Source of the DNA: Synechococcus sp. PROS-9-1 | GTDB taxonomy: Bacteria; Cyanobacteriota; Cyanobacteriia; PCC-6307; Cyanobiaceae | NCBI RefSeq assembly: GCF_014279775.1 | Contig: NZ_CP047961.1 | Location: forward strand, 1,178,001 to 1,242,000 | Reading direction: 5' to 3' | DNA: 64,000 bases | Shown here: in pieces, positions 1 to 64,000 of the stretch | Numbering within the stretch: the first letter of the stretch is position 1 | Layout of the letters: each line of letters starts with the position of its first letter | Notes under the pieces: model-generated | Database searches by the model: none | Told to the model about the DNA's origin: nothing | The model's input: the letters and a program-made list of their open reading frames with translations, nothing else | Position numbers and translations under genes: made by a program

Positions 1-675
1 AGCTGCCTGCATCAACCCAGTGGCGCCCTGTTGATTACGGATGCCCTAGTGGGCATTCACGCCTCACCACCCGCGATCTTTGATCGCGATCCCACGCCTC
101 TGCTGTTTCATGCGCGCGATCGGGGTGATCAACCCCTCACTGATTCGCCAGAGGCGCGCCGGCGTGGTTGGGCCCGGTTGGTGCTGTTTGCCTCCTATCT
201 CCGGCCCCATTGCTTGCACGTGCCGCCGATCGCCGAGCTGTTGCGTCATGCCTTCCGGCCAGGGTTGCGGTCATGGAAAACCCACTTCGGGGTGTATCCC
301 TTCGATTGGCAAACCGGCTGGCATGAAGATGCTGCGGCCTTAATGGGGGACGAAACCGCCAAGTTGCAGGTGGCTCCAGTGCTGGAACGGCTGGTGTTAC
401 CGCGAGCCCAACAAGCGATCAACACTTGGCTTCAAGAACTGGAATCCAAATCGAATCTGCGCTGGTTGATCCCCGCTCACTACAGCGCGCCGCTTGCGTT
501 TAGCACGCAACAGGCATCCGCGTTGCGATCGGAACTACAACAGAAAAACTGGGCACCCAATGAAGGAAATTGGACCTTCCTCAGTGGTATCGATCAGCGG
601 CTTTTAGAGCTTGGATTTGTGCCGAAAAATCCGTTAAAAAAGACTGATCTTTCTACAAACCAGTCCATCGATTAA
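1..675 (+). CDS. DUF4336 domain protein (5' end cut by window edge)
   Basis: The reading frame is open from base 1 and reads through ALLITDALVGI, so the gene starts before the window and only about 224 C-terminal residues are visible. The conserved pattern (early ITD motif, RxxGWxRLVLFASYLRP, a GVYPFDWQTGW block and PAHYSAP near the end) matches the cyanobacterial and plant DUF4336 family, which resembles metallo-beta-lactamase folds. No activity is established for the family. The nearby TTG at 31 is unlikely to be the true start because homology continues upstream of it. Confidence 0.75.
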   Translation, partial: SCLHQPSGALLITDALVGIHASPPAIFDRDPTPLLFHARDRGDQPLTDSPEARRRGWARLVLFASYLRPHCLHVPPIAELLRHAFRPGLRSWKTHFGVYPFDWQTGWHEDAAALMGDETAKLQVAPVLERLVLPRAQQAINTWLQELESKSNLRWLIPAHYSAPLAFSTQQASALRSELQQKNWAPNEGNWTFLSGIDQRLLELGFVPKNPLKKTDLSTNQSID

Positions 676-731
676 ACAATTGGAAATCATTCAAAGTGGG
701 CTATTGCAGCCTTAGACCAAAGCGAAAACAC

Positions 732-1094
732 TTAAAGATTGAGATCATCGTCTGGATTTACAGCCATTTCATCGTCAGCGAAAAGCGTTTCTTCTAATTC
801 CTTGCGCTGTTCCATCTGACGCAGAAAATATCCAGTCATCATCGCGGAAGCCAACATGTTCGCCAGGTTGTCGCGATTCGCCGTGACTTTCACCTCAAAC
901 TGCTCGCCGGGAAGCATGCCAAGTAAACCCTGCACGTTGTGGCGAATGATGTCTTGAATATCGTTGCTAGCTGAACGTGCCACACGCTGCAACACGTCCG
1001 GCGATTGGTCCTGGAGATATTGGATCAAGCTGTTAACGGGCTGGCCGTCCTGGCTATCCGTGGTTAGGAACTCTGGATTGAACATCCTGCCCAC
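732..1094 (-). CDS. DUF760 domain protein
   Basis: A 120-residue acidic protein. The block from NSLIQYLQDQSPDVLQRVA to the MTGYFLRQME segment (about residues 20-95) is the DUF760 pattern found in cyanobacteria and plastids. Function is unknown; a chloroplast relative is reported to be linked to protein turnover, but nothing here shows that. There is no signal peptide or membrane segment. An internal ATG three codons in gives MFNPEF as an alternative start. It ends convergently with the gene to its left and lies just downstream of lepB on the same strand. Confidence 0.75.
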   Translation of the reverse strand: MGRMFNPEFLTTDSQDGQPVNSLIQYLQDQSPDVLQRVARSASNDIQDIIRHNVQGLLGMLPGEQFEVKVTANRDNLANMLASAMMTGYFLRQMEQRKELEETLFADDEMAVNPDDDLNL

Positions 1095-1100
1095 CTGTCG

Positions 1101-1745
1101 TCAGTCGTTTGACCCTATCGCAGCTGCAATCTGCGACACCTCTGAATCTTGGTGTGAGAACCGAATCGGACCGAACCGGTTCAAGGGCCAATAACGCCAT
1201 ACCGCGGTTCCAATCACCCGCTCATCAGGCAGCGCTCCCCAAATATGGGAATCGAGGCTGGCATTGCGGTTGTCACCCAGCACCCAGTACTGCCCTTCCG
1301 GCACGCTCAGCGTCCCCTGGTCGTAATCCATCGCCGCAGGCTTCCAGTTTTCTGGCACTGGAGTGTTGTTGCGCAGCAACTGGCCGCCACGCACTTCAAT
1401 CGTGTCTCCAGGCCGTCCAACCACACGCTTGATTAGGGCAGCATTGGCGTCGTAGCCAGCCTCCACAAGCTGGGGGGGCACGGCAAACACCACGATTTGG
1501 TCCAGGCCAATCGGTTTGTGGCGCTGCCGATTGAGCCGAGGTGTGATTTTCTCCACCAGGATCCGGTCTTGCAACTGCAAGGTGGGCAACATCGAACCGG
1601 AAGGAATCCAGCGGGGTTCGATCACCTGCCAACGCAGGAGCAGGGCCAACGCCACCCACACCAGCAGACCTTTCCAACTGTTGCGCTTGGGTTCTGAGTT
1701 GGGAGTGGGTGCCATGGCAGGTTCTGCGTTAGCCGAGGATCGCAT
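1101..1745 (-). CDS. lepB: signal peptidase I
   Basis: Type I leader peptidase, which cleaves signal peptides from exported proteins at the membrane. With the ATG at 1745 the protein has 214 residues: one N-terminal membrane segment (about 25-38), the catalytic serine in PSGSMLPTL (Ser51), the general-base lysine in ALIKRVVGRPGD (Lys106), and the conserved GQYWVLGDNRNASLDSHIWG box near residue 160. A second in-frame ATG at 1715 gives a shorter form; the open frame up to 1871 would run far into menD on the other strand and is not believed. It is divergent from menD with overlapping 5' regions, and seven bases separate it from the DUF760 gene downstream. Confidence 0.93.
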   Translation of the reverse strand: MRSSANAEPAMAPTPNSEPKRNSWKGLLVWVALALLLRWQVIEPRWIPSGSMLPTLQLQDRILVEKITPRLNRQRHKPIGLDQIVVFAVPPQLVEAGYDANAALIKRVVGRPGDTIEVRGGQLLRNNTPVPENWKPAAMDYDQGTLSVPEGQYWVLGDNRNASLDSHIWGALPDERVIGTAVWRYWPLNRFGPIRFSHQDSEVSQIAAAIGSND

Positions 1746-1801
1746 TAGCCATCGCCGATTCCCTGACTCAGGCCCTCGCCAATCTGCAGGCTGCTGTCCT
1801 G

Positions 1802-3535
1802 TTGCTCCAGACCCTGCAGCAACAGGGTCTACGCCACGTGGTGCTTTGTCCTGGCAGTCGCTCCGGTCCATTAGCCCTTGCCGCCGCTGGCTTAAAGCGC
1901 TCTGGGCTGATCACGCTCAGTACGGCGATCGATGAACGCTCTGCTGGATTTCATGCCCTCGGTCGCTCCACCGCCTCTGGTGTGGCCACGGCCGTGATCA
2001 CCACCTCCGGAACAGCGGTGGCCAATCTTCTCCCCGCAGCCGTTGAAGCGGATCGCTCCAGCCAACCCCTGCTGCTGATCAGCGCCGATCGGCCTCTACG
2101 GCTCAAAAACAAAGGGGCCAACCAAACCGTGAATCAGGAAGCCTTCCTCACCCCGGTGTGCCGCTGGTGTGGGTCAGGTCCCTTGGATGGCCTCAACACA
2201 GGGCTAGATCACGAGCTGCGAGCCCTGGCTCAGAACGCCTGGCGGCATCTGCATCAGCAGCCCGGACCTGTGCATCTCAACGTTCCCTTTGAAGAGCCCC
2301 TGCTTCCGGATCTGAATCAGCAGTACGCGTTTTGGAATCAATGGAACCGTTCAGAGCCTGAGGCCATCACCCACACCCCTGAGCTCTGGACGCCAGCGAG
2401 CAACAATGCTGCGCCAGCACTCGATCCTGACCAACCAGGTGTGATCGTTGCCGGGCCCTGGCGAGGCCTGAGCTCCACGCTTGAGCCCTATCAAGCCGCC
2501 TTAATCGCTTGGCAACAGCGCAGTGGCTGGCCCGTGCTCGCCGATCCACTCGCCGCGAGCCCGAATGGCTTAAGTGGCGTGATTCGCTACTGGGATCTGC
2601 TGCTCCCCCATGGTTTGAGCCAGCTGCCCGCCAACACCCAGGTGCTGCGCCTGGGCTCAATGCCGGCCAGTCGACGCCTGGAGGCCTGGCTTGAGAGCCA
2701 GCAGGGACCACAGCTGTTAATCACAGAAGCTGATCCACGGCCCCTCGATCCGCTCGAAATCGCCCAGCAATGGAGCGGCGGCTTGTCGCAATGGTGGCAA
2801 CAGCTCAGCCCCCAGCTCAACGCCATTCCAGCTGGTTCCTGTGCTCCAACCCCTCAAACACGGTCGGTGCTTGAGAGCTGGGAAAACGCAGATGCTGCTG
2901 TTGGCAAGCGCCTCTCTGCCCTGCTGCCGATCCAGGGAGCCGCCAATGAACCCGCCTTGATGGTTGCCCTGGCGCAGCTGTTGCCAGCTGCGCTGCCTGT
3001 GATGCTCGCTGCCAGCAGCCCTGTTCGTGATTGGCAAGCCTTTGCCGCAGGCGATACCGGCCGCCGGCGCTGTTTCAGCTTTCGGGGAGCCTCCGGCATC
3101 GATGGCACCCTTTCCCTGGCCCTGGGCTTAGCGGCCGAGCTCGGTCCAACAGTGCTGATCACAGGTGATCTAGCTCTGTTGCATGACAGCAATGGCTGGC
3201 TCCTGGCCAGCGCTGCCCAGCTGCCCCTGTTTGTGCTGTTGATCGACAACGCCGGCGGCGGCATTTTCGAACAGCTGCCGATCGAAACCACCCCCAGCGA
3301 TGGCTTTGATCAGCTGTTTGCGATGCCCCAACGGGTGGACCCACTGGCCCTGGCGGCAGCCCATTCCATCCCCGTGCGTCAGCTCGCCTGCCTCGATGAT
3401 CTCCCCACCGCTCTGGAATGGGGATTGGCGAGTCCTAGACCAGCACTCCTGCGGGTTTGCACCGATCGCCGCAGCGACGCCAAGCTTCGCCGCGATCTGC
3501 GTGAGGCGGTACAACAGAGAAGCAGCCTTTCCTGA
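1802..3535 (+). CDS. menD: 2-succinyl-5-enolpyruvyl-6-hydroxy-3-cyclohexene-1-carboxylate synthase
   Basis: Thiamine diphosphate enzyme that adds succinic semialdehyde to isochorismate in phylloquinone synthesis, which supplies photosystem [15 protein letters not shown] and [16 protein letters not shown] mark the N-terminal domain, and [12 protein letters not shown] with [11 protein letters not shown] the TPP-binding domain. The start is unclear. From the TTG at 1802 only 15 residues precede CPGSRS, whereas family members usually have about 30. The frame is open back to a stop at 1730 (TAG) but holds no ATG, GTG or TTG upstream, only ATC (1739, 1751) and CTG (1763). menB follows five bases after the stop, forming an operon. 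Confidence 0.92.
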
Positions 3536-3540
3536 TCGCC

Positions 3541-4416
3541 ATGTCAGAGCCCTTCATCCGACAGGTGCTCCCAGGATCCAGCGGGGTGAACTGGCAGCCC
3601 TGGGGAACCTACGAAGATGTGCTGCTGGATCGCTGTGATGAGGGCATCGCCCGTTTAGCGATCAATCGCCCCAGCAAACGCAATGCTTTCCGGCCCCGCA
3701 CGGTCTCAGAGCTCTGTGACGCCTTTGCCCGGATCCGCGATGACAGCCGCATCGGGGTGGTTCTGCTCACCGGTGTGGGCCCCGCTGCTGATGGTGGCTA
3801 TGCCTTTTGTTCAGGTGGCGATCAAAGCGTGCGCGGCGATGGGGGCTATCTCGACGAAACAGGCCTGCCCCGCCTCAACGTGCTCGACCTTCAACGCATC
3901 ATTCGCAGCCTGCCCAAGGTGGTGATCGCTCTGGTGGCGGGGTATGCGATCGGTGGCGGGCAGGTGCTGCATCTGCTCTGCGACCTCAGCCTGGCGGCAG
4001 AGAACGCTGTTTTTGGTCAAACCGGGCCACGGGTTGGCAGTTTTGATGGCGGCTTTGGTGCCGGCTATCTGGCTCGCGTGGTGGGCCAGCGCAAAGCCAA
4101 GGAGATCTGGTTCCTCTGCCATCAATACGGCGCCGACGAGGCACTAGGCATGGGCCTTGTGAATGCTGTTGTTCCTTTAGACGCCCTCGAGGCCGAAGGG
4201 GTGCGTTGGGCCAAAGAGGTGCTGCAACACAGCCCTACCGCAATTCGCTGCCTCAAAGCAGCCTTTAACGCTGAAACCGATGGCTTGGCTGGCATCCAGG
4301 AGTTGGCCGGGCAGGCCACCCATCTCTTCTATCGAACCGAGGAGGGGCAAGAGGGCCGCAATGCCTTCCTGGAAAAACGCAATCCTGATTTTTCCGACAC
4401 CCCATGGCTGCCATAG
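3541..4416 (+). CDS. menB: 1,4-dihydroxy-2-naphthoyl-CoA synthase
   Basis: Crotonase-fold enzyme that closes the naphthoquinone ring from o-succinylbenzoyl-CoA in phylloquinone synthesis. The 291 residues carry the family motifs [28 protein letters not shown] (substrate loop), [20 protein letters not shown] (oxyanion hole) and [12 protein letters not shown]. Length is typical for cyanobacterial MenB. The ATG at 3541 follows the menD stop by five bases, so the two genes are very probably cotranscribed and translationally linked. Confidence 0.96.
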
Positions 4417-4459
4417 CCGAAGGAGTCGCTAAAAAGAGAAACCTGTTTCACCTCGTCCG

Positions 4460-5166
4460 ATGCGTTGTCACAAGCATGCAAGGACGATGGCGATGCCTGC
4501 CGCGCTGCTCGCCGCCTCGCTGCTCGTTGGAACGGTGGGGGTTGCCTCAGCGCAAGAGGTGGGCGGAAACCGTACAAGAGAGGTCAAGGGCGAGATTTTG
4601 GTGGAGGCTCCAGAGGAGGGTCCAGAGGAGGATCCAAAACGCAAATCCGATCCGATCCCGCCCCTGGCGATGCCAGTGAGCGATGCCGCCTCGCTGGCCC
4701 GTGTTCCGAGCGATGTGATGGAGCGTGATGGGCTGCAGCTCGTGATCGACCGCAAGCACCATCAGCTCCTGGTGTTGAGGGATGGCCGCATGACACGCCG
4801 GTATCCAGCGGCGGTGGGAACCACAGGTTGGGAGACCCCTGCCGGACGCTTTCGAGTGTTTGAAAAGGTGAAGGAGCCGGTGTGGACCCATCCGGTGAGC
4901 GGTGAACTTGTGGAGGCTGAAAGCGAAAAAACCCGCTGGGATCACGCTGGATTGGCTTCTACCGCGACTGCAATGGACGCTCTGGTTGGGACGGCGAGCA
5001 ATACCTAGATATCAATGGCTGCACCGTGGCCGGATTCCATGGCCCCCCCTATCGCTGGACCGTTGGACGGGCCGTTTCCCATGGCTGCGTGCGCCTGTAT
5101 GAAGAGAACGTTCAGGAGGTGTTCAATCTCGTCAGCGTTGGAACTCAGGTGATCGTGCTTCCCTAA
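4460..5166 (+). pseudogene. L,D-transpeptidase (YkuD family), frameshifted
   Basis: Secreted peptidoglycan-crosslinking enzyme split over two frames. The first frame (4460-5008) begins with a signal peptide (MAMPAALLAASLL to VASAQ), then enters the YkuD domain at LQLVIDRKHHQLLVLRDG and PAGRFRVFEKV. After codon SEK near 4925-4931 the family sequence continues in the -1 frame as NPLGSRWIGFYRDC and reaches HGPPYRWTVGRA, the catalytic SHGCVRL and a TAA at 5164. The switch sits in a run of six A (4926-4931); one more A would restore a 236-residue protein. It may be a true mutation, a sequencing error in the homopolymer, or slippage. Without repair the catalytic Cys is lost. Confidence 0.85.
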
Positions 5167-5223
5167 AACGTTCATAAAGCGCTAATGCGTCTACAGTCTC
5201 GCGGCTTACAGGTTTGATCGTCC

Positions 5224-6780
5224 ATGCGCGTGCTCTTTGCCGCCGCCGAATGCGCCCCGATGGTGAAAGTCGGTGGGATGGGCGATGTGGTGGGATCCCT
5301 TCCCCCTGCCCTGAAGGCTCTGGGGCACGACGTTCGTTTGATCATGCCGGGATACGGCAAGCTCTGGTCTCGATTGGAGATCCCTACGGAACCGATCTGG
5401 CGAGGCCAGACGATGGGAACCGATTTTGCGGTCTTTGAGACCCGTCATCCCACCAATGGCCTCACCATTTATCTGGTAGGTCACCCCGTCTTTGATCCAG
5501 AACGGATTTATGGCGGAGAAGATGAAGATTGGCGCTTCACTTTTTTTGCCAGTGCTGCGGCTGAATTTTCCTGGAACGTCTGGAAGCCGAATGTTCTCCA
5601 TTGCCATGACTGGCACACCGGCATGATTCCGGTCTGGATGCACCAAGACCCCGAGATCAGGACCGTCTACACGATCCACAACCTCAAATACCAAGGCCCC
5701 TGGCGCTGGAAGCTGGATCGGATGACTTGGTGCCCTTGGTACATGCAGGGCGACCACACCATGGCGGCCGCCCTGCTCTACGCCGATGGCGTGAATGCAG
5801 TGTCACCCACGTATTCCAGAGAGATCCGCACCTCGGAATACGGCGAAAAGCTGGATGGGTTGCTCAATTACATCTCCGGCAAGCTGCGCGGCATCCTGAA
5901 CGGGATTGATCTAGAGGCCTGGAATCCAGCCACCGATCAGGCCTTACCCGCCACCTTCAGCGCCAATGATTTGTCGGGTCGCGCCCACAACAAGCAGGTG
6001 CTCCAAGAACGCATGGGTCTTGAAGTCAGATCTGATGCCTATCTGCTGGGCATGGTGAGCCGTCTGGTGGATCAAAAAGGCGTTGATCTGCTGTTGCAAG
6101 TGGCGGATCGCTTGCTCGCCTACACCGACACCCAGATCGTGGTGCTTGGCACCGGTGAGCGCGGCTTGGAGTCCGGTCTTTGGCAGATGGCCTCCCGCTA
6201 TCCAGGTCGCGTGTCCGTCTTCCTCACCTACGACGACGACCTCTCACGCTTGATTTACGCCGGCAGTGACGCCTTCCTGATGCCCAGTCGGTTTGAGCCC
6301 TGTGGGATCAGTCAATTGCTCGCCATGCGCTACGGATGCGTACCTGTCGTGAGAAATGTGGGTGGTTTAGTCGATACGGTTCCACCGCACGATCCTGCCC
6401 AGCACAGCGGCACTGGTTTCTGCTTCGATAGTTTCGATCCCGTGGACTTCTACACCGCCCTGGTGCGCTCCTGGGAAGCCTTTCGCCATCAAGACAGCTG
6501 GCGCGAACTGCAGCGAAGGGGCATGCAGCAGGACTACAGCTGGGCGCGTTCAGCCATGGAATACGACCAGATGTACAGGGAGGTCTGTGGCCTCAAGGAG
6601 CCAGGCCCCGATGCCGCTGCCGTTGAACAGTTTTCCCAAGGCCAAGATGCGGATCCCTCCTTGGCACCAGGCCAACGCGGGGCCCCAAGCAGCCTCCCTG
6701 AACAATCCACCGATGACCAGTCCAATGGACCAGGCTCACGTAACCCGCTAGCCAGACTGTTTGGCGGTCAGCGAGGCTAA
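5224..6780 (+). CDS. glgA: glycogen synthase (ADP-glucose)
   Basis: GT5 family alpha-1,4-glucan synthase, extending glycogen from ADP-glucose. The protein opens with [22 protein letters not shown], including the KVGG substrate-binding loop (Lys15). It later shows [31 protein letters not shown] and the C-terminal [18 protein letters not shown] box with its conserved Glu. The last 45 or so residues are a Pro/Gln/Ser-rich tail beyond the usual domain end, giving 518 residues. It stands 57 bases after the L,D-transpeptidase remnant and 18 bases before the next membrane protein gene. Confidence 0.96.
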
Positions 6781-6798
6781 TGCTGCAGGCAATTACGA

Positions 6799-7626
6799 AT
6801 GCAGGATTCCTTCGAACCGCAGTCCTCTGACAACGACAGCTCCCTCCCGGCTCCTTACAACAGTCCCTGGAAGGCCCTGGGCCAGGATCTGAGGGCCGTA
6901 AGCGCCGATCTGCGTCTTCGCGGCCAAGAGATCTGGCGCCGGAACCGCGAGGGAGATCTATCGGTTCCAGCGTTCTGGCCAGAGCAATTGACTGCATTGT
7001 TTTGGCCTGTGTTGCTTGGATTCAGCCTCGCAGTGCTGATCCTGGGCGGGATTCAATTGCGTCAGGCCCTTCAAAGCCAATCACCACCCTCACCGCCAGA
7101 GGTGGAGCGCGTACGCACAACCCCCTTCCCAGACGCACGTCCCCTACCCATCAGCAGCAGCCTCGAATCTGATCTCGACAACCAAGGCCTGCCGAAGGCA
7201 CCAATAGACCGCAACACCACCAGGCCCAGTGAGCCAGACAAGCTCATGGCAGCTGATGAACCCCCTGCGTTAAGCGACCTTGAATTCGAGCCGCCTTCTA
7301 CAGGAACAGATGCAGACCTGTTGCGCTTTGATCCTCTCCTTGAACTTCTGGCGGAAGAAGGCAGCACAGAGAGTGACCAGGAAACAGCACTGATTGTTTC
7401 GGCCCAACCCCAACCAGAGCGCAACGCTGTGATTCTGCAAATCGATGCTGCCGCTTGGATGCAACGGTCTCCTGAGCAACGCCAACAACTAGCCGAAACC
7501 TGGTGGAACCGACTGGAAGACCAGGGCTATGCCGATCTGCGTCTCGTGAATGCACAACAAGACCTACTGGCTCGACCCGCCAGGATCGGTGGAGGGATGA
7601 TCGTGTTCGATCCCAAGAGGGTTTAA
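6799..7626 (+). CDS. conserved single-pass membrane protein of unknown function
   Basis: A 275-residue protein that I cannot assign to a named family. About 65 cytoplasmic-type residues precede one strong membrane helix (FWPVLLGFSLAVLILGGI, roughly 70-90). A Pro/Ser/acidic linker follows, and then a compact C-terminal domain from about residue 200 (AVILQIDAAAWMQRSPEQRQQ to GGGMIVFDPKRV). It lies between glgA and murF on the same strand with only two bases before the murF start, so it is probably in the murF transcript; a link to envelope growth is only inference. Confidence 0.7.
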   Translation: MQDSFEPQSSDNDSSLPAPYNSPWKALGQDLRAVSADLRLRGQEIWRRNREGDLSVPAFWPEQLTALFWPVLLGFSLAVLILGGIQLRQALQSQSPPSPPEVERVRTTPFPDARPLPISSSLESDLDNQGLPKAPIDRNTTRPSEPDKLMAADEPPALSDLEFEPPSTGTDADLLRFDPLLELLAEEGSTESDQETALIVSAQPQPERNAVILQIDAAAWMQRSPEQRQQLAETWWNRLEDQGYADLRLVNAQQDLLARPARIGGGMIVFDPKRV

Positions 7627-7628
7627 AC

Positions 7629-8999
7629 GTGCTGGATCTGGCTGATCTCGTTTCGCTCTGGGGACCACCAAAACGGGGTGATGGCGCAGCGCCCAACCTC
7701 CAACAACGCTTAGGTCCTGTGTGCACAAACAGCCGACTGCTCGCTCCAAACGATTTTTTTGTGCCACTACGCGGTGAGCGCTTTGATGGCCATCGCTTCC
7801 TCGCCTCGGCCACTGAGCAAGGCGTCCAAGCCGCCGTTGTCGCCCGTGATAGCGACATCCCAGTACCGCTCAACTTGCTTCACTGGAGCGTGGACAACAC
7901 GCTGGAGGCCTACCAACAGATCGCCTGTTTGGTGCGACGCAACCTGAACAGACCTGTTGTGGCCGTAACAGGATCCGCCGGCAAAACCACCACAAGAGAG
8001 CTGATTCGTGCCGCATTAGCACCTCTTGGAGCCGTCCACGCCAGTATTGGCAACAACAACAACGACGTTGGTGTGCCACTCACCTTGCTCGGGGTAGACG
8101 AGCACCACGCTGCTGTTGTGGTGGAGATGGGAATGCGCGGGCCTGGTGAAATTGAACGCTTGTCGCGTTGTGCAGAACCAGACCTTGCCGTGATCACCAA
8201 TATCGGCACAGCGCATATAGGCCGCTTAGGCAGTCGAGAGGCGATTGCCTCAGCAAAGTGTGAGATCACTGCAGCCCTCTCAGCCGAGGGCCTTGTGTTG
8301 ATTCCAGCTGGAGATCCTCTCCTGGACGCAGCCCTGGCACGATCCTGGAGAGGTCGTGTGCGGCGTGTCGCGCTTGTCGGCGATACCAACGACTCTGGTC
8401 AAGCTGCTGATGATCTCGGCGACTACAACCCTGCAACGGGACAGATCCAACTGGGGGATCACACCTATCACTGCCCCCTGGAAGGGAGACACAATGCGCG
8501 CAATTTCATGCTGGCACTGGCCGTCGCCAACACCCTCGGCGTTTCACCCGCAGACCTTAAACAGCTCAATGTTGAGGTACCGGGGGGTCGCAATCGCCGG
8601 CGACAAATCGGTGCGTTAACGATTCTCGATGAGACGTACAACGCTTCACCGGAAGCAGTAATTGCGGCGTTGGATTTATTAGCAACTCAGCCAGGTCGAC
8701 GTTTTGCAGTACTTGGCACCATGTTGGAGCTCGGGCCAGACAGGGAGCGCTTGCATAAGGCGGTGGTCGATCACGCCACAACCTTGAAGCTTGATGGGCT
8801 GGTGGCTGTGGCCACTGGTTCGGAAGCCAAGGCCATGCGCGAAGCAAGTTCAGGTTTACCGCGGTTTCGGCAGGTGGAAACACCCGAACAGGCCGCTGGG
8901 CCGTTGATCGAGTGGCTCATGCCTGGCGACACCGTGCTTTTAAAAGCGAGTCGAGGGATTGCACTGGAGCGGTTGCTGCCGTTATTGCCACAGCTCTAG
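7629..8999 (+). CDS. murF: UDP-N-acetylmuramoyl-tripeptide--D-alanyl-D-alanine ligase
   Basis: Cytoplasmic Mur ligase that adds D-Ala-D-Ala to the peptidoglycan precursor. From the GTG at 7629 the protein has 456 residues: substrate-binding domain with TNSRLLAPNDFFVPLRG, ATP-binding P-loop VTGSAGKTTT (about 113-122), the SIGNNNNDVGVPLTLL loop, and the C-terminal domain with LDETYNASPEAVIAALD and VLGTMLELG. I chose the GTG because it immediately follows the upstream stop and gives the normal Mur N-terminus; the frame open back to 7503 overlaps the previous gene and has no homology. Confidence 0.95.
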   Translation: MLDLADLVSLWGPPKRGDGAAPNLQQRLGPVCTNSRLLAPNDFFVPLRGERFDGHRFLASATEQGVQAAVVARDSDIPVPLNLLHWSVDNTLEAYQQIACLVRRNLNRPVVAVTGSAGKTTTRELIRAALAPLGAVHASIGNNNNDVGVPLTLLGVDEHHAAVVVEMGMRGPGEIERLSRCAEPDLAVITNIGTAHIGRLGSREAIASAKCEITAALSAEGLVLIPAGDPLLDAALARSWRGRVRRVALVGDTNDSGQAADDLGDYNPATGQIQLGDHTYHCPLEGRHNARNFMLALAVANTLGVSPADLKQLNVEVPGGRNRRRQIGALTILDETYNASPEAVIAALDLLATQPGRRFAVLGTMLELGPDRERLHKAVVDHATTLKLDGLVAVATGSEAKAMREASSGLPRFRQVETPEQAAGPLIEWLMPGDTVLLKASRGIALERLLPLLPQL

Positions 9000-9000
9000 G

Positions 9001-9195
9001 TCAGGCAGCTCTAAGCGCATCCGCCTGGTCTTCGCAGCGGATCAAATCAATCGCATGGGGATGATCATGGATGTAGCGAATTTCCTCCATCGCCAAAACC
9101 CGCGCTTCAAAAGCATCGCCCGCATAAAAGCACTCTTCTTGATGATCACTACTCGCATCGCGATAGCGAACAGTGAAACGCTTGTGATTGGACAT
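9001..9195 (-). CDS. small conserved cyanobacterial protein
   Basis: A 64-residue soluble protein starting MSNHKRFTVRYRD and rich in charged and aromatic residues (SSDHQEECFYAGDAFEARVLAMEEIRYIHDHPH). It is convergent with murF, with only one base between the stops. The regular helix-strand appearance and good codon use support it as real, but I do not recognise a function. An upstream in-frame ATG at 9219 would add eight residues. Confidence 0.6.
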   Translation of the reverse strand: MSNHKRFTVRYRDASSDHQEECFYAGDAFEARVLAMEEIRYIHDHPHAIDLIRCEDQADALRAA

Positions 9196-9279
9196 GGGAC
9201 GAACAACCGGACGACCCACGCTTACGCATCAACGAACGTTGGCCAAGGGCAAGCTGTGAAAAAAGTCTGTTGATTCAGC

Positions 9280-10632
9280 TCAATTGGCGTTGCGATCCCA
9301 TCCTTCCTTGATCAATTGCTTCGCACGACCAATCGCAAGGGATCCATCGGGAACAGCTTTAGTGATCGTGGACCCTGCTCCAATCGTGACATTTTTTCCG
9401 ATCACAACAGGAGCGACCAAGACGGAGTTGGCCCCCGTCTTACTGCCCTCGCCAATCACCGTGAGATGTTTATTCTTGCCGTCATAGTTGGCCGTAATCG
9501 TGCCAGCTCCCACATTCACATTGGCGCCTAATTCCGCGTCACCGATGTAACTGAGGTGATTCACCTTGCTGCCAACGGCGATCACACTCTTTTTAATCTC
9601 AACAAAATTGCCAATTTTGCAGGAATCACCAATCGTGGTGCCAGGTCGGAGATGGGCGAAGGGACCAATCTCAACAGCATTACCAACGCGTGCATCGCGC
9701 ACCACGGAGTGCACGACCGTGACATCGCAACCGAGTTCGGCATTGTCCAGCAAACTGCCTGGACCTAGCCGGCAGTGATCTCCAATCCGGCAGGCGCCAC
9801 GAAAATGGGTTTGTGGTTCGATCACCACGTCACAGCCAAAGCTGCAGTCTTCGCTCAGGGTGCAACTGGCCGGGTCCACAAAGGTCACACCCTCATCCAT
9901 CCAGTGATCACGCAACCGCTGCTGCAAAACACCCTCACACTGCGCCAATTGCCTGCGGTTGTTGATTCCATTTACCTCATCGGGGTCGCTCACCTCCATC
10001 TGCATCGCCACATCTAAGAGCTGCACCGTGTCGGTGAGGTAGAGCTCGCCCTGATCGTTGTCGGTGCTCAATTTAGGCAACACTTCAGCCAACTTTGCCC
10101 AGTTGAAGCAATAGATCCCTGCATTGGTGAGGTTGTTGGTCCGCTGCTCATCGCTGCAATCACGATGTTCGATAATTCCGCTCACCAGACCATTGGCATC
10201 GGCAAAGACTCGGCCATAACCAGTGGGATCATCAAGCTTTGCCGTTAATAAAGTCACATCGGCCTTGCTGTTGCGGTGAGTGCTTACCAACGCATCAATG
10301 GTCTCGGCTCGCAGAAGTGGAACATCACCGTTCAGCACTAACAATTCACCCTGAAAGCCCTGCAGGGGAGTCAACAACTGCTGGACAGCATGCCCTGTAC
10401 CGTTCTGTGGCTGTTGCAGCACGAATTCAAGCCCGCCATTTGAGCTGAGCTGCGCTTCCACACGCTCAGCTTGATGGCCAACGATCAGCAGCCTGCGCTC
10501 TGGCGCGAGGTTCCTGACACTGGCGAGCACGCGCTCCACCAAGGTGGCCCCAGCTAGGGGTTGAAGCACCTTTGGGAGCGCGCTTTTCATGCGAGTGCCT
10601 TTCCCAGCAGCAAGAACGGCAACGGCGAGCAT
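9280..10632 (-). CDS. glmU: bifunctional N-acetylglucosamine-1-phosphate uridyltransferase / glucosamine-1-phosphate acetyltransferase
   Basis: Makes UDP-GlcNAc for peptidoglycan and lipopolysaccharide. The N-terminal half has the nucleotidyltransferase signature [25 protein letters not shown], and a GYGRV loop. The C-terminal half is a left-handed beta helix of hexapeptide repeats with [21 protein letters not shown] and the catalytic-region motif [10 protein letters not shown] and ANYDGKNKH. At 450 residues it has the usual length. Its promoter must lie in the long AT-rich region beyond 10632. Confidence 0.97.
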
Positions 10633-11783
10633 GAGTAGGGAGCAAGACCGGCGAAATCTACCGGTGGAAGCTCAGCCTGTGAACACAAGAACAGGCCATC
10701 GGATCAAACTGCCGTTGAATTCTTAACCCCATAAACAACAAATAAGGAATACCCACTGCTCCTAAAACAGCTTATTCAATGCAGAACCATTGAAAGTCAT
10801 GCAAAAACGACTACAACACCGCCCAACAATCAGAAAAGATACAAATCACTGCAAAAAAATAAGAATGCAAACAAAATATCGCTTGATTCACATCCTTCGA
10901 AAGCTGGGGACTGCAGAGGCGTATACATAGCAACATAAAATAAACAAAAATCAAACGGCATCATCTAATACATCACCATGCACCATGATAATTAAATGCT
11001 GGAGAAAGCCATGATTGAAAAGAAAATTGAAAAAAGTTCAAGTTCAGATGTCTGATCAGTGTCATAGCCTTTTAAAAGAGTAAGCAAATGCATGGAATAT
11101 GACAATGTCAGAAGTAATGTATGAATGCACAAGGCATCATATTCACAAACATTCCAATACTTGCGAATACATAGACGGACTTTTTCGGTTTAAGGATGTA
11201 AAAAAAAAGATAAGCGTTTATCGAAAGACTGCTATAGCTGTGCATGCTTTTCCTGCAACCACATCACGAGCTGCAGAACAGGGATCTACCAGGGGAACTG
11301 GGAAATAAATCCAGGCCTTGAGAGCTATACAGGCACAAATCAGCGAAATTGAAATAATAAACAATATTATTTGCTGCCAGCCACATGCTTTTACGAACTG
11401 ACAAGAAACGTGAAACCATCACAAGCTAAAATCTCAGGAATAATTTTGTAAGAAATTTGCCACATCAAGAGAATTCCTACAAAGGAAGCAAATTATCTAG
11501 ATTCATTGATCAAGCAAATGAAGCCATTTATTTTGTCGAAGAACGAGAGCGCTTAGGTATTAAGATCACAGACGCGGATCATTCCCATCCATCAAAGAAG
11601 AACAAGAAAAAATCACACGTATTCGCAAAAGCTATGCAAGCCTTAGGCAGTCTGACTTAATAGAGCATGCCAAAGAAGCAATATTATCAACAAACGATGA
11701 ATAGCAAGCTTAAGGTATTCATGCAATATAAAGCCTAAAACAATGCGGATATTAATCAGACTATGTTCAATACTTATGGATAT
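10633..11783. other. 1.15-kb AT-rich region without a convincing gene
   Basis: This stretch is visibly richer in A and T than its neighbours. Two short open frames occur (11099-11308 and 11457-11660, both +). The second, starting at TTG 11457, gives a helical, lysine-rich peptide (RFIDQANEAIYFVEERERLGIKI region) that is protein-like, but it has no ATG and no good ribosome binding site. I see no tRNA, no clear terminator and no known riboswitch. It holds the promoter region of glmU and the 3' end region of the mnmC-like gene. Confidence 0.5.
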
Positions 11784-12728
11784 TTAAGAATTGCAAGCTT
11801 GTCTCGCCAATCCCCACTTACGCTGCCAAGCGCTGGTGCTTGGCAGATCAACAAAAGCCTGTTCGTGTTGGCGTCGCTTCAAAATCAAAGCGGCCGTATC
11901 AGTACCTGTCGGGTCTCGGTAAGGCACACCCGCCCGCGTCTGCAGATGCTCCTCTTCCATCTCGCTCAAGCCACGCCAACCAGGTCCAATGTCAGGTGAA
12001 TATTGCTCATATTCGTTGGGGCGCAACGCCAAGGTCCCAGAGCTCCACCCCGCAACGTCTCCTGGCTTTGGAAGAAGCGAGCGCAACTCAAGGCCGGCAA
12101 GGCGCAAATTATTCCGCACTGCTGCTGCTCTGCAATAGGTCAACAACCGTCCCCCCGGTGCGAGTAGAGCTGCAAGACTCTGGATAAATTCCTCACTCCA
12201 GAGCTGGGGACATTTCCCAGGTGAAAAGGCGTCCAACAGGATCAAATCCAGACGTAAATCCTTTGGTATGTACTGAAGCTGCTGACGCGCATCACCCCAG
12301 AGCATTTGAACCGACTGCTGACGACGCGAATCCTGCCAATAACCATCAGCAGAGAGAGCCCCTAGACAAGCGACAACATGCTCAGGCCAAAGAGCAATAA
12401 AACTGGGCTCAGCGAGGGCCAACCGCAAAGGCGCTCGATCGAGTTCCAACGCCCAGCATTGCAAGTTTGGTCCACCCACATTGGGGAGGGCCGCCATCAG
12501 TGCAGCCGTGTTGTAGCCCAGCCCGAAACAAACATCTAAAACGCGTAAACAACGCCCGCTGGGAAAGCGATCGAGCTGCGCCGGCAGCACAAACTTGCTG
12601 TTTGCTTCTTCCAGAGCGCCGCAAGAACTATGGAAGCTTTCAGCAAAGCTGTTGCTGTGCAAACTGAAGCTTCCGTCTGCTGTGAAGCGGGTACTAAGCA
12701 CAGCTGGGTCAGAGACGCAATCTCTCAA
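11784..12728 (-). CDS. MnmC-type SAM-dependent methyltransferase (DUF752)
   Basis: Resembles the methyltransferase half of MnmC, which finishes the mnm5s2U modification at the wobble base of tRNA. The 314 residues carry a SAM-binding [14 protein letters not shown] motif (63-76) and the DUF752 signature [21 protein letters not shown] (161-181), followed by [17 protein letters not shown]. The FAD oxidoreductase domain of the two-domain enterobacterial enzyme is absent, as is normal in cyanobacteria. Its start overlaps the 3' end of aroA by 20 bases on the same strand, so the two are probably cotranscribed. Confidence 0.85.
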
Positions 12729-14091
12729 GATCGTCCCAGAAAGTGGGATAACTCACAGCCGCTGCTTCGCTGCGAGAAATTCTTGAATCACCCTCAGCCA
12801 TTAAGCCAGCAATAGCAAGACTCATCGCAACGCGGTGGTCTGTCTCACTATCCAATTCAGCACCTTTTAAAGAGCGGCCACCACGAATCGTGAGACCATC
12901 GGGATGCTCATCAATGTCCGCGCCCATGGCCTTAAGTTGCCGGGCCATCACAGCGAGTCGATCCGTTTCTTTCACACGCAGCTCAGCTGCACCGCTGATG
13001 TGACTTTCTCCATCACAAAAACAAGCCGCGACACTCAGAATCGGAACCTCATCCACCAAGCGCGGCATAATTTCTTCTCCAAACTGAAAGGCCTTAAGGG
13101 GGCCATGACTCACCTGTAGATCGCCAACAGGTTCACCGGCAACATCGCGGCGATTCAACACCTCAATCGAGGCGCCCATCATCTCCAACACTTCAAGAAT
13201 TCCAGTGCGCGTGGGATTTAATCCCACATTTTCCACGGTAATCTTGGCGCCAGGAACGAGAGCACCAGCCACAAGCCAGAAAGCAGCAGAACTGATATCT
13301 CCCGGAACAACAACATGCTGTCCTTTCAATGTGGCGCCTGGACGAACCAAAATATGCCGGCCCATCTCACCACCCACTTCAAGGTCAGCACCAAAAGCTC
13401 TAAGCATGCGCTCGCTGTGATCACGGGAGTGAGCAGGCTCAATCACACTCGTTGATCCATCTGCCGTGAGCGCGGCCAGCAAAATGGCTGATTTCACTTG
13501 AGCGCTGGCAACAGGCGTCCCCACAACAGCGCCCCTCAACCTCTGCCCTTGAACAGCCAGCGGAGCTAAATTTCCTCGATCTCGACCGCGCACATCCGCC
13601 CCTAACAAGGAGAGCGGCTGACCAACCCTGTTCATCGGACGACGACAAAGAGAGGCGTCACCGGTCAAAACAAAATGGCGCCCTTCACGTCCGGCGAGAA
13701 GACCAAGCATCAACCGCATGGTGGTTCCGGAGTTGCCACAATCGAGAATCTCCGAAGGCTCTTGCAATCCATCAAGGCCAACACCCTCAATGGTCACCAT
13801 TTCACCGCTCTTAATCGGCGAAATCGTTGTCCCCATCGAGCGCAGACAAGCAGCACTACTCATCGGATCCTCTGCTGGCAAAAGACCTTCGATAGTGGTT
13901 GTGCCCTCAGCAATAGCGCCGAAGAGAAGAGCGCGATGAGAAATAGATTTATCGCCTGGAACGCGGACCCGACCATGGAGGCTGCCACCTGCTTTCAGAT
14001 CCCTTGGGAAGCCATTTGAGCCCGACACCGATGAGCAGCCTGTAGGTAATGAAAACGATCCTATTAGCTCGAACTTCAAAGGCTCTTGCAT
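12709..14091 (-). CDS. aroA: 3-phosphoshikimate 1-carboxyvinyltransferase (EPSP synthase)
   Basis: Sixth step of the shikimate pathway, joining PEP and shikimate-3-phosphate. The motifs are [71 protein letters not shown], and [23 protein letters not shown] near the C-terminus. The total is 460 residues. The first 30 residues (to [11 protein letters not shown]) are extra compared with many homologues, so the real start could be further in. It is first in a two-gene unit with the mnmC-like gene. Confidence 0.95.
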
Positions 14092-14368
14092 TTAGTTGAA
14101 GTTGTCACCAACTCCTGCTGCAAGACCAAGATTCTGCGGGTGACACCTACTAAAACATGACAATAATGAGCAAATAAACAAGAAATCAACATCAACAGCC
14201 AAGAGATATCACTCATCCATTAATGAATAAGCTTATTCTTATAGAGACAACAAACAATTCAAAGAAGTTAATACGACAGATACATCCTTAATCAAAGCCA
14301 CTGGAAGCCCAGCGCCCTGCTTATCATTTTATACATTCTCTTGATTCATATGATGGTCAACGTGTCGC
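14092..14368. other. aroA upstream region, nothing coding seen
   Basis: AT-rich spacer between the aroA start and the putative promoter of the small Crp-like ORF. No open frame of interest, no tRNA and no clear hairpin with a T-run was seen. It should contain the aroA promoter on the minus strand. Confidence 0.4.
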
Positions 14369-14374
14369 TATAAT
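14369..14374 (+). promoter_or_regulatory. putative -10 box before the half-length Crp-like ORF
   Basis: A perfect TATAAT lies 36 bases before the TTG at 14410. There is no good -35 at 17 bases; TTGATT at 14341-14346 is 22 bases away. The position suits a short leader and supports transcription of the ORF that follows. Assignment is by pattern only. Confidence 0.35.
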
Positions 14375-14409
14375 TGTATAAACTTCAAAAATAAATCGTT
14401 AGGCATCAA

Positions 14410-14727
14410 TTGCATAGCCTCAAAAGGGGTCAGAGTTTAGATGTCACATTCCAAGATTTTGATGAATCCAAGAGCTGCAAATTTTTAAAAATAGACGAGG
14501 GGGTGTTACGAATCAGCCTTATTTCAACAATCAATAATGAGATATTTCCGATTGGTTTTTTTAGTTCAGAATGGCTAAAAGTTGAAAACGACAGGCTGAG
14601 AGACTTTTCTCTTCGGATGGAAGCCTTAAATGAAGTCAACTTCAAAATCATATTCACATGTGGTCCCAACACGAAAGTAAGCTCAATTTTCCATAATCAC
14701 TGGCTATCGTCTTCATATAACACCTAA
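14410..14727 (+). CDS. possible half-length Crp-like sensor domain protein
   Basis: A 105-residue frame starting at TTG, with a weak AGG six bases upstream. Its middle (KIDEGVLRISLIS, NNEIFPIGFFSSEWLKV, then RMEALNEVNFKI) follows the strand pattern of the N-terminal effector domain of Crp/Fnr regulators. It aligns in style with the two full Crp proteins of this window (VRGIVKLSCLNEQGDDVLLAIAG and LEGIARVYCPCEE). It has no DNA-binding helix-turn-helix. The 3' end overlaps the Crp gene at 14724 tail to tail by four bases. An open frame this long is improbable by chance in AT-rich DNA, but it may be a remnant rather than a working gene. Confidence 0.45.
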   Translation: MHSLKRGQSLDVTFQDFDESKSCKFLKIDEGVLRISLISTINNEIFPIGFFSSEWLKVENDRLRDFSLRMEALNEVNFKIIFTCGPNTKVSSIFHNHWLSSSYNT

Positions 14728-15317
14728 AAGCCAAGTGGGCTCGATTCAATCAAGCTAGGAGACAGCTTCATAGAAGCTTCCCCAGAGTTTGTCACCAACA
14801 TTTCACCATTGCGCAGTTTGGAAATCAAGCGAGTTGAAGTTACTCTGGTGGAACCAATCAGTTCACCAATTCGGTCGTGAGTGAGGCGAAAGGGAAGATT
14901 GCACCATTCTCCGTAGCGCCTACCCAATCGATTCACTAAGAGACTCAGTAAGGCATGAAGGCGTTGCTCCGCTTGTCCTAAGTGACGAATTCTGAGCAGT
15001 TGCAACGTCCACTCGTTCACAGAGTCATAACCATTGGGTGAGGGCTCTATCGATTTCGTCTCGATTCTCAGTGGAGTCATGGCTTCGACGCAAATGCCAT
15101 CACTGCACAAGCAATCCGTTCTGAGCTGGTCGCCCGTCTGCAGGAAGGCAAGGGTCATTCCCTCTGTCTCTTCACAAGGGCAATAGACCCTGGCAATTCC
15201 CTCAAGCACATTTAATTTCATACCATCACTGCGACCGTGGGTATCCACAAGCACGGTTTGCCCTGTGGGGATTTGAATCGATGACGTGGGGTCGTCAGGC
15301 AGGAAGCGGAAGCTCAC
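14724..15317 (-). CDS. Crp/Fnr family transcriptional regulator
   Basis: A 197-residue regulator with an N-terminal cupin-like effector domain (about 10-95), a dimerisation helix (LLRIRHLGQAEQRLHALLSLLVNRLG) and a C-terminal HTH of the Crp type (RLTHDRIGELIGSTRVTSTRLISKL, about 144-168). The residues that bind cAMP phosphate in Crp are not evident, so the ligand is unknown. It is not NtcA by sequence. It sits upstream of porin 1 in the opposite direction and faces the half-length Crp-like ORF, so a local regulatory role is possible but unproven. Confidence 0.85.
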   Translation of the reverse strand: MSFRFLPDDPTSSIQIPTGQTVLVDTHGRSDGMKLNVLEGIARVYCPCEETEGMTLAFLQTGDQLRTDCLCSDGICVEAMTPLRIETKSIEPSPNGYDSVNEWTLQLLRIRHLGQAEQRLHALLSLLVNRLGRRYGEWCNLPFRLTHDRIGELIGSTRVTSTRLISKLRNGEMLVTNSGEASMKLSPSLIESSPLGF

Positions 15318-15585
15318 GGGGTGGTTTAAACGCTAATGAGAATTGATAGCAACATAGACCAAACAAGCCCCTTTCTGCAATCGATTCGCAATAGCGATTG
15401 CTTGTTGAAGACGAAGGTGTGCGATCTCGACCTGTTTTGGTCCAAAACAACTGACTTTGCGTCTGATCACTGACAGAAGCACCCCTACCTTCAATGGAAT
15501 CCCGTCTAACAAAAACAAACGCGACTGCCACGAGTGTTGCGAGAGCGAGCAAAGAGGCTCTAAGAAAGAAACTTGGAATGTACAA
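15295..15585 (-). pseudogene. possible frameshifted small membrane protein
   Basis: The frame from TTG 15585 gives a clear membrane helix (FFLRASLLALATLVAVAFVFV) followed by implausible sequence. A second frame on the same strand (15518-15333) gives a sensible tail with KQVEIAHLRLQQAIAIANRLQKG, ending at TAG 15333. One base removed between them would join helix and tail into a protein of about 80 residues. I do not know a family for it. Weak call, made only because both halves look protein-like. Confidence 0.25.
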
Positions 15586-15756
15586 TTCTCGAGTGACCTT
15601 AAGAACTATTGTCTAGCTATCCAGAAGAATTAGATCCTGTTCGTATCAAATGACGCGTTGAGATGTGCTTAATGCGTATAAAGATTGTGACGTGTAGAGA
15701 GATGAAAGTGTCTTTTTTACGTCGCAATAAAGGAAAAGAGCAATTAAGTTTGCATC

Positions 15757-15771
15757 GACGCATTTTGCGTC
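15757..15771 (+). promoter_or_regulatory. palindromic hairpin in the porin 1 leader
   Basis: GACGCA-TTT-TGCGTC forms a perfect six-base-pair stem with a three-base loop, ending seven bases before the TGTGAGGA that contains the ribosome binding site of porin 1. It could be an operator or an mRNA leader hairpin; the sequence does not say which. Porin 2 has no such hairpin at this position. Confidence 0.35.
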
Positions 15772-15777
15772 ACCTTT

Positions 15778-15785
15778 TGTGAGGA
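15778..15785 (+). promoter_or_regulatory. Shine-Dalgarno and Yfr1-type pairing site of porin 1
   Basis: TGTGAGGA is the ribosome binding site of porin 1, with GAGGA five bases before the TTG start. It is also complementary to UCCUCACA, the core of the invariant ACUCCUCACAC motif of the cyanobacterial small RNA Yfr1, which is known in Prochlorococcus to repress Som-type porin mRNAs. Targeting here is inference; the yfr1 gene itself is not in the window. Confidence 0.5.
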
Positions 15786-15790
15786 TCAAC

Positions 15791-16238
15791 TTGAAACTTG
15801 TCCGTCAACTGCTGGTGGCCCCAGCTGCCTTGGGCCTTTTGGCTCCTGTGGCTGCTAATGCCACTGAGCTGAACTTCAACGGTGTATCTGACTACGCCGC
15901 CACAGGCGAGCAAGTCACCAGCATCACTCAGTTTTCAGACGTTTACCCAACCGATTGGGCTTATCAGGCTCTTGGCAACCTGATCGAGCGCTACGGCTGT
16001 GTTGCTGGTTACCCCAACGGCACCTTCCGCGGTAACAGGGCAATGACCCGCTTTGAAGCGGCTGCTCTGTTGAACGCATGTCTCGACCGCGTCACTGAAG
16101 TGACCGACGAGCTGAAAATGCTGATGAAAGAGTTCTCTAAAGAACTCGCCATCCTCAAGGGCCGTGTTGACGGACTTGAAGCCAAAGTTGGTGAACTGGA
16201 AGCTCAGCAATTCTCCACCACTACCAAGCTGAAGGGAC
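15791..16238 (+). repeat. inverted repeat with porin 2, copy 1
   Basis: The 5' 448 bases of porin 1 are nearly identical to the reverse complement of 37805-38252. Differences are a handful of single substitutions, for example Gly/Ser and Glu/Gly changes in the SLH segment. Identity ends abruptly after the TTTKLKG codons, beyond which the two barrels differ strongly. This suggests recent gene conversion or strong shared constraint on the export and anchor domain. Confidence 0.85.
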
Positions 16239-17338
16239 AGGCTGACTACTTCATCGGTGGAGTCTCATACGACAACCGTGATGAATGCAACAAAGCTGGT
16301 GCTACTGGCAGTCAAGCCGGCGAATGCGATGACGACGCCTTAAGCTTCTCTTACCGGTTCACTCTTAACCTGAATAGCTCATTCACGGGTAAAGATCTTC
16401 TTTACACGAGATTGAGAACAGGAAATATGGATAACGTCTGGACCCAAACTGACTCATATTTGTCTGATGCAAAGAGTGGTGATAGCACACTCAAAGTCGA
16501 CAAAATGTGGTACACATTCCCTGTGGGTAATGAGTTCATGGTCACTGTAGGTCCTCTGATTGAGAACTACTACATGGTCGAAACACCTACTCGCTACAAA
16601 CCAATCCTTAAAGCCTTCAAGCTTGGTGGATATGGAGCACTGATGGGAGCCAGCACAGGCCAAGGTGCTGGTATCCAATGGCGCCAAGATGTAGCACCTG
16701 GCGAAGCCGCTTTTAACGTAGCTGCCAACTATGTTGCTGATGGTGGTGAAGGTGCAGACAGTAACTCGACAAAGGGCATGTTTGGAGAAGCAACTGATGG
16801 TTATTTCCTAAGCCAAATTGGTTACGGTAATCGCCAATGGTACGTATCAGGACTTTTCGCAAGCAAGCAGGGTGCTGATGGCTCTGATCCAGCCATGGGT
16901 TATTCAACTCCTGAGGCAAAAGATCAGGACGAAGCGTTGAATGTCTACGGACTTCGTGGCTACTGGTCACCAGAAGATGCCGGCATCATTCCAACCATTA
17001 GTGCTGGTCTTGATTTTGGTACTTCTGCTGCAGATGCAACTGGTAAAATCGAAGACACCTTCGGCTGGATGGTTGGTCTGACCTGGGATGATGCCTTTAT
17101 TGAAGGCAACAAACTAGGAGCAGCGGTTGGTAGCTACTCCAGCTACGCAACTAGAATTAAAGGCAATGACAGTCCCGACGATGACAACTTTGCTGGTGAA
17201 GTTTGGTACAACTTCCAAGTCACTGACAACATCGGCATCAAGCCTGCAGTGTTCTGGACTAACGAGGCATATGGTGCCGATTCTACAAAAGGTGCCAACA
17301 AATTTGGTGCTCTTGTCCAAACAACCTTCAAATTCTGA
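15791..17338 (+). CDS. SomB-like outer membrane porin 1 (SLH domain, OprB-type barrel)
   Basis: Major outer membrane channel protein of marine Synechococcus type. It has a signal peptide (KLVRQLLVAPAALGLLAP to ANA), an SLH domain (FSDVYPTDWAYQALGNLIERYGCVAGYP, MTRFEAAALLNACLDRV) anchoring to peptidoglycan, and a short coiled coil (ELAILKGRVDGLEAKVGELEAQQ). A long beta-barrel follows and ends in the aromatic residue of TTFKF, as outer membrane proteins do. I chose the TTG at 15791 because it aligns exactly with the ATG of porin 2 and follows GAGGA by five bases; the GTG at 15779 lies before that site. The first 448 bases nearly match porin 2. A strong terminator follows. Confidence 0.9.
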   Translation: MKLVRQLLVAPAALGLLAPVAANATELNFNGVSDYAATGEQVTSITQFSDVYPTDWAYQALGNLIERYGCVAGYPNGTFRGNRAMTRFEAAALLNACLDRVTEVTDELKMLMKEFSKELAILKGRVDGLEAKVGELEAQQFSTTTKLKGQADYFIGGVSYDNRDECNKAGATGSQAGECDDDALSFSYRFTLNLNSSFTGKDLLYTRLRTGNMDNVWTQTDSYLSDAKSGDSTLKVDKMWYTFPVGNEFMVTVGPLIENYYMVETPTRYKPILKAFKLGGYGALMGASTGQGAGIQWRQDVAPGEAAFNVAANYVADGGEGADSNSTKGMFGEATDGYFLSQIGYGNRQWYVSGLFASKQGADGSDPAMGYSTPEAKDQDEALNVYGLRGYWSPEDAGIIPTISAGLDFGTSAADATGKIEDTFGWMVGLTWDDAFIEGNKLGAAVGSYSSYATRIKGNDSPDDDNFAGEVWYNFQVTDNIGIKPAVFWTNEAYGADSTKGANKFGALVQTTFKF

Positions 17339-17373
17339 TCTAACTTTAGGTTAAATTAAGAAATTATGATTTA

Positions 17374-17401
17374 AGCACCCGTCCTGGGTGCTTTTTTTTT
17401 G
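17374..17401 (+). terminator. Rho-independent terminator of porin 1
   Basis: AGCACCC-GTCCT-GGGTGCT forms a seven-base-pair GC-rich stem and is followed by a run of nine to ten T. It lies about 40 bases after the porin stop. Confidence 0.9.
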
Positions 17402-17484
17402 GAAATCGTTGCTAACAGTACACTTTAGTCAAAATACAGATTAAACAATAACAAATGCTCTTAAAATATTTAAACTATAAGCCA

Positions 17485-17512
17485 TTAAAAAAGCGCCGAT
17501 AGGCGCTCATAA
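17485..17512 (-). terminator. Rho-independent terminator of the small secreted protein gene
   Basis: On the minus strand GAGCGCC-TAT-CGGCGCT is followed by TTTTTTAATGG, giving a compact GC stem with a T-run. It lies about 45 bases downstream of the 17552-17791 gene. Confidence 0.8.
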
Positions 17513-17551
17513 GTGCATCATTAATCCTTGAAAATCAAGGTTTAATAGATT

Positions 17552-17791
17552 TTACCAACAGTTCTCACCCTCACCAATAGGAATACAGATGTCCTGCTCG
17601 GCTGCTTTTTTAGCTGCGGCCTTAGCATCAGAATCTTTCTTAGCTGCAGCATCGAGATCTTGGTCTGTTGACCATTCTTGAAGGCCACCAGCCGGTGTTT
17701 GCTCAGCTTGAGCAGGTTCCACGATTGCTAGTGGACCTGTCAATGCAGCTGTACCAGCAAGAAATATTGAAAGAGCAGTCGACTTTTTCAT
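17552..17791 (-). CDS. small secreted protein with C-terminal GENCW
   Basis: A 79-residue exported protein. MKKSTALSIFLAGTAALTGPLAIVEPAQA is a classic signal peptide with AQA cleavage. The mature part is an Ala/Lys/Asp-rich helix (DLDAAAKKDSDAKAAAKKAAEQ) and ends in DICIPIGEGENCW, with two cysteines that could form a disulfide. I chose the start at MKKS; an upstream ATG at 17806 adds MCSNL. Function is unknown. It has its own terminator and lies convergently behind porin 1. Confidence 0.65.
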   Translation of the reverse strand: MKKSTALSIFLAGTAALTGPLAIVEPAQAEQTPAGGLQEWSTDQDLDAAAKKDSDAKAAAKKAAEQDICIPIGEGENCW

Positions 17792-17856
17792 TAAATTTGA
17801 GCACACATCTCAGTTTACTCAACAGAAAGCAAAAGCCCGAATCTTTTTATACATGC

Positions 17857-18519
17857 CTAGCTGCCTAAACGTCGCAATAGGTTTGTATACGCTAAGAAAA
17901 TCAAATCAAGTTCGTCGCCACGACCGTGCTTTGCCAACATCGCCCGAGCACCACTTTCCAGCTGAAACAGACAAATGCGATCACTTTCGCCTTTAACATA
18001 ACTCTCAATCCAACCCACACAAACTGTGCGAACACCGGTTGTGACAGTGCAAACGCGATGCATCGATGTGCTGGGATAGATCACAATTTCTCCCTGCTTG
18101 ATCTTGATAGGAAAAGACTCCGAAATACTATCGATCTCCAGTTCACCTCCCTCATATTTCGAGTCATCAGTTAAAGAGAGGGTAAAAGACAAATCACTCC
18201 TTCCACTGCTCATATAAGCATTATCAACATGCGAATCATATCCACCATCGCTTTCCGTTTTAGTGACTAAAAATCGGTGAAGCTTGCGAGGAAGGCAAAA
18301 CCCCTTCACGGCAGGGTGATTCCACATTGCACATTCTATGAGCTCATGAATTTCCTTCCGCAATGGAGATTCATAATGAAGCTGTGCATTTCTTTTTCCC
18401 TCCTTAGCGTGGGAACCGGCGGTGATTGAACCATCCTGCCATTCAGCTTCGTTGGCGAGTCTCTCAAGCAATCGTTCACAGGTTGGTTGATCCAGTATTT
18501 GCAATCGCAAATGATTCAT
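17857..18519 (-). CDS. Fe(II)/2-oxoglutarate-dependent dioxygenase, PKHD/PiuC type
   Basis: A 220-residue member of the PKHD-type hydroxylase family (PiuC/YbiX), associated with iron uptake in bacteria; the substrate is unknown. The metal site is visible as His97 and Asp99 in YDSHVDNAYM and His154 in STSMHRVCTV, with Arg164 (TGVRTVCVGW) for 2-oxoglutarate. The GGELEI strand is also typical. It is divergent from the ferric-iron binding protein gene, sharing a 107-base intergenic region, which fits joint iron-dependent control. Confidence 0.88.
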   Translation of the reverse strand: MNHLRLQILDQPTCERLLERLANEAEWQDGSITAGSHAKEGKRNAQLHYESPLRKEIHELIECAMWNHPAVKGFCLPRKLHRFLVTKTESDGGYDSHVDNAYMSSGRSDLSFTLSLTDDSKYEGGELEIDSISESFPIKIKQGEIVIYPSTSMHRVCTVTTGVRTVCVGWIESYVKGESDRICLFQLESGARAMLAKHGRGDELDLIFLAYTNLLRRLGS

Positions 18520-18599
18520 TGTTAAGTCCTTTCATCTCTGGAATAGTCAGCGAAGCGTAGCCGTGTGACAAATGATTCGCTTGAGTCGCAGAAGGATTC

Positions 18600-18605
18600 T
18601 ATAAT
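18600..18605 (+). promoter_or_regulatory. putative -10 box of the iron-binding protein gene
   Basis: TATAAT lies 21 bases before the ATG at 18627 in the shared intergenic region of the divergent iron genes. It is followed by AATAATGCTTTATT, an imperfect AT-rich inverted repeat that could be part of a Fur site. I cannot confirm a Fur box by eye. Confidence 0.4.
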
Positions 18606-18626
18606 AAAAAATAATGCTTTATTGAG

Positions 18627-19631
18627 ATGAAAACGATTTTGTTTCTCACATCTCTTTTGCCAATAGCTCTTTTTACACCAGCTCTTGCGTCAGAGGAAGT
18701 CCGAGTCTACTCGGGTCGTCATTACAACACTGACCGTCAAGTTTATAAAAAGTTTTCAGATCAAACTGGTATCAAGGTTCGCTTAATTGAGGCCTCTGGT
18801 ATTTCATTGGTTCAGAGATTGAAAAGCGAAGGGAAAAATACAAAGGCTGACGTAATTATTTTGGTTGATGCTGCACGCATCAACAATGCAGCCAATGCCG
18901 GGCTCTTTGCACCAATTCAATCATCATCTCTAGAGAAATCTGTGCCTTCTAGATATCGAGATCCAAACAATAGATGGTTTGGCTTAACTCGACGAGTGCG
19001 GGCAATAATCGTTAACCCAACAATGGTTTCTCCATCTTCAGTGATGTCCTATGCACAGCTAGCGAGCCCATCCTTGAAAGGGAAAGTATGCCTGAGAAAG
19101 CGTAAAAATGTCTATAATCAATCACTCGTTGCTGATCAGTTGGCACTTAATGGCACGGCAAAAGTGAAATCTTGGCTAAAGGGTCTTACTAATAACGTGA
19201 GTGAGCCTTATTTTGGTGGTGATATCGGACTGATTCGTGCTGTTGCTCAAGGGCAATGTGGTGTTGGAGTCGTGAATCACTACTACTTAGCTCGCATGAG
19301 GGCAGGGGTAAATGGCAAAAAGGATCAGAATTTTGGCAATGATGTAAAAATCGTGATGCCAAAACCTGCTCACGTCAACATCAGCGCTGCTGCGGTTTCT
19401 TGTTATTCTAAAAACAAGAAAAATGCGGTTAAATTGATCGAATTCCTGTCATCTCCTCAAGGTAGTGCTGGCATTGCAGGGCCAACCTATGAGTTCCCCT
19501 TACAAGGAGTTGGTGGTTCAACTTACCTCAAAGGAATGACAAAATTCACTCCTGATCGGGTCACTATTTCAGAGCTCAGTCGCTATAACCCAGAAGCCAT
19601 CCGTCTTATGACCGAGGCTGGATGGAAATAA
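18627..19631 (+). CDS. futA: Fe(III) ABC transporter substrate-binding protein (FutA/IdiA type)
   Basis: Periplasmic ferric-iron binding protein, the capture component of the Fut iron importer. It has an N-terminal signal peptide (MKTILFLTSLLPIALFTPALA), then EEVRVYSGRHYNTDRQVYKKF and GIKVRLIEASG, typical of FutA/IdiA. The tyrosine-rich C-lobe (CGVGVVNHYYLARM) would supply Fe ligands. At 334 residues it has normal length. The permease and ATPase genes are not adjacent. Its 3' end overlaps the convergent ubiD-like gene by 26 bases. Confidence 0.93.
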   Translation: MKTILFLTSLLPIALFTPALASEEVRVYSGRHYNTDRQVYKKFSDQTGIKVRLIEASGISLVQRLKSEGKNTKADVIILVDAARINNAANAGLFAPIQSSSLEKSVPSRYRDPNNRWFGLTRRVRAIIVNPTMVSPSSVMSYAQLASPSLKGKVCLRKRKNVYNQSLVADQLALNGTAKVKSWLKGLTNNVSEPYFGGDIGLIRAVAQGQCGVGVVNHYYLARMRAGVNGKKDQNFGNDVKIVMPKPAHVNISAAAVSCYSKNKKNAVKLIEFLSSPQGSAGIAGPTYEFPLQGVGGSTYLKGMTKFTPDRVTISELSRYNPEAIRLMTEAGWK

Positions 19632-21165
19632 GCTTGTCCAAGATATAGCCAAACAGTGCAGGATCTGGTTCAGCATGATCCAGATCAGACAAGCCAAGCT
19701 CCTCGAGCCGATCCGATACTTTCTGCTCTAAATCAGCTGGTCGGTTCAGAGGTTCACCCCATTCGTGATTCTTTTCTGGACCTATTTTGGTAGTGGCATC
19801 AATGGCCATCCTTCCACCAAGACCCAGTTGCTCGCTAGCAAAATCAAGAGTATCAAAGGGTGTATTTTCCAAGACGAATAAATCCCGCTGTGGATCTACC
19901 TGTGCAGCGATAGCCCAGACAACCTGACGTGGATCACGCACATTGATGTGCTTATCAACCACAACAACAAACTTGGTATAAGTAAATTGCGGGAGCGCAC
20001 TCCAAAACGCCATTGCAGCTCTCTTTGCCTGGCCAGGATAAGCTTTATCAATAGAAATCACCGCTAACTTATAACTAAGTGCCTCCATGGGCAGAAAGAA
20101 ATCTTTTATTTCTGGAATTTGCTGACGCAAGATTGGCGTATAAATTCTGTTCAAAGCAATGGCCAACATCGCCTCTTCTTTTGGTGGCCGGCCACTGAAG
20201 GTGGTGAGAAAGATCGGAGACCGCCGCTGTGTCATGCAGTGGAAGCGCACCAAGGGTGAATCCTCCACACCGCCGTAAAAACCCATGTGGTCGCCAAATG
20301 GACCGTCTGGACTCACCTCTCCAGGAGTAATCGTTCCCTCCAACACCACCTCACTGCAACTTGGCACCTGCAGATCAATCGTTTTGCAGGGGGTGAGACG
20401 TACTCCTTCCCCTGCATAAATTCCTGCAAACAGCCATTCACTGAGTTGCACTGGAATTGGTGTTGCTGCCGCCATCACAAGCAAAGGGTGCACACCAATG
20501 GCGATGGCGACCTCAAGCTTTTTACCCATCGCCGCTGCCTTGCGCAGGTGACGCGCACCACCACGAACGCTCAACCAATGCACGGTCATGGTGTTGACCG
20601 ATTGACGCTGCAACCGATAAACCCCCACGTTTGGAACACCGGTTTCAGGGTCCTTCGTGATCACGAGTCCCAACGTGATCACACCACCGGCATCACCAGG
20701 CCAAGGTCTGATCAAGGGGATTTGTTCCAGATTGACGTCATCTCCCAGAAACACCTGTTGCCGGCAGGGAGGGACAAGATCGCGGTCTGGTCGGGCCTTC
20801 ACCAGATCCCAAAACACCCTTGCAAATTGCTTGGTCTCCTGGAGGTCTTTCGGAGGCCTCGGTTGCTGAAGGATGGCAAGTCTGGATCCAAGCTCCTCGA
20901 GCTGTTCAGCCCGTTCCAGACCCATGCTCCAAACCACACGCTCGACAGTGCCGAGCGTGTTGACGGCTACAGGCATGCTGGAGCCAATCACGTTCTCAAA
21001 CAGCAGGGCTGGTCCACCAGCAGCAAGAACCCGATCAGCAATGGCTGCTAGCTCAAGATCTGGATCAACTGGAGCCGTAATCCGCCGCAGCTGCCCACGC
21101 TCTTCAAGCAGCTTGAGGAAGTCCCGTAAATCTCTCGTTCCAGGGCCGGGTCCAATCAAAGCCAT
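19606..21165 (-). CDS. UbiD-family prenylated-FMN decarboxylase
   Basis: UbiD-type (de)carboxylase. In cyanobacteria such proteins are candidates for decarboxylating the 4-hydroxybenzoate-derived precursor of plastoquinone; that role is family inference. The 519 residues from MALIGPGPGTRDLRDFLKLLEERGQL show the conserved blocks GVYRLQRQSVNTMTVHW, GEVSPDGPFGDHMGFYGG and the C-terminal KFVVVVDKHINVRDPRQVVWAIA. I chose the ATG at 21165; the one at 21192 adds nine residues without homology. It is divergent from comB. Confidence 0.88.
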   Translation of the reverse strand: MALIGPGPGTRDLRDFLKLLEERGQLRRITAPVDPDLELAAIADRVLAAGGPALLFENVIGSSMPVAVNTLGTVERVVWSMGLERAEQLEELGSRLAILQQPRPPKDLQETKQFARVFWDLVKARPDRDLVPPCRQQVFLGDDVNLEQIPLIRPWPGDAGGVITLGLVITKDPETGVPNVGVYRLQRQSVNTMTVHWLSVRGGARHLRKAAAMGKKLEVAIAIGVHPLLVMAAATPIPVQLSEWLFAGIYAGEGVRLTPCKTIDLQVPSCSEVVLEGTITPGEVSPDGPFGDHMGFYGGVEDSPLVRFHCMTQRRSPIFLTTFSGRPPKEEAMLAIALNRIYTPILRQQIPEIKDFFLPMEALSYKLAVISIDKAYPGQAKRAAMAFWSALPQFTYTKFVVVVDKHINVRDPRQVVWAIAAQVDPQRDLFVLENTPFDTLDFASEQLGLGGRMAIDATTKIGPEKNHEWGEPLNRPADLEQKVSDRLEELGLSDLDHAEPDPALFGYILDKLISIQPRS

Positions 21166-21230
21166 GGAGTTGAAAGGGTGATCAGGAAGCAATCTCGTTA
21201 CTGTGACGCACGCTGATCGAGATCGTGGCC

Positions 21231-21971
21231 ATGAAGGTTTCCTATTTCCACGTTGCTGGTGACGTTCCAGACACCATCAAGGGTCCAGATGGTCCTGACG
21301 CCGCTGTTGTCATCGATGTCCTGCGCGCCACCACCACCATTGCCTGGGCCTTGCACAACGGTGCAGAAGCGGTTCAAACCTTCGCTGATCTGGATGAACT
21401 TCGAGCAGAGGCCAACGCTTGGCCCGATGAAAAGCGTCTGCTGGTAGGCGAGCGAGGTGGTTCCAAGCTCGATGGTTTTGATCTCGGCAATTCCCCAGTA
21501 ACCGTTGTCCCCGAGACCGTGAAGGGCAAACGCCTCTTCATGAGCACCACCAATGGCACTCGCTCCTTGCACCGGGTGAGAGAGGTGGCCTGTGTCCTCA
21601 CGGTGGCCTTACCGAACCGTGAAGCGGTGGCACAACAACTGATCAACGATCAGCCCGAACAGGTGTGGATGGTGGGAAGCGGCTGGGAAGGCACCTATTC
21701 CTTGGAGGATTCATTAGCAGCCGGTGCCCTCGCCGACTCCCTTCTGGCTGCAGGGGCCACCGTTGCAAACGATGAAATGCAAGCGGCACTCGCTCTGTGG
21801 TCCCAATGGAAAGACAACCCCGAAGCCTGTTTGCGAATCGCATCCCACGGACAGCGTTTGATTGGCTTGGGTGATCACGACGCTGATTTCCAACGCTGTG
21901 CTGGTCTTGATCAGCTCTCTGTGGTTCCCACACAAGTTGAACCAGGCGTGCTTCGTGCTGTTTCTGGGTAG
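21231..21971 (+). CDS. comB: 2-phosphosulfolactate phosphatase (ComB family)
   Basis: ComB-type phosphatase. The family dephosphorylates 2-phospho-3-sulfolactate in coenzyme M synthesis in archaea; cyanobacteria keep the gene without making coenzyme M, so its true substrate is uncertain. The 246 residues show [47 protein letters not shown] and a [11 protein letters not shown] block. I chose the ATG at 21231 (MKVSYFHV); a GTG at 21225 would add two residues. It runs in the same direction as the nitrilase-like gene 47 bases later. Confidence 0.85.
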
Positions 21972-22018
21972 CCGCATGGCTAGAAGCCAATACCATTTGC
22001 GAATCGGATTTAACGCAC

Positions 22019-22840
22019 GTGAGTGACTTTCTGGCTGCGGCCCTGCAACTCACCAGTACAACTGACCCTGAAAGCAATTTTGCGGCCGCTGAGGAGCAAA
22101 TCGATTTAGCGGCGCGTCGTGGCGCCGAGCTGATCGCTTTGCCCGAAAACTTTGCCTTTATGGGTGACGACGCTCAGAGACTCGAACTGGCGCCGGCTTT
22201 GTCAGAACAGGCATCTCGGTTTTTGGTCACCATGGCTCGCCGCTACCAGGTCGTTGTTCTGGGTGGTGGGTTTCCCGTTCCCGTGGGGGATGGCCAACGC
22301 CATTTTCAGAGGTCACAGCTGGTAGGCCGTGACGGTCAAATATTGGCGAGTTACGACAAAATCCACCTCTTCGACGTTGACCTCCCAGACGGGAGCTCCT
22401 ATCGGGAATCAGCAAGTTTTAGTCCCGGGACGTCCCCTCCTCCCGTGGTGGATGTTCCTGGGCTTTGTCGTGTGGGGCTGTCCATTTGCTACGACCTGCG
22501 CTTCCCTGAGCTTTATCGCTATCTCGTTGGAGCCGGAGCCGAGTTGTTGATGATTCCCGCTGCTTTCACAGCCTTCACAGGTAAGGATCATTGGCAAGTT
22601 TTGCTCCAATCAAGGGCGATCGAAAACACGGCTTACGTGCTGGCTCCGGCCCAAACAGGCGTGCATTACATGCGCAGACAAAGCCACGGTCATTCCATGG
22701 TTGTGGATCCTTGGGGAACGGTGTTGTCCGATGCCGGGGTTGCACCAGGGGCAGCAATCGCCCCGGTTGACCCCAGCCATCTCCAACGCATTCGCGGGCA
22801 GATGCCGAGCCTGAAGCACCGCCAACCCGCGTTGTTCTGA
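22019..22840 (+). CDS. carbon-nitrogen hydrolase (Nit1/deaminated glutathione amidase type)
   Basis: Nitrilase-superfamily amidase with the complete Glu-Lys-Cys triad: Glu in LIALPENFAFMG (about 43), Lys in ASYDKIHLFDVDLPDG and Cys in LSICYDLRFPELYR. The DVDLPDG and DLRFPE motifs point to the Nit1 branch, whose members repair deaminated glutathione. At 273 residues the length fits. It starts with GTG at 22019 (GTGAGTGAC). amiC follows after five bases, then murI, so these form one transcription unit. Confidence 0.88.
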   Translation: MSDFLAAALQLTSTTDPESNFAAAEEQIDLAARRGAELIALPENFAFMGDDAQRLELAPALSEQASRFLVTMARRYQVVVLGGGFPVPVGDGQRHFQRSQLVGRDGQILASYDKIHLFDVDLPDGSSYRESASFSPGTSPPPVVDVPGLCRVGLSICYDLRFPELYRYLVGAGAELLMIPAAFTAFTGKDHWQVLLQSRAIENTAYVLAPAQTGVHYMRRQSHGHSMVVDPWGTVLSDAGVAPGAAIAPVDPSHLQRIRGQMPSLKHRQPALF

Positions 22841-22845
22841 AGGTC

Positions 22846-23940
22846 ATGGCCAGGCTGCCCTTTCGCTTCAGTGCGCTCGTCCTTGCCGCGGCTCTACAAG
22901 CTTCATCGCTGCTGATCAGCTTGCCTGCCAAGGCCGCAAGTGCCCTAGCAGCGTGGAAACTCAGTTCTTCGGGCGAGCTCCTATTGCGCACCGCTGCGGG
23001 GGCACGACTTCAAGCCTTCTTCGAATCCGGAGATCGCAAGCGTGGTCCAAGGGTTTGGATCGATTTTCCAGGTGAGCTCAGTCGCTCTAGAAGCCTGCCC
23101 GGTTCTGGCCCTGTTCGCGAAATTCGTCTTGGCAGACCAAACGTGGGTGAGACCCGCTTGGTGATTGAGTTTCAGCCAGGGGTCGATCTCGATCCCAGTC
23201 AGTTGAAATTGATAGGTACCGCTTCAAATCGCTGGAAGCTCAGTTTTCAAGGGCTTCCCACCACTGGATTGCGGCCGATCGGCGAAGGAGATATCAACCG
23301 TGCATCCTCTGGGTCCTGGCCCGGAGGCCTACGCATCCAACCGAGCCGAACCCCGGTGAATGCAGCGGGCTTACCCACCGTGACCCGAGGAAAATACCGC
23401 GTGGTCATCGATCCAGGCCATGGTGGACCCGATCCAGGCGCTATTGGGATTCGAGGCATCCGGGAGAGTGAAATCGTTCTCGATATCTCGCTGCAAGTGG
23501 TTCGCTTACTGGAAGCCAAGGGGGTTCAAGTCACCATGACGCGAACGGCGGAAGTGGATGTGGATCTGCCACCCCGGGTTTCGATTGCCAACCGCGCTGG
23601 GGCCAATGCCTTCGTGAGTATTCATGCCAATGCGGTCAGCATGTCAAGACAGAATGTCAATGGGATAGAGACATTCTTTTATTCCGGCCGTCGTTCCGCC
23701 CGCTTAGCCGCTCACCTTCAGCAGCAAATGCTAAACGTGTCCCCCGGTAGCCCGAATCGGGGTGTGAAACGAGGTCGATTCTTTGTGATTAGGCGAACAA
23801 TAATGCCAGCAGCACTCGTCGAGATGGGATTTGTCACTGGCAATATTGACTCTCCGCGCCTCGCTAGCTCCGCCCACCGTCAGAGGCTTGCTTTGGCTAT
23901 TGCCACTGGCATTCTTGATTTTCTGAAAGGGGTGCGTTGA
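22846..23940 (+). CDS. amiC: N-acetylmuramoyl-L-alanine amidase with AMIN domain
   Basis: Periplasmic zinc amidase that trims peptide stems from peptidoglycan during cell separation. It has a signal peptide (about 1-31, ending in AKA), an N-terminal AMIN domain (SSGELLLRTAAGARLQAFF to WKLSFQGLP), and an Amidase_3 domain with VVIDPGHGGPDPGAIG (first Zn His), RESEIVLDIS (Zn Glu), FVSIHANAVS (Zn His) and ALVEMGFVTG (catalytic Glu). All key residues are present. Its stop overlaps the murI start. Confidence 0.95.
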   Translation: MARLPFRFSALVLAAALQASSLLISLPAKAASALAAWKLSSSGELLLRTAAGARLQAFFESGDRKRGPRVWIDFPGELSRSRSLPGSGPVREIRLGRPNVGETRLVIEFQPGVDLDPSQLKLIGTASNRWKLSFQGLPTTGLRPIGEGDINRASSGSWPGGLRIQPSRTPVNAAGLPTVTRGKYRVVIDPGHGGPDPGAIGIRGIRESEIVLDISLQVVRLLEAKGVQVTMTRTAEVDVDLPPRVSIANRAGANAFVSIHANAVSMSRQNVNGIETFFYSGRRSARLAAHLQQQMLNVSPGSPNRGVKRGRFFVIRRTIMPAALVEMGFVTGNIDSPRLASSAHRQRLALAIATGILDFLKGVR

Positions 23941-24728
23941 CCATTCGTCTCGGACTGTTTGACAGTGGCATTGGCGGGCTCACCGTCCTGCGCAGAATCC
24001 TCGAGCGTCACGGTGCAGTACCCGTGACGTACCTAGGCGACACCGCCCGTGTTCCCTACGGCAGTCGCTCTCCTTCAGAAATTCGTTCGATTGCGGCTGA
24101 GGTTGTGGCTTGGTTGCGAGCTCAACAGGTCTCCACCGTTGTGATGGCTTGCAACACCACCAATGCTCTCGCCAGAGACGTGACCGAGGGACAAGCAGGT
24201 GTTCCCGTTGTAGGGCTGATTGGAGCAGCCGCTGCATTGGTTAGCGAACAGAGGGTTGGCGTTCTCGCCACTCCAGCAACGGTGGCCTCTGGCGCCTATC
24301 GCGAGAGCATCGAAGCGCTCCATCCTGGAACCTTGGTGGTGCAACAGGCCTGTCCAGACTTTGTTCCCTTGATCGAAGCCGGAGATCTCCGTTCTGATGA
24401 ACTTCGTGAAGCTGCGATTCGGTACTTACAGCCCTTGCTTGAAGCCTCCGTCGATTCGGTGGTGCTCGGTTGCACCCACTACCCGCTGCTGGTGCCGCTA
24501 CTGGCGAACTTATTGCCTCCTCACATGCGTCTGATCGACCCTGCTGTCGCCGTCGCAACGCAACTCGATGCCTTTCTGGGCCAACCGTTGCCTGGAAGCC
24601 AAAACCAGCCTTTATCACTGGAAGCCGCCCATTTTTGCGTGACGAAAGATCCCCAGGGGTTTGCTGAGAGAGCCACGGCTTGGCTGGGTCAAAGGCCTTG
24701 CGTTGATCTCGTGAATCTGCAGCCATAG
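23937..24728 (+). CDS. murI: glutamate racemase
   Basis: Supplies D-glutamate for peptidoglycan. Both catalytic cysteines are visible, in VVMACNTTNALA and VVLGCTHYPLL, along with the FDSGIGGLTVL and YLGDTARVPYG signatures. The gene starts with TTG inside the amiC stop (TTGA, four-base overlap), so translation is coupled to amiC. At 263 residues it is of normal length. Confidence 0.95.
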   Translation: MTIRLGLFDSGIGGLTVLRRILERHGAVPVTYLGDTARVPYGSRSPSEIRSIAAEVVAWLRAQQVSTVVMACNTTNALARDVTEGQAGVPVVGLIGAAAALVSEQRVGVLATPATVASGAYRESIEALHPGTLVVQQACPDFVPLIEAGDLRSDELREAAIRYLQPLLEASVDSVVLGCTHYPLLVPLLANLLPPHMRLIDPAVAVATQLDAFLGQPLPGSQNQPLSLEAAHFCVTKDPQGFAERATAWLGQRPCVDLVNLQP

Positions 24729-24765
24729 GTCTGCGTTTCCTAGGATCTCTGCACCGAGGGGATTC

Positions 24766-25737
24766 ATGGCCACCGTCACCGAGTTGCTGCAGCCGGTCGA
24801 GTCGGATCTTGAGATCCTGCTAAGCGACCTTCGCAGCCTGATAGGAGCCGGTCACCCGATTCTCCAAGCTGCTGCTGAACACCTCTTCAGCGCTGGGGGC
24901 AAACGACTCAGGCCTGGAATCGTGTTGCTGATTTCAAGGGCGATTTCTGCAGACGGAGAGTTGAGTTCACGCCATCGACGCCTGGCGGAGATCACTGAAA
25001 TGATCCACACCGCCTCGCTCGTCCACGACGATGTTGTTGATGAAGCGTCAACACGACGTGGTGTTGAGACCGTTCACAGCCGATTTAATTACAGAGTTGC
25101 CGTTCTCGCCGGTGATTTTTTGTTTGCTCAGGCGAGTTGGCACCTGGCAAACCTCGACAATCTGGATGTCGTGAAATTGCTTAGTCGCGTGATCATGGAT
25201 CTCGCCGATGGAGAAGTAAAACAAGGCTTATTTCGCTTCGATACAGGCCAATCATTTGAAACCTATTTCGAAAAGAGCTATTGCAAAACCGCTTCATTAA
25301 TTGCCAATAGTGCAAAAGCTGCAGGTGTTTTAAGTGACTTGTCAGAACCTCATCTTGAATCGCTTTATCACTACGGCCGTCAGCTCGGTTTGGCTTTCCA
25401 GGTTGTCGATGACATACTTGATTTTACTGGCAATGATCAACAACTCGGGAAACCGGCAGCCAGTGATCTCTCCAGTGGATATCTCACAGCACCAGCGTTG
25501 TATGCCCTTGAGGAGCGTCCAGCTCTGTCGAGTTTGATTGAACGAGAATTCAGTGGAGAGGGTGATCTTGAAACCGCTTTGGCTTTCGTGCGTGAGTCAG
25601 AAGCGATTCCTCGCACACGCGAACTCGCCAAAACGTTCGCCCGAGAAGCTCGCGAATCCTTGGATTGGATGCCCGAATCCCCGTCCCGCACAGCCTTACT
25701 CGAGTTACCAGATTTCGTTCTCAGTCGTTTGTACTGA
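24766..25737 (+). CDS. sds: all-trans polyprenyl (solanesyl) diphosphate synthase
   Basis: Makes the long isoprenoid tail of plastoquinone. The 323 residues carry GGKRLRPGIVLL, the first Asp-rich motif in VHDDVVDEASTRRG and the second in FQVVDDILDFTG, plus an internal GDFLFAQA. It lies close behind murI in the same direction. Its last 17 bases overlap the 3' end of the HAD phosphatase gene on the opposite strand. Confidence 0.93.
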   Translation: MATVTELLQPVESDLEILLSDLRSLIGAGHPILQAAAEHLFSAGGKRLRPGIVLLISRAISADGELSSRHRRLAEITEMIHTASLVHDDVVDEASTRRGVETVHSRFNYRVAVLAGDFLFAQASWHLANLDNLDVVKLLSRVIMDLADGEVKQGLFRFDTGQSFETYFEKSYCKTASLIANSAKAAGVLSDLSEPHLESLYHYGRQLGLAFQVVDDILDFTGNDQQLGKPAASDLSSGYLTAPALYALEERPALSSLIEREFSGEGDLETALAFVRESEAIPRTRELAKTFAREARESLDWMPESPSRTALLELPDFVLSRLY

Positions 25738-26422
25738 AGCTGTTCCGGAGTTGTTCCTCTCCTTCGCCCAAGCTGGTGATGAGGGTGAGACGGGGATGTT
25801 GCATTGCATTTGCATCGATTTCGCTGAGCGCGTCGACCAACTGCCAAACCCAGCAGCCTGCCTCTAAGGCCGACTGACAGCCAGCCTGGGAATCCTCAAA
25901 CACCCAGCATTCCCCTGGCGACAACCCCAGCCGTTGGGTCGCTAACACGTAGGGATCAGGAGCTGGTTTCCCCGCGCGAAGTTCAGAGTCATCGCCCAAC
26001 ACACGGCTTTGAATTAAATCCAGCCATGGGTGGCCGGAGATTTTGTAGAGCAGAGACGCTTCCTTACTACTGGTGACCAGAACCATGGGTAACTGCTTGG
26101 AGCTGCAAAATTGGATGAATTGCTCCGCGCCAGGAACGGCTGGAGCCTCAGCTACTAAACGCCTAGCAATCGGCTCCCGTGCTTTCAGGAGTTCTTCCGC
26201 CGAAACTGACTGGGGCAACCATGAGCAAACCAAGTTGGCATTGTCATCGCGGCGACGTCCCTTGAGCAGTTGCAGTTGCTGAAGCGATAAGGATCCGTTG
26301 AAGCATGCTGCTGCTGCCTTCCAAGCCTCTGCCTGCAAAGGTTCGGTATCAAGCAGGAGACCATCAAGATCGAACAGGCATGCTTTTGGCGCTGACAAGG
26401 ATCCAGGCTTTGGCATCATTGC
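25721..26422 (-). CDS. HAD-superfamily phosphatase, CbbY/beta-phosphoglucomutase-like
   Basis: Haloacid dehalogenase-fold hydrolase of subfamily IA. The nucleophile motif is CLFDLDGLLLDTEPLQAEAW; motif II is in LPMVLVTSSKEA, the Lys motif around LRAGKPAPDPYV, and the acidic motif IV in CWVFEDSQAGCQSALEAGC. The cap domain is alpha-helical. Substrate cannot be read from the sequence. I chose MMPKPGSLSAPK (26422) because the longer frame to 26536 overlaps the start of acs and lacks homology. Confidence 0.85.
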   Translation of the reverse strand, partial: AMMPKPGSLSAPKACLFDLDGLLLDTEPLQAEAWKAAAACFNGSLSLQQLQLLKGRRRDDNANLVCSWLPQSVSAEELLKAREPIARRLVAEAPAVPGAEQFIQFCSSKQLPMVLVTSSKEASLLYKISGHPWLDLIQSRVLGDDSELRAGKPAPDPYVLATQRLGLSPGECWVFEDSQAGCQSALEAGCWVWQLVDALSEIDANAMQHPRLTLITSLGEGEEQLRNSFSTND

Positions 26423-26516
26423 CGTATCACTCTTCTGTGGATTCTGACAACGCGACTGGTCAGGATGCTGAAAGCATCGATAGTGTTGTGCTGTCAGTGC
26501 ATTTGAGCAGCAGGCG

Positions 26517-28487
26517 ATGAGTGAGGGTTCCACCATTGAGAGCGTGCTTCAAGAAGAACGTGTCTTTGATCCACCAGCGAACCTCGCCAGGGATGCGCGA
26601 ATTTCTGGGATGGAGTCCTATCGCGCTCTAGCTGAAGCGGCCAAATCCGATCCAGATGCGTTCTGGGGAGAAGCGGCGCGTCGTGAACTGCATTGGTTTG
26701 AACCGTTTCATACCGTTCTCGACTGGAACAACCCACCGTTTGCACGCTGGTTTGAGGGGGGAACGACCAACCTCTCCTACAACTGTCTTGACCGTCATCT
26801 GAATGGCCCCAAGGCCAACAAGACAGCCCTGATCTGGGAGGGGGAGCCCGGGGATGTGCGCACCTTCACCTACCAAGAGCTGCATGCCGAGGTGTGCCGT
26901 GCTGCTAACGCCCTCAAGGCCATCGGAATTGGCAAAGGCGACCTGGTTGCGCTGTACATGCCGATGGTGCCTGAGGCCGCCATCGCGATGCTCGCTTGCG
27001 CGCGCATTGGCGCTCCTCACTCTGTGGTGTTTGGAGGGTTTTCTGCAGAAGCCCTGCGTGATCGCCTCATCGACGGTGAAGTGAAAGCGGTGATCACGGC
27101 CGATGGAGGTTTCCGCAAAGACAAGCCTGTTTCGCTGAAGCCAGCTGTGAATGCAGCGCTTGCCGATGGTGCATGCCCAACGGTGAAGTCCGTGCTCGTC
27201 GTGAAACGCACCGACCAACCGGTGGAGATGGTGGAGGGGAGAGATCAGTGGTGGCACGACCTGGTCGCCAATCAATCGGATGCTTGCGTTGCTGAGCCGA
27301 TGGCAAGCGAAGACCGGTTGTTTGTGCTTTACACCTCTGGATCAACCGGAAAACCCAAAGGTGTAGTCCACACCACCGCGGGATACAACCTCTGGGCCCA
27401 TTTGACCTTTCAATGGATCTTCGACATCCGTGACGATGACGTGTTTTGGTGCACGGCCGATGTGGGCTGGATCACCGGACACAGCTACATCGTCTACGGG
27501 CCTCTGTCGAACGGCGCCACCACAGTGATGTACGAGGGAGCTCCTCGACCCTCGAAGCCAGGGGCGTTCTGGGAGCTGATCCAGAAACACCGAATCAGCA
27601 TTTTTTACACCGCTCCCACGGCCATTCGTGCCTTTATGAGGAGTGGCCGTGCGGTGCCTGATCAGTACGACATGAGCAGCCTGCGCCTGCTCGGCACCGT
27701 CGGTGAGCCGATCAACCCTGAAGCCTGGATGTGGTATCGCGATGTGGTGGGCGGGGAACGCTGCCCGATCGTTGACACCTGGTGGCAAACCGAAACCGGT
27801 GGCGTGATGATCAGCCCCCTCCCTGGAGCGACCCCCACCAAGCCTGGCTCTGCCACCTTGCCCCTACCTGGGATCCAAGCCGACATCATCGATGCAGAGG
27901 GCAATAGCTGTGGACCGAACGAAGGTGGATACCTAGCGGTGCGAGCCCCTTGGCCAGGAATGATGCGCACCGTTCATGGAAATCCGCAACGGTTCCGCGA
28001 GAGCTACTGGGAGGCGATTCGCCCTGCAGATGGATCACACCTCTACTTCGCTGGTGATGGGGCACGCCGGGATACCGACGGTTATTTCTGGGTGATGGGG
28101 CGCGTGGATGACGTAATCAATGTCTCGGGTCATCGTCTTGGCACGATGGAAATCGAATCAGCCTTGGTGAGTCATCCCGCCGTAGCCGAAGCCGCTGTGG
28201 TCGGTCGACCTGATGATCTCAAGGGTGAGGGCATCGTTGCCTTCGTCACACTGGAATTGGGACGAGAGTCCAACGACGCCCTCCTTGCGGAACTGCGCGC
28301 CCATGTCGGCAAAGAGATCGGACCGATCGCCAGGCCCGACGAGATTCGCTGCAGCGATGCGTTGCCAAAAACGCGCAGTGGCAAGATCATGCGCCGGATT
28401 CTGCGCGCTCTTGCTGCCGGTGAAGAGGTCACTGGCGATACCAGCACACTGGAAGACCGCTCCGTTCTTGATCGTTTACGCGGCTAA
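26517..28487 (+). CDS. acs: acetyl-CoA synthetase (AMP-forming)
   Basis: Activates acetate to acetyl-CoA through acetyl-AMP. The 656 residues match Acs over the full length: [10 protein letters not shown] near the N-terminus, the P-loop [39 protein letters not shown], the [11 protein letters not shown] adenylation motif, [16 protein letters not shown] hinge and the acetylatable lysine in [14 protein letters not shown]. The ATG is at 26518-26520 in context GCGATGAGTGAGG; with the frame given, translation starts at 26517 (ATGAGTGAG). It is divergent from the HAD phosphatase gene. Confidence 0.96.
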
Positions 28488-28518
28488 GCAAACGATCTAT
28501 AAAGAACTTTCTGAATCA

Positions 28519-29259
28519 TCACTGACGTTCAAGACCGAGTCCCAAATTGCCAATCGATTCAATCAAGGAGCCGATCACCCTGGCTCTTGCTGGATCATCG
28601 GCCCAATCTCCTAGGAGCCCCTGTCGCAGTCCAGCACTGGCAGGGGTGAGGTGATCTCCGTTCATGGCAACAAACTGGCTTTGATCACCGGAGCGCTTGC
28701 TAAGCGCTTGCATCAGGTCTTGGCTTTGATCCAGCTGATCAGCCCCGAAGCGAATCACCAGGTTGTGAGGCTGGAGGTAATAGCGTTCGATCAAGCGCAG
28801 TGTTTCCTCAGGCCCAGGGCTGAATTCCGTCACCACACCAAGGCTTGGCGCGATTGTGCCAAGCAGGGGGATCGACCGTTCAGCGGTGAAGTTGTTGAAG
28901 CTCAACGCAGCCATCGCAAGACTGTTTCGCCCTCCATCCGGGGCCAGCAAATGCAACTTGCAGCCCAGGCTGTGACCCACACGCACCGGAACGAGATCTT
29001 TTCCTAAACGCTGATTGAAGACTGAGCGACAGGCGCGCAGGGCCTGCCAACCTTCTCGCGCCTGCAGCTGATGGTCGAAACCTGGTACGTAACTCCAGGC
29101 ATGCACTGCAAGCTGACGGGCAGCCAATCCTTCCAATAGACGCCGGTAACTGATCTGGGGATTGGTGGCTAAGTAGCTGCCCCCAATGAATTCAATCAGT
29201 CCTTGCGCTGAAGCAGGCCAGAGGCACCAGCAACCCTGTTGTCGCTGCCAGCGGCTCAT
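28519..29259 (-). CDS. DUF1350 family protein (alpha/beta-hydrolase-like)
   Basis: A 246-residue member of DUF1350, found in cyanobacteria and plants. The opening GCWCLWPASAQGLIEFIGGSYL and the VRVGHSLGCKLHLL segment (a GxSxG-like nucleophile elbow) suggest an alpha/beta hydrolase fold; enzymatic activity is not established for the family. It overlaps the prxQ stop by four bases on the same strand, so the two genes are cotranscribed with prxQ first. Confidence 0.8.
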   Translation of the reverse strand: MSRWQRQQGCWCLWPASAQGLIEFIGGSYLATNPQISYRRLLEGLAARQLAVHAWSYVPGFDHQLQAREGWQALRACRSVFNQRLGKDLVPVRVGHSLGCKLHLLAPDGGRNSLAMAALSFNNFTAERSIPLLGTIAPSLGVVTEFSPGPEETLRLIERYYLQPHNLVIRFGADQLDQSQDLMQALSKRSGDQSQFVAMNGDHLTPASAGLRQGLLGDWADDPARARVIGSLIESIGNLGLGLERQ

Positions 29260-29714
29260 CCTTTTGACAGCCCCTTCACGATTCGCTCGGCTTCACGCAC
29301 GTGCGCAGGACCATCGAGCATGTTGTTGAAAATATGGCGAATCGTGCCCTCTGCATCAATCACATAGGTCACCCGTCCTGGAAGCAATCCGAGAACTTTT
29401 GGAACCCCGAAACGCGTACGCAGTCGTTGTCCCTGATCACTGAGGAGGGGAAAGGGCAATTGATAACGCTGGGCAAATTTTCGATGGCTTACAGCATCGT
29501 CACTGCTGACACCCCAAACAACAGCTCCGAGAGCCTCGAAAGAAGAGTAGGTGTCGCGGAAGGCACACGCTTCAGCAGTGCAGCCAGGAGTGTCGTCCTT
29601 GGGGTAGAAAAACAGCACCAACACCTTGTTTTGCAGCTCATCACGACGACGCAGAACGCCGTCTTGATCTTCGAGGGCAATCTCTGGTGCCCGGTCTCCG
29701 ATCGTGAGAGCCAT
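29256..29714 (-). CDS. bcp: thioredoxin-dependent peroxiredoxin (BCP/PrxQ)
   Basis: Reduces hydroperoxides using thioredoxin. From MALTIGDRAPEI the protein has 152 residues. DDTPGCTAEACAFRD contains the peroxidatic Cys and, five residues later, the resolving Cys typical of PrxQ with an intramolecular disulfide. The arginine in RTRFGVPKV completes the active-site set. An upstream ATG at 29726 adds MISF. The downstream DUF1350 gene overlaps by four bases. Confidence 0.93.
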   Translation of the reverse strand: MALTIGDRAPEIALEDQDGVLRRRDELQNKVLVLFFYPKDDTPGCTAEACAFRDTYSSFEALGAVVWGVSSDDAVSHRKFAQRYQLPFPLLSDQGQRLRTRFGVPKVLGLLPGRVTYVIDAEGTIRHIFNNMLDGPAHVREAERIVKGLSKG

Positions 29715-29795
29715 AAAGGAAATCAAGAATTGGCGGCACCCTAGGAAGCAGCTGGGGCGAGACGGGAGAATGGTTCTAAGAACGAGCGAGCTGGA

Positions 29796-30590
29796 GTGAT
29801 GGAGTCAGACGCTGTTCCGGGGCAATTGAATCTTCTTGGGGAATTCCAGATGGAGGAACCGGAACCTCTCCCGATACAACAAAGGGAAAGGCTCGATGAA
29901 TCCACAGCACAAACTCTGTTGATCATTGATACGGAAACCTCTGGCCTCGATCCAGATGCGCATCACTGCCTCGAAATCGGGGCGATTTTGTTCGATGTCC
30001 CAAGCCGGCAGGTCCTGGCCCAGATGTCCTGCTTGTTGCCTGTTGAGTCCAATGCCGCTGAGGCCATCAATCGCATCCCCGCAGCCGTAACGCGCTTGCC
30101 GCAACCCTGGAAACCAGGACTGGATTACTTCCAGGAGCTGCTGAACGCTGCTGATCTGCTGGTTGCACACAACGCGGCCTTTGACCGGCAATGGTTGGGC
30201 AGGGGCCATCTACCTGCCACAGATCTGCCCTGGCTCTGCAGCATGGAAGACATGCGTTGGCCAAAAGATAAGCAACTCAGATCACGCCCTTCAGTTCGAG
30301 ACTTGGCATTGGCCTACGAGATTCCGGTTTGGGCAGCCCATCGAGCTCTCAGCGATTGCATCTATTTGGCCGAAGTGTTCCGCCGTTGCGATCAACTTGA
30401 ACAACTGATTGAAAGGGGACTAGAACCACGCTCCTTAATGCGAGCTCAGGTCTCCTATGACGATCGCCAGCTCGCTCGTGAAGCGGGATTCCGCTGGAAT
30501 GATCCGGTGAAAGGAGCCTGGACAAGGCGTCTCAGCGCCCGTGAAGCGGAAGAACTGCCATTTGCAGTCGTGCAGCAAGACGAGATTTAA
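29796..30590 (+). CDS. 3'-5' exonuclease of the DnaQ-like DEDDh family
   Basis: Exonuclease domain protein of 264 residues. The DEDDh residues are visible as IIDTETSGLDPDAH (Exo I), DLLVAHNAAFDRQWL (Exo II) and AHRALSDCIYLAEVF (Exo III). The C-terminal 60 residues (YDDRQLAREAGFRWND to WTRRLSAREAEELPF) form an extra conserved domain seen in cyanobacterial relatives. The partner is unknown; it may be a proofreading or repair nuclease. It is divergent from prxQ. Confidence 0.85.
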   Translation: MMESDAVPGQLNLLGEFQMEEPEPLPIQQRERLDESTAQTLLIIDTETSGLDPDAHHCLEIGAILFDVPSRQVLAQMSCLLPVESNAAEAINRIPAAVTRLPQPWKPGLDYFQELLNAADLLVAHNAAFDRQWLGRGHLPATDLPWLCSMEDMRWPKDKQLRSRPSVRDLALAYEIPVWAAHRALSDCIYLAEVFRRCDQLEQLIERGLEPRSLMRAQVSYDDRQLAREAGFRWNDPVKGAWTRRLSAREAEELPFAVVQQDEI

Positions 30591-30702
30591 CGTCAACCAT
30601 CCATTTTTATTTCAGCAATCCGAAGCCACGTAGGGGATTTTTCATGGGAGAGGTTCACGGCATCAGGCTGTCAGTACGGTTGTTCTCTACCTTCGGCCCA
30701 GC

Positions 30703-31005
30703 GTGCAGAGACCTCTCAGCCACTGCGAATTGCGGACCTTTGATCCCTTACGGCGTCGTTTGAGGCGCTGGCAACAGGTGCGCACATGGGCCCGTTTAAT
30801 CCGAGAAGCAGAATCCCTTTGGCACGTGGATGTTCGCGAGTTAAGACGGCTCGGGGCCATTGAACTTTCACAATTGGTCGAGGAGGTTCCTCAAATACAA
30901 CGCACTCGAGTGAACCGCTGGCTCAATCGCTACGACGTTGCAACCCGTTTGATTTGCCCTAAAAACCACGAAACCGCTCGCAGCAAAAACACTCACAAGC
31001 CATGA
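30703..31005 (+). CDS. small basic protein of unknown function
   Basis: A 100-residue Arg-rich protein starting with GTG. Predicted helices (TFDPLRRRLRRWQQVRTWARLIREAESLW and IELSQLVEEVPQIQRTRVNRWLNRY) and a basic tail suggest nucleic acid binding, but no domain is recognised. It is 112 bases after the exonuclease gene in the same direction and 134 bases before pstS. Confidence 0.5.
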   Translation: MQRPLSHCELRTFDPLRRRLRRWQQVRTWARLIREAESLWHVDVRELRRLGAIELSQLVEEVPQIQRTRVNRWLNRYDVATRLICPKNHETARSKNTHKP

Positions 31006-31073
31006 CCCTGGTGATCAGCTGCTGAGATCCATTGATTCAGAGGGAGGGAGAGAAAGCCAACAGATAACCAGTC

Positions 31074-31103
31074 CTTAATGCTCACTTTAATTGCGTATGA
31101 AGA
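31074..31103 (+). promoter_or_regulatory. Pho-box-like repeats before pstS
   Basis: CTTAATGC-TCA-CTTTAATT-GCG-TATGAAGA shows 8-base units spaced by 3 bases, the 11-bp period of cyanobacterial Pho boxes (consensus like CTTAACCT). The first two units fit well and the third poorly. They end 36 bases before the pstS start. Assignment by eye. Confidence 0.5.
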
Positions 31104-31139
31104 TCAACTCTTAAAACAAACGAGCAGTGATTTCGCAGC

Positions 31140-32144
31140 ATGCGTCGTCCTTTCATGATTCGCTCATCCCTCACTCTCATCGGTGTAGCTGCAGGCCTCA
31201 GCCTTGCAGCATGTACCAGCACAGAAAACAGCAACAGCAACATTGAAGGGACACTCTCTGCAGCAGGTGCTTCCTTTCCCGCTGCAATTTATCAACGCTG
31301 GTTTTCGGACCTAGCGCCACAAGGAATCGAAGTCAATTATCAATCTGTAGGCTCTGGAGCAGGAGTACGCCAATTCACAGCAGGAACAGTCGACTTCGGG
31401 GCTTCTGACAAGCCAATGAAACCCGAAGCCATTGACAAAGTGAGTCGAGGGGTCGTTCAGATTCCGATGACAGCTGGTGCAATCGCCGTGGCTTACAACA
31501 ACTCAGACTGTGAACTGAAGCTAACGCAAGATCAATTATCCGGAATCTTTTTAGGCTCGATTAAAAACTACAGCGAGCTGGGTTGCGATCCAAAAGCCAT
31601 CAAGATTGTTCATCGTTCCGATGGATCGGGAACCACCTACAACTTCACCAAGCACCTTTCAGCGATTAGTTCTGAATGGAAAGATAACGTAGGCGCTGAC
31701 AAATCTGTCCAGTGGCCATCAGGAATTGGAGCCAAAGGAAATGAAGGGGTGTCCGCTCAACTTCAACAAATCGATGGTGGCATTGGCTATGTCGAACTTG
31801 CCTATGTGAAAGGAGACCTGCAAGCAGCAGCTGTTCAAAACGGCTCAGGAAAGCAAGTTTTGCCCACCAACAAAACTGCCAGTGAAGCACTGGGATCGAT
31901 CGACCTCGGGCCAGATCTGATCGGTGGCAACCCAAACCCTATGGGTGGATATCCAATCGTGACGTTCACATGGGTGCTGGCCTACGCCAACGAGAATGCT
32001 GAAAAGCTCCCTCTGCTTCAGAAGACCTTCAACTACATGCTCTCTGACGAGGCCCAGTCCAAAGCTCCAGAACTTGGCTATGTTTCACTTCCTCCAGAAG
32101 TAATTAGCAAAGCCAAAGAAGCGATCAGCACAATCAAGGAGTAA
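31140..32144 (+). CDS. pstS: phosphate ABC transporter substrate-binding protein
   Basis: High-affinity phosphate-binding lipoprotein of the Pst system. It has a lipoprotein signal peptide with a LAACTS lipobox (about residue 25). Phosphate-binding motifs are GAGASFPAAIYQRW-like SAAGASFPA, SVGSGAGVRQF, DFGASDKPM and the HRSDGSGTTYNFTKHL loop. At 334 residues it is full length. The permease and ATPase genes are not in the window. Pho-box-like repeats precede it and a strong terminator follows, so it is a single-gene unit. Confidence 0.96.
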   Translation: MRRPFMIRSSLTLIGVAAGLSLAACTSTENSNSNIEGTLSAAGASFPAAIYQRWFSDLAPQGIEVNYQSVGSGAGVRQFTAGTVDFGASDKPMKPEAIDKVSRGVVQIPMTAGAIAVAYNNSDCELKLTQDQLSGIFLGSIKNYSELGCDPKAIKIVHRSDGSGTTYNFTKHLSAISSEWKDNVGADKSVQWPSGIGAKGNEGVSAQLQQIDGGIGYVELAYVKGDLQAAAVQNGSGKQVLPTNKTASEALGSIDLGPDLIGGNPNPMGGYPIVTFTWVLAYANENAEKLPLLQKTFNYMLSDEAQSKAPELGYVSLPPEVISKAKEAISTIKE

Positions 32145-32177
32145 TTCTTCGTCGAATAACGACCGAGAATAAAACTC

Positions 32178-32212
32178 ATAGGGGGGAGGAGTCATTCTCC
32201 CCCCTATTTTTA
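32178..32212 (+). terminator. Rho-independent terminator of pstS
   Basis: ATAGGGGGGAG-GAGTCATT-CTCCCCCCTAT is a perfect 11-base-pair stem followed by TTTTAT. It starts 34 bases after the pstS stop. Confidence 0.92.
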
Positions 32213-32361
32213 TGATCAAAAATTGGCTACATGAGGAATTGCAGGATGCCCTGCCTGCTACAAAGTCATCACAAATTACATCAGAGAAATGAACATATAT
32301 GCATCCTTTAAAATAGTAAAATATATAAAAATCTATAGATACAAAAAATCAATAAAGAGAA

Positions 32362-33618
32362 TTACACAGACTGGACAGGATTAACACAATGTCTAGGCGG
32401 AAGCGGTAATTTACAGCTGGTCAAAAAGGCCAAACTTACAAGAAGGCAAGACATCCACAAACAAGCCTCCATTCCCCCTAAAAGAAAAACAGCTCCAGAT
32501 AATAAGGTGCCCGTTAAACGGCCAGCTGCATTCGCCATGTAATAAAAACCAACGTTAAGGCTGACGTTCTCGGAATCGGTGTACGAGAGCACCATGTAGG
32601 AGTGAATGGAGGAGTTCATTGCAAACACCACTCCAAAAACAGCCAGTCCAGCGGTGATGGCAATCGACACATCAACTTCGCGCCAAAGGGCAACAGCGAT
32701 GAGGGCCGGTACCGCAGTTAATAAGGCACTCCAAAACTGCAGGGATGAGATCCCAGGTGGAGTGGTCTTACCCCAAAGACGACGTAAAGCAGGAGCGGCC
32801 CCCTGGACGATCCCGTATCCAATCACCCAAAGGCCCAGAAAACCGCCGATCTCCCAGAAGCTCCAGCCCAAAGACGCCTCTAGGAAAACAGGCAAGGCCA
32901 CCACAAACCAGACATCTCTAGCCCCAAACAAGAAGAAACGAGCCAAGGACAGGACGTTGATCCCCTCAGATTTAGAGAACAGTGAAGACAACGAAGGCTT
33001 GTCCTTCATCTTGCCGAAATCAGCAGGTAAAACCAAAGTTGGCAGGAATGCAAATGCCAAACCGGCCGCCATCCAGCCAACTGCATTATTGAAGCCGAAG
33101 GATGTGAGAAGCACCCCACCCAGAAAAAATCCGACTCCCTTCAGTGCATTTTTGGACCCAGTAAGAATCGCAACCCATTTAAAGAGTTGTGATTCACCCG
33201 TCTGTGCGTCATCTGCATTCACGGGAACAACAACCTTAATTGCACTTTTAGCACTCATTTTATTGAGGTCCTTTGCAATGCCACTGATTGCCTGAGCCAC
33301 CATCACATAGCTCACACTCAACAACTTGGGCCAACTAGCAGCCACAGGTATCAACATCAACAACGCAAAAATCTGCAGCAACGTGCCAACCCAAAGCGTG
33401 AGACGTAACCCATAACGAGCACCAATCAAACCACCATAGAGATTGGTCAGGATCCCAAAAAACTCATAAAAGAGAAACAGAAATGCAATCTCAAGGGTGG
33501 AATAGCCAAGTTCATGGAAGTGAAACAACACCAGCATGCGCAAGGCGCCATCGGTAAGAGTGAACGCCCAGTAATTGGCTGTCACGACGCTGTATTGTTG
33601 CAGCGAAGAGAGCCTCAT
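32362..33618 (-). CDS. arsJ: organoarsenical efflux MFS transporter ArsJ
   Basis: Major facilitator with about 12 membrane segments that exports 1-arseno-3-phosphoglycerate. The start MRLSSLQQYSVVTANYWAFTLTDGALRMLVLFHF and the motif IAKDLNKMSAKSAIKVVVP are characteristic of ArsJ. The ATG at 33618 overlaps the GAPDH stop (ATGA), the best evidence for the start and for translational coupling; the frame open to 33642 reads inside the GAPDH gene. Together the pair converts incoming arsenate into an exportable organic form. Confidence 0.9.
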   Translation of the reverse strand: MRLSSLQQYSVVTANYWAFTLTDGALRMLVLFHFHELGYSTLEIAFLFLFYEFFGILTNLYGGLIGARYGLRLTLWVGTLLQIFALLMLIPVAASWPKLLSVSYVMVAQAISGIAKDLNKMSAKSAIKVVVPVNADDAQTGESQLFKWVAILTGSKNALKGVGFFLGGVLLTSFGFNNAVGWMAAGLAFAFLPTLVLPADFGKMKDKPSLSSLFSKSEGINVLSLARFFLFGARDVWFVVALPVFLEASLGWSFWEIGGFLGLWVIGYGIVQGAAPALRRLWGKTTPPGISSLQFWSALLTAVPALIAVALWREVDVSIAITAGLAVFGVVFAMNSSIHSYMVLSYTDSENVSLNVGFYYMANAAGRLTGTLLSGAVFLLGGMEACLWMSCLLVSLAFLTSCKLPLPPRHCVNPVQSV

Positions 33619-34637
33619 TCCTCGAGGGAGACCACATGGCATGCCAGATCTGCCATTCGTGAGCTATACCCCCACTCATTGTCATACCAGGCATAGATCT
33701 TGACTTGAGTACCGTTGATAACCATGGTCGACAACGCATCAACGATGGTGCTGCGATTGTCATTGACATAATCAACTGACACCAACGGACGGGTTTCATA
33801 GCCAAGAATGCCACGAAGTTCTCCATTGGCAGCAGCCTCAAAGGCTCCATTAATATCCTCAACACTCACTTCCTTCTCAAGCTCAAACACTGCATCAGTG
33901 AGGGATGCATTCAAGAGTGGAATCCTCACCGCATGACCATTCAACTTTCCCTCTAATTCAGGAAAGATAAGACCGATAGCTTTTGCTGATCCTGTCGTAG
34001 TTGGGATCACACTTTGAATGCAGGATCTAGCACGTCGCAAGTCATTATGAAATCCATCCACAATAACCTGTGTGTTAGTAACATCGTGCAATGTAGTAAT
34101 CGAGCCATGCTTAATGCCGAAGCTGTTATGAACAACCTGAACAATGGGTGCAAGGCAATTTGTCGTACAAGAGGCCGCCGTTACGACACTATGCCGATTG
34201 GGATCGTAGAGCTGATGATTAATCCCATAAACTATATTGAGGATCTCTACATCATCAACAGAACCTTTAACTGGGCAAGCAACAAGAATTCTTTTTAGTT
34301 TTAGAGCAACTAAAAATAATTGGAGTGAATCTGATGTTTTAAATTTACCACTACATTCCAACAACATCTCTACCCCAGATTCAATCCAAGACGCACTGAC
34401 AGGATCACTCTCTGAGCTGTATCGCACTTCCTTGTCGCCAACGAGGAAGCCCATCGAATGGGGTCGAACCTCATGTTGCCAGCGTCCATGAACAGAATCG
34501 AAGTGAAGAAGGTGGGCAGCAGCAGCCGCATCCCCAGCACAATCGTTCACATGAACAATGTCAATTCCGGGTCGGCCCCATAGAGCACGAAAAACGAGCC
34601 GACCAATCCGGCCAAAACCATTGATGCCAATGCGCAT
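33615..34637 (-). CDS. gap: ArsJ-associated glyceraldehyde-3-phosphate dehydrogenase
   Basis: GAPDH with NAD-binding GINGFGRIGRLVFRALW, the catalytic Cys in SCTTNCLAP, and C-terminal WYDNEWGYSSRMADL. In the presence of arsenate such enzymes form 1-arseno-3-phosphoglycerate, the ArsJ substrate. Coupling to arsJ by a four-base overlap points to this role rather than central carbon flow; cyanobacteria carry other gap genes. The start MRIGINGFG at 34637 matches the family; ATGs at 34667 and 34673 would add a Ser-rich leader. It is divergent from the PtrA-like regulator. Confidence 0.88.
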   Translation of the reverse strand: MRIGINGFGRIGRLVFRALWGRPGIDIVHVNDCAGDAAAAAHLLHFDSVHGRWQHEVRPHSMGFLVGDKEVRYSSESDPVSASWIESGVEMLLECSGKFKTSDSLQLFLVALKLKRILVACPVKGSVDDVEILNIVYGINHQLYDPNRHSVVTAASCTTNCLAPIVQVVHNSFGIKHGSITTLHDVTNTQVIVDGFHNDLRRARSCIQSVIPTTTGSAKAIGLIFPELEGKLNGHAVRIPLLNASLTDAVFELEKEVSVEDINGAFEAAANGELRGILGYETRPLVSVDYVNDNRSTIVDALSTMVINGTQVKIYAWYDNEWGYSSRMADLACHVVSLEE

Positions 34638-34871
34638 CGAAGTTGAAGAAGAGATGACACCATTCATACTCAACAGTTGGATGCGCTGTGTTTAGAAAGG
34701 GTTAAAGCATTCGACAGGACAGGTAAAGATTTCCAGCATTCCCACGGTCACATGGCTTAAGAGAGGCATCAGCTGTGGAGACAAAAACCCTTAAACAAAC
34801 CATTACCGGCTCTTTGCTCAGTGCTGAATCAGGCTCCATAGGGTTGTCTCACACCACGAGCACATCGCGAA

Positions 34872-35519
34872 ATGGTTTGCACGCCTAGCAGCTCCAGCGG
34901 ATTCCTCGGAGATCTAGAAAACAGCTATCGACGTCGCTCCATTCATTTCGATTCAGGAGTAAAAGTTCCCTTACTCCCAGATCATATTTGGATCGTTGTA
35001 CGAGGCATCGTGAAATTAAGTTGCCTCAACGAGCAAGGTGATGATGTTTTGCTTGCAATTGCAGGACCAAACGAACCTTTTGGAGATCCATTAACGCATC
35101 TCGATCTGTTCGAGGCCACAACTCTCGATCACTGCGACTTACTTGGTCTGTCGATTCAAGATGTGAATACAACGCCTCATCTGAGCAGCAATCTGATGAA
35201 GGCAATGATGCAAAGAACCCGACAGTCGGAAGCTCTGATCGCCCTATTGGGTCTGCGTGGTGTTGAAAATCGTGTAAAAAGCTTTTTAGAGCTGTTAGCA
35301 GAAGACTATGGTCAGCCTTGCGATCAAGGTCTCAAACTAAATTTACGGCTAACCCATCAAGAAATAGCAAGTGCTGTAAGCACAACCCGAGTCACAGTCA
35401 CGAAGGTGCTAGGACAACTCAAAGAGAGTGGTTGGATGCAACATGACCACCAACAAAAGATTATCGTAAGCCACCTTCCGAGTAGAAATACAAGTCAAAA
35501 CAAAAAGATCTTAGCTTAA
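34872..35519 (+). CDS. ptrA: Crp/Fnr family regulator, PtrA-like
   Basis: A 215-residue Crp-family activator: effector domain about 20-100 (IWIVVRGIVKLSCLNEQGDD), dimer helix, and HTH at about 159-188 (RLTHQEIASAVSTTRVTVTKVLGQL). Its position between pstS/arsJ/gap and a PhoB-like gene plus porin matches PtrA, the Crp-like regulator of the marine Synechococcus phosphate-stress response; the name rests on context and should be treated as probable. It is divergent from gap, with a 234-base space to the start at 34637. Confidence 0.75.
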   Translation: MVCTPSSSSGFLGDLENSYRRRSIHFDSGVKVPLLPDHIWIVVRGIVKLSCLNEQGDDVLLAIAGPNEPFGDPLTHLDLFEATTLDHCDLLGLSIQDVNTTPHLSSNLMKAMMQRTRQSEALIALLGLRGVENRVKSFLELLAEDYGQPCDQGLKLNLRLTHQEIASAVSTTRVTVTKVLGQLKESGWMQHDHQQKIIVSHLPSRNTSQNKKILA

Positions 35520-35597
35520 GCGAAGTCTTGAGCATAGATACATAACGAATATATAACAACCAAGACTGATATTAATTGCATACAATACAGCAACTAA

Positions 35598-36311
35598 TCA
35601 ACAGAATCGGTAGCCAAAACCACGAACAGTGAATATTTTCGCTGGACTAGAAGGATTGACTTCAATTTTTTCACGTAACCAACGAATATGAACATCAACA
35701 GTTTTTTTGTCGCCAATATAGTCGACACCCCATATCTGATCTAGCAACTCGTCTCTGCTCCAAACTCTCTTAGGGTGTTGCATGAAAAGCTCAAGGAGTT
35801 TAAATTCCTTAGGTGAAAGTTTAATATCACAACCATCACGAGCAGCCCTACATTCATCAGGAAAAAGCTTGAGATCGCAACACTCAAATTTTTCAGCAAC
35901 TAGTGCCGCTCCACTTAATGGATGTCGCCGCAAAAGGGCTCTACAACGAGCTAAAAACTCACGATAACCAAATGGCTTCACTAAGTAGTCATCGGCACCA
36001 ACTTCAAGACCCATTACACGATCAGCTTCCGTATCTAAACTACTAATCATTAAAATAAGAGATTGATTATTTTGCATTCTAAGTTTTCTACAAAGATCAA
36101 ATCCACTGACCCCAGAAAGCTTCCGATTAAGAACAATCAACTCAAACTCTTCATTCTGTAACAGCTCCCATGCAAGCAGTCCATTGTCCAAAGATTTAAC
36201 ATCAAATCCCTCTTCCTTGAGAACTCCACAGATACGGTCACGAGCTTCTTCATCGTGATCCACAACCAAAAGACGGGCGGCATTGGAGATATCAAAAAAA
36301 TCTGTTGTCAT
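35598..36311 (-). CDS. PhoB-like OmpR-family regulator lacking the phospho-acceptor Asp
   Basis: A 237-residue protein with an N-terminal receiver domain and a C-terminal winged helix (LSPKEFKLLELFMQHPKRVWSRDELLDQIWG, TVDVHIRWLREKI, FTVRGFGYRF) very close to PhoB. The receiver is atypical: Asn62 (codon AAT, in ELIVLNRKLSG) stands where PhoB has phospho-accepting Asp53, and the acidic pair reads Asp18-His19-Asp20. Ser90 and Lys112 (YLVKPF) remain. No histidine kinase gene is adjacent. It probably acts without phosphorylation; targets are unknown, but phosphate genes surround it. Confidence 0.85.
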   Translation of the reverse strand: MTTDFFDISNAARLLVVDHDEEARDRICGVLKEEGFDVKSLDNGLLAWELLQNEEFELIVLNRKLSGVSGFDLCRKLRMQNNQSLILMISSLDTEADRVMGLEVGADDYLVKPFGYREFLARCRALLRRHPLSGAALVAEKFECCDLKLFPDECRAARDGCDIKLSPKEFKLLELFMQHPKRVWSRDELLDQIWGVDYIGDKKTVDVHIRWLREKIEVNPSSPAKIFTVRGFGYRFC

Positions 36312-36572
36312 GCAGATTTGAACACCTTAAAAAATCCCTTAGGGAATACCCCATTTACTGTAGCCAAAGAGCTATTCCTCTGCAGCTCTATGTCCACCCG
36401 TCTCGAGATGGAAGGGCAACAAGCAGGAAAGAGCAAGTGAGCAACAATCGATCCAAAAAGCGTTGCTTCACCCCACTGAAGAGATGGGATGCGACACCGT
36501 TGCATTCACAGACATTGATATACATCCGTGATATGCAATAGGGAAAAACAAATCAATAATCGAATAGCAAGC
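36312..36572. other. spacer between the PhoB-like gene and the porin 2 terminator
   Basis: No gene-like frame is seen; short frames here are shadows. It must contain the promoter of the PhoB-like gene. ATCCCTTAGGGAAT at about 36333-36346 is a near palindrome that could be an operator; this is only a pattern observation. Confidence 0.35.
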
Positions 36573-36604
36573 AAAAAAAGACCCCCAGCAAAAGCGGAGG
36601 GTCT
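36573..36604 (-). terminator. Rho-independent terminator of porin 2
   Basis: On the minus strand AGACCCTCCGC-TTTT-GCTGGGGGTCT is followed by TTTTTT. It starts about 40 bases after the porin 2 stop, so the PhoB-like gene downstream needs its own promoter or readthrough. Confidence 0.88.
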
Positions 36605-36644
36605 AAAATTAACAAGCTAACTTGAGATTAATCTCAGACAACGA

Positions 36645-38252
36645 TTAGAACTTAAAGGTTGTTTGAACCAATGCTCCAAAGATATTGAATTGGCCGTCAT
36701 CGCCGCTTGTCGTCGTCGCTGTACTCTGCCCGTTAGGACGAGACAGATAGAACACTGCTGGGGTAACAGTGATGTTATCGGTCACCTTGTAGTTGTAATA
36801 CAACTCGAAGGCATAGTTGCCATCATCGGGATCAGTATTTCCCTTAAGTGCAGTAGCAAATGTAGGCTGACCAAAGGCGAAGCCCAGGTCATTGCCATCG
36901 ATAAATACATCGTCCCACTTCAGACCTGTAAACCAACTCTGAGAAGTGGTGTAGGTGCCATCTGCAATATTATCTCCCACAACTGTGTTCATCGCCCAAC
37001 CGACAGAGACAGAAGGAATGAACCCAGGATCCTCAGGCTGCCAATACGCATTTAGCGCGAAGCTATTGGAGGAGCGGCTCTCGTTGTTGTGACCAGTCGT
37101 ACAAGGAAGGTTGTAGTCACCGCTCTTGACGAACGTAGTAGAACGGCGCATGCCTGACTTGCACTGACCATATCTATAAGCAGCCGCTGCACCGTACTGA
37201 CCATTACCCCAACCAATTTGAGTAAGGATATTGGCACGAGAGTTATCAGTCATAATCCCACCTGCAGTGGAATCAGAATTATTACCTTCACCAGCATCTG
37301 CAACATAGTTGGCACTGATGCTGAAACCAGGATCGCCCTTGGCAACTTTTTGTTTCCAATACGCAGCAATTAGAGAACCTGTTTCCTTGTTATAAACACC
37401 TGGAACACCTGCTACAGCAAAGAAATCGAGAATCTTTGCACCACCTTTATTGTACTTGGAAGGCCACATTGCCAAGGATTCAGTATTCCTGGCCAAGGGA
37501 CCAACAATAAATGTGAGTTCCTTACCGACAGGGAATTTGTAAAACAGCCGATCAATAGTTACATCATCTGATGTGCCAGATGCGGTATCCAAGGCAGTTA
37601 AATTATTGCCATCTCCAGCGAATGCTGCGTTATCAAAGTTACCAGTACGAAGACGAGTCCGGAGTTTGTCCTTGCCTGTGAAGCTGGTATCGAGAGTTAA
37701 ACGGTGGTCATAATTGAATGTGACTGCACCATATCCTTGGTTGTAAGTATCTGTATCAGTACTATCTCCACCAGCATTAACACCACCAATCACGAAAGTG
37801 GCTTTGCCTTTCAGCTTGGTAGTGGTGGAGAACTGCTGAGCTTCCAGTTCACCAACTTTGGCTTCAAGTCCGTCAACACGGCCCTTGAGGATGGCGAGTT
37901 CTTTTGAGAACTCTCTCATCAGCATCTTCAGCTCGTCGGTCACTTCAGTGACGCGGTCGAGACATGCGTTCAACAGAGCAGCCGCTTCAAAGCGGGTCAT
38001 TGCCCTGTTACCGCGGTAAGTGCCGTTGGGGTAACCAGCAACACAGCCGTAGCGCCCGATCAGGTTGCTAAGAGCCTGATAAGCCCAGTCGGTTGGGTAA
38101 ACGTCTGAAAACTGAGTGATGCTGGTGACTTGCTCGCCTGTGGCGGCGTAGTCAGATACACCGTTGAAGTTCAGCTCAGTGGCGTTAGCAGCCATAGGAG
38201 CCAAAAGGCCCAAGGCAGCTGGGGCCACCAGCAGTTGACGGAAGAGTTTCAT
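36645..38252 (-). CDS. SomB-like outer membrane porin 2 (phosphate cluster)
   Basis: A 535-residue porin built like porin 1: signal peptide (MKLFRQLLVAPAALGLLAPMAANA), SLH domain (FSDVYPTDWAYQALSNLIGRYGCVAGYP), coiled coil (ELAILKGRVDGLEAKVGELEAQQ) and an OprB-type barrel ending VQTTFKF. The barrel differs from porin 1, with several two-cysteine stretches (QCKSGMRRS, NLPCTTGHN). Beside pstS and the regulators it probably serves as a phosphate-stress porin, comparable to the Prochlorococcus porin called PhoE. GAGGA stands six bases before the ATG, within a Yfr1-type site. Confidence 0.9.
   Translation of the reverse strand: MKLFRQLLVAPAALGLLAPMAANATELNFNGVSDYAATGEQVTSITQFSDVYPTDWAYQALSNLIGRYGCVAGYPNGTYRGNRAMTRFEAAALLNACLDRVTEVTDELKMLMREFSKELAILKGRVDGLEAKVGELEAQQFSTTTKLKGKATFVIGGVNAGGDSTDTDTYNQGYGAVTFNYDHRLTLDTSFTGKDKLRTRLRTGNFDNAAFAGDGNNLTALDTASGTSDDVTIDRLFYKFPVGKELTFIVGPLARNTESLAMWPSKYNKGGAKILDFFAVAGVPGVYNKETGSLIAAYWKQKVAKGDPGFSISANYVADAGEGNNSDSTAGGIMTDNSRANILTQIGWGNGQYGAAAAYRYGQCKSGMRRSTTFVKSGDYNLPCTTGHNNESRSSNSFALNAYWQPEDPGFIPSVSVGWAMNTVVGDNIADGTYTTSQSWFTGLKWDDVFIDGNDLGFAFGQPTFATALKGNTDPDDGNYAFELYYNYKVTDNITVTPAVFYLSRPNGQSTATTTSGDDGQFNIFGALVQTTFKF
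37805..38252 (-). repeat. inverted repeat with porin 1, copy 2
   Basis: The first 448 bases of porin 2 nearly match 15791-16238 in opposite orientation. Differences are scattered single bases; divergence begins sharply at the barrel. Confidence 0.85.
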
Positions 38253-38258
38253 TTCTGG

Positions 38259-38267
38259 TCCTCACAC
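38259..38267 (-). promoter_or_regulatory. Shine-Dalgarno and Yfr1-type pairing site of porin 2
   Basis: The mRNA reads GTGTGAGGA, nine contiguous bases complementary to the UCCUCACAC part of the Yfr1 motif, and its GAGGA is the ribosome binding site. Pairing would block translation, as known for Prochlorococcus porin mRNAs. Confidence 0.55.
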
Positions 38268-38382
38268 CAAAAAATTAATTCGGGAATTAACCCGCAAACA
38301 AATTATTCGACCGGCAAATAATGCTCTGTATGCAGGGCACCAATAGGATGTATCCAAGACTACAAACGCTTCAGTCACGCAT

Positions 38383-38434
38383 CCTTAAGGGATTTTTAGC
38401 CAGCATTAACTTCCTCTTAACTTGGCAATAACTA
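38383..38434 (-). promoter_or_regulatory. Pho-box-like repeat array upstream of porin 2
   Basis: Read on the plus strand the units are CCTTAAGG, TTTTAGCC, ATTAACTT, CTTAACTT and AATAACTA, each separated by three bases (period 11). CTTAACTT and ATTAACTT are close to the cyanobacterial Pho-box unit. The array lies 131-182 bases before the porin start, in reverse orientation to the gene. The only transcription start it can sensibly serve is the porin's. Confidence 0.5.
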
Positions 38435-38634
38435 ACTCAGCAAACTTTCAAGCAAAAGAATCCTTAGCGACATAAACAATTGTTTCACCAGGCCAGAACA
38501 AGAATTCGTTATCTTTTAACCATCCGGTTCCTTGATCAGGGAATTGGGTTAGTTGCTATTGAGCTGAATGCCAGAGTTGGTTTGATTGAACGCATGGACT
38601 GCTTCGCTAAATAAGCAATAAGTTGGATTCGTCC
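38435..38634. other. spacer between porin 2 promoter region and ndhO end
   Basis: No gene-like frame or clear terminator is seen. It separates the phosphate cluster from the housekeeping genes to the right. Confidence 0.35.
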
Positions 38635-38862
38635 TTAACTTTGGTCCTCAGATCCAGCGGGACATAAACGATCAATCGGAATTAAAAATGTGCCGCGACG
38701 GAAGCGAACAGCGGCAATTTCGAGCGGATGGAGAGCAACCACAACCCCTGATTCATCACTGCCAACGAGATCGGACGGGCGAAGCATTGGCATGGGGTCT
38801 GCCGTTTTGAGATAGGGCATCGGGCTGATCAGTTGGACTTGGTCACCGATGGAAACGGTCAT
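38635..38862 (-). CDS. ndhO: NAD(P)H-quinone oxidoreductase subunit O
   Basis: Small peripheral subunit specific to the cyanobacterial and plastid NDH-1 complex, which drives cyclic electron flow. The 75 residues contain GDQVQLISPMPYLKTADPMPMLRP and the GVVVALHPLEIAAVRFRRGTFLI core typical of NdhO. It is divergent from bioY, 50 bases apart. Confidence 0.92.
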   Translation of the reverse strand: MTVSIGDQVQLISPMPYLKTADPMPMLRPSDLVGSDESGVVVALHPLEIAAVRFRRGTFLIPIDRLCPAGSEDQS

Positions 38863-38912
38863 GACACCTGGGCAATCACCCTCTCCTACAGCAGGATGGG
38901 GTCAGCTGTTAT

Positions 38913-39491
38913 TTGCCCGTGCGGGCTCTTGCCACTTGGAGCGGCGCGATCGCGGGACTGCTTCTGATCCTTGTGGGAAGTTTGATCCCGGCTGCCGTCC
39001 TGGTGCCGGTTGCAGAACTTCCCCCCCGATTGCTGAGTTTGCCCAGCACCTGGCAAGTGCCGGCACTGTTGTTATGCGCTCTTGTCTGCGGCCCACGATC
39101 AGGCGTGATAGCAGCGGTTGCGTACATCACCGTGGGGCTGGTTGATTTTCCCGTCTTTCATGACGGTGGAGGTCTTGGCTATGTCCTAACTCCCGCCTTT
39201 GGCTATCTCGCAGGCTTTGTGCCAGCAGCCTGGCTCACGGGACGGCTTGCGCATCAGGCAGGGATGAACAACTTGGCACGCCTCACTTTGGCTGGCATCG
39301 CTGGCGTGGCCACGATTCAGCTCTGCGGAATTCTTAATTTGCTACTCGGTGCAGGTTTGAGCCGTTGGACTGAATCCCTACCTGAATTGTTATTCAGCTA
39401 CAGCCTGGGCCCCTTGCTTGCCCAACTGTCTCTGTGCGTCGCAATCTCTTTGATTGCGCTTCCGATTCGTCGTCTGCTCTGGATCGAATGA
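38913..39491 (+). CDS. bioY: biotin transporter S-component BioY
   Basis: Membrane substrate-binding component for biotin uptake (ECF type). It has about six membrane segments, with the conserved GPRSGVIAAVAYITVGLVDFPVFHDGGGLGYVLTPAFGYLAGF stretch typical of BioY. The gene starts at TTG 38913 or GTG 38919. Its stop overlaps the lspA start (ATGA), so it leads an operon bioY-lspA-pbp-GTPase. Confidence 0.9.
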   Translation: MPVRALATWSGAIAGLLLILVGSLIPAAVLVPVAELPPRLLSLPSTWQVPALLLCALVCGPRSGVIAAVAYITVGLVDFPVFHDGGGLGYVLTPAFGYLAGFVPAAWLTGRLAHQAGMNNLARLTLAGIAGVATIQLCGILNLLLGAGLSRWTESLPELLFSYSLGPLLAQLSLCVAISLIALPIRRLLWIE

Positions 39492-39976
39492 TCAGCCACA
39501 GCAACCGACTGATCCGGCGTCGCACAGTTGTGGTGATCAGCCTGTTGATCCTTCTGCTAGATCAAGCGTCCAAATCTTGGGCTCGATCCCACCTGCTTCC
39601 GAATCTGTCGCAGCCGTTCCTACCCGGATTGCTGCAGTTACGGCTCGTACGCAACACCGGCGCCGCCTTCAGCATGTTGAGTGATTCCACGGCCCTGCTC
39701 GGACTGCTCAGCTTGCTCGTTTCGATGGGGTTGCTGGTTTGGGTCTGGCGATCCAAGCGACTTGATCTCTGGTTAGGTCTGGCCCTGGCCTGCCTGCTTG
39801 GAGGAACACTCGGCAATGGCTTCGACCGCTGGCAACTGGGATATGTCACCGACTTCCTGGAGCTGGTTCCCTTCCGTTTTCCCATCTTCAATGGCGCAGA
39901 TATCGCCATCAACCTCGCCGTTCTCTGCTTCGCCATCGACGCTCTCTCCCAACGCAATGGACAAGCGAAATCCTGA
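39488..39976 (+). CDS. lspA: lipoprotein signal peptidase (signal peptidase II)
   Basis: Aspartic protease in the membrane that cleaves lipoprotein signal peptides. The 162 residues have four membrane helices, LLLDQASKSWA near the N-terminus, VRNTGAAFSML, and the two catalytic aspartates in NGFDRWQLGYVTDFLEL and FNGADIAINLAV. The ATG at 39488 lies inside the bioY stop. The 3' end overlaps the next gene by 20 bases. Confidence 0.94.
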   Translation: MISHSNRLIRRRTVVVISLLILLLDQASKSWARSHLLPNLSQPFLPGLLQLRLVRNTGAAFSMLSDSTALLGLLSLLVSMGLLVWVWRSKRLDLWLGLALACLLGGTLGNGFDRWQLGYVTDFLELVPFRFPIFNGADIAINLAVLCFAIDALSQRNGQAKS

Positions 39977-42143
39977 CGGCCCGTCTACAGCCCAACTGAT
40001 CATTCATCAGAGAGATCAGGCGGGTCGAACCATTCCATTGCATGGCGATGGCTATCGGATTGGACGCGATGGTCCTCTGGAAATCAGCATCGATCATCCG
40101 GCCGTCAGCCGGCAACATGCGTTGCTGCAGCGCCAGGGGCGGCAGTGGTTCCTTCAGGATTTGGATTCCACCAATGGCTTGTGGTGGAAAGGCCGCCGGG
40201 TGTCGCAGCTGGAACTGCGCGATGGAGACGTCGTTCTGTTTGCGCCAGCTCAAGACGAAACGGCACCCTTTCTGCATTTCCATGACGCAGCCGGACGACG
40301 ACGACATCGGATCGAGCGCTGGTTGGGCCTGCTCTTGTTGGCATGCCTGGGTGGAGGAGGGGCACTGCTGTTGCTGTCCAACATCACCATGCCGATCCGC
40401 GGGCAACTAGCACGCGTGCGCGGTCCGGTGGCCATCTACGACGGCAATAACCAACCACTAACCTCCGTTGACTCCAGTCGTCATCGCGAGCTCAAGTCGG
40501 TGAATGGGTTCTCTCCCTTGCTGGTTGATGCTCTGCTGAGCAGTGAAGACAACCGCTTCTGGTGGCATCCAGGGGTCGATCCCATTGGCACGCTGAGAGC
40601 CTTCAGCACCAATTTGATGAGCGGGAGGGTGTTGGAGGGAGGCAGCAGTCTCACGCAGCAATTAGCTCGCAGCCTTTATCCCCACTACGTGGGAGATGGA
40701 GACACCTTGGCCAGGAAATGGAAAGAGCTGCTTGTTTCCTTGCAGTTGGAAAGTCGCTTCAGCAAAAACCAGTTGCTGCTGAGCTATCTCAATCGCGTGT
40801 ACCTGGGTGTTGGTTGGGGATTTGAAGATGCTTCACGCGTGTTGTTTGATCAATCCGCAGCAGATCTAAATATCCAGCAAGCAGCACTTCTCGTAGGTCT
40901 GTTGCCATCACCCAATGGTCACGATCCCTGTCAGTTTCCCCAGCTCGCACTAAAAGCACGTAATCGGGTGATCAACAAAATGGCCGATAGTGGTCGACTC
41001 TCCTTGGAGCAGGCGCGACTGGCGCGTCGCCAACCGATTCAACTTGCAACCGAAGCCTGCAGTCGGGAACAGGTCAGTCGATCGGCACCGTTTTACACCG
41101 ATCAAGTGCGCCGAGATCTCACAGAGCTCGTGGGTCCTGACGTGGCGGATGAAGGAAATTTCTTGATCGAAACGCACTTAGACCCTGTTCTGCAATCCGT
41201 GGTGGAACGCCAGTTGAGCGGTTTGTTGACCAACAATTCAACGCTTGGCGTTCAGGAGGGGGCCGCTGTTGTGCTCGACAGCCGCACTGGCGGGGTTCTC
41301 GCCATCGCCGGAGGTCGTGACTACAACTCGAGCCAGTTCAACCGTGCCTCAATGGCGTTGCGACAACCAGGGAGCACCTTCAAACTCATCACTTACTTAG
41401 CTGCCCTAGAGCAAGGACTGAAACCCAACGACAGCTTGGATTGCACCCCCCTTCGCTGGGGAGGGCAACGCTTCGCCAGCACCTGTTCGGGCCAACTGAC
41501 CCTGGCCAATGCCTTCGCCTCAAGCCACAACACCGCAGCGCTGCGCTTGGCCCAACGCGTGGGGCTGGACCAGGTGGTGAGCTTGGCGAAACGCTTGGGA
41601 ATCTCAACTCCCTTAAATCCAGTCCCGGGGCTAGCTCTTGGACAGAGTGAGGTTCGCTTGATTGAACTCACCAGTGCCTATGCCGCTGTGGCCAATGGCG
41701 GCATCTGGCAACCTCCCACCACCATTCGTCGGATGGTCGATGCGGAAACCTGTCGCTTAGACCGACCCAGTGCCTGCGGCAGCCTTAATGAAGGTGGCGG
41801 AGCTGGAGATGGCAGTTCTGAACGAAGCAGTCAGCGCCTAGCGTCTCGTCGTGTGCTGAAGAAACAGACAGCTCTGCAAATGCAGGGCTTATTGCGAGCG
41901 GTCATTCGCAGCGGCACCGGGCGTGCCGCCTCGCTCGGCCAACAAGAAGGGGGGAAAACAGGAACCACAAACGATGGGCGTGACCTGCTTTTCATTGGCT
42001 ACGAGCCGAGTCGGCATTGGGTGCTGGGAATCTGGCTGGGCAACGATGACAACAGTCCTTCAGCCAGTTCCAGCGCCCTCGCAGCCTCTCTCTGGAGTCG
42101 CATCATGCGTGCCGCAGGCCAAGGCGCTTTGGTGGGTCAATGA
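39957..42143 (+). CDS. class A penicillin-binding protein with N-terminal FHA domain
   Basis: Bifunctional peptidoglycan synthase of 728 residues. An FHA phosphothreonine-binding domain comes first (YRIGRDG, VSRQHALLQ, DLDSTNGLWWKG, about 30-100), then one membrane helix (LGLLLLACLGGGGALLLL). The glycosyltransferase GT51 domain follows (SSEDNRFWWHPGVD, EGGSSLTQQLARSLY, LLSYLNRVYLG), then the transpeptidase with Ser in PGSTFKLITYL, SSHNTA and the KTGTT triad. The FHA part implies control by Ser/Thr phosphorylation. The ATG at 39957 was chosen because it starts just before the FHA fold; the frame to 39798 lies inside lspA. Confidence 0.93.
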   Translation: MDKRNPDGPSTAQLIIHQRDQAGRTIPLHGDGYRIGRDGPLEISIDHPAVSRQHALLQRQGRQWFLQDLDSTNGLWWKGRRVSQLELRDGDVVLFAPAQDETAPFLHFHDAAGRRRHRIERWLGLLLLACLGGGGALLLLSNITMPIRGQLARVRGPVAIYDGNNQPLTSVDSSRHRELKSVNGFSPLLVDALLSSEDNRFWWHPGVDPIGTLRAFSTNLMSGRVLEGGSSLTQQLARSLYPHYVGDGDTLARKWKELLVSLQLESRFSKNQLLLSYLNRVYLGVGWGFEDASRVLFDQSAADLNIQQAALLVGLLPSPNGHDPCQFPQLALKARNRVINKMADSGRLSLEQARLARRQPIQLATEACSREQVSRSAPFYTDQVRRDLTELVGPDVADEGNFLIETHLDPVLQSVVERQLSGLLTNNSTLGVQEGAAVVLDSRTGGVLAIAGGRDYNSSQFNRASMALRQPGSTFKLITYLAALEQGLKPNDSLDCTPLRWGGQRFASTCSGQLTLANAFASSHNTAALRLAQRVGLDQVVSLAKRLGISTPLNPVPGLALGQSEVRLIELTSAYAAVANGGIWQPPTTIRRMVDAETCRLDRPSACGSLNEGGGAGDGSSERSSQRLASRRVLKKQTALQMQGLLRAVIRSGTGRAASLGQQEGGKTGTTNDGRDLLFIGYEPSRHWVLGIWLGNDDNSPSASSSALAASLWSRIMRAAGQGALVGQ

Positions 42144-43735
42144 AGGGATCCAATCGCCTGATCTTGTTTGGAGCAGCTGGGCTGATCGTCCTCTTGGTGC
42201 TTGGCCTGGTGCTCCAGGCCATTCGCAATCTGCTCTGGGATCTCAGTTACATCCTTCCGCCCTGGCTTGTAGGTCCAGTGCTGCTCATCGGCAGCATCTT
42301 GGTGATTGCGTTCGTGGTGCAGGTTGGCTGGCCCGTGTGGAAGAGATGGAAAACTAGTCGCGGAGCAACAAAAGCCAGCACCACAGCCCCTTTGCCGCCT
42401 GGGTCGCGTCGTCAAGCTGCTGAACAGAGTCTGGAAAGCATTGATCGCCTGCTGGAGCGTCTCCAAGACGATGTCGCCCGGCAAGCTCTGCATCTGGAAC
42501 GCGAGCGCGTGGCGCGTGAATTGGCACGCGGCGATTTAGTCGTGGTGGTGTTTGGCACAGGCTCCAGTGGGAAAACATCCCTGATTCGTGCCCTCCTCCA
42601 AGACATTGTTGGGCGGGTTGGAGCACCGATGGGGTCCACAACCGGCAGTCAGACCTATCGGCTTCGTCTCAACAAGCTGGAGCGCGGTCTGCAATTGGTC
42701 GACACTCCTGGAATCCTTGAGAGCGGACTGGATGGAAGAGATCGGGAACAAGAAGCCCGTGAACGCGCCAGCCGGGCCGACTTGATGCTGGTGGTGGTGG
42801 ATGGTGATCTTCGCTCTGCCGAATGGGATGTGGTTCGCAGCCTTGCGGGCTTGGGAAAGCGCTTGATGTTGGTCTTGAACAAATGCGATTTACGAGGAGA
42901 GGAGGAGGAGAAGCGTCTACTGGCCTTGCTGCGCGGACGTTGCAAAGGCCTGCTGTCTGCTGAGGATGTCATCCCAACCAGTGCCTCTCCCCAATCCTTG
43001 CCAAGACCCGGCCAAAAACCTTGGCAACCTCCAGCTGAGGTAGCGGTTTTACTCCAACGAATGGCCGTGGTGCTCCATGCCGATGGCGAAGAGCTGTTGG
43101 CCGACAACATTCTTCTTCAATGCAGGACGCTGGGCGACAAGGGGCGATCGCTCCTCAACCGACAGCGTCAGGCCGAGGCTCGACGGATCGTGGACCGTTA
43201 CACCTGGATTAGTGCAGGCGTCGTGGCAGCCACACCCCTACCCGGCATCGACTTGCTTGGCACTGCTGCGGTGAATGCCCAGATGGTGATGGAAGTGGCG
43301 AAGGTCTACAACGTGCAGCTCACACGTGCCAAAGCGCAAGAATTGGCCGTCTCGGTGGGGAGAACCCTGGCAGGGCTCGGAGTTGTGAAAGGTGGTGTTG
43401 CCTTGATTGGCACGGCACTTAGCGTGAATCTGCCCACCTTGTTGCTAGGGAAAGCTGTTCAAGGTGTTGCTGCTGCATGGTTAACGCGGATCGCAGGCGC
43501 CAGTTTCATCACTTACTTCCAGCAGGATCAAGATTGGGGAGATGGTGGCATGCAGGACGTTGTGCAGCGGCACTACGACCTCAACCGACGCGATAGCGCC
43601 CTCCAACGATTCCTCGACACCGCTCTCAGAAAGGTGGTGGAACCACTGCGGCAAAAGGCAAAGAAGCGCTTACCGCCCCAACCAGGGCCTCGGGCGGGGG
43701 AGGACGCATCGGGCCGCGGGCATCAAGAACCGTGA
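42140..43735 (+). CDS. membrane GTPase with DUF697 domain
   Basis: A 531-residue protein: two N-terminal membrane helices (ILFGAAGLIVLLVLGLVLQ; VGPVLLIGSILVIAFVV), an Era-like GTPase domain with G1 GTGSSGKTSLIRALL, G3 LVDTPG and G4 LNKCD, and a C-terminal DUF697 region (ATPLPGIDLLGTAAVNAQMVMEVAKVYN) with further hydrophobic helices. The family is widespread in cyanobacteria; its cellular role is not known. The ATG overlaps the PBP stop by four bases, so it is the last gene of the bioY operon and may relate to the envelope. Confidence 0.88.
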   Translation: MKGSNRLILFGAAGLIVLLVLGLVLQAIRNLLWDLSYILPPWLVGPVLLIGSILVIAFVVQVGWPVWKRWKTSRGATKASTTAPLPPGSRRQAAEQSLESIDRLLERLQDDVARQALHLERERVARELARGDLVVVVFGTGSSGKTSLIRALLQDIVGRVGAPMGSTTGSQTYRLRLNKLERGLQLVDTPGILESGLDGRDREQEARERASRADLMLVVVDGDLRSAEWDVVRSLAGLGKRLMLVLNKCDLRGEEEEKRLLALLRGRCKGLLSAEDVIPTSASPQSLPRPGQKPWQPPAEVAVLLQRMAVVLHADGEELLADNILLQCRTLGDKGRSLLNRQRQAEARRIVDRYTWISAGVVAATPLPGIDLLGTAAVNAQMVMEVAKVYNVQLTRAKAQELAVSVGRTLAGLGVVKGGVALIGTALSVNLPTLLLGKAVQGVAAAWLTRIAGASFITYFQQDQDWGDGGMQDVVQRHYDLNRRDSALQRFLDTALRKVVEPLRQKAKKRLPPQPGPRAGEDASGRGHQEP

Positions 43736-43826
43736 TCAGCCCCAAATAGGCCACACCTATCAGCACAGACACAATGCCTGTGACGATGGCCACCCAGCGG
43801 CCGCGTTGCTGCTTTGGGGCAGCCAT
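43626..43826 (-). CDS. small single-pass membrane protein
   Basis: A 66-residue protein: basic N-terminus MAAPKQQRGRW, one membrane helix (VAIVTGIVSVLIGVAYLGLITVL), then a DARGPMRPPPPEA motif and a hydrophobic tail. The first 48 residues look conserved. The 3' half overlaps the end of the GTPase gene in antisense by 110 bases, and its start meets the end of the decarboxylase gene on the same strand. Function is unknown. Confidence 0.6.
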   Translation of the reverse strand: MAAPKQQRGRWVAIVTGIVSVLIGVAYLGLITVLDARGPMRPPPPEALVGAVSASLPFAAVVPPPF

Positions 43827-45262
43827 CAGGGCCGATCCTCCACGGATTGATTCAGAGCTGATGCAAGTTGGTCCAGCAAAGCGTGATCGGTATGCGGGTT
43901 GCCAAGAACAGCCTTGAGGAAATGCCGCCCTTGATGGAGCGGTCTCGACACCATGATGCCCTGGCTAAGCAAGTCCCGGCGTGTGTCGATCGACCAGCGT
44001 TCGTGCTGCTGCGCCTGTCCGCGTTGAGGCCTACAGGCGAGCACATGCAAAGGTCCCGTGAGAATCATCAGCCTGTTGGGATCCAGTTGCTGCTGGAGAT
44101 ACTCACGTCGAGCGATCGCTGCAGACAACAGCTGTTCAATCCCTGATTCACCGAGTTGGCGCAAGCCAAGCCAGAGTTTGAGCACTTCCGCCGGCCGACT
44201 CCCCTGCAGACCCAGTTCTCCACCGTGATCGTGCTCGACGGCAGGCTCCATGTAGGGAAGGCCTGTGGAGAACGCATCAGCCAGAACGGCGGCCTTGCGA
44301 ACCAACAGAAGGGATGACGTCTTCGTGATGCCAAGAACTTTCTGGGGATTCACAGTGATCGAATCAGCACGTGCAATCCCATGGAGCAGATGGGTGGTAG
44401 TGGAGCTGAGAGCAAAAACCGCACCGATCGCCCCATCCACATGCAGCCATAGGCCCAAGCGTGCGCAAAGATCAGCCATCGCAGAAACGGGGTCGATGGC
44501 GCCCCGCACCGTGCTACCTGCTGTGGCCACCACTGCGATACAAGGACGTCCATCTCTTGAAAGTGTTGCCAATTCAGCCTCGAGCTGCTGCAGATCGATG
44601 AGCCCTTGCTCGTCCACCGGGATGGCACGAACTCCGTCGCTTTGAAGCCCCATCACGCGCGCTGCCTTGTGCCAGGACACATGCGCATCAGCACTGACCA
44701 CCACCACGGCCTCTGGATTGTGGTCCAAGCCGACGTGATGACGAGCAGAAACCAAGGCGATCAGATTGCTCAGCGTGCCTCCACTTGCCCCAACACCAGA
44801 AGCCCCTGCAGGGAAGCCAAGGCGTTCAGCAAACCAGGCGCAAAGCTGCCGTTCGAGATGACTCAAACTTGGCGACAGCTCCTCGGCCAGAAGGTTGTTG
44901 TTCAGTCCGGCGCAGATCAAATCAGCGGCGATTGACGCACTCAACGGAGGCGGATCGAGATGGGCAAGCGCCCCGGGATGGGAGGGCTGAAATGCACCAT
45001 CCATCACCTGCTGAAGGTCATCCAACAGTTGCTGCATGTCGCGACCATGGGCCTGCGGAGCAGCATCTGGAAGCACCCGAAGTGCTGGAAGTGGACCTCG
45101 CTCACCCGCCGAACCGATCCAGCTGCATAAGCGCTCGGAAGCACCCTCCAAAAACTGAAGGAGTTGAGGGTCAAGCGCATCGGGCGAAGCAAACGCCGAC
45201 AGAGCTACCGGTTCAGGATTGCTTGAAGATCCAACCAAGAAGACAAGATGGGGAGTGATCAT
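43826..45262 (-). CDS. PLP-dependent group II decarboxylase family protein
   Basis: Pyridoxal-phosphate enzyme of the glutamate/aromatic amino acid/diaminobutyrate decarboxylase group. Visible are GASGGTLSNLIALVSARHH, VVVSADAHVSWHKAARVMGL, WLHVDGAIGAVFAL (PLP-binding Asp and Ala), and the Schiff-base lysine in ADSITVNPQKVLGI. The substrate cannot be read from sequence. From MITPHLVFLVGSS the length is 478 residues; ATGs further upstream (45298, 45310) would run into the tadA start region. Confidence 0.85.
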   Translation of the reverse strand: MITPHLVFLVGSSSNPEPVALSAFASPDALDPQLLQFLEGASERLCSWIGSAGERGPLPALRVLPDAAPQAHGRDMQQLLDDLQQVMDGAFQPSHPGALAHLDPPPLSASIAADLICAGLNNNLLAEELSPSLSHLERQLCAWFAERLGFPAGASGVGASGGTLSNLIALVSARHHVGLDHNPEAVVVVSADAHVSWHKAARVMGLQSDGVRAIPVDEQGLIDLQQLEAELATLSRDGRPCIAVVATAGSTVRGAIDPVSAMADLCARLGLWLHVDGAIGAVFALSSTTTHLLHGIARADSITVNPQKVLGITKTSSLLLVRKAAVLADAFSTGLPYMEPAVEHDHGGELGLQGSRPAEVLKLWLGLRQLGESGIEQLLSAAIARREYLQQQLDPNRLMILTGPLHVLACRPQRGQAQQHERWSIDTRRDLLSQGIMVSRPLHQGRHFLKAVLGNPHTDHALLDQLASALNQSVEDRP

Positions 45263-45304
45263 TCTCCCCTGTGGTGGCACATCAAAGTGTTGGCACATCC
45301 AAAG

Positions 45305-45859
45305 ATGCACTCAGCCAAGAGCCTGACGGTGCAGTCTCCAATCGAACTCTCTTCCACGCAGATGCAAGCCTGGATGGAGCGTTTGATTGAGCGCGCGCGT
45401 CGATTCGGCGAACGCGGAGAGGTTCCAGTAAGCGCCATTGTTTTGGATCACCACGGCCGCTGCATTGGCCATGGCATCAATCAACGGGAGCTGAACAATG
45501 ATCCGCTTGGGCACGCTGAGCTGATGGCAATTCAACAGGCCTGCCGCCTGCGTGGTGACTGGCGCCTCAATGACTGCACTCTGTTGGTGACCTTGGAACC
45601 CTGTCCCATGTGCGCCGGTGCCTTGGTTCAGGCGAGAGTTGGACAAGTGATCTTTGCCGCGACTGACCCGAAGCGGGGAGCGATGGGAAGCACGATCAAC
45701 CTGGCCACACACATCAGTGCACACCACCGAATGACCGTGATCGGTGGTGTACAGGCTGAGGAGGCGAAAGAAATGCTGTCGAGCTGGTTTAAGCAGCGAC
45801 GGCAACGTTCTGACGGAACTGGGGCAGCTCCGTTTCAAACAGGTTCAACAACCTGCTGA
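45305..45859 (+). CDS. tadA: tRNA(Arg) adenosine-34 deaminase
   Basis: Converts A34 to inosine in tRNA-Arg(ACG). The cytidine-deaminase fold shows the zinc site in DPLGHAELMAIQQA (His and catalytic Glu) and LEPCPMCAGALVQARV (two Cys), plus NLATHISAHHRMTV. The ATG at 45305 gives a modest leader; the ATG at 45362 (MQAWMERLIERARRFGERGE) is also possible. It is divergent from the decarboxylase gene and overlaps the aminotransferase gene tail to tail by 71 bases. Confidence 0.92.
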   Translation: MHSAKSLTVQSPIELSSTQMQAWMERLIERARRFGERGEVPVSAIVLDHHGRCIGHGINQRELNNDPLGHAELMAIQQACRLRGDWRLNDCTLLVTLEPCPMCAGALVQARVGQVIFAATDPKRGAMGSTINLATHISAHHRMTVIGGVQAEEAKEMLSSWFKQRRQRSDGTGAAPFQTGSTTC

Positions 45860-46988
45860 CGTTCTCAGGGTTTGAGTTGTAACCCATCAGGCCAATTCGC
45901 CAAATTTTTCCGGCAAGAACACCAAGACCACCACCCACTTCGATCCCGTGGTTGTTGAGCAGGTGCTGCGTGAAAGCCTTTCCATCCACATCATCTGGAA
46001 TCCGAACGGTCGTGAGGGTGGGCAGACGGAGCTCCTCGGGCACGTGCATTTCGATACCCATCGATTCCAGACCGGACCAAAGGGCTTCAGCGTTACTGCG
46101 GTGACGCGCCCAAGCCATATCCAAGCCTTCGTCCGCCAGCAACCTGAGCGCTTCACGCATGCCGAAGTTCATGTTGACCGGTGCTGTGTGGTGATAAACG
46201 CGGTCACTGCCCCAGTACTGATTGAGAAGGGAAACGTCGAGATACCAATTGGGCACCTTGTCTTGACGCGCAGCAAGCTTGGCTTCAGCGCGAGGGCCCA
46301 TCGTGAATGGACCAAGCCCTGGAGGGCAGCTCAAACCCTTCTGACTACAGCTGTAGGCCAGATCCACCTTCCATTCATCGAGATAAACGGGAACACCGCC
46401 AAGAGAGGTCACGGTGTCGAGCAGGAGCAAGCAATCGTGCTTGCGGCAGAGATCTCCGATTCCCTCCATCGGTTGACACACGCCGGTGGACGTTTCGGCA
46501 TGCACCATCGCCAAAATGGCGGGCTTGTGCTCAATCAGAGCTGCTTCGAGCTCATCCTTGGTAAATGCTTCACCCCAAGGCTTTTCGATCACCTTCACAT
46601 CGGCGCGGTAACGACCGGCCATATCCACAAGACGATTCCCGAAATAGCCCTTCACAGCGACGAGAACGGTGTCGCCTGGTTCAACCGTGTTGGCAAGCGT
46701 TGCTTCCATGGCTGCACTACCCGTGCCGCTCATCGGCAAGGTCAAGCGGTTGTCGGTCTGCCAGGCGTAGCGAAGAAGCTCCTGCACTTCGCCCATCAGC
46801 TCCACATAAAGCGGATCGAGGTGACCAATCGGAGTCCGAGACAAAGCCTTGAGCACCGTTGGATCGGCGTTCGAAGGTCCTGGACCGAGCAGCAAACGAT
46901 CGGGGGTGTTAATCGGGGCAATGACCGTTCGATGGGACGAATCAACCAACCGGGGAGAGTGCGTCGTCGCCAAAGCCAGGATCACCAA
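45789..46988 (-). CDS. alanine/serine-glyoxylate aminotransferase family protein
   Basis: Class V PLP aminotransferase, probably transaminating photorespiratory glyoxylate. Motifs are LLLGPGPSNADPTVLKAL, LPMSGTGSAAMEATLANTVEPGD, VHAETSTGVCQP, LLLDTVTSLGGVPVYLDEW and the PLP lysine in YSCSQKGLSCPPGLGPFT. At 399 residues it is of usual length; the first 20 residues (to SSHRTVIAP) may be an overlong start. The 3' end overlaps tadA by 71 bases in antisense. Confidence 0.92.
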   Translation of the reverse strand: MVILALATTHSPRLVDSSHRTVIAPINTPDRLLLGPGPSNADPTVLKALSRTPIGHLDPLYVELMGEVQELLRYAWQTDNRLTLPMSGTGSAAMEATLANTVEPGDTVLVAVKGYFGNRLVDMAGRYRADVKVIEKPWGEAFTKDELEAALIEHKPAILAMVHAETSTGVCQPMEGIGDLCRKHDCLLLLDTVTSLGGVPVYLDEWKVDLAYSCSQKGLSCPPGLGPFTMGPRAEAKLAARQDKVPNWYLDVSLLNQYWGSDRVYHHTAPVNMNFGMREALRLLADEGLDMAWARHRSNAEALWSGLESMGIEMHVPEELRLPTLTTVRIPDDVDGKAFTQHLLNNHGIEVGGGLGVLAGKIWRIGLMGYNSNPENVSRLLNLFETELPQFRQNVAVAA

Positions 46989-47082
46989 TTAATGGCAAAC
47001 AGCCTACGCATAGACAGGCCTCTAAACGGAGCAAAACGGTTGGTTTGCAACGCCTGTTGAAACGAGACAAATCGTTGAATGC

Positions 47083-47607
47083 TTAGCGCTGACTGATGTC
47101 GTTTGCGGAAAGACCTGATGCCAGATGGTCGAAGGGCTTGCGAAGCATCATGCAGTCGCTGGAACTTGATCCTTCAGCCACCATGCGTTCGCAAAGAACA
47201 TCAGCCAAAAGAATCATGCTGCGAACCGTGGGTCCTGTAGGAACACCCAGGCTTTTATAAGTGTCGTCCAAGCCGTTCAGAACGCGTTCATTCAGGATCG
47301 TGCTGTCGTCGGCAATCAGGGCGTAGCTCGCGTAACGCAGGAAATAATCCATGTCACGCAAACAAGCCGCAAGCCGACGCGTGGTGTACGCATTACCACC
47401 AGGCAATAGCAGCTCAGGATCACCAACAAACAGTCTTTGACTGGCTTCTCGTACGAGCTCCGACGCTTCGCGATTAATCAGCTCAACGGCCTTGAGACGC
47501 AACTCGGCCTGGCCGAAATACCCCTCAATGCGATCGATGGCCGATCGATCGAAATAGCGACCCAGTTGGTCGTAACGGCCGATCAACCCGGTGATGGCAT
47601 CACGCAT
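47083..47607 (-). CDS. apcF: allophycocyanin beta-18 subunit
   Basis: Core phycobiliprotein of the phycobilisome. The 174 residues match ApcF: MRDAITGLIGRYDQLGRYFDRSAIDRI, Cys82 in YTTRRLAACLRDMDYFLRYASYAL binding phycocyanobilin, and LNGLDDTYKSLGVP. ApcF replaces one beta subunit in the core and helps pass excitation to the terminal emitter. It stands alone, as apcF often does, between the aminotransferase and glnA. Confidence 0.95.
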   Translation of the reverse strand: MRDAITGLIGRYDQLGRYFDRSAIDRIEGYFGQAELRLKAVELINREASELVREASQRLFVGDPELLLPGGNAYTTRRLAACLRDMDYFLRYASYALIADDSTILNERVLNGLDDTYKSLGVPTGPTVRSMILLADVLCERMVAEGSSSSDCMMLRKPFDHLASGLSANDISQR

Positions 47608-47827
47608 GATGGGGGACGCTAGGGATCACTGGCTGGAAGGTAACACCACAAAGGTGGTCAGAACGCTCTCATCACCTGGGATTCAAGGAATTTGACAGAA
47701 ACGGTTACTAAGCGCTGACCCAGGCCTCGCTGAGAGAGCCCTGCTCTCAAAAAAGTGCGCATTGATACAAAAGCGTGTCAGATCGATGCCTACCGTTGGG
47801 AAAATTTTCTCGGCTGCAGCCTCAACC
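47608..47827. other. divergent apcF / glnA intergenic region
   Basis: It should hold both promoters. I looked for the NtcA motif GTA-N8-TAC and for the glutamine riboswitch found before some cyanobacterial glnA genes, and saw neither by eye. GAGAG-CCCTG-CTCTC followed by AAAAAA (about 47738-47758) is a small hairpin of unknown role. Confidence 0.35.
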
Positions 47828-49249
47828 ATGGCTAAAACTGCTCAGGACGTACTTCGTCAGATCAAGGACGAAGGAATCGAGCTGATCGACCTCAAATTCG
47901 CCGATCTGCACGGCAAGTGGCAACACCTCACCGTGTGTTCCGACATGCTCGGCGAAGTCGAGTTTCGGGAAGGATTGGCCTTTGATGGCTCTTCGATTCG
48001 CGGCTGGAAGGCGATCAACGAGTCAGATATGTCCATGGTTCCAGACCCTTCAACGGCCTGGATTGATCCGTTTTATCGGCATAAAACTCTGAGCATGATC
48101 TGCTCAATTCAAGATCCACGTACTCATGAACCATTTGACCGTTGCCCGCGAGCTTTAGCTCAGAAAGCATTGGCTTATCTCGGCAATACAGGGCTAGCAG
48201 ATACGGCATTTTTTGGTCCAGAACCTGAATTTTTCCTCTTCGATGACGTTCGCTACAACTCAAGCGAAGGCGGCTGTTTCTACAGCGTTGACACCATTGA
48301 GGCTGGCTGGAACTCCGGAAGGGTAGAAGAAGGTGGAAACCTCGCTTATAAAATCCAAACCAAGGAGGGTTATTTTCCTGTTGCACCAAACGACACAGCG
48401 CAGGATATTCGCTCTGAGATGTTGTTAATGATGGCTCAATTGGGGATTAGAACTGAGAAGCACCACCATGAAGTTGCTGGCGCCGGTCAACACGAATTGG
48501 GAATGGTGTTCGAGGAGCTCATTCAGGCTGCCGATAACGTGATGACCTACAAATACGTTGTTCGCAACGTTGCCAAAAAGTACGGCAAAACAGCAACCTT
48601 CATGCCGAAGCCTGTCTTTAATGACAACGGCACTGGCATGCATGTACACCAAAGTCTTTGGAAGGGTGGACAACCGTTGTTCTTCGGAGAAGGGACCTAC
48701 GCCAACCTGTCTCAGACCGCCCGTTGGTACATCGGCGGCATCTTGAAGCATGCCCCAAGCTTTCTGGCCTTCACCAATCCCACCACCAACAGCTACAAGC
48801 GCCTGGTTCCAGGATTCGAAGCCCCTGTGAATTTGGTGTACTCGGAAGGCAACCGATCTGCGGCGGTTCGAATCCCCCTCACTGGACCTAGTCCAAAAGC
48901 CAAGCGCTTGGAATTCCGTTCCGGTGATGCTTTAGCAAATCCCTATTTGGCCTTTGCCGCCATGATGATGGCCGGCCTCGATGGCATCAAGAACCAGATT
49001 GATCCGGGTGATGGATTCGATGGTGACTTGTTTGAACTTCCAGCTGAAGAGTTGAAGGACATCGCCACTGTTCCAGCTTCTCTGAACGGAGCATTGGAAG
49101 CTTTGAATGCTGATCACCAATACCTGCTTGAAGGTGGAGTCTTCACAAAAGACTTCATCGACAACTGGATCAATCTCAAGTACGAAGAGGTACAACAGCT
49201 GCGTCAGCGACCTCATCCCCACGAATTCACCATGTACTACGACGCTTGA
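47828..49249 (+). CDS. glnA: glutamine synthetase type I
   Basis: Main ammonium-assimilating enzyme of the GS-GOGAT cycle. From [17 protein letters not shown] the protein has 473 residues, the normal GSI length. Seen are [77 protein letters not shown] and the [12 protein letters not shown] block. I chose the ATG at 47828; the TTG-started frame from 47762 adds 22 non-conserved residues. A terminator follows. Confidence 0.97.
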
Positions 49250-49302
49250 TCAAAAAGGGTCAGTAACACTCGGCTACTAGCCAAACCCCAAAAGATGTCC
49301 CC

Positions 49303-49331
49303 AAAATGGTCCCCAAAAGGGATCATTTTTT
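49303..49331 (+). terminator. terminator after glnA
   Basis: AAAATGGTCCC-CAAAA-GGGATCATTTT forms a stem with one mismatch (G opposite T) and is followed by T residues. It lies about 55 bases after the glnA stop and is roughly symmetric, so it could work in both directions. Confidence 0.75.
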
Positions 49332-49933
49332 ATGGGCAGCGCAACAACAGTTCGCTATAGGCGCCTTTGAGGCAGCTGAAACTTGCTATTGCCATTGATC
49401 TCAGACTCAATCAAATCCCAGAAGACAGGAATCAAGTTGCAGTGCGATTTAGACGAGCGACTGCCATCCAAGATGGGAAGTCACAGTTATGGCTATGGTG
49501 ATTCGAAGGACGATATAAATGTAGCATTAGAGGTAGTAGATACAAGAACAGAGTTCACTTTGCATGGATACTTGAAATCTATTGCTCAATAGCGAAACGC
49601 CAAGAAAATCGCTACAAATAGATTGATCGGCCAAGTCTGGCGAAAAATAGATAACAAAAAATTAACACTGATCTATTCTTCAATTTCAATCCAGTGATAA
49701 TGCACACCTATGCTCAGATTTTAAGCTTAAACCATAAATATAACAAAAGTGGAAAATCAGCACCGCACCCTAGTGATAGAAAGACAGGCTTCTTAGTATG
49801 CATTCACTGATCAGTGGGCCAGAACGTATTGGACCGCCGAATAACCTCACTGAATGAGCAATAATTGTCTCGAGACATTTAGCAAGAGTCTGAACGCCTA
49901 TTTTGTCTGGCAAAATAGTGCTTTCACCTAACG
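49332..49933. other. AT-rich spacer after glnA
   Basis: One TTG-started frame (49383-49592, 69 codons) is present but has no ribosome binding site and no recognisable family; it may be a gene remnant. Nothing else was seen. This is the left edge of an accessory stretch running to about 54.6 kb. Confidence 0.35.
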
Positions 49934-50545
49934 ATGCAGAATCTTCAGGGTTGGAGGATTACGACCTTGGTCACGTCTTTCATTGTTGTTTTCTTGATCT
50001 TCAACTTCGGGTTAGCGGGGTGGAATGCCACTGCGATTAAACATGCGATTGATGCTACCGGGCGCAGCTCCCTGATCCTTTTTGGGATTGCCTTCACGGC
50101 CTCAAGTATTGAAAGCATTTGGCCTTCTTCGATCTCCCGCTGGTCGCTCCGAAATAGGCGCTGGATCGGTTTAAGTTTCGCCGCCTCCCATTTCATTCAT
50201 CTCGCTCTCATTATCTCAATATCCGTGTGGTTTCCAGAACCATTTTTGAGAGAACAGTCGTTGGGGCAGTGGATGTTTGGTGGTCTTGCCTATGTGTTTG
50301 TGTTTCTAATGGCTCTCACTTCAACCGATCGAGCTCAGCATTGGATGGGAATGAAGAACTGGAAGCGACTTCACTTTATTGGAGGTCATTGGATTTGGAC
50401 AGTATTCTTACTGACCTATCTAAAACATGTGAAGGAAGGTCCTCTTTGGTTTTATCTCCCCTTCTTGATCTTCACATTGCTGATGATTCCGATTCGATTT
50501 GCAAAGCACACTCCGCCGAGAGCGGCAATCAGGGCATCCATTTGA
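49934..50545 (+). CDS. ferric reductase-like heme membrane protein
   Basis: A 203-residue protein with about six membrane helices. Paired histidines lie in the third helix region (FAASHFIHLALI) and the fifth (WKRLHFIGGHWIWTVFL), the arrangement of heme b ligands in the ferric reductase-like transmembrane domain, as in MsrQ/YedZ. The electron partner is unknown; no MsrP gene is near. The ATG is in a good context (AACGATGCAG). A seven-base-pair hairpin follows the stop. Confidence 0.75.
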   Translation: MQNLQGWRITTLVTSFIVVFLIFNFGLAGWNATAIKHAIDATGRSSLILFGIAFTASSIESIWPSSISRWSLRNRRWIGLSFAASHFIHLALIISISVWFPEPFLREQSLGQWMFGGLAYVFVFLMALTSTDRAQHWMGMKNWKRLHFIGGHWIWTVFLLTYLKHVKEGPLWFYLPFLIFTLLMIPIRFAKHTPPRAAIRASI

Positions 50546-50551
50546 GCTAAA

Positions 50552-50572
50552 GGCTTTCCCTCGTTGAAAGCC
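50552..50572 (+). terminator. hairpin after the ferric reductase-like gene
   Basis: GGCTTTC-CCTCGTT-GAAAGCC is a perfect seven-base-pair stem starting seven bases after the stop, but without a T-run. It may be a weak terminator or an mRNA end. Confidence 0.4.
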
Positions 50573-50616
50573 ACTGCTGACGCCCAATTGCCTCAACCAT
50601 CTGGGTGCATCATTTC

Positions 50617-50840
50617 TATATCCTTATTAAGCAAAGTTCTCATCCCCAATGAAGAAAAGTCTTCATTTCTGTCCAATAGTTAAAGATTTTGGGTCGCCAA
50701 AGACACTCTCGCACTCCATCGCCAGTATTGGATTGGGACGGGAGGCATCACCCGTATAAGGCGGTCTCTACCGAGGAAGCACCCCGCCTTTCCCATAGGA
50801 AGGAAGGTTGGCTTACAAGAGAGGCGACCTTCTTTTTTAT
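50617..50840 (+). ncRNA. structured RNA-like tandem element, copy 1
   Basis: About 224 bases resembling copy 2 at 51437-51660 along their whole length. Shared blocks are TATATCCT, AGAAAAGTCTTCATTTCT, CACCCGTA and TAGGCGGTCTCT-like, then CCTTTCCCAT and GCGACCTTCTT. Hairpin 1 is AAGGCGG (50758-50764) with CCGCCTT (50784-50790). Hairpin 2 is GAAGGTT (50803-50809) with GACCTTC (50826-50832), followed by TTTTTT, a terminator. Stems are kept between copies while loops vary. A 36-codon frame (50649-50759, ATG, starting MKKSLHFCPIVKDFG) lies inside; copy 2 has no start codon for it. The family is not one I know. Confidence 0.5.
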
Positions 50841-51089
50841 GCCCGCCAATAAAAAATAGGTATGTATCTCTACAGACACTGCCCAATTCACTAGCTTCTA
50901 TTGGTGGGGGTAAGAGTGTTTGGAGAGGCGCTCTTTCGAACGGCGGTCGATTGAGAATACGACCGCTTTTTAATACGTCGATCAAAAACAGGTGATTATT
51001 ATTTAGAATCCCTTCATCAAGACAGCTTGGCAATAACATTCGTATAAACTTATCTTTGAATTTGCTAAATACAATCCAAACGATTACTC

Positions 51090-51354
51090 GAAACAATCGC
51101 CTGGACATTAGATTTAGGCAAGTCATTTTTGAAATTTGTAGATCATTTCATAACGAAGAGGTTCCTGCTCGAGAAGCAAAAGGGATCAAGCTGCTCTATC
51201 GCGGAGTTTCTAGGCACAATCAATCGAAAACCTAATGATCGTTGAAGCTGAGAAGGGTGTGATCTCTAATCACATGCAAGAAAATACAGTGCGGTTCGTT
51301 GAGAATGATGTGCTGATTCACACAGCCGTCATCAGCTCATACAACGAGGGCTGA
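51090..51354 (+). pseudogene. decayed DUF3764 gene
   Basis: Homology to DUF3764 runs through three frames. The first part (WTLDLGKSFLKFVDHF) is in the frame of position 51141. The next (NEEVPAREAKGIKLLYRGVS, then NQSK) is in the frame of 51155 and meets TAA after SKT. The last (MIVEAEKGVISNHMQEN to TAVISSYNEG, stop TGA 51352) is in the frame of 51235. Both switches correspond to single missing bases, the second in an AAAA run. The GIKxLYRGVS core matches the intact gene at 52224. No start codon remains. Confidence 0.65.
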
Positions 51355-51436
51355 TCCTCTCATCTTCCTATCAAACGTCCTCTCAAGAGTGTGAATTTCT
51401 AGACACCTAGCTCCTCCAGCTGGGGTGAGATCTTTG

Positions 51437-51660
51437 TATATCCTTTTTAAACTTAGTTCTCATTTTTATTTAAGAAAAGTCTTCATTTCTTTCCGATAGG
51501 TAAAGCTTCTAGGATCACCAGAGACACAGAACACCTCAATCAGCAAAATCAGATTGGGTTGGGACTAATCCACCCGTAATTAGGCGGTCTCTCTCAATGA
51601 AGAACCTGCCTTTCCCATTAAAAGAAGGTCTACCTTACCCCTAAGCGACCTTCTTTCTTT
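51437..51660 (+). ncRNA. structured RNA-like tandem element, copy 2
   Basis: Diverged second copy of the 50617-50840 element. Hairpin 1 is AGGCGG (51582-51587) with CTGCCT (51606-51611), where one C-to-T change gives a G-U pair. Hairpin 2 is GAAGGTC (51624-51630) with GACCTTC (51647-51653), fully paired and followed by TTTCTTT. The internal frame seen in copy 1 is open to the same stop but begins TTT-AAG instead of ATG-AAG, so it cannot start normally. Conservation of stems over coding potential favours an RNA. Confidence 0.5.
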
Positions 51661-51902
51661 ATGGATCAACTCGCTCAGCCAATGGATTAGCCCACTACCC
51701 CTATCTTCTCATCCGCCTAAATAGCCTTACTTGTTGCCAAGCACTTAGCAGAATAAGAAGTTGCCTTGTGTAGTCGGTATAACGATTACATACGTTCGTA
51801 ACAAGTATTACGCCAAACCAATAAAAAGCAACTTGGTCGTAGGTGATACACACAAGATTGGATTGGATGAACTAACACTGATATATCGCCGGACTGTTGG
51901 AC

Positions 51903-52055
51903 ATGTCATTCGACGAACTCGATCGCACTACTCGGTATATCTACGAGGCAAAGGCCCGTGCCAGTGCTGTGCTGAATGAAAAAGCACCAAAGCTCACCAC
52001 TCTTGAGAAAGCGATGTGGGTGAAATTAAAGAGTGGTGATGGTCTCTGCAGATGA
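51903..52055 (+). CDS. 50-residue microprotein A
   Basis: ATG-started frame of 50 codons: MSFDELDRTTRYIYEAKARA, then SAVLNEKAPKLTTLEKAMWV and KLKSGDGLCR. It reads as an amphipathic helical, charged peptide with orderly codon use, unlike the surrounding AT-rich noise. The stop overlaps the start of the next microprotein (ATGA), the usual sign of translational coupling. No known family recognised. Confidence 0.55.
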   Translation: MSFDELDRTTRYIYEAKARASAVLNEKAPKLTTLEKAMWVKLKSGDGLCR

Positions 52056-52135
52056 AATGGATGCTGGTATTGGTATTCGCAACGATTGCCATCGGGACCT
52101 TCATGGGGACGTCGCTGCCGGTGCAATTGTGGTGA
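52052..52135 (+). CDS. 27-residue membrane microprotein B
   Basis: ATG-started frame of 27 codons overlapping microprotein A by four bases. It is almost entirely one membrane helix (MKWMLVLVFATIAIGTFMG) followed by TSLPVQLW. Such single-helix peptides are common partners in photosynthetic or transport complexes, but no function can be given here. Confidence 0.5.
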   Translation: MKWMLVLVFATIAIGTFMGTSLPVQLW

Positions 52136-52223
52136 TCTGACTGTCGAAACCTGAATGCATCAAACAGTCACCTGCATTGTAAAAACTTCAGAGCCGCCAG
52201 CCTGGACGCTACAAACGACATCC

Positions 52224-52514
52224 TTATTCCTCCAGCCATTCTCCAACTTCAGCAGTTGATAGATCAACTCCGTGACTGGAAATCCACTCCCCATATTTTT
52301 GAATAAAAGCATCAGCCGCTCCTTCAGGTGCCTGGTGGATGACAACGATCTTGCTGCGATCTGCTTTACTAACACCCCGGTACAGAGGCTTGATACCGAA
52401 CTCAGCATGCCGCTGAGCACCTAGATCGCTATCAAAACTCTTGACCCATTCGCTGAAGGGCACATTGATCTTGAGGGTGATCACGGTGGTGACTGTCATG
52501 ACCAGAACAGACAT
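52224..52514 (-). CDS. DUF3764 family protein
   Basis: A 91- to 96-residue soluble protein. The conserved DUF3764 features are VTTVITLKINVPFSEWVKSFDS, GIKPLYRGVSKADRSKIVVIHQAPEG, and the C-terminal EWISSHGVDLSTAEVGEWL. Starts are possible at 52514 (MSVLV) and 52499 (MTVTTV, better fit). The family is abundant in marine Synechococcus and Prochlorococcus and has no assigned activity; the fold is probably a ferredoxin-like alpha/beta sandwich. A decayed relative lies about 1 kb to the left. Confidence 0.75.
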   Translation of the reverse strand: MSVLVMTVTTVITLKINVPFSEWVKSFDSDLGAQRHAEFGIKPLYRGVSKADRSKIVVIHQAPEGAADAFIQKYGEWISSHGVDLSTAEVGEWLEE

Positions 52515-52745
52515 TGATAGTGCTTCTTCAAAAGTACCTGCTGAATGCTGTTTCGTCGATGAAGAAAAGCAGCTACGCAAAATTCGACTTCTCCAGGATT
52601 CTTCTGCTGGAGGCCTTAACCAGTGGCAGCCATCAGTAGCTCACGAAACAGGGACCACGTCATCTCAGTATCGAGAGTCATCAGCAAAATTACTAAGTAG
52701 ACAGAAATAAAAGAGGGTGAGGACTTATACGCTCATGCCTCTAAA

Positions 52746-53147
52746 TCACTTTGTGAAATAATCAGAATAGTTAGCTTTAAGCTCTCGCTTTCCTGACTTT
52801 ATACTTATATCCATGATGTTCCCTAATAGTATAAGCAATATATTGCGGTTTGAAGTGATTTTCTCGTTAAGCAATCGATGGGAATCAAGAAACTCGCTGC
52901 ATCCATCCTCTTGAATCAGTCCATCAAGACTCTTGTTTAGCCTTTCAGTTACTTCAAGAGCAATTACTAAATCTCGCGAGATAGCTTCTTGATACGAAGA
53001 AGAGGGTGTAGGAATAGTTGGATTTTCATGGTAAAATTTATTATTATTTTCTAATCCTTGTCGGCGTATTGGCCTGTGAAGCCTTGGCGTGATCGTCATA
53101 CGATTTTGTCTCATTTTGGAAATCTTATCGATAACTCTGTTGGCCAT
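52746..53147 (-). CDS. hypothetical protein, tandem paralogue 1
   Basis: A 133-residue protein: a basic N-terminus of about 45 residues (RQNRMTITPRLHRPIRRQG) and a helical C-terminal part. The stretch SYQEAISRDLVIALEVTERL to LLILLGN follows the same residue pattern as the next gene upstream (SLTREEMLSEDLIITYEALDRI to AIAMLLEEY), so the two are paralogues. No known family. It lies 46 bases downstream of that gene on the same strand, probably in one transcript. Confidence 0.55.
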   Translation of the reverse strand: MANRVIDKISKMRQNRMTITPRLHRPIRRQGLENNNKFYHENPTIPTPSSSYQEAISRDLVIALEVTERLNKSLDGLIQEDGCSEFLDSHRLLNEKITSNRNILLILLGNIMDISIKSGKRELKANYSDYFTK

Positions 53148-53193
53148 GGGTAATCATCAATACAAAACGAATAATCACCTAAGTTGGCGATGA

Positions 53194-53454
53194 TCAAACA
53201 CCTAAGTTGTATTCTTCTAGCAACATAGCAATTGCGTTGAAATGAGAGCAGAGCTCTCCTCTCAATTGTGCATAGTAGACAAGCTTGTCCGTATCATTTG
53301 TTTCGTTAATCAACTCCCCAAGGTTGTCAGTTATACGATCTAATGCTTCGTAAGTAATGATTAAATCCTCCGATAGCATTTCCTCTCGAGTAAGTGAAGC
53401 AGTCTTAGGATTGGCGTTAATCAGTTGCTTGCGGAATGCCTCTATATCCAACAC
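53194..53454 (-). CDS. hypothetical protein, tandem paralogue 2
   Basis: An 86-residue acidic, all-helical protein (MLDIEAFRKQLINANPKTA, SEDLIITYEALDRITDNLGELINE, GELCSHFNAIAMLLEEYNL). It pairs with the 52746-53147 gene as a tandem paralogue: SxDLxIxxE, then RxxxxLxxLIxE, then a late Asn followed by LL. Function is unknown. Codon use is typical of AT-rich island genes. Confidence 0.55.
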   Translation of the reverse strand: MLDIEAFRKQLINANPKTASLTREEMLSEDLIITYEALDRITDNLGELINETNDTDKLVYYAQLRGELCSHFNAIAMLLEEYNLGV

Positions 53455-53633
53455 TAAGCCACTTTTATACTATTTATAAATCTACTGGTAATTAGAAGTA
53501 TGTCCGTAGTCCTTAATACAGAATAAGTTATCAGCCATCGTCTTTTGCCTGATACGCTCACCTCTCTCACTGATGAACTCTATGTTTTCATTTTAGTTAT
53601 TCAGGGACCATTAGCCAACACATTGTTCTTTCA

Positions 53634-53825
53634 ATGAAGACATCCATTGACCTAGGACATTTGATCTCTCACAACAACGCTACTCGCTGGAGACACGATA
53701 GAGGGTCCAGAAGGATAGTGGATAAGATAATCAGTGAGGAATGCAAGTCTAAAGCTAAAGATCCAGAGATAATCATTGAGTATCCTGAATACTGGCTTTG
53801 GCCAATTGTTTATATCTTCCAGTAG
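53634..53825 (+). CDS. possible small protein
   Basis: ATG-started frame of 63 codons (MKTSIDLGHLISHNNATRW to IIEYPEYWLWPIVYIFQ). There is no recognised family and no clear ribosome binding site. It may be real or a remnant; listed because the composition is protein-like. Confidence 0.3.
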   Translation: MKTSIDLGHLISHNNATRWRHDRGSRRIVDKIISEECKSKAKDPEIIIEYPEYWLWPIVYIFQ

Positions 53826-54111
53826 ACGTAAAAATACCTTGGCCGTAACAGAGTGGTGCCTCGGCCCCCTGCTTTACCCTTTCGGGTGTTGTATGGCTTT
53901 CAGCCAACAGGCTTCGAAAGAGCTGTCCACTTACTCCGAGCATCAACTGATATTCAAGGCCTTGTTTTCACGATTCTTACGCCATGATTGAAATGTGAGG
54001 AGGGCTTCTTCACGGAGTGGAAACAAGGCAACACACCCATCATGAAACTGAAATATCCCAGTCAATTTTCACTGAAGAGTTCTGTTGCCAATAATCTGCA
54101 TGATCTTGCAC
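53826..54111. other. spacer with no supported gene
   Basis: Short frames on both strands only. A minus-strand 28-codon frame (starting near 54034, CFHSVKKPSSHFNHG) looks slightly protein-like but is too short to support. No tRNA or known RNA seen. Confidence 0.3.
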
Positions 54112-54166
54112 AGCCATCACTCCCTTTTAGATCCCTTGGTTAGTCACTCAAAAGGGAGTGATGGCT
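54112..54166. repeat. perfect 17-bp inverted repeat
   Basis: AGCCATCACTCCCTTTT (54112-54128) is repeated in reverse complement at 54150-54166, with a 21-base loop. It lies 25 bases beyond the stop of the minus-strand frame at 54191. It lacks a T-run on either side, so it is not a standard terminator; it could cap an mRNA or be a small mobile-element remnant. Confidence 0.6.
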
Positions 54167-54190
54167 ATTTCGGCTATTGATTGCTACGGC

Positions 54191-54457
54191 TCAGCCATGC
54201 CGCAGGTGAGCCATTGCGCTGTCATGCAGGTGCCTTTTGTGAGCATGGCGATTCGCCCAAACCCGCTGTTGAGCAAGCGCGCTATTGGAATCAAGAAGAT
54301 CTGGATGTCCCTCAAGCTGGACGTGACTGGATTGGCTCAGTCTTTGCTCATGGGCGTGATGATCAGCCCAGGCAAGAAACTCAGCAGCTGACTTCTGGCG
54401 ACGTTCCAGCACATTGCCGGAGTAGCCAATCTCAAGAGAACGAAGAACGGCTTTCAT
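54191..54457 (-). CDS. possible small protein, strand uncertain
   Basis: The frame from ATG 54457 gives 88 residues (MKAVLRSLEIGYSGNVLERR, then QKSAAEFLAWADHHAHEQRL) with orderly codon use in a GC-richer patch. A plus-strand frame (54181-54540) covers the same bases and also looks protein-like, so only one can be right. I favour the minus strand because of its ATG context and the hairpin after its stop. No family recognised. Confidence 0.4.
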   Translation of the reverse strand: MKAVLRSLEIGYSGNVLERRQKSAAEFLAWADHHAHEQRLSQSSHVQLEGHPDLLDSNSALAQQRVWANRHAHKRHLHDSAMAHLRHG

Positions 54458-54608
54458 GGTGCAAGGCCTCGTTTCGATGCAACCATTCTGTAGCAACCGA
54501 TACTAAATTTGCCTCGGCTTCATATTTCTTGCCCGAATGACTTGATTTGTATCCCCGGTTGCATGGGCTCATCCATTGAAATAGGCGTATTGATAGGACT
54601 ACAGCCCA

Positions 54609-55664
54609 ATGGCGTCGAGCCTGACTGAAATTGCTTACCGCACCATCCAGCAAGGCCGGAGCCTCGCAGGACTGGCCCATAAGGAGCTGAGCTCTAAAGC
54701 CATGGAACTGTTGGCACCCGATGTTGTGCCCAGCACAGAACCTGTTCCTGTCGAATTACTGAACGAACTGAGACGCTCATTAAGCGCTCTTCAGGACATT
54801 GATTGGGAGGAGTCAGAACAAGGGCTTTACCCCCAATCTCTGCTGTTCGATATCCCCTGGTTGGAGTGGGCTGAGCGTTACCCACGCGTTTGGCTTGATC
54901 TTCCCTCGAATTGGGCCAGGCGAAGGTCTCGAAACGTCCAAGACATCCCAGACACGCACGACAAAGAGCTATATCCGGATTACTACTTACAAAATTTCCA
55001 TCATCAAACTGATGGTTATCTCAGCGATCACTCTGCTGAGCTCTACGACCTACAAGTCGACATCCTGTTCAACGGCGCCGCAGACTCCATGCGCCGGAGG
55101 CTGATCGCTCCCTTGAAACGGGGCTTGAAACGGTTTAGTGATCGCCCTGAAGCCAGTCTTCGCATCCTTGACGTTGCAACAGGAACAGGTCGGACGCTTC
55201 ATCAGATCCGAGCTGCTCTACCAAAAGCCTCACTGTTTGGCCTCGACCTCTCTGAGTCCTATTTGCGTCAGGCCAATCGTTGGCTGAACAAGGGAAGCAA
55301 CAGCCTTGTGCAGCTGCTGCAAGGCAATGGCGAATCCATGCCCTTTGGTGATGAAAGCATGCAGGCTGTGACCTGCGTTTTCCTGATGCATGAGCTTCCT
55401 CCTGAAGCGCGCCAGGCTGTTCTCAATGATGCTTATCGAGTGCTAGAGCGCGGTGGAGTTTTTGTTCTTGCCGACTCGATTCAACTCAAAGATTCGCCGC
55501 AGTACAGCGTGGCGATGGATAACTTCCGGCGGATCTTTCATGAGCCTTTTTATAGAGATTTCATTTCAGATGACATCGAATCACGCCTCAGTCATGCTGG
55601 CTTCACAGGGATTTCAGCTGAATCCCATTTCATGGTGAGGGTTTGGACGGCCAGCAAGCCTTGA
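54609..55664 (+). CDS. class I SAM-dependent methyltransferase
   Basis: A 351-residue protein. A cyanobacterial N-terminal region of about 150 residues (with PWLEWAERYPRVWLDLP and ELYPDYYLQNFHHQTDGYLS) precedes a Rossmann methyltransferase domain. Motif I is ILDVATGTGRTLHQI; LFGLDLSESYLRQA binds the ribose; MQAVTCVFLMHELPPEAR and RVLERGGVFVLADS follow. The substrate is unknown; the layout resembles quinone- or lipid-type methyltransferases. Confidence 0.85.
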   Translation: MASSLTEIAYRTIQQGRSLAGLAHKELSSKAMELLAPDVVPSTEPVPVELLNELRRSLSALQDIDWEESEQGLYPQSLLFDIPWLEWAERYPRVWLDLPSNWARRRSRNVQDIPDTHDKELYPDYYLQNFHHQTDGYLSDHSAELYDLQVDILFNGAADSMRRRLIAPLKRGLKRFSDRPEASLRILDVATGTGRTLHQIRAALPKASLFGLDLSESYLRQANRWLNKGSNSLVQLLQGNGESMPFGDESMQAVTCVFLMHELPPEARQAVLNDAYRVLERGGVFVLADSIQLKDSPQYSVAMDNFRRIFHEPFYRDFISDDIESRLSHAGFTGISAESHFMVRVWTASKP

Positions 55665-55739
55665 AGTGATTCCCTGACATACATGCATTGATGTCTACCA
55701 GCGCCCCATAGGGTGCAGGAACCCTTGCCGAGGGCTTTG

Positions 55740-56054
55740 ATGATCAACCCTTTTCATGTCCGCTGGCTTCAAGGCTGGACATTTCAGTTGGTCCTAATGG
55801 AAGGGAAAGTGCAGGTGGAGGCTCATGGTTTTGGAATCTGTATCCGTACTGCTCTTTTGCATGGCGAAACACCCCAAGATGCTGCCGATCGACTCGTTCT
55901 CCAGGAAGATAAGCGCCGCCACGCACTTCATCAATCTTGGTTAAAGGGTCAAGCCGTTCCAACTTATTCCAGTGAACTGCCTGATTCCACTGAAACGTCT
56001 AATACCGTGCCTGAATCGCTTGTAATTGTGCATCACAAGTCTCTCGTTTGCTAG
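55740..56054 (+). CDS. hypothetical protein
   Basis: From MINPFHVRWLQGWTFQLVLM the protein has 104 residues. It has a compact N-terminal part (VQVEAHGFGICIRTALLHGETPQDAADRLVLQEDKRRHAL) and a loose C-terminal tail. The start at the ATG 55740 is preferred over the upstream frame to 55713. No named family recognised. It follows the methyltransferase gene in the same direction. Confidence 0.5.
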   Translation: MINPFHVRWLQGWTFQLVLMEGKVQVEAHGFGICIRTALLHGETPQDAADRLVLQEDKRRHALHQSWLKGQAVPTYSSELPDSTETSNTVPESLVIVHHKSLVC

Positions 56055-56075
56055 ATCCAGGTATTTGTTGAGGCT

Positions 56076-56342
56076 TCACTTTGACAGTTTCGCCAACACA
56101 AATCCAACCAAAAGGCCGGGGCCACCCCAACGCAGTGAACGCCAAAAGATTGGGGCTGATGTTGGTTTAAAGATCCACTTAAATTCATTTTGGCCTTCAA
56201 CGAGTTGTTGAAGTAAGCCTCGACGTTGCAATCGTCGCCTAGAGCGAACATCGTTCCCTTCCCAACGCCTTGGCTGAAAGTGAATCAACGTGGCCAGGGC
56301 GTGTAAGGGCCGCAACTGTTTGCGACGGAAACCTGATGCCAT
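56076..56342 (-). CDS. small conserved-looking protein with C-terminal hydrophobic helix
   Basis: An 88-residue, strongly basic protein starting MASGFRRKQLRPLHALATLIHFQPRRWEGND, with RSRRRLQRRGLLQQLVEGQNEFKWIF in the middle and a hydrophobic end (WGGPGLLVGFVLAKL). Codon use is good. Function is unknown. ATG 56342 was chosen; 56366 would add eight residues. Confidence 0.5.
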   Translation of the reverse strand: MASGFRRKQLRPLHALATLIHFQPRRWEGNDVRSRRRLQRRGLLQQLVEGQNEFKWIFKPTSAPIFWRSLRWGGPGLLVGFVLAKLSK

Positions 56343-56416
56343 GAAAGCGTTCACTGTGCACGTCACAACGTCAGACGTGAAGCATCAGGATAAAGGCAAC
56401 CGATCGTCAGAAGACA

Positions 56417-56671
56417 ATGTCAACGGCTGAAGCGCGCTGGCCAGAACCCGCCCCTGAACTCGCCAAGGAACTTCATCGTTGCTTGAGTCTTGGCGACCGT
56501 GACTGGCATCGTTTGAAAACCAATGCTGACCGTCGTAGCGCTGAACTGATGGCTGCTGCTCTCTCGCAACTCATCCAGGGAGGAGAGCGTCACGATATTG
56601 AGGAGCTCACCGAGCAAGCACTCCGCTGGATCAGACGGGAACTGAAAGACCCTGGCTGTCCGCACCGTTAA
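56417..56671 (+). CDS. DUF6439-like small protein
   Basis: An 84-residue soluble helical protein. LSLGDRDWHRLKTNADRRSAELMAAALSQLI and EELTEQALRWIRRELKDPGCPHR fit a small cyanobacterial family that I believe is DUF6439. Function unknown. The last 41 bases overlap the anti-sigma factor gene tail to tail. Confidence 0.6.
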   Translation: MSTAEARWPEPAPELAKELHRCLSLGDRDWHRLKTNADRRSAELMAAALSQLIQGGERHDIEELTEQALRWIRRELKDPGCPHR

Positions 56672-57137
56672 AGGACACCACTCGAGAGTCGGGCCGGCGA
56701 CTTGCCAGCTGGACACGATTCCCACGGCGACTCCAGCGCACATCGTCAAAACACTGATAAATCAAAAACAGTCCACGGCCTTGATTCGCTTCGATGCAGT
56801 CAGGAAGTTCCCCGAGACGTGCATGGGTGGGGACTCCTTCACCTTCATCCTGAATCTGCCAAATCATCCATTGAGGGGTGAGGATGCGGCGCACACGCAA
56901 ACACTTGTTGGGATCACCAGAGTTCCCATGACGTACAGCATTAACAAGCGCTTCCTGAAGACCGAGCTGAAGCCGACCGGTTGTCTCAACACAGTCCACA
57001 GGGTCGAGCAGTAACTCCAACAACGGAGAGAGTTGGAGCGTTGAAGGAAGAATGAAGTCAGCCCAGCGCGTTCGTTGGAACGAGGGACTGAGATTGAAAC
57101 TGAACGACCCTGAAGTCGATCCAAGCCGCGATGACAT
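56631..57137 (-). CDS. RsbW-type anti-sigma factor / serine kinase domain protein
   Basis: A 168-residue ATP-binding protein of the GHKL fold. The N-box QLGLQEALVNAVRHGNSGDP binds Mg-ATP, and the G1 box reads IQDEGEGVP with a later NQGRGLFLIYQCFDDVRW lid. Such proteins switch sigma factors by phosphorylating an anti-anti-sigma partner; no partner is adjacent. Length is standard. Confidence 0.85.
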   Translation of the reverse strand: MSSRLGSTSGSFSFNLSPSFQRTRWADFILPSTLQLSPLLELLLDPVDCVETTGRLQLGLQEALVNAVRHGNSGDPNKCLRVRRILTPQWMIWQIQDEGEGVPTHARLGELPDCIEANQGRGLFLIYQCFDDVRWSRRGNRVQLASRRPDSRVVSFNGADSQGLSVPV

Positions 57138-57201
57138 CAGGACCGAAGCATTCTGTTTTGACCATACCCCTCTACCAGACCCATGCCACTAGGGCAGTAA
57201 C

Positions 57202-57915
57202 TCATTGACGAGCGACCAGGGACGGATGGTTGAGCAAGGCATCGATCAGTCGAACCCCTCGAAGCTGGTTGACCAGCGGCATATGGCCCTCTGGAGCCGT
57301 CAATGACCAATCAAAAGCATTCGGATAACGCGTCCAGACTCCCTCCTGTTTCCAGCCAATCCGAGGCCAAAGCTTGTCGTAACGCCCATTGAGAGTGGCC
57401 AGCAAACGGGCCTGCACTGTGAACCCAAACCGGCCTTGGGAGTAGGCGATCCACAGACGATCCATCGTGACAAGATCCAGCCCTCTCATCGACAACACTT
57501 CGCTGAAGTAGACATAGCCGCGCCGTTCAGCCTGCTCACCGGCCAGCTGGCGAAGAAAGGCACTCGTGAGGCGATCAGCCTCTTCAAACCGTTCTTCGAG
57601 AAGAGCCTGCTGAAGGGGGGAGTAGTCCAGATCGGATTCCGAACAAGCAGCAAACCATCCCCCTGAAGCATTGAAAAGAGGGCTCAGGGCCGACGGTTGA
57701 TGACGATGCAAGGCCTGCAAAATCCAACCCGCAGCCCACTCGTCTCCTTCCCGGTCAAAGGAAGCCAAAGCAGCCGCACCCATTGCAGCCAGCTGATCAG
57801 CCGCTTTCTCGACTGCTGGGATCAAGGAGCGTTTTTGTCGTGATGAGCCACTGGAGAATTTCTCTAGTAGCTGATCAACGCTGAGATCGGATGAAGAAGA
57901 AAGACCAGAAAGCAT
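57202..57915 (-). CDS. gun4: GUN4 family porphyrin-binding protein
   Basis: Binds Mg-protoporphyrin IX and stimulates magnesium chelatase in chlorophyll synthesis. The 237 residues have a cyanobacterial N-terminal helical domain (about 1-90) and the GUN4 core (SPLQQALLEERFEEADRLTSAFL, VYFSEVLSMRGLDLVTMDRLWIAYSQGRFGFTVQ, GWKQEGVWTRYPNAFDWSLTAPEGHMP). It is divergent from mnmH, with 40 bases between starts. Confidence 0.93.
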   Translation of the reverse strand: MLSGLSSSSDLSVDQLLEKFSSGSSRQKRSLIPAVEKAADQLAAMGAAALASFDREGDEWAAGWILQALHRHQPSALSPLFNASGGWFAACSESDLDYSPLQQALLEERFEEADRLTSAFLRQLAGEQAERRGYVYFSEVLSMRGLDLVTMDRLWIAYSQGRFGFTVQARLLATLNGRYDKLWPRIGWKQEGVWTRYPNAFDWSLTAPEGHMPLVNQLRGVRLIDALLNHPSLVARQ

Positions 57916-57955
57916 GACGAACGACCGGCTCTAACTGGCTCGGCGATATTCCACT

Positions 57956-59011
57956 ATGTCAGGGATGGGATCCACATACGTGAGCGGAATCGATCAGTTT
58001 CGGGCAGCGAGCGGAACGCTGGTTGATGTGCGCACTCCATCAGAATTCGCACAGGGCCATTGGCCTTGAGCAATCAACATCCCGCTGTTTGACGATGAAC
58101 AGAGAGCCATCGTGGGTCGCACCTACAAGCAAAAGGGCAGAAAACAAGCCATCGAGCTGGGCCTGAGCTTCACCGGGCCTGCCCTTGTCGATCTTTCCAA
58201 AGCACTTACGAAGGCAGCTGGAGGCCCCGACCAGCCACTTCGGCTCTACTGCTGGCGTGGAGGGATGCGCTCCAACAGCATGGCGTGGCTCGCGTCTCTC
58301 CAAGACCATCCCACCCTTGTTCTCGAAGGTGGATACAAGGTGTATCGACGCTGGGTGCTCGAGCAATTTGAGCGCCCCTGGCCAGTCCGGCTGCTTGGGG
58401 GACAAACGGGCACGGGTAAGACAGATCTTCTAATCGCCTTGCAAGCTTTGAATGTGGCTGTGGTGGATTTGGAGGGGCTGGCTCATCACCGCGGAAGCAG
58501 TTTCGGTGGTCTTGGTCAACCCAATCAGCCCAGCACTGAGCATTACGAAAATGAACTGGCTGAAGCTTTGGATGGCTATGGAAAACGACAAGCCCCACAA
58601 ATTTGGCTCGAAGCCGAGAGCTCTTCTGTGGGCTGTTGCCGCATCCCCAAAGCACTGTTTGAGCAGATGCAGCAAGCACCGGTGCTCGAAATTCGCCGCA
58701 GTCTTGATGAACGGATTGATCAACTCGTAGACGTGTATGCCTGCCAAGACCCCGATCAGCTACGACAAGCCACGGAACGCATCCAGCGCAGACTCGGTCC
58801 TCAAAGGACACAAGCAGCCTTAGAAGCGATCAGAGATCGTCGCTGGCGCGATGCTTGCAGGGCGATGCTCGACTACTACGACCGCTGCTACGACCACGAA
58901 CTCAAACAAGCCCGCGAAACATCCAATATTGATCTCAGTGGGCGCAATCCGCAGAATGCGGCAATCGAACTGCTGAACACCGGTCGCGTTCTACCGATCG
59001 AAGCCCCTTAA
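57956..59011 (+). pseudogene. mnmH: tRNA 2-selenouridine synthase with in-frame UGA at codon 38
   Basis: Replaces sulfur by selenium in wobble uridines of tRNA. The frame from ATG 57956 runs LVDVRTPSEFAQGHWP, then TGA (58067-58069), then AINIPLFDDEQRAIVG in the same frame. Homologues have Gly here (GHIPGA), so one base change GGA to TGA explains it. The rest is intact: rhodanese Cys in RLYCWRGGMRSNSMAWL, and the P-loop GGQTGTGKTDLL. An internal start near 58112 would lose the first part of the rhodanese domain. Selenocysteine is unlikely because the family residue is Gly. Confidence 0.85.
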
Positions 59012-59040
59012 GATCCCGCTCAGGTATTGGAGCAGCATTC

Positions 59041-59427
59041 ATGGCAGACGGAAGCAAGGCAGTGATCCAGTTTCTGAGCGGCGTGGATGAACCCGTCGTT
59101 CCCGACATCCGCGTCACACGCAGTCGTGACGGACGCACTGGACAGGCCATCTTCGTGTTTGAACAACCCGAGGCACTGGCTCCTGAAGTGATGGAGGCGA
59201 TCACAGGGATGTTCATGATCGACGAGGAGGGCACACTCGTCACGCGGGAGGTCAATGGAAAGTTTGTGAACGGCAAACCAAGCGCCTTGGAAGCCACCTA
59301 CACCTGGAAAAGCGAGCAGGATTTTGAGCGTTTCATGCGCTTTGCACAGAGATATGCAGATTCCTCAGGTCTTGGTTATTCCCAGGATTCAGGCGAAGCT
59401 GCAGCGAGTGATAACGAGAACGGGTGA
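59041..59427 (+). CDS. psb28: photosystem II assembly protein Psb28
   Basis: Binds CP47 assembly intermediates of photosystem II on the cytoplasmic side. The 128 residues match Psb28 ([62 protein letters not shown]) and add a short acidic tail. The stop overlaps the next gene's start by four bases (GTGA), so it heads a unit with the two transporters. Confidence 0.95.
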
Positions 59428-60503
59428 AGCTTCAACACTGGCTTGGACTTTGCGCTGTTCTGGCAACGGGGCTGTTGTTCTGGAGTCTTCGTGAAGTCCT
59501 GATTCACTTGTTTGCCGCCATTGTTTTGGCAATGGCTCTTTGCACCCTTGTTGGATCCCTTCGTCAGCGTTGGAACCTTCCTAGACCCTTGGCACTGTTG
59601 GTCTGTTTGTTGGGTCTCGTGGTGATGGTTGCGGTTGGCTTAACCGTGATCGTGCCGCCCTTTACGAGCCAGTTTCAACAACTGATTCTTCAGCTTCCAT
59701 CTGCCGCAAAAGCCCTGAAAGAACTTTTGGTGCAGGCTTTTTCGTCGGTTAACTCAATGGTCTACGGCAGTGGAAGTTCCAGCAATTGGAGCCAACTGCT
59801 CTTTCCCAAAGGCTTAGCTGAGAGTCCAGGCGGGCCAGCCATTGCCTCCAGCGTGACTGGAGGATTTCTGAGCCTTCTTGGCTTGGCAGGCAATGTCGGC
59901 AGTGGTGTGCTGCAGCTTCTCTTCGTCTTTGCCGTCACCTTGATGGTGGCGGTCCAACCGCATGCCTACAAGAACGTTGGCATTCAGTTGTTGCCGTCCT
60001 TTTATCGAAAGCGAGCTCGCGCCATCCTCAACATGTGCGGCGAAGCTCTCAGCAGCTGGATGATCGGCGTGTTGATCAGTTCCGTTTGTGTTGCTGTTTT
60101 GGCAGGAATCGGACTCTCACTTTTGGGCGTGAAGCTGGTGATGGCCAATGCCTTGCTGGCAGGCTTACTCAACGTGATTCCGAATGTGGGACCCACGCTC
60201 AGCACCGTCTTTCCGATGTCCGTTGCTCTCCTCGATGCCCCATGGAAAGCATTAGCTGTCTTGGGGCTGTACATCGTGATTCAGAACCTTGAGAGCTATG
60301 TCATCACGCCTTCGGTGATGCAGCGCCAGGTCAATTTGCTTCCTGGGCTCACTCTTGCCGCTCAATTTGTATTCACCGTTCTGTTCGGTCCTCTTGGCCT
60401 GTTGCTTGCTCTCCCTTTAGCGGTTGTATTGCAGGTGCTGATTCGCGAAGTCGTCGTAAACGATCTTCTTGACCCCTGGAAGCGACAGAAACTGGCCTCA
60501 TGA
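59424..60503 (+). CDS. AI-2E/PerM family transporter 1
   Basis: A 359-residue membrane protein with about eight helices of the AI-2E exporter (PerM) family. The C-terminal signature is seen in [23 protein letters not shown] and [23 protein letters not shown]. Family members export varied small molecules or sodium; an autoinducer role in cyanobacteria is not established. It starts at GTG within the psb28 stop, and its own stop overlaps the next gene. Confidence 0.88.
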
Positions 60504-61567
60504 ACGCTCGCACCCTGCTGATTGCCCTCACATCCATCCTGCTCACACTGCTGTTGTGGCAGCTGCGCTGGGTGCTGCTGATTCTGTTCGGAGCCGTCGT
60601 GTTGGCCGTGGCACTCGACGTTCCGATTCAGAAGTTGATACAACGCTTCAGGCTCAAACGGCCCGTTGCGCTGTTGCTGGTTCTGGTGATCCTGTTCCTC
60701 GGCGGAACCTTGGTGGTTCAGCTCCTCCTCCCAGAACTGCTGGGTCAATTTGAACAACTCACCGCCCTGTTACCCAATCTGATCGACAAAATCAAATCGA
60801 TCATCGCCACGCAACCAAGCCTGGCAGAGCTGAACATCAGTCCCTCTGAATCGCTTAGCTGGACAGGGATTCAGCCCGTTGGAGCACAGCTTCTTGGTTA
60901 TGCCGGTGGTGCTGCAAATGGCTTGATTCAGGTGCTCCTGATGAGTCTGCTGGCGATTCTGCTCGCGCTGGATCCCAATTCTCATCGGCAGATGCTGATC
61001 GCCGTGAGTCCACGCCCTGCACGGGCTCAGGTCACGGAATTGCTGGATCGCTGCCGTGACGCTCTTGGCGGATGGCTTGCCGGCATGACCATTTCAGCAA
61101 CCGCGGTGTTTCTCCTCACCTGGACAGGACTCGCCATCCTTGGTGTGCCTTTGGCCCTGCTCAGCGGCTTGGTGTGTGGCTTGCTCACCTTTGTCCCCAC
61201 GATTGGGCCTACAGCCGCAACGCTTTTGCCGATGGGGATTGCCCTTCTGATCTCCCCAACCCTGATGGTGCAGGTTTTGGTCTTGCGGCTTGCACTGCAA
61301 AACCTCGAAGCTTTTGTCTTGACGCCTGTGCTGCTCAGTCGGACGGTGAATCTCTTGCCAACGGTGGCCTTGACCGCCCAATTAAGCCTGGGAGCCCTGC
61401 TCGGACTGCCAGGCGTGCTGCTCGCGTTACCGCTGGTGGTGGTGCTTCAAGTGATCATGCAGCAAGTGGTGATCAGGCAAATCATGGATCGCTGGGAGTT
61501 ACCCCCCGTATTGCCATCCCGTGCTGCTGAGCTCGAGGGCAGCAGCATCACGGTGGAGAATCGCTGA
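60500..61567 (+). CDS. AI-2E/PerM family transporter 2
   Basis: A 355-residue paralogue of the preceding gene, with TFVPTIGPTAATLLPMGIALL and LQNLEAFVLTPVLLSRTVNLLP matching position for position. The two overlap by four bases (ATGA), so they are coupled and may form a heteromer. The last 69 bases overlap the flavin reductase gene in antisense. Confidence 0.88.
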   Translation: MNARTLLIALTSILLTLLLWQLRWVLLILFGAVVLAVALDVPIQKLIQRFRLKRPVALLLVLVILFLGGTLVVQLLLPELLGQFEQLTALLPNLIDKIKSIIATQPSLAELNISPSESLSWTGIQPVGAQLLGYAGGAANGLIQVLLMSLLAILLALDPNSHRQMLIAVSPRPARAQVTELLDRCRDALGGWLAGMTISATAVFLLTWTGLAILGVPLALLSGLVCGLLTFVPTIGPTAATLLPMGIALLISPTLMVQVLVLRLALQNLEAFVLTPVLLSRTVNLLPTVALTAQLSLGALLGLPGVLLALPLVVVLQVIMQQVVIRQIMDRWELPPVLPSRAAELEGSSITVENR

Positions 61568-61981
61568 TTTCACTTCCCCCAGAAACACGGTGTGATCGCC
61601 ATGGGCAAGTTCACCCACGAGCTCACACTCCACGGCACCGAGGGCGTCCTTAAGGATCGGTAAACCGAGCTCGCCCGTTGTGAATGGTGCTGCATCAAAG
61701 CGTCCGCCAACCGCTTGCTGAGGCTTGAAAAACACAGCGGCCAGATCCTTCTGATCGGCTGCCAATACGTTGAGGGAGAAGCGGCGCGTGCGTTGAATCA
61801 TGCCGTTGCTGGTGCTGTCGGCACGAACAGCCATCACAACAAGGGGGGGATCGAACGATCCCTGAGTCACCCAACTAGCGGTGAACCCGTTGACTTGATC
61901 CCCTTCTGCAACACCACAGATGAACAAGCCATGGGGGATTTTCCTAAGGAGGGTTTTCTTGGCGTCGAGATCAAGCGACAT
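61499..61981 (-). CDS. flavin reductase domain protein
   Basis: FMN-binding split-barrel protein of 160 residues from MSLDLDAKKTLLRKIPHGLFICG. NGFTASWVTQGSFDPPLVVMAV and the RFSLNVLAADQKDLAAVFF block are typical. It resembles the C-terminal flavin reductase part of cyanobacterial flavodiiron proteins, here as a separate gene. Electron donor and partner are unknown. An ATG at 62005 adds eight residues. Confidence 0.85.
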   Translation of the reverse strand: MSLDLDAKKTLLRKIPHGLFICGVAEGDQVNGFTASWVTQGSFDPPLVVMAVRADSTSNGMIQRTRRFSLNVLAADQKDLAAVFFKPQQAVGGRFDAAPFTTGELGLPILKDALGAVECELVGELAHGDHTVFLGEVKSAILHRDAAALELSSTGWQYGG

Positions 61982-62013
61982 CATGCATTCGAGGCGGACA
62001 TCCAACTTAGGAG

Positions 62014-62241
62014 TCAGAGCTCAGACCGACGCACGGGTCCGTAGTGACGCCAAATGGAGGGAAGAAGAAGAATGACCACCACCGCCAGGAGATGGTGCCG
62101 AATCGCAAAAATCAGGCTGGTCAACGTGATGTGATCCAACAGGAGCCGAAGCTCCACGCGTAAATCCAACAGAGCCAGAACGCCCAACAGCAGGGGCACC
62201 CAGCGTTGGGATGGAGAGCTTGGAGTGATGGCCAAATCAGG
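62014..62241 (-). CDS. small membrane protein after secF
   Basis: About 75 residues with two hydrophobic helices (WVPLLLGVLALLDLRVELRLLLDHITLTSLIF; LLAVVVILLLPSIWRHYGPV). The start is probably GTG 62241 (VPDLAITPSS), overlapping the secF stop; TTG 62232 is possible. Its place right after secD-secF on the same strand suggests cotranscription. Function unknown. Confidence 0.6.
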   Translation of the reverse strand, partial: PDLAITPSSPSQRWVPLLLGVLALLDLRVELRLLLDHITLTSLIFAIRHHLLAVVVILLLPSIWRHYGPVRRSEL

Positions 62242-63238
62242 CACCCGCCGTGCGTTGTCTGGGCCAAATACTGAGAAGGGAAGGGGCCAGAGCAATACTC
62301 GACCAGCTGCCCACAATCACGCCAATCGCAAGCGCCACTGCAAACCAAAACAAGGTGGATCCACCAAACAGAATCAGACCCAAGAGAGGTAGCAAGGTGG
62401 TGCCACTGGTGTACAGAGTGCGGGTAAGAGTCGCGGAAACGGCACGATCCACCTGAGCATCCAGGGGTAGGTCACTGTCTTCACGTTGGCGTTCGCGGAT
62501 GCGATCAAACACCACCACGGTGTCATTCACCGAATAGCCGGCGATGGTGAGGAGTGAAACGGCAAACAAACTGTCGACTTCCAACCCGCTCATCAATCCA
62601 AGCCAGGCGAAGCAACCACAAACAATCAACACGTCATGGCCTAAGGCCACGAGTGCCAAAACGGCATAACGCCCGTCGTAGCGGACGCTGATGTAAACAG
62701 CGATGCCAGCAAACGCCACCAGCAAAGAGATCAAGCTGCTGCGCAGCAATTGCCCCCCAAGGCTTGGACCAATGGTGTCGACCGATTGGCCACCCACTTC
62801 AAAGGGACCAGCAATGGGCTCGACAGCCTCAATTACGGCCTGCCCCTGTGAAGCGGACAACGCTGGCATGCGCAAGACCACCGATTCACCCCTGTCGAGC
62901 AGCTGAACCCGAACTGCAGCGAGATTAGGCAGGGTGTCGGAGTCTTGATCGCTTGCTTCAGAAGTTAAAGCGAGGCTTTCAAGCTTCTGCTGGATATCGA
63001 TTGCCCTGATGTCTTGGCAACGATCTCCGCACACGCGCTCAAGCTGGATTTGGGTTCCACCTGTGAAATCGAGTCCAGGCCTTAAAGGAGAGCGAATCTG
63101 AGGATTGGTCCAGCTCAGCACTAAACCAAGCGTGCTGATCAACAGCACAATCACGGAGATCAACCAAACTTTTCGCCGTTGACGGCTCAGAGGAAAACGC
63201 AAAGGGCGTTCTTGACCAGTTGGGGAGGACACAGCCAT
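62237..63238 (-). CDS. secF: protein translocase subunit SecF
   Basis: Membrane part of the SecDF motor that uses the proton gradient to pull exported proteins. The 333 residues show six helices, LDFTGGTQIQLER near the N-terminus, VRYDGRYAVLALVALGHDVLIVCG and YSVNDTVVVFDRIRERQRED, all typical of SecF. It follows secD by three bases. Confidence 0.95.
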   Translation of the reverse strand: MAVSSPTGQERPLRFPLSRQRRKVWLISVIVLLISTLGLVLSWTNPQIRSPLRPGLDFTGGTQIQLERVCGDRCQDIRAIDIQQKLESLALTSEASDQDSDTLPNLAAVRVQLLDRGESVVLRMPALSASQGQAVIEAVEPIAGPFEVGGQSVDTIGPSLGGQLLRSSLISLLVAFAGIAVYISVRYDGRYAVLALVALGHDVLIVCGCFAWLGLMSGLEVDSLFAVSLLTIAGYSVNDTVVVFDRIRERQREDSDLPLDAQVDRAVSATLTRTLYTSGTTLLPLLGLILFGGSTLFWFAVALAIGVIVGSWSSIALAPSLLSIWPRQRTAGA

Positions 63239-63241
63239 GGC

Positions 63242-64000
63242 TCAAGCAGCGGAGGAAGGCAGCTGCCCTGCGGGCAGAAAATTGGTTGGGCGGCGCAGCG
63301 ATTGATAGCCCATCAAGAAGCGCAAAAGCGTGCGCGTACATGTCAGTGCCGTGAACAGGCTGAGCAGAACACCGATTCCCAGCGTTGCCGCAAAACCTTT
63401 CACCAGACCCGTCCCGAGGAAGAACAACGCAGCGCAACTAATCAGCGTGGTGATGTGACCATCAACGATCGAGGAGAAGGCTTGAGAGAACCCAGTTTCG
63501 ATCGAGCGGATCAAGGTGTTGCCTCGGCGTAATTCGTCTTTGATGCGCTCAAAAATCAACACGTTGGCATCCACCGCCATACCAATACTGAGAATGAACC
63601 CTGCCGTTCCAGGCAGCGTGAGGGTGACCGGTATCAGCGCGTAGGACGCCAGGTTGAACAAGGCATAAAGACTGAGTGCCAACACAGCCACCACCCCTGC
63701 AAGTCGATAGACGAGCAGCATGAAAATGGCCACCAACACCAGGCCCGCAAGTGCGGCAATCAGGCTGCGACGCACATTTTCAGCACCAAGACTGGGACCG
63801 ATCGTGCGCACCTCAAGAATTTCAACAGGAAGAGGCAGGGAGCCCCCACGCAGCTGCACCTCAAGGTCCCGGGCTTCCTCAGCGCTGAAATTGCCTGTGA
63901 TCACAGCAGAGCCACCGGTAATACCAGCGGCTTTGAATTGGTCACCCACGCTGGCTTCGCTGATGGGACGACCATCCAACACGATGCCGAGCAGACGCCC
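63242..64000 (-). CDS. secD: protein translocase subunit SecD (cut by window edge)
   Basis: C-terminal part of SecD. The frame stays open to base 64000 (GRLLGIVLDGRPIS at the edge), so the N-terminus lies outside. Seen are ITGNFSAEEARDLEVQLRGGSLPLPVEI, VRTIGPSLGAENVRRSL and the helix motif LSIGMAVDANVLIFERIKDELRRG. It lies directly before secF in one operon. Confidence 0.95.
   Translation of the reverse strand, partial: GRLLGIVLDGRPISEASVGDQFKAAGITGGSAVITGNFSAEEARDLEVQLRGGSLPLPVEILEVRTIGPSLGAENVRRSLIAALAGLVLVAIFMLLVYRLAGVVAVLALSLYALFNLASYALIPVTLTLPGTAGFILSIGMAVDANVLIFERIKDELRRGNTLIRSIETGFSQAFSSIVDGHITTLISCAALFFLGTGLVKGFAATLGIGVLLSLFTALTCTRTLLRFLMGYQSLRRPTNFLPAGQLPSSAA

What the first reader, a model, noticed from the sequence alone, without database searches (positions are those of the whole stretch)
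50617..51660. Two tandem copies of a terminator-ended, structured RNA-like element
Seen: about 224-base elements at 50617-50840 and 51437-51660 share sequence blocks and two hairpins. Stem changes keep pairing (GAAGGTT/GACCTTC versus GAAGGTC/GACCTTC; CCGCCT versus CTGCCT giving G-U), loops vary freely, and both end in T-runs. Inferred: tandem small RNA genes, perhaps with different targets via their loops. It is not one of the Yfr families I can recall.
Basis: partly seen in the sequence, partly recalled or inferred. Interest (0 to 1): 0.62.

Follow-up and report, generated by a model that had tools for sequence, protein, structure and literature searches.

The report
Clade-specific tandem small-RNA gene family
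The two repeats are real and belong to a family of small, apparently non-protein RNA genes, standing in short tandem rows, that was found in only one branch of marine Synechococcus-like cyanobacteria; what they regulate is unknown.

Summary
The elements (window 50613-50841 and 51433-51662) are 73% identical over about 230 bases. Homologs exist in two congeners; between these the element is a conserved island in a diverged spacer without codon-phase bias.

A covariance model built from seven relatives of that unit (no copy-1/2-type rows) finds 24 matches in 9 of 31 congeners, 17 of them not used to build it; copy 1 is among them (E 5.5e-4). So the three window units are probably kin; copy 2 alone is weaker. 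In 400 genomes of the family only those nine genomes match, and they form one supported clade. Units often stand in tandem, each with its own terminator; the terminator stem covaries (22 double-change cells against 6.3 shuffled, 0/500). Rfam has no match.

Best reading: clade-specific sibling trans-acting sRNAs. Two conserved apical-loop types (CUGGGGAG, 9 of 33 units; CACCCCCGUG, 5 of 33) are candidate seeds, adjacent and partly complementary in three genomes. Expression, targets and loop pairing are untested; relation to Yfr103 is open.

The parts
50613..50693 (+). Copy 1 (A1): conserved 5' block with imperfect palindrome TGAAGA-AAAG-TCTTCA at 50650-50665; probably promoter or control region, possibly 5' part of the RNA
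   Evidence: 79% identical to 51433-51513; conserved in G014 and G021. One arm base is changed in copy 2, and G014/G021 have a 1-base deletion. Role inferred.
50697..50841 (+). A1 RNA body: variable 5' segment, junction helix TGGGA/TTCCC(A), hairpin CGGG/CCCG, stem AAGGCGG (50758-50764)/CCGCCTT (50784-50790), terminator
   Evidence: R1 match 142.7 bits, by construction; R2 match E 5.5e-4 in the whole genome and R3 match E 0.0023, neither model holding copy-1/2-type rows
50800..50838 (+). A1 terminator hairpin and T-run
50862..50976 (+). Unit B: third, overlooked unit, about 21 bases after A1's T-run; apical hairpin GAGTG/CGCTC and terminator GGCGGTCG/CGACCGCT + TTTT
   Evidence: blastn homologs, R2 107.5 bits (B is one of its seven rows), fold z -2.56 for 50890-50985
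51056..51354 (+). Decayed DUF3764 gene between B and copy 2
   Evidence: Pfam DUF3764 below cut-off, E 0.16; BLASTP to the intact gene at 52224-52580 E 7e-07 for that single comparison; second half read by eye
51433..51513 (+). Copy 2 (A2): conserved 5' block
51518..51662 (+). A2 RNA body with terminator AAGAAGGTC/GACCTTCTT and loop holding CTTACCCC
   Evidence: R1 match 137.5 bits, by construction; R2 only weak: E 0.027 and 0.058 in small sets, not better than background with filters off

Best explanation
The window holds three units (A1, B, A2) of a clade-specific, multicopy family of small non-coding RNA genes. A typical unit is about 105-150 nt: a short 5' leader with ..GACA.., one apical hairpin (more in A1/A2), and a terminator hairpin with T-run; units often follow one another at about 130 nt. 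Shown by comparison: conservation, non-coding pattern, terminator covariation, homology of units, tandem layout, restriction to one clade. Inferred: each unit is transcribed on its own, and the products act in trans by pairing through the apical loop. The two conserved loop types CUGGGGAG and CACCCCCGUG would be the seeds, and duplicated siblings would share or split targets. The conserved block before A1 and A2 would be a regulated promoter.
For: Homologs and conserved island. No codon-phase bias, with neighbouring genes as positive controls; single-base indels in 4 of 5 other unit pairs and no consistent third-position excess. R2, built on 7 B-type rows, gives 24 matches in 9 of 31 congeners at E <= 0.05, 17 of them not training rows. 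R3, built on 26 non-A rows, gives 32 matches in the same nine genomes at E <= 0.01; 26 are training rows, 6 are not, copy 1 being the weakest. R3 with filters off: 14 matches at E <= 2 in 67,005 bases of five array loci, 0 in 64,584 bases of 20 DUF3764 loci, 19 of these from non-bearing genomes. Terminator stem on a structure-blind alignment of 26 units: 89.9% of cells paired, 22 double-change cells against 6.3 shuffled, covariation 0.413 against 0.294, each 0/500. One origin on GlnA trees, support 100/100 and 100/99. Unit f keeps place and sequence between G014 and G000.
Against: No transcript, promoter or target evidence at all. In one search two measures are not remarkable: pairs with a double change 6 against 3.9 (26/500), further pair types 15 against 13.9 (147/500). 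Fold energies are modest: median z -1.81 over 33 units, 13 below -2. The simple promoter scan finds none before A1, B or A2. The A-B link rests mainly on copy 1; G014's A element is not recovered by R2 or R3. G014_A and G021_A lack a proper T-run.
Confidence: 0.6

Rival explanations
1. The units are the clade's diverged form, or fragments, of Yfr103, an abundant multi-paralog picocyanobacterial ncRNA.
For: Passages of PMC5069720: Yfr103-type RNAs have seven paralogs in Synechococcus CC9605, homologs in strains including CC9311, a conserved structure, and an imperfect palindrome at -29 to -58 from the start site. If the RNA starts near 50697, the palindrome at 50650-50665 lies at about -32 to -47. 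G021's length (2,606,748) is the one I recall for CC9311.
Against: Yfr103 copies are 290-328 nt and occur in many clades and in Prochlorococcus; single units here are about 105-150 nt and R2 finds none outside nine genomes of one genus among 400 family genomes. The start site is my guess. No Yfr103 sequence was available, so no direct comparison was made.
Confidence: 0.12
2. A REP/MITE-like or terminator-repeat element spreading through intergenic DNA, without a regulatory RNA product.
For: Multicopy, intergenic, mostly different neighbours; T-run followed by ATG in 20 of 33 units against 4.3% in shuffled units, as if the flank travels with the unit.
Against: Copies are strongly diverged rather than recent near-copies, keep stem pairing, and some keep their place between species (f: G014/G000; t: G013/G030 and G007/G020). 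No terminal inverted repeats, target duplications or transposase were looked for systematically.
Confidence: 0.13
3. Cis-acting 3' UTR or attenuator elements of the upstream genes.
For: A1, A2, G014_A and G021_A each follow a gene or relic on the same strand within roughly 70-200 bases.
Against: The upstream genes are unrelated: MsrQ-like 203-aa ORF, DUF3764 relic, 270/282-aa ORF without Pfam match. The conserved block lies before the RNA body. Many units follow another unit's terminator rather than a gene.
Confidence: 0.08
4. Short proteins are encoded.
For: Open frames exist: in G014 and G021 one of 57 codons without an ATG/GTG/TTG start common to both, and an antisense frame of about 49 codons.
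Against: Those frames are interrupted in copy 1 or copy 2; no third-position bias in sense or antisense frames; single-base indels between close pairs.
Confidence: 0.03

Closest known systems
NsiR1 of Nostoc PCC 7120 (tandem sibling sRNA; passages of PMC9045159)
   Same: Cyanobacterial sRNA in tandem copies, some diverged, with partly different targets
   Different: About 60 nt, 12 copies before hetF, individual promoters with a DIF1 motif; here 105-150 nt units at several loci per genome, more diverged, with T-run terminators; no sequence comparison made
Yfr1/Yfr10 and Yfr2 (passages of PMC6778093)
   Same: Two sRNA types with complementary motifs; Yfr10 is encoded upstream of Yfr2 in high-light Prochlorococcus, as C-loop units stand upstream of G-loop units in three genomes here
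   Different: Those are nearly universal in cyanobacteria; this family was found in nine genomes of one genus, and its loops (CUGGGGAG, CACCCCCGUG) lack the UCCU core named for Yfr1/Yfr10
Yfr103 (passages of PMC5069720)
   Same: Multi-paralog ncRNA of marine picocyanobacteria with an upstream palindrome
   Different: 290-328 nt and wide distribution; sequence not available here
Cyano-1 RNA, RF01701
   Same: Marine cyanobacterial small RNA; one copy lies in the window (53989-54053) and one within 10 kb of each of the G014 and G021 A elements
   Different: Different sequence; the units do not match its model

Membership tests
Any Rfam 15 family | Covariance-model match at the gathering score | tested here: not met
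   Window: only Cyano-1, elsewhere; 50500-51750 at E <= 5: one chance-level miRNA match; 16 family loci at E <= 0.5: one match, ctRNA_p42d, below its cut-off
Cyano-1 (RF01701) | Model match over the units | tested here: not met
   matches lie outside the units
Yfr103 | Length 290-328 nt | tested here: not met
   Single units about 105-150 nt from models and terminators; real transcript lengths unknown
Yfr103 | Sequence and structure homology to CC9605/MIT9313 copies | not testable with these tools
   No sequence in the passages seen
Yfr103 | Presence across several Synechococcus clades and Prochlorococcus | tested here: not met
   R2: 9 of 400 family genomes, 1 of 59 genera
Yfr1/Yfr10 | Conserved motif with UCCU core | tested here: not met
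   The two recurring apical loops lack UCCU; the full Yfr1 motif was not searched
Sibling/tandem sRNA genes (kind, not homology) | Several related units in tandem, each with own terminator | tested here: met
Sibling/tandem sRNA genes (kind, not homology) | Each unit transcribed as a discrete RNA | not testable with these tools
   No expression data

The most novel reading that the evidence does not exclude
The arrays encode matched partner RNAs: a unit with a CCCC tetraloop (CAC-CCCC-GUG) directly upstream of a unit with a GGGG tetraloop (CU-GGGG-AG), which kiss through their loops so that one titrates the other. This would be a clade-private analogue of Yfr10/Yfr2, built from one duplicated ancestor. 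Basis: C-type directly before G-type in G021, G007 and G020. Against: 4 of the 9 exact G-type units follow a family unit that is not C-type, and the two other C-type units (G014, G000) have no recognised unit after them. Within the window the loops diverge: A2 keeps CUUACCCC, B reads GUUUGGAGAGG.
Probability: 0.2. Interest if true: 0.75.

Novelty: new member of a known kind. Interest (0 to 1): 0.58.

Why it matters
Small-RNA families of marine picocyanobacteria known to me are mostly widespread; here one clade seems to have evolved a set of its own, with several diverged sibling units per genome, absent from 22 congeners searched. That offers a bounded system for asking how sRNA genes arise by duplication, how loops (seeds) diverge, and whether clade-specific RNAs contribute to ecological separation. 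It also gives concrete coordinates and models for re-reading existing transcriptomes.

Tried and rejected
Protein-coding reading: rejected. Rfam: no match. Phage or viral origin: no blastn match in 50,697 phage records; a 17-letter pattern gave 60 viral stretches, none of which R1 matched. G062 match of R1 (E 0.0038 in one of 400 genomes): taken as chance, because it lies across the end of one gene and the start of another. Shared neighbour gene: none at all loci; DUF3764 lies within 6 kb at 5 of 20 regions compared but is present in 28 of 31 congeners; R1 finds nothing in 29 DUF3764 loci. A specific upstream motif elsewhere: a 34-letter pattern with 3 mismatches hits only the two window copies in 31 genomes; the 1-base deletion in G014/G021 makes it blind there. 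G025 blast match to B (26 bases): looks like coding sequence, rejected. R1 against B loci with filters off: L241 E 2.6e-5, but L240 0.015, L238 0.019, L239 0.11 and L237 0.22 are near a wrong-strand match at 0.093, so only the first is evidence. Shuffle test on four A sequences: uninformative. Rows dropped: A11 holds 26 of the 33 folded units (left out: four A rows, G026_d, G026_g1, G030_Bup); the truncated match L271 6608-6686 and weak matches L272 6256-6317 and window 14462-14565 were not folded. The first GlnA tree leaves out G016, G023 (partial) and G029; the second, on 615 columns, adds the first two. The genome-contig scan was wasted on too short a pattern (119 stretches, capped) and these stretches were not studied. 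Papers: ten searches; passages only of PMC7368042, PMC6202907, PMC6778093, PMC2864571, PMC9045159 and PMC5069720. No description of this family was seen in them; most subscription papers are not held, e.g. the ISME J paper asked for.

Full report
Check of the observation. The two elements are real and at the stated coordinates. The repeat finder pairs 50613-50693 with 51433-51513 (79%), 50783-50816 with 51605-51638 (71%), 50756-50783 with 51579-51606 (79%) and 50824-50838 with 51645-51659 (93%), at spacings of 820-823. Blastn of copy 1 in its own genome finds copy 2 at E 4.6e-25, 73% identity. Both end in terminator-like hairpins. Fold energies alone are unremarkable for copy 2 (z -1.16) and modest for copy 1 (z -2.56).

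Homologs. In 31 congeneric genomes blastn finds full-length homologs only in G014 and G021; model R1, built on the four sequences, finds the same four places in 31 genomes and, among 400 family genomes, these plus one chance match. Between G014 and G021 the element stands out: 50-base windows at 0.92, 0.76, 0.92, 0.96 and 0.80 identity, against 0.36-0.64 in the windows next to it. The 0.76 window is the variable stretch between the 5' block and the RNA body.

Not coding. In the longest open frame common to G014 and G021, 18 differences fall in phases 4/9/5 with 2 synonymous and 13 non-synonymous codons; antisense frames give 2/13, 3/13 and 4/9. The neighbouring DUF3764 gene gives phases 3/3/21 and 18/6, the metallothionein gene 2/4/10 and 8/7. 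In five other close pairs of units the substitutions show no consistent third-position excess, and four of the five pairs have single-base indels.

A third unit. Between the copies, blastn with 50860-51010 finds relatives in G014, G013, G030, G021 and, over shorter stretches, in G005 and G026; the G025 match is 26 bases and rejected. The unit (50862-50976) begins about 21 bases after A1's T-run, and its relatives likewise follow a T-run closely.

One family. R2, built on seven such B rows, finds 24 matches at E <= 0.05 in 9 of 31 congeners, 17 of them not used to build it. Copy 1 is among them at E 5.5e-4. In smaller sets G021's A element (0.018 and 0.038) and copy 2 (0.027 and 0.058) appear; G014's A element does not, and copy 2 is at background. 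R3, built on 26 non-A units, gives 32 matches in the same nine genomes at E <= 0.01: 26 are its own rows, six are not, and copy 1 (E 0.0023) is the weakest. On L205 R3 finds G021's A element at E 0.001; on L204 it does not find G014's. I take the A-B kinship as likely, not proven. As a control, R3 with filters off gives nothing at E <= 2 in 64,584 bases of 20 DUF3764 loci (19 from non-bearing genomes, one, L219, from bearer G005), against 14 matches in 67,005 bases of five array loci.

Layout. R2 finds a second unit next to a first, same strand, at eight places outside the window (G030 three, and G021, G007, G013, G020, G026 one each); the upstream units score E 1.6e-4 to 0.04 at five and 0.4 to 0.76 at three. 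R3, which holds most of these as training rows, scores seven of the eight. By eye and by a hairpin scan there are further terminator-ended units at several loci, not caught by the models at a strict level (L269 6163-6253 E 0.024 and L268 6718-6836 E 0.06).

Structure. On a structure-blind MAFFT alignment of 26 non-A units, the ten-pair terminator stem is formed in 89.9% of cells (slid by 1-3 columns: 35.7-74.0%); 22 cells have both sides changed against 6.3 in shuffles, covariation 0.413 against 0.294, each 0/500. Pairs with a double change (6 against 3.9; 26/500) and further pair types (15 against 13.9; 147/500) are weaker. A terminator stem is expected of any terminated RNA, so this supports a transcript end rather than a special fold. 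Of 33 units folded, 32 have z below 0, 13 below -2, median -1.81. The apical hairpin recurs, with exact CTGGGGAG in 9 of 33 and exact CACCCCCGTG in 5 of 33; its covariation was inspected by eye only.

Distribution. R2 matches in 9 of 400 genomes of the family, 1 of 59 genera (stricter filters, one genome per species, so weak or unheld members can be missed). On GlnA trees the nine bearers are one side of a branch with support 100/100 (28 rows) and 100/99 (30 of 31 genomes). A single origin, or a single retention, is the simplest reading. Some loci keep their place: f between G014 and G000, t between G013 and G030 and between G007 and G020. The A elements of G000 and of G014/G021 lie in different surroundings, sharing only a DUF3764 gene of 34-37% identity nearby and a Cyano-1 RNA within 10 kb.

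How it may work. The layout (leader, exposed apical loop, terminator; sibling copies) is that of trans-acting base-pairing sRNAs. I think it likeliest that the apical loops are seeds. In G021, G007 and G020 a CCCC-loop unit stands directly before a GGGG-loop unit, which would allow loop-loop pairing as between Yfr10 and Yfr2 (PMC6778093, passages). Against a fixed pairing: of the nine exact G-loop units only three follow a C-loop unit, four follow a family unit with another loop, and two follow neither type. The conserved 80-base block before A1 and A2 with its palindrome is probably a control region; a consensus promoter scan finds none there, which says little for cyanobacteria.

Known relatives. 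No Rfam family matches. NsiR1 (PMC9045159, passages) is the best precedent for tandem sibling sRNAs. Yfr103 (PMC5069720, passages) is the main known candidate not excluded: it too is multi-paralog and has an upstream palindrome, but it is longer and much more widespread.

Verdict. The finding is real and larger than described: a clade-restricted family of tandem small-RNA genes, new to the libraries searched, of a known general kind, with function unknown and testable.

Noticed in passing
window 53989-54053 (+): Cyano-1 RNA (RF01701), 50.3 bits; copies also lie within 10 kb of the A elements in G014 (L204 1421-1485) and G021 (L205 17953-18017).
   Followed up: partly
window 51056-51354 (+) and 52224-52580 (-): Decayed DUF3764 gene between the copies and an intact DUF3764 gene downstream; DUF3764 is found in 28 of 31 congeners.
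   Followed up: partly
window 49934-50545 (+): ORF of 203 aa resembling MsrQ (NCBIfam E 1.4e-06, below its cut-off), ending about 70 bases before copy 1's 5' block; a relative of 83% identity lies in the G007 region L277.
   Followed up: no
L283 about 3050-3250 (+), L277 about 6400-6620 (-), L205 about 3000-3200 (-): A further conserved, terminator-ended stretch (..GGACAGGGCGGCTTTTTTT) directly before the C-loop unit in three genomes, of no known family.
   Followed up: partly
L268 6718-6836 (-), L269 6163-6253 (+): More distant terminator-ended units carrying GCTGGGGAGC-like or GCTGGGAAG-like apical loops before B-type units in G014.
   Followed up: partly
units listed: The T-run is followed directly by ATG in 20 of 33 units, against 4.3% in shuffled units; reason unknown.
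   Followed up: no
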